Below are positions 1-7,030 of a stretch of DNA of 7,030 nucleotides, in pieces. The DNA comes from Myxococcota bacterium (GTDB taxonomy: Bacteria; Myxococcota_C; UBA6777), in assembly GCA_023150835.1 (NCBI GenBank), contig JAKLKB010000203.1:1-7030 (forward strand), written 5' to 3'. The position numbers were made by a program, and so were the translations under genes. The notes beneath the pieces were generated by a model that saw only the letters and a program-made list of their open reading frames with translations, was not told the origin of the DNA and did not search any database. Each line of letters opens with the position of its first letter. The first letter of the stretch is position 1.

Positions 1-32
1 CATACAATTAGGCGGATTTCGTATAAATACGA

Positions 33-148
33 TAGGAGTTACGCAGTTGAAAAGGAAAACCCTGAGATGTCAGCACATTGTAGGGGCGGTTCGCGAACCG
101 CCCGCGCCCGAACATGGGCCTTTTTCGTATCCAACTGCGTAAGTCCTA
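33..148. mobile_element. MITE-like palindromic element with terminal inverted repeats and a possible 5-bp target duplication
   Basis: The left end TAGGAGTTACGCAGTTG (33-49) is the inverse complement of the right end CAACTGCGTAAGTCCTA (132-148) with one mismatch in 17. The pentamer TACGA lies directly outside both ends (28-32 and 149-153), which looks like a target-site duplication. The pairing could be extended one base outward (A32 with T149), so the exact edge and the duplication are slightly ambiguous. Inside the ends, partial complementarity continues, and a perfect 20-bp palindrome (84-103) sits almost at the centre, so a single strand could fold into one long hairpin. There is no transposase in these 116 bp, so it would be a non-autonomous element moved by an enzyme encoded elsewhere. 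The structure is visible in the sequence; mobility is inferred. Confidence 0.7.
80..103 (+). repeat. REP-like palindrome with GTAGGGGC head
   Basis: GGGCGGTTCGCGAACCGCCC at 84-103 is a perfect 20-bp palindrome, preceded by GTAG at 80-83 (the last G shared context with the stem's G run). A GTAG tetranucleotide at the foot of a GC-rich hairpin is the hallmark of REP sequences mobilised by REP-associated tyrosine transposases (RAYTs). A related hairpin with the same GTAGGGGC head, on the opposite strand, is at 6988-7013. The palindrome is certain; calling it REP is by resemblance. Because it lies about 90 bp beyond the stop codon at 191, it might also help to stop or stabilise the minus-strand operon transcript, but no T run directly follows it in that direction. 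Confidence 0.65.
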
Positions 149-190
149 TACGAGTTGACAGAGAGGTAGATTCGACGCAGAGAAGGAGGG

Positions 191-1633
191 TTATTTGGGG
201 AGGGGAGCGGTGGCCCATTCTTGGGTCCAAAAGTCGTCCGGCCCCATGGCACCGAGGTAATCGGTTTTGGTGAAGAAGGTGTCGTCGATTTGAGCGAAAG
301 GGCCTTTGCGTGCGGGAGATTCTTTGGGGGGTCGAAAGTCGAGTTGTTGAAGGGCCGTTGCGGAGGGAAGGATGAGTCCAACGCTAGAGTTAGAGGGGTT
401 AAGTGATCCAAAAAAGTCTTGGAGTGAAAAGGGTGCGTTGGGTGGGGAGGGGGCGAAGAGAGCGCTACAGGAGAAGATGGAGTGTGAGAGAATCAGTCGG
501 TTGGTTAGCTTCCCATTTTCCCACGCATTTTGATATGTTTCGAGATCAGGGATGGAGAGACAGGCTTGTTTGAAGCCAGAGACAAGGAAGTGATAGAGGA
601 TCGCGCCTGTGCCTTCGCGTAGCGTGATGCCGATGTTTCCGAGCGTGGGGAGTGTATGAAGGGAGACGTTGGCGAGTGTGGGTTGTGCGCGTGGGAGGGG
701 AGCGTTTTCTTTGGGGAGGGGGCCGTTGCGTCCTTCGAGGGCGTTGGTGGAGGGGACATTTTGGTAGATGAGCAGGAATTGGGCTTTTCCACGCCAGCCA
801 TCGGTCCATGCGAGGCCATTTTGTGCCGCGTTGGTGATCAGGATGCGCTTGAGTTGGGCGTTTCCGCCTGTGATCGAGAGTCCGTCAGCGCTGCTTGCGT
901 GGAGGCGCACGAATTCGATCGTGGTTTGTGAACCGACGGAGCGAAGGGAAAGCGCAGCGTTGGTGGTTGGTGTGGCCCCTGCGTATTCGATGCGGACATA
1001 ACGGAGGATGCCGCTATTGTCCTCGGGCTTGTCGCCGCCAAAGCGCCCACCGTGAGAGGCGTAGTTTTGGCAAGGGGAAGTCGAGGCGGTGCAATGATTT
1101 TGGGGGGCGTTACCGTTGAGCAGAAGGCCGCCCCAATCGCCTGCGCGGGGGCTTGGAGAAGCCGAAGAAAAAAAGATCGGTTTTTCGCGGGTTCCTTCGG
1201 CGAGGATGCGGGCGTTTCGTGCGATATGGAGGGTGGCGCGGGTGGAGGGATCGGCGAGGATCTTGGTGCCGGGGTCGATGCGCAAGGTGACGGGGGTTTG
1301 GTCGTCGCCAAAGATGACGTTTCCGCGCAAGAGCCAAGTCGTGTCGGCGGTCAGACGGATATCTCTGTTGTAGATGCCCGAGATGACGCAAGGTTCGTTG
1401 GGTTTGGCGGAGCATTCGGGTTTTTGGTTGAGTTTGGAGGAAGAGCAGACAGTGCCAAGGCAAGTGGCGTAGGGAGCGCAGTCTTCGTCTGCTTTGCAGG
1501 TGGCTGGGCCTTGGTATTTGTCGTCGTAGGGGTTGGTGCGTTGGAGTTGCGCGTCAAGGTAGCACGAAGCCGAGAAACACAAGCACAACAGCAAGAGCAC
1601 GGATGAAGCGGGCCTTGACATGGGGATTCTCAT
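191..1633 (-). CDS. Beta-helix-like envelope lipoprotein (intact paralogue)
   Basis: Predicted 480-residue secreted lipoprotein. Residues 1-24 form a signal peptide with a Leu-rich core ending in a lipobox-like FSASC, so lipidation is expected at Cys24. An ATG four codons further in (M5) would serve as well. Residues 47-66 hold one copy of a Cys repeat (C52, C58, C63; the fourth Cys is replaced by Ser). From about 90 onward the protein matches the family with DPGT, AEGTREKPI and DWGGLLLNGNA motifs (120-176), followed by LRYVRIEYAG, GWRG and a C-terminal DYLGAMGPDDFW; this region is predicted to be beta-rich and probably a right-handed parallel beta-helix. Its start overlaps the stop of the PEGA gene in an ATGA (1630-1633), and no strong Shine-Dalgarno sequence is seen, so translational coupling is likely. 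Compared with its paralogue at 5310-6904, acidic motifs are lost: DDGVEFFGG has become ADGLSITGG and GIEADN has become ALEGRN. Exact function is unknown; surface binding or adhesion is only a guess. Confidence 0.9.
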   Translation of the reverse strand: MRIPMSRPASSVLLLLCLCFSASCYLDAQLQRTNPYDDKYQGPATCKADEDCAPYATCLGTVCSSSKLNQKPECSAKPNEPCVISGIYNRDIRLTADTTWLLRGNVIFGDDQTPVTLRIDPGTKILADPSTRATLHIARNARILAEGTREKPIFFSSASPSPRAGDWGGLLLNGNAPQNHCTASTSPCQNYASHGGRFGGDKPEDNSGILRYVRIEYAGATPTTNAALSLRSVGSQTTIEFVRLHASSADGLSITGGNAQLKRILITNAAQNGLAWTDGWRGKAQFLLIYQNVPSTNALEGRNGPLPKENAPLPRAQPTLANVSLHTLPTLGNIGITLREGTGAILYHFLVSGFKQACLSIPDLETYQNAWENGKLTNRLILSHSIFSCSALFAPSPPNAPFSLQDFFGSLNPSNSSVGLILPSATALQQLDFRPPKESPARKGPFAQIDDTFFTKTDYLGAMGPDDFWTQEWATAPLPK

Positions 1634-3147
1634 AGCTTTGTTCTTTTCAGGGTTTCTTGTCCGACGTCACAACCGAGGGCTTGTGGGGAAGGAAGTTGGG
1701 ATTGGGAGAGAAAGAAGATCCCAATTCCGATGGCTGTGGCCCCCAGAGGGGCGCTGATGTGTCCGACCGTCATCCAAGCGTTGGCGGATTGGGCTTGGGC
1801 GGCGTAGGCATCGGCGTATTGGTCAAAGTTGGAGCGTGCGACGCGGTAAGCGGTTTGCTGTCGGATCGCATCTTGGTGGGCGAGATTTCCTGCGGTGTAG
1901 CCGGAGGCTGCGAGGACACCGAGGGCGATCCCGCCGATCAACACGGACCAACCGAGGACCCGTTTTGTGGGGAGAGCGGCTTGTTGTTGACGCCACGTTT
2001 GGTAACGGGGTTCGGGGATCAGATCGAAGTGGATCGTTTGGGAGGATTTGGGTTGGACAAGGATCTTTTTTTGAAGGATCTGGTGGCAAAAACTGCGGAT
2101 ATGGAGCAGAAAATCGCCATCCGGAACAAGGACCGTGAGGGGGGTTGTTCCGCTATAGCGCTCTTCGATGAAGATCTGTGCGCCCGTTGGAGAGGAGGTG
2201 ATGGCGATCTGTGCGGAAGGACGGGGATAAGAGAGGGTGAGTTTTTCGGCGAGGGAGACTTGGAAGGTGCGTCGAAAGGGCAGCGCGTTGGGGTAGTGGA
2301 TATCGAGCGAATAAGGGCCGGGAGGGAGTTTGACGATCCATTGTTGGCCGATGTATCGGAGAGGTTCAAAGAGGGCGGCTCCACGCAGAAGCAGACGGGT
2401 TTTGGGGTCTTCGGTGGTGATCTGAACGAGGCTTTCGCTAGAGAGGGGCGAAAAGCCGTGGTGATAGGTTTCGAGGGCAGAGAGTTGGAGCGGGCGTATG
2501 ATCGGGGCAGAGTCGGGGTAGATCACGGAGGCTTGATAGCGGCCTGCGGGGAGATACCGTGTCCATGTATAGGCGATCTTGCAGCGTTTGGGAGCGGTGG
2601 GGGATTCGATGCAGAGTTGGGCTTTTGCGTCGTAAGAGGAGAGTCGGAGTTTGGCGAAGTTGTGGCGTTTTTGGAGTCGGTTGTGTTCGGTTTGGGCGGT
2701 GCGTTGGCGGTTTTGGTTTTCAAAGAGGGATTCATCGAGGTAGCGGTCAAAGAGTTGTAAGGAGCGGTGGAGCAGATGATCGTGCAAGGGGGATTCTTTG
2801 GTTTGTTGTGCAGCGCGGGTAAAGAGGCGGGAAGCGTTGAGCAGGAGGCGGCCTTTTTTGAATCGATCGATGGGTTTGATCTTGTCGGAAGGTCCGATGG
2901 ATTCGGCGGCTAGGATGAAGCAATCGCCAGCTTCGACGAGTTTTTTTTGACGAAACAACAGGGCGCATTGTTGGAGATCTTGGGCATAGAGCGTAGAAGG
3001 AAGCCACGTCAAAAAGAAGACAGAGAGGAAAAAAGCAGCAAGGTATGTTCTGTTTTTTGAGGAAAAAACAGCGATGGAAGGGAAGTTTTGGGGGAGAAGG
3101 GGGATGGAAGAGAGGGGAGAAACCGAACGAAGGGGAAAGCGCGGCAT
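1630..3147 (-). CDS. PEGA-domain envelope protein
   Basis: Predicted 505-residue protein. The chosen start is the ATG at 3147, which has AAGGAG eight bases upstream and lies 26 bp after the kinase stop; the frame stays open to 3270 inside the kinase gene, but that extension is not needed. Residues 32-55 are a hydrophobic export signal ending STLYA before QDLQQ. Its n-region of about 30 residues is unusually long, and no in-frame later start is available before the hydrophobic core. Residues 57-165 are probably helical and rich in Arg, Gln and Leu. Two beta-rich stretches follow (about 178-225 and 240-305, each with a P-A/P-G-x-Y motif as in PEGA-like repeats). Residues 313-376 fit the PEGA domain well (SSPTGAQIFIEERYSGTTPL, then PDGDFLLHI). 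Two hydrophobic helices (about 397-420 and 462-481) flank a polar, Ala/Gln/Tyr-rich segment near the C-terminus. PEGA domains are common next to myxobacterial-type kinases. A role as an envelope scaffold or partner of the kinase is inferred. Confidence 0.88.
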   Translation of the reverse strand: MPRFPLRSVSPLSSIPLLPQNFPSIAVFSSKNRTYLAAFFLSVFFLTWLPSTLYAQDLQQCALLFRQKKLVEAGDCFILAAESIGPSDKIKPIDRFKKGRLLLNASRLFTRAAQQTKESPLHDHLLHRSLQLFDRYLDESLFENQNRQRTAQTEHNRLQKRHNFAKLRLSSYDAKAQLCIESPTAPKRCKIAYTWTRYLPAGRYQASVIYPDSAPIIRPLQLSALETYHHGFSPLSSESLVQITTEDPKTRLLLRGAALFEPLRYIGQQWIVKLPPGPYSLDIHYPNALPFRRTFQVSLAEKLTLSYPRPSAQIAITSSPTGAQIFIEERYSGTTPLTVLVPDGDFLLHIRSFCHQILQKKILVQPKSSQTIHFDLIPEPRYQTWRQQQAALPTKRVLGWSVLIGGIALGVLAASGYTAGNLAHQDAIRQQTAYRVARSNFDQYADAYAAQAQSANAWMTVGHISAPLGATAIGIGIFFLSQSQLPSPQALGCDVGQETLKRTKL

Positions 3148-3155
3148 GGAGTCGG

Positions 3156-3161
3156 CTCCTT
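3156..3161 (-). promoter_or_regulatory. Ribosome binding site of the PEGA gene
   Basis: On the minus strand AAGGAG stands eight bases before the ATG at 3147. It decides the start of the PEGA protein in favour of 3147 over the open upstream extension that would overlap the kinase C-terminus. Confidence 0.75.
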
Positions 3162-3173
3162 CGGGAGGGGTGA

Positions 3174-5069
3174 TCAGTGGAGGCAATAATCGGGGCTTTC
3201 TTCGAGGAAAGATTTTTTCTTCATTTTGAGGCGAAGACCTTGTCGGAGTTTTTTGACGGGGATGACGCAAAGTTCGTATCCCGGAGAGGAGAGAGTCAGG
3301 TTACCACGCCAAGCGTTGATGGGGAAGCAGATGTGTTTTTGGGCTTCGAGTGTGGTGTAGCGTTTGTGTTCGAGGGTAAAAGCGACGTCTTCAGGCGAGA
3401 GATAGAGGGAGAAGGTGCGGCGTTTGGTCTGGTTGGGATCCGCTTTGCATTGGATCTGTCCATCGTTTGTGCATTGCCATGTGCCGAGGCCTTTGCATTG
3501 ATCGGGGTTGGCGTAGCAGGGTTGTCCTTTTTGGGGGAAATTTTCGTCGATCTTGCCGTTGCAGTCGTCGTCTTGGTTGTTGCAGATCTCTTCTTTGGGG
3601 AGGATTTGACCTACACAAGCAGACCATTTGCCGTCGATACAAGACTGTTGACCAGATTTGCAGGCTCCTTTGTCGCGGGTTTCTTGGGAATCTGTGTAGC
3701 AGGATTGGGTTTGCCCTGAGGTGCATTCTGTGAGGAGTAGCTTGGGTGGTTTGGGTTTGGGCAAGGCGGTGATCACGGTAGGTTTGGAGTAGCGGGAGGC
3801 ATACAAGCCTCCAAACAGACCGATGGCGAGAAGGAGGATTGCACCGAGGAGCAACGGCCAACGAGAAGGACGGGGTGGGGGTGGCAAGGCGACGGAGTCA
3901 TCAGGGTGGATGTGCTGTGGGTGGGCGAGTTGTGCGAGTTTGAGTCCACTGCCGTTGGAGGGGTCTTGGGAGAGGGGTTGTGTCAGAATAGAGGTCGGCG
4001 GAGGGGGAGGTTGCGGGGCGTTTTTGTCTACGAGATCTTCGCTTGCGTATTCGACGCTACTGCTGTTGTCGAAGTCTTTGAGTTGGACCACGTCTTCGGC
4101 AGAGAGTTGGACGGTGAAGTCGGCATCCATTTGGATGGTTTTTTTGGCGTCGCGGATCTGGAAGCGTTTTTCGAGTGTATGGAGTTTTCCGTCGGGTGGG
4201 AGGGCTTGGGCGATGGCTTCTTGGAGTTCGCGACAATTGCTGTAACGCTGGCTGGGGTTTTTTTCGAGGCAGCGCATGATGATATCGCCGAAGGTGGGGG
4301 GGAGGCGCTTGTTGAGTTCGGTGGGATGGGGAGGGACTTCGTGCATATGTTGATAGAGGATGGTTTGCAAACCGCCGCGAAAGGGGACGTGTCCGACAGC
4401 GAGTTGGTACATCATCACGCCCATGGCGTAGATATCGACGCGGTGATCGACTTTTTTGCTGTCTTTGATCTGTTCGGGGGCGGTGTACTTGAAGGTGCCG
4501 AGGATGGAACCTGTGGTGGTTTTTTCGTCGACGTCATCGAGAAATTTAGCGATGCCAAAGTCACCGAGTTTTGGGGCGTAGGTATCGGGTCCGTTGGGGG
4601 TGAGCATGACGTTGCCGGGCTTGAGATCGCGGTGGATGATGCCTTCACCGTGAGCGTAAGCGAGGGCGTCAAGAAGCGGGAGGAGGAGGACGCGGAGTTC
4701 TTCGGGAGAGAGGAGGTGTTTTCCTTGGATCAGATATTGTTTGAGGTCGGGTCCGTCGATCCATTCTTGGACCATGCCGAGGAAGTCGCCATCGTCAAGG
4801 AGTTCGACGACTCGGACGATGGCGTCGTGTTGCATCCGAAATTGGATCTCGGCTTCGCTAATAAAGCGCCCTCGAACGACGCGGTCAACGGCGAGGTGGG
4901 GGAAGAGAAGTTTGAGGGCCATCGGGCGTTTTAGCGGGCGATGGTGGACTTTATAGATCCACGCCATGCCGCCTTGCGCGACAAATTGTTGGACGTGGTA
5001 CCGTTCGGCGATGATCTGGCCGACGATGCAATGGGGGTCTTTTGTGAGATCCTGCGCGGTGATTGTCAT
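3174..5069 (-). CDS. Transmembrane Ser/Thr protein kinase with extracytoplasmic Cys-rich, MopE-type region
   Basis: Predicted 631-residue PknB-type (Hanks) kinase. Start: the ATG at 5069 puts the kinase fold 15-20 residues from the N-terminus, as is usual; the TTG at 5168 gives an unlikely extension. The Shine-Dalgarno sequence is weak. Kinase domain about 20-290: Gly-rich loop AQGGMAWIYKV (31-41), ATP-binding Lys53 in MALKLL, catalytic loop HRDLKPGN (146-153, Asp148), DFG at 170-172, and APE at 197-199. All key residues are present, so it should be active. A cytoplasmic linker with two Pro-rich patches (351-358, 395-401) leads to one membrane helix (404-424). Outside lie about 200 residues with many Cys. 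These include EEICNNQDDDCNGKIDENF (493-511), which fits the Asp/Cys motif annotated as a MopE-type metal-binding motif. The last 80 residues are beta-rich and distantly PEGA-like (RGNLTLSSPGYELCV). It is the first gene of a probable three-gene operon. Ligand and substrates are unknown. Confidence 0.93.
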   Translation of the reverse strand: MTITAQDLTKDPHCIVGQIIAERYHVQQFVAQGGMAWIYKVHHRPLKRPMALKLLFPHLAVDRVVRGRFISEAEIQFRMQHDAIVRVVELLDDGDFLGMVQEWIDGPDLKQYLIQGKHLLSPEELRVLLLPLLDALAYAHGEGIIHRDLKPGNVMLTPNGPDTYAPKLGDFGIAKFLDDVDEKTTTGSILGTFKYTAPEQIKDSKKVDHRVDIYAMGVMMYQLAVGHVPFRGGLQTILYQHMHEVPPHPTELNKRLPPTFGDIIMRCLEKNPSQRYSNCRELQEAIAQALPPDGKLHTLEKRFQIRDAKKTIQMDADFTVQLSAEDVVQLKDFDNSSSVEYASEDLVDKNAPQPPPPPTSILTQPLSQDPSNGSGLKLAQLAHPQHIHPDDSVALPPPPRPSRWPLLLGAILLLAIGLFGGLYASRYSKPTVITALPKPKPPKLLLTECTSGQTQSCYTDSQETRDKGACKSGQQSCIDGKWSACVGQILPKEEICNNQDDDCNGKIDENFPQKGQPCYANPDQCKGLGTWQCTNDGQIQCKADPNQTKRRTFSLYLSPEDVAFTLEHKRYTTLEAQKHICFPINAWRGNLTLSSPGYELCVIPVKKLRQGLRLKMKKKSFLEESPDYCLH

Positions 5070-5143
5070 CGTTTTTGCGATACCTGCCGATTTTACGGTC
5101 CGAAGAGTGATTCTCTCTGGATGGCTTAAACGTACAGAGCGAA

Positions 5144-5159
5144 GTGGCGGCGAAGCCAC
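5144..5159 (-). promoter_or_regulatory. Short inverted repeat in the kinase leader
   Basis: GTGGC (5144-5148) and GCCAC (5155-5159) are perfect inverse complements around a six-base loop. The repeat lies 75-90 bp before the kinase start and has no T run after it. It could be an operator or a leader hairpin; function is not shown. Confidence 0.3.
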
Positions 5160-5191
5160 GAAACTCAAACAGAGGGACTGTAGCAGGAAAC

Positions 5192-5229
5192 AAAAAAATC
5201 CTCAATTCCTTAGGAAATAGGCGATTGAG
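5192..5229 (-). terminator. Probable rho-independent terminator of the upstream lipoprotein gene
   Basis: Reading the minus strand, CTCAAT (5229-5224) pairs with ATTGAG (5206-5201). Between them TTCC and GGAA form an inner stem (within 5217-5207), with unpaired bases on one side. Two bases after the stem comes a run of seven T (5198-5192). The position, 80-120 bp beyond the lipoprotein stop at 5310 and before the kinase, suits a terminator that separates the two transcription units. The stem is AT-rich and bulged, so strength is uncertain. Confidence 0.5.
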
Positions 5230-5309
5230 AAGAAATGGCGATCTTGTCCGATAGACGGGTAGAATCGTTGAAAAGAAGGATGAGTATGGGTGGAGAGATC
5301 GAGGGTAGT

Positions 5310-6904
5310 TCAGTTGGGTTGGTGGTTGGTCCAACCTGTGGTCCAGTCGTTTTTGGGGTCAACTCCACCGAGGAAATCGACCTTTTCGAGAAAGGCGTTG
5401 CCTTGGATCTGTTTGGCTCCTGTGAGGGCGGGAGATCCGGCTTTGGGGCGAAGGTCGGGTTTGGTGTAGTTGAAGGGGTCAGTCAGCATGGGATCAGCGA
5501 TGCGGTTGTTTGGATTGAGGGTGTTAAAGAAATCCTCAACGCTGAAAGGGATATCGGGGCCGGATGCGCTTTTGAAAGGGCTTGCGCATTGAACGAGCGA
5601 GTGTTCGATGGCGAGCGTACCGTTGATTTTTGAGGTGGTGCTGTCCCATGATTTTTTGTAAGTGTCTGCATCATCGACGCGGATACATCCGCCTGTATAG
5701 TTCATAAAGATGGCGTTGTAGATCTTGCTGCCGACACCGCGTCGAAGTCGGAGGGCAGAGCCTTGTCCTGTGGTGTTTGCGCCGACGAAGGTCACGTTGG
5801 CGAGGGTGGGTTGGGTGCGGGGGGTGGCGTTGAAGTCGTTGACATTGTTGTCCGCTTCGATGCCGCTGTCTCCGAGGTTGGGGTATTGGAGTGCTACAAA
5901 GAATTGTCCTGTGCCACGCCATCCAAAGTCGTAGTCAAGGCTGTCATCGCCAGCGCCCGTGACGAGGATGTATTTGAAATTGACCGCACCGCCGAAGAAT
6001 TCGACGCCATCGTCTTCGTTTCTGTGGACTTGGATGTATTCGACGGTGGTTCCCGAGCCGACGGCGTTAAAGGTGATGCCGTTGAGTTCGTTGTCGGGGC
6101 TGACAAGCCGCCCTGCGAATTCGACACGGACATAGCGCAAGACGCCGCTGCTGTCGTTGTCGTTGCTGCCGCCGTACCAGCCAGAACCACCTTCTCCGAA
6201 ACCCTCGCAGGTTCCGAGTGGACTGTTGGGAACACAGTTGTTGAGGGTGGCGTTTCCGTTGAGGACGAGGCCACCCCAGTCGCTTGGCTTGCGTTGTCCT
6301 TGGGGTTTGGCGGAAGTGGAGACAATGGGTTTTTCGCGTGTGCCTTCGGCAAAGATCTTGCTGTTGCGTCGGATGATCAAGATGCCGGGGGTTGTTGTTC
6401 GCCGACGATGGTGGTTCCGGGATCGATGCGCAAGTTGGCGGGTTTGACGTCATCACCGATGTTGACGAGTCCGCGCAAGATCCATTTGATATCGGCGGTG
6501 AGGCGGACATCTTCGGTGTAGGTTCCTGTGAGGATGCAGGTTCCGGGTTCTTCGGAAGGGCAAGATCCACAAGCGCCATCACGACAAACTTGTCCAGAGC
6601 CACAATCACTACTGGTCTTGCAGGGGCTACATTTTTTCTCGATACAAGCCAGACCTGCGCCACAATCTTTGGCGGACTGGCAGGCTTGGCAGACACCTGC
6701 AACACAAGCGAGTTGATCAGCGCAATCGTTGCTGTCTTTGCATTGGGCGCATTTTCCGCTGACGCAAAAGCCGACGCGTGCGCAATCGGCGTCAGCACGG
6801 CAGTTGAGCGTTTTGTCGAAGGATTGATCGTAGGGGTTGTTGCGTTGGAGTTTTTCTTCGAGGTAACAAGCTTGCAAAAAGAAAAAGAGGTAAGTAAGTA
6901 TCAC
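5310..6904 (-). pseudogene. Cys-repeat beta-helix lipoprotein, interrupted by one frameshift
   Basis: Two adjacent frames make up one protein homologous to the 191-1633 product. The first (GTG at 6904 to stop at 6377) gives a short signal ending in FLQAC (Cys13), YLEEKLQRNNPYD, four 20-residue Cys repeats (36-115) and LRIDPGTTIVGEQQ. It then runs into a stop. The second (open from about 6391 to 5310) resumes with IIRRNSKIFAEGTREKPI, DWGGLVLNGNA, LRYVRVEFAG, DDGVEFFGG, GWRG, GIEADN and ends with DFLGGVDPKNDW near the C-terminus. One added base in the run of five G at 6387-6391 joins them into 531 residues and makes the DPGT-to-AEGT spacing equal to the paralogue's (19 residues). No other lesion is seen in the remaining 356 codons, so this is either a sequencing error or a very recent mutation. 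The GTG start gives only 12 residues before the lipidated Cys and no basic n-region, so the true start is doubtful. Confidence 0.85.
6560..6799 (-). repeat. Four tandem 20-residue Cys repeats inside the lipoprotein gene
   Basis: Residues 36-115 of the lipoprotein are four back-to-back units of exactly 20 residues, each with D5-C6, C12, C17 and C20. Examples are KDSNDCADQLACVAGVCQAC and QSAKDCGAGLACIEKKCSPC. The paralogue at 191-1633 has a single unit (1436-1495) that lacks the last Cys. The even Cys number suggests internal disulfides, which is consistent with an exported protein. DNA identity between units is limited, so the duplication is not recent. Confidence 0.85.
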
Positions 6905-7030
6905 TAAGTTTCTTCAACTTTCGCGCCCGAAGAACGGGTTCGTTCAAAAAAGATGGCGATGAAGAGGTCACCGACGCAACAGAGATCGGGCAGGCACGGG
7001 GGCCTGCCCCTACGAAACACCGTGTGATTT
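6905..7030. other. Right-edge intergenic region
   Basis: There is no gene here. The region holds the REP-like hairpin at 6988-7013 and a small inverted repeat AAGTT/AACTT (6906-6910 and 6916-6920) just before the GTG at 6904, whose loop contains the only weak Shine-Dalgarno-like bases. No convincing promoter for the lipoprotein gene is visible; it may start outside the window or use an atypical promoter. Confidence 0.5.
6988..7013 (-). repeat. REP-like hairpin with GTAGGGGC head
   Basis: GGGCAGGC (6988-6995) pairs perfectly with GCCTGCCC (7002-7009) around the loop ACGGGG. On the minus strand it begins GTAGGGGCAGGC (from 7013), the same head as the palindrome at 80-103 but with a different stem sequence. 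The shape and the GTAG foot suit a REP or RAYT-mobilised repeat. No transposase is in the window. Confidence 0.6.

Follow-up and report, generated by a model that had tools for sequence, protein, structure and literature searches.

A recurrent kinase, PEGA protein and lipoprotein gene unit in one Myxococcota family: a possible envelope sensor with interchangeable heads

The window, one entire contig of 7,030 nt from the 7.56 Mb draft genome of an uncultured, probably myxobacterium-like bacterium, carries a gene unit that recurs in its lineage, presumably as an operon, and in which the genes for a Ser/Thr kinase spanning the membrane, for a PEGA protein and for a lipoprotein follow one another. 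More tentatively, we propose that the three products form an envelope-spanning sensory unit in which the lipoprotein would provide an interchangeable head. The parts are of known kinds, and our searches of the open-access literature turned up no account of such a unit.

RESULTS

Gene Organization of the Window

All four genes of the window are on the minus strand, in the order lipoprotein 2, Ser/Thr kinase, PEGA protein, lipoprotein 1. This is the arrangement given in the original prediction, down to the coordinates, and the 26-bp gap and the ATGA overlap that it described are both present in the sequence. The features are as follows:

5310..6904, minus: lipoprotein 2, beta-helix family, split into two frames (ORFs, paralogy)
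6904-6377, minus: N-terminal ORF of lipoprotein 2, with signal, lipobox FLQAC, CYLEEKLQRNNPYD and Cys-rich repeats
6387..6391, minus: C5 run, at or near the frame shift of lipoprotein 2 (sequence)
6380-5310, minus: C-terminal ORF of lipoprotein 2, beta-helix
3174..5069, minus: Ser/Thr protein kinase, 631 aa (Pkinase, E 7e-46)
Kinase residues 24-280: Hanks-type kinase domain, cytoplasmic (Pfam Pkinase)
3798..3854, minus: predicted TM helix of the kinase, residues 406-424 (hydropathy)
3148..3173, minus: kinase-PEGA gap, 26 bp, between the kinase stop (3174) and the PEGA start (3147) (sequence)
1630..3147, minus: PEGA protein, 505 aa (PEGA, E 4.4e-9, third domain)
2023..2658, minus: three tandem PEGA-type domains (Pfam and predicted model)
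1630..1633, minus: ATGA overlap of the PEGA stop and the lipoprotein 1 start (sequence)
191..1633, minus: lipoprotein 1, 480 aa, lipobox FSASC, mature CYLDAQLQRTNPYD (sequence pattern)
1562..1564, minus: codon of the predicted lipidated Cys of lipoprotein 1 (lipobox)

The kinase, PEGA and lipoprotein 1 genes are presumably co-transcribed. No RNA families or tRNA were found in the window, in which promoter-like matches were not above shuffled sequence; terminator-like matches numbered 14 for a shuffle mean of 8.9 (sd 3.0), all of them consensus matches only. Near one contig end (85-102) lies a perfect palindrome, GGCGGTTCGCGAACCGCC, with 86 copies in the window's genome, 78 in the congener and 0 in the two searched family genomes of other genera; it is a dispersed repeat restricted to the genus. 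The inverted repeat at the opposite end (6988-7009), GGGCAGGCCCCCGTGCCTGCCC, is likely another dispersed repeat and the cause of the assembly break.

Conservation of the Unit in Five Genomes

We surveyed five genomes of the window's family, all fragmented assemblies: the window's own, one congener and three from other genera. The sample, 15 full-length PEGA homologues with their loci, represents one family only and leaves uncounted a few more divergent PEGA-family loci, such as L214, where a kinase and a lipoprotein occur in the same order. A lipoprotein gene was directly downstream on the same strand at all 15 loci, and a kinase gene was directly upstream at 11 of them. The kinase-PEGA-lipoprotein succession was recovered in all five genomes as a recurrent unit; homologues that are never neighbours, the situation that would speak against the original prediction, did not occur among them.

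Four PEGA-lipoprotein pairs (C50, C364, G004:C43, and G002:C647) lacked a directly upstream kinase. The kinase of G002:C647 is downstream of the lipoprotein, and none is nearby in the other three. With four of the 15 loci arranged in this way, the kinase is either separable or acts in trans. The window's genome itself harbors two complete units, C165 (beta-helix) and C125 (Cys-rich and propeller-like), together with the kinase-less pair C50.

The lipoprotein bodies varied within the family: we observed beta-helices, Cys-rich (MXAN_6577-like) bodies with an SBBP-type propeller, and WD40 bodies. The beta-helix had been proposed as a defining part of the module, a status that it loses in view of the propeller or WD40 bodies of other copies. 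Despite these varied bodies, 15 of the 16 module lipoproteins had a mature N terminus of the form C-[YF]-[LIVM]-[DENP]. By comparison, 36 further lipoproteins predicted in these genomes included a single one whose Cys is followed by Y or F. These statistics concern the retrieved loci only, and for a few of the 16 the Cys escaped the lipobox pattern or was assigned to the wrong position, and was instead read by eye from the translation. The motif would suit docking, and it would suit export or sorting equally well.

Kinase and PEGA distances were correlated over 12 modules (Spearman 0.58, permutation p 0.003) and over the 7 core modules (Spearman 0.63, p 0.009), the correlation reflecting in part species relationships. 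The beta-helix module G003:C69 was the nearest non-orthologue of C165 for both genes.

Genomes rich in kinases and lipoproteins could place such genes together without any common function, and those studied here do contain many kinases and PEGA/TPR-family genes. We nevertheless regard such a coincidence as very improbable: adjacency was found at 15/15 and 11/15 loci in one order and on one strand, kinase and PEGA divergence were correlated, and the lipoproteins had a common N-terminal motif. The 15-locus neighbourhood survey thus led us to reject chance adjacency.

At locus L151 (8655-12106), the kinase-PEGA pair was followed by two consecutive similar lipoproteins (starting GCYINLEAP and GCYIPLDDP), possibly a tandem duplication of the head.

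The Kinase and the PEGA Protein

The kinase matched Pkinase with 157.2 bits, above the curated Pfam cutoff of 31.7, and all catalytic motifs were present (ALK 51, HRDLKPGN 146, DFG 170, APE 197). Its predicted periplasmic part, of about 200 aa, is Cys-rich, with 14 cysteines and a small C-terminal domain. The label "MopE-type" of the original prediction was not borne out, since the MopE motif (PF11617) scored only 16.2 bits (E 0.012), under the curated Pfam cutoff of 27; the reading as a MopE kinase was rejected on this ground. The nearest solved structures were PknB/StkP-like bacterial kinases. The PASTA kinases PknB and StkP similarly combine a cytoplasmic kinase domain, a single TM helix and an extracytoplasmic part. 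The window kinase differs from them by a Cys-rich outer part and by recurrent PEGA and lipoprotein neighbours; Pfam found no PASTA domains in it, and its score with the PASTA kinase model NF033483 (265.5 bits) was under the cutoff of 450.

The PEGA protein has three predicted tandem PEGA-type beta domains (residues 164-232, 239-307, and 312-375), of which Pfam detected only the third (PF08308, 36.6 bits for a cutoff of 20.8). They are preceded by an N-terminal hydrophobic segment and predicted TPR-like helices (residues 55-161) and followed by a predicted helical hairpin with two hydrophobic segments (residues 380-482). The structural model (pLDDT 77.6, pTM 0.37) had low confidence in the overall arrangement, and its only meaningful matches were of single domains, to transthyretin-like/Ig-like folds. 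A sequence search of solved structures with the lipoprotein and PEGA profiles returned chance matches only.

A larger family (L183-L222) of proteins of roughly 330-550 aa has the same TPR-like domain at the N terminus as the PEGA protein, and Cys-rich lipoproteins often adjoin its members. Among shorter PEGA relatives, a kinase was directly adjacent in 22 of 43 cases.

Lipoprotein 1 Is a Predicted Beta-Helix

Lipoproteins 1 and 2 are predicted bacterial lipoproteins by their signal peptides and lipoboxes. Structure prediction bore out the beta-helix proposed for lipoprotein 1, with a right-handed beta-helix covering about residues 70-465 (pLDDT 86.2, pTM 0.84). VIA-align gave Z scores of 23 to NosD and 22 to AlgE4 and Pel9A. 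The predicted fold is thus that of NosD, AlgG/AlgE epimerases and pectate lyases (Z 21-23 over ~280 residues), with identities of only 7-12%. No Pfam or NCBIfam model covered lipoprotein 1 or the relatives tested, and Foldseek returned nothing below 0.001 for lipoprotein 1. The Pfam Beta_helix model (PF13229) did not match lipoprotein 1, and its best score with a relative was 17.1 bits for a cutoff of 25.9.

The Lipoprotein Family and TonB Systems

Of the 235 Myxococcota genomes sampled, 99 had a member of the lipoprotein 1 family, which also occurs in Bacteroidetes, Nitrosomonas, Verrucomicrobia and others. Genes for a TonB-dependent receptor, ExbB/TtpC or DUF3450 occurred in the retrieved stretch at 48 of the 62 annotated Myxococcota loci. 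The window's genome has such a copy: at C87 (L018, G000:C87, 7656-15278), a beta-helix lipoprotein of the family is upstream of a TonB system, being followed by genes for DUF3450/TtpB, TtpC, ExbB/ExbD, TonB, and a TPR protein. Relatives of lipoprotein 1 thus adjoin DUF3450/TtpB, TtpC/ExbB and TonB-dependent receptor genes, a point of likeness to the TonB2/TtpBCD transport operons of Vibrio; DUF3450 corresponds to TtpB2, which Vibrio vulnificus needs to take up iron by way of TonB2 (PMC6957404).

Because the family is mainly TonB-linked in other Myxococcota, the role of lipoprotein 1 may be transport-related. It could be an accessory of a TonB system that works with a TonB-dependent receptor and has been placed in a kinase operon, with the kinase and the PEGA protein regulating nutrient uptake; the 48 TonB-linked loci, the C87 copy and the requirement for TtpB2 in V. 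vulnificus all speak in this direction. On balance, we consider this explanation quite unlikely. In the window, the family member belongs to a kinase-PEGA operon, and ttpB-ttpC-exbB-exbD-tonB are absent from the 7 kb contig, which ends 190 bp past lipoprotein 1. Furthermore, the lipoproteins of sister modules built on this kinase and PEGA protein are of the propeller or WD40 kind and lie outside the family, and the CY motif present in the modular copies is absent from the C87 lipoprotein.

Kinase-linked copies of the family were also recovered from outside the window's family, at four Polyangium loci and at L282, L293 and L316. The Polyangium loci (L091, L092, L093, and L115) group a kinase, a TPR/TM protein and a beta-helix lipoprotein. 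With an hhalign probability of 48%, the protein between the other two bears only a weak likeness to the PEGA protein, so this architecture may be convergent. L282 (4125-9541), from another Myxococcota genome, has a kinase, a PEGA protein, a beta-helix lipoprotein and a TPR/TM protein in a row, which also holds an ABC-type substrate-binding lipoprotein.

Lipoprotein 2 Is Broken and Not Conserved

The two lipoproteins had been proposed to be paralogues, and their similarity was indeed far beyond chance: lipoprotein 1 shares 37% identity over 353 aa (E 2e-68) with the C-terminal piece of lipoprotein 2 and matches its N-terminal piece with an E value of 3e-23. The frameshift that separates these pieces, which the original prediction did not mention, may be a sequencing error or a real mutation producing a pseudogene.

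The congener locus matched the window at 93.6%, a similarity limited to 5298-1370 and breaking 12 bp from the lipoprotein 2 stop. Upstream of the kinase, where the window has lipoprotein 2, the congener has an ion-channel gene. The upstream lipoprotein therefore drops out of the module as first described: lipoprotein 2 is not a conserved part, because the congener lacks it beside the kinase. It is probably a lipoprotein from another module copy or a local insertion, and it shows similarity to the lipoprotein at the end of the G003:C69 module. A misassembly of the window or of the congener contig is another possible source of the difference.

The original prediction had interpreted lipoprotein 2 as arising by tandem duplication and serving the kinase as another, co-regulated output. 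Its paralogy with lipoprotein 1 agrees with a duplication, as does its likeness to the G003:C69 lipoprotein, which suggests that it may derive from another module copy. We find this scenario improbable, given that the frame of lipoprotein 2 is broken, that no such gene is present beside the congener kinase, with the similarity stopping so close to the lipoprotein 2 stop, and that 240 bp separate lipoprotein 2 from the kinase start. As an essential second output, lipoprotein 2 was weakened as a candidate by the frameshift and the congener locus.

DISCUSSION

A constant kinase-PEGA pair combined with variable extracytoplasmic heads is what an interchangeable-input sensor would look like. Gene conservation strongly suggests a functional unit, and it weakly suggests a direction of signal flow. 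In the mechanism that we tentatively favor, the lipoprotein would be anchored in the outer membrane and would expose a beta-rich, swappable head, here the beta-helix, able to bind a ligand at the surface or in the periplasm. The C-terminal hairpin of the PEGA protein would fix it in the inner membrane, its TPR-like and three PEGA domains extending into the periplasm, where it would link the lipoprotein head to the kinase through the latter's Cys-rich outer part. The kinase would then phosphorylate targets in the cytoplasm.

The sensory module of the original prediction thus stands as far as the recurrence of the three genes in five genomes is concerned. The idea of the lipoprotein as a direct phosphorylation output does not fare as well: the kinase domain is cytoplasmic, the established topology of such proteins, and the lipoprotein is presumably exported, so that it is unlikely to be a direct target.

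The main rival of the sensor reading is that the kinase and the PEGA protein control how the lipoprotein is exported, assembled or displayed; the lipoprotein would then be an effector and not a sensor. Candidate effectors would include an adhesin, a protein binding or depolymerising polysaccharides, or a nutrient-capture protein. In its predicted fold, the beta-helix is like carbohydrate-active proteins such as AlgE/AlgG, pectate lyases and tailspikes. PEGA-lipoprotein pairs without an adjacent kinase would be expected if the PEGA protein serves the lipoprotein itself, and the N terminus common to the mature lipoproteins could mark them for export or sorting. However, the Cys-rich and presumably periplasmic outer part of the kinase would be typical of a sensor, unrelated folds are swapped on the same kinase-PEGA pair, and likeness of fold shows no catalytic function. 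We therefore judge control of the lipoprotein as an output to be unlikely.

The sensor reading has a functional analogy in the Rcs pathway, which consists of the outer-membrane lipoprotein RcsF, the inner-membrane protein IgaA and the kinase RcsC. The proposed logic would be the same, with an outer-membrane lipoprotein, an inner-membrane partner reaching into the periplasm and an inner-membrane kinase. Rcs, however, is a histidine phosphorelay, whereas the unit described here has interchangeable lipoprotein bodies and adjacent genes.

A more specific version of the sensor reading, which we consider rather doubtful, would be a previously undescribed sensor class in which one kinase-PEGA chassis accepts swappable heads that dock by their acylated C-[YF]-[LIVM]-[DENP] N terminus. 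If this were true, swapping beta-helix, propeller and WD40 heads would let the bacterium multiply its surface sensing.

To our knowledge, what most of the eukaryote-like kinases of bacteria related to myxobacteria sense is not known. These bacteria have very large numbers of such kinases (PMC2887360). The kinase-PEGA-lipoprotein unit offers candidate dedicated input partners for them, and the widespread beta-helix lipoprotein family gains a context, mostly with TonB systems in the Myxococcota loci examined and sometimes with kinases.
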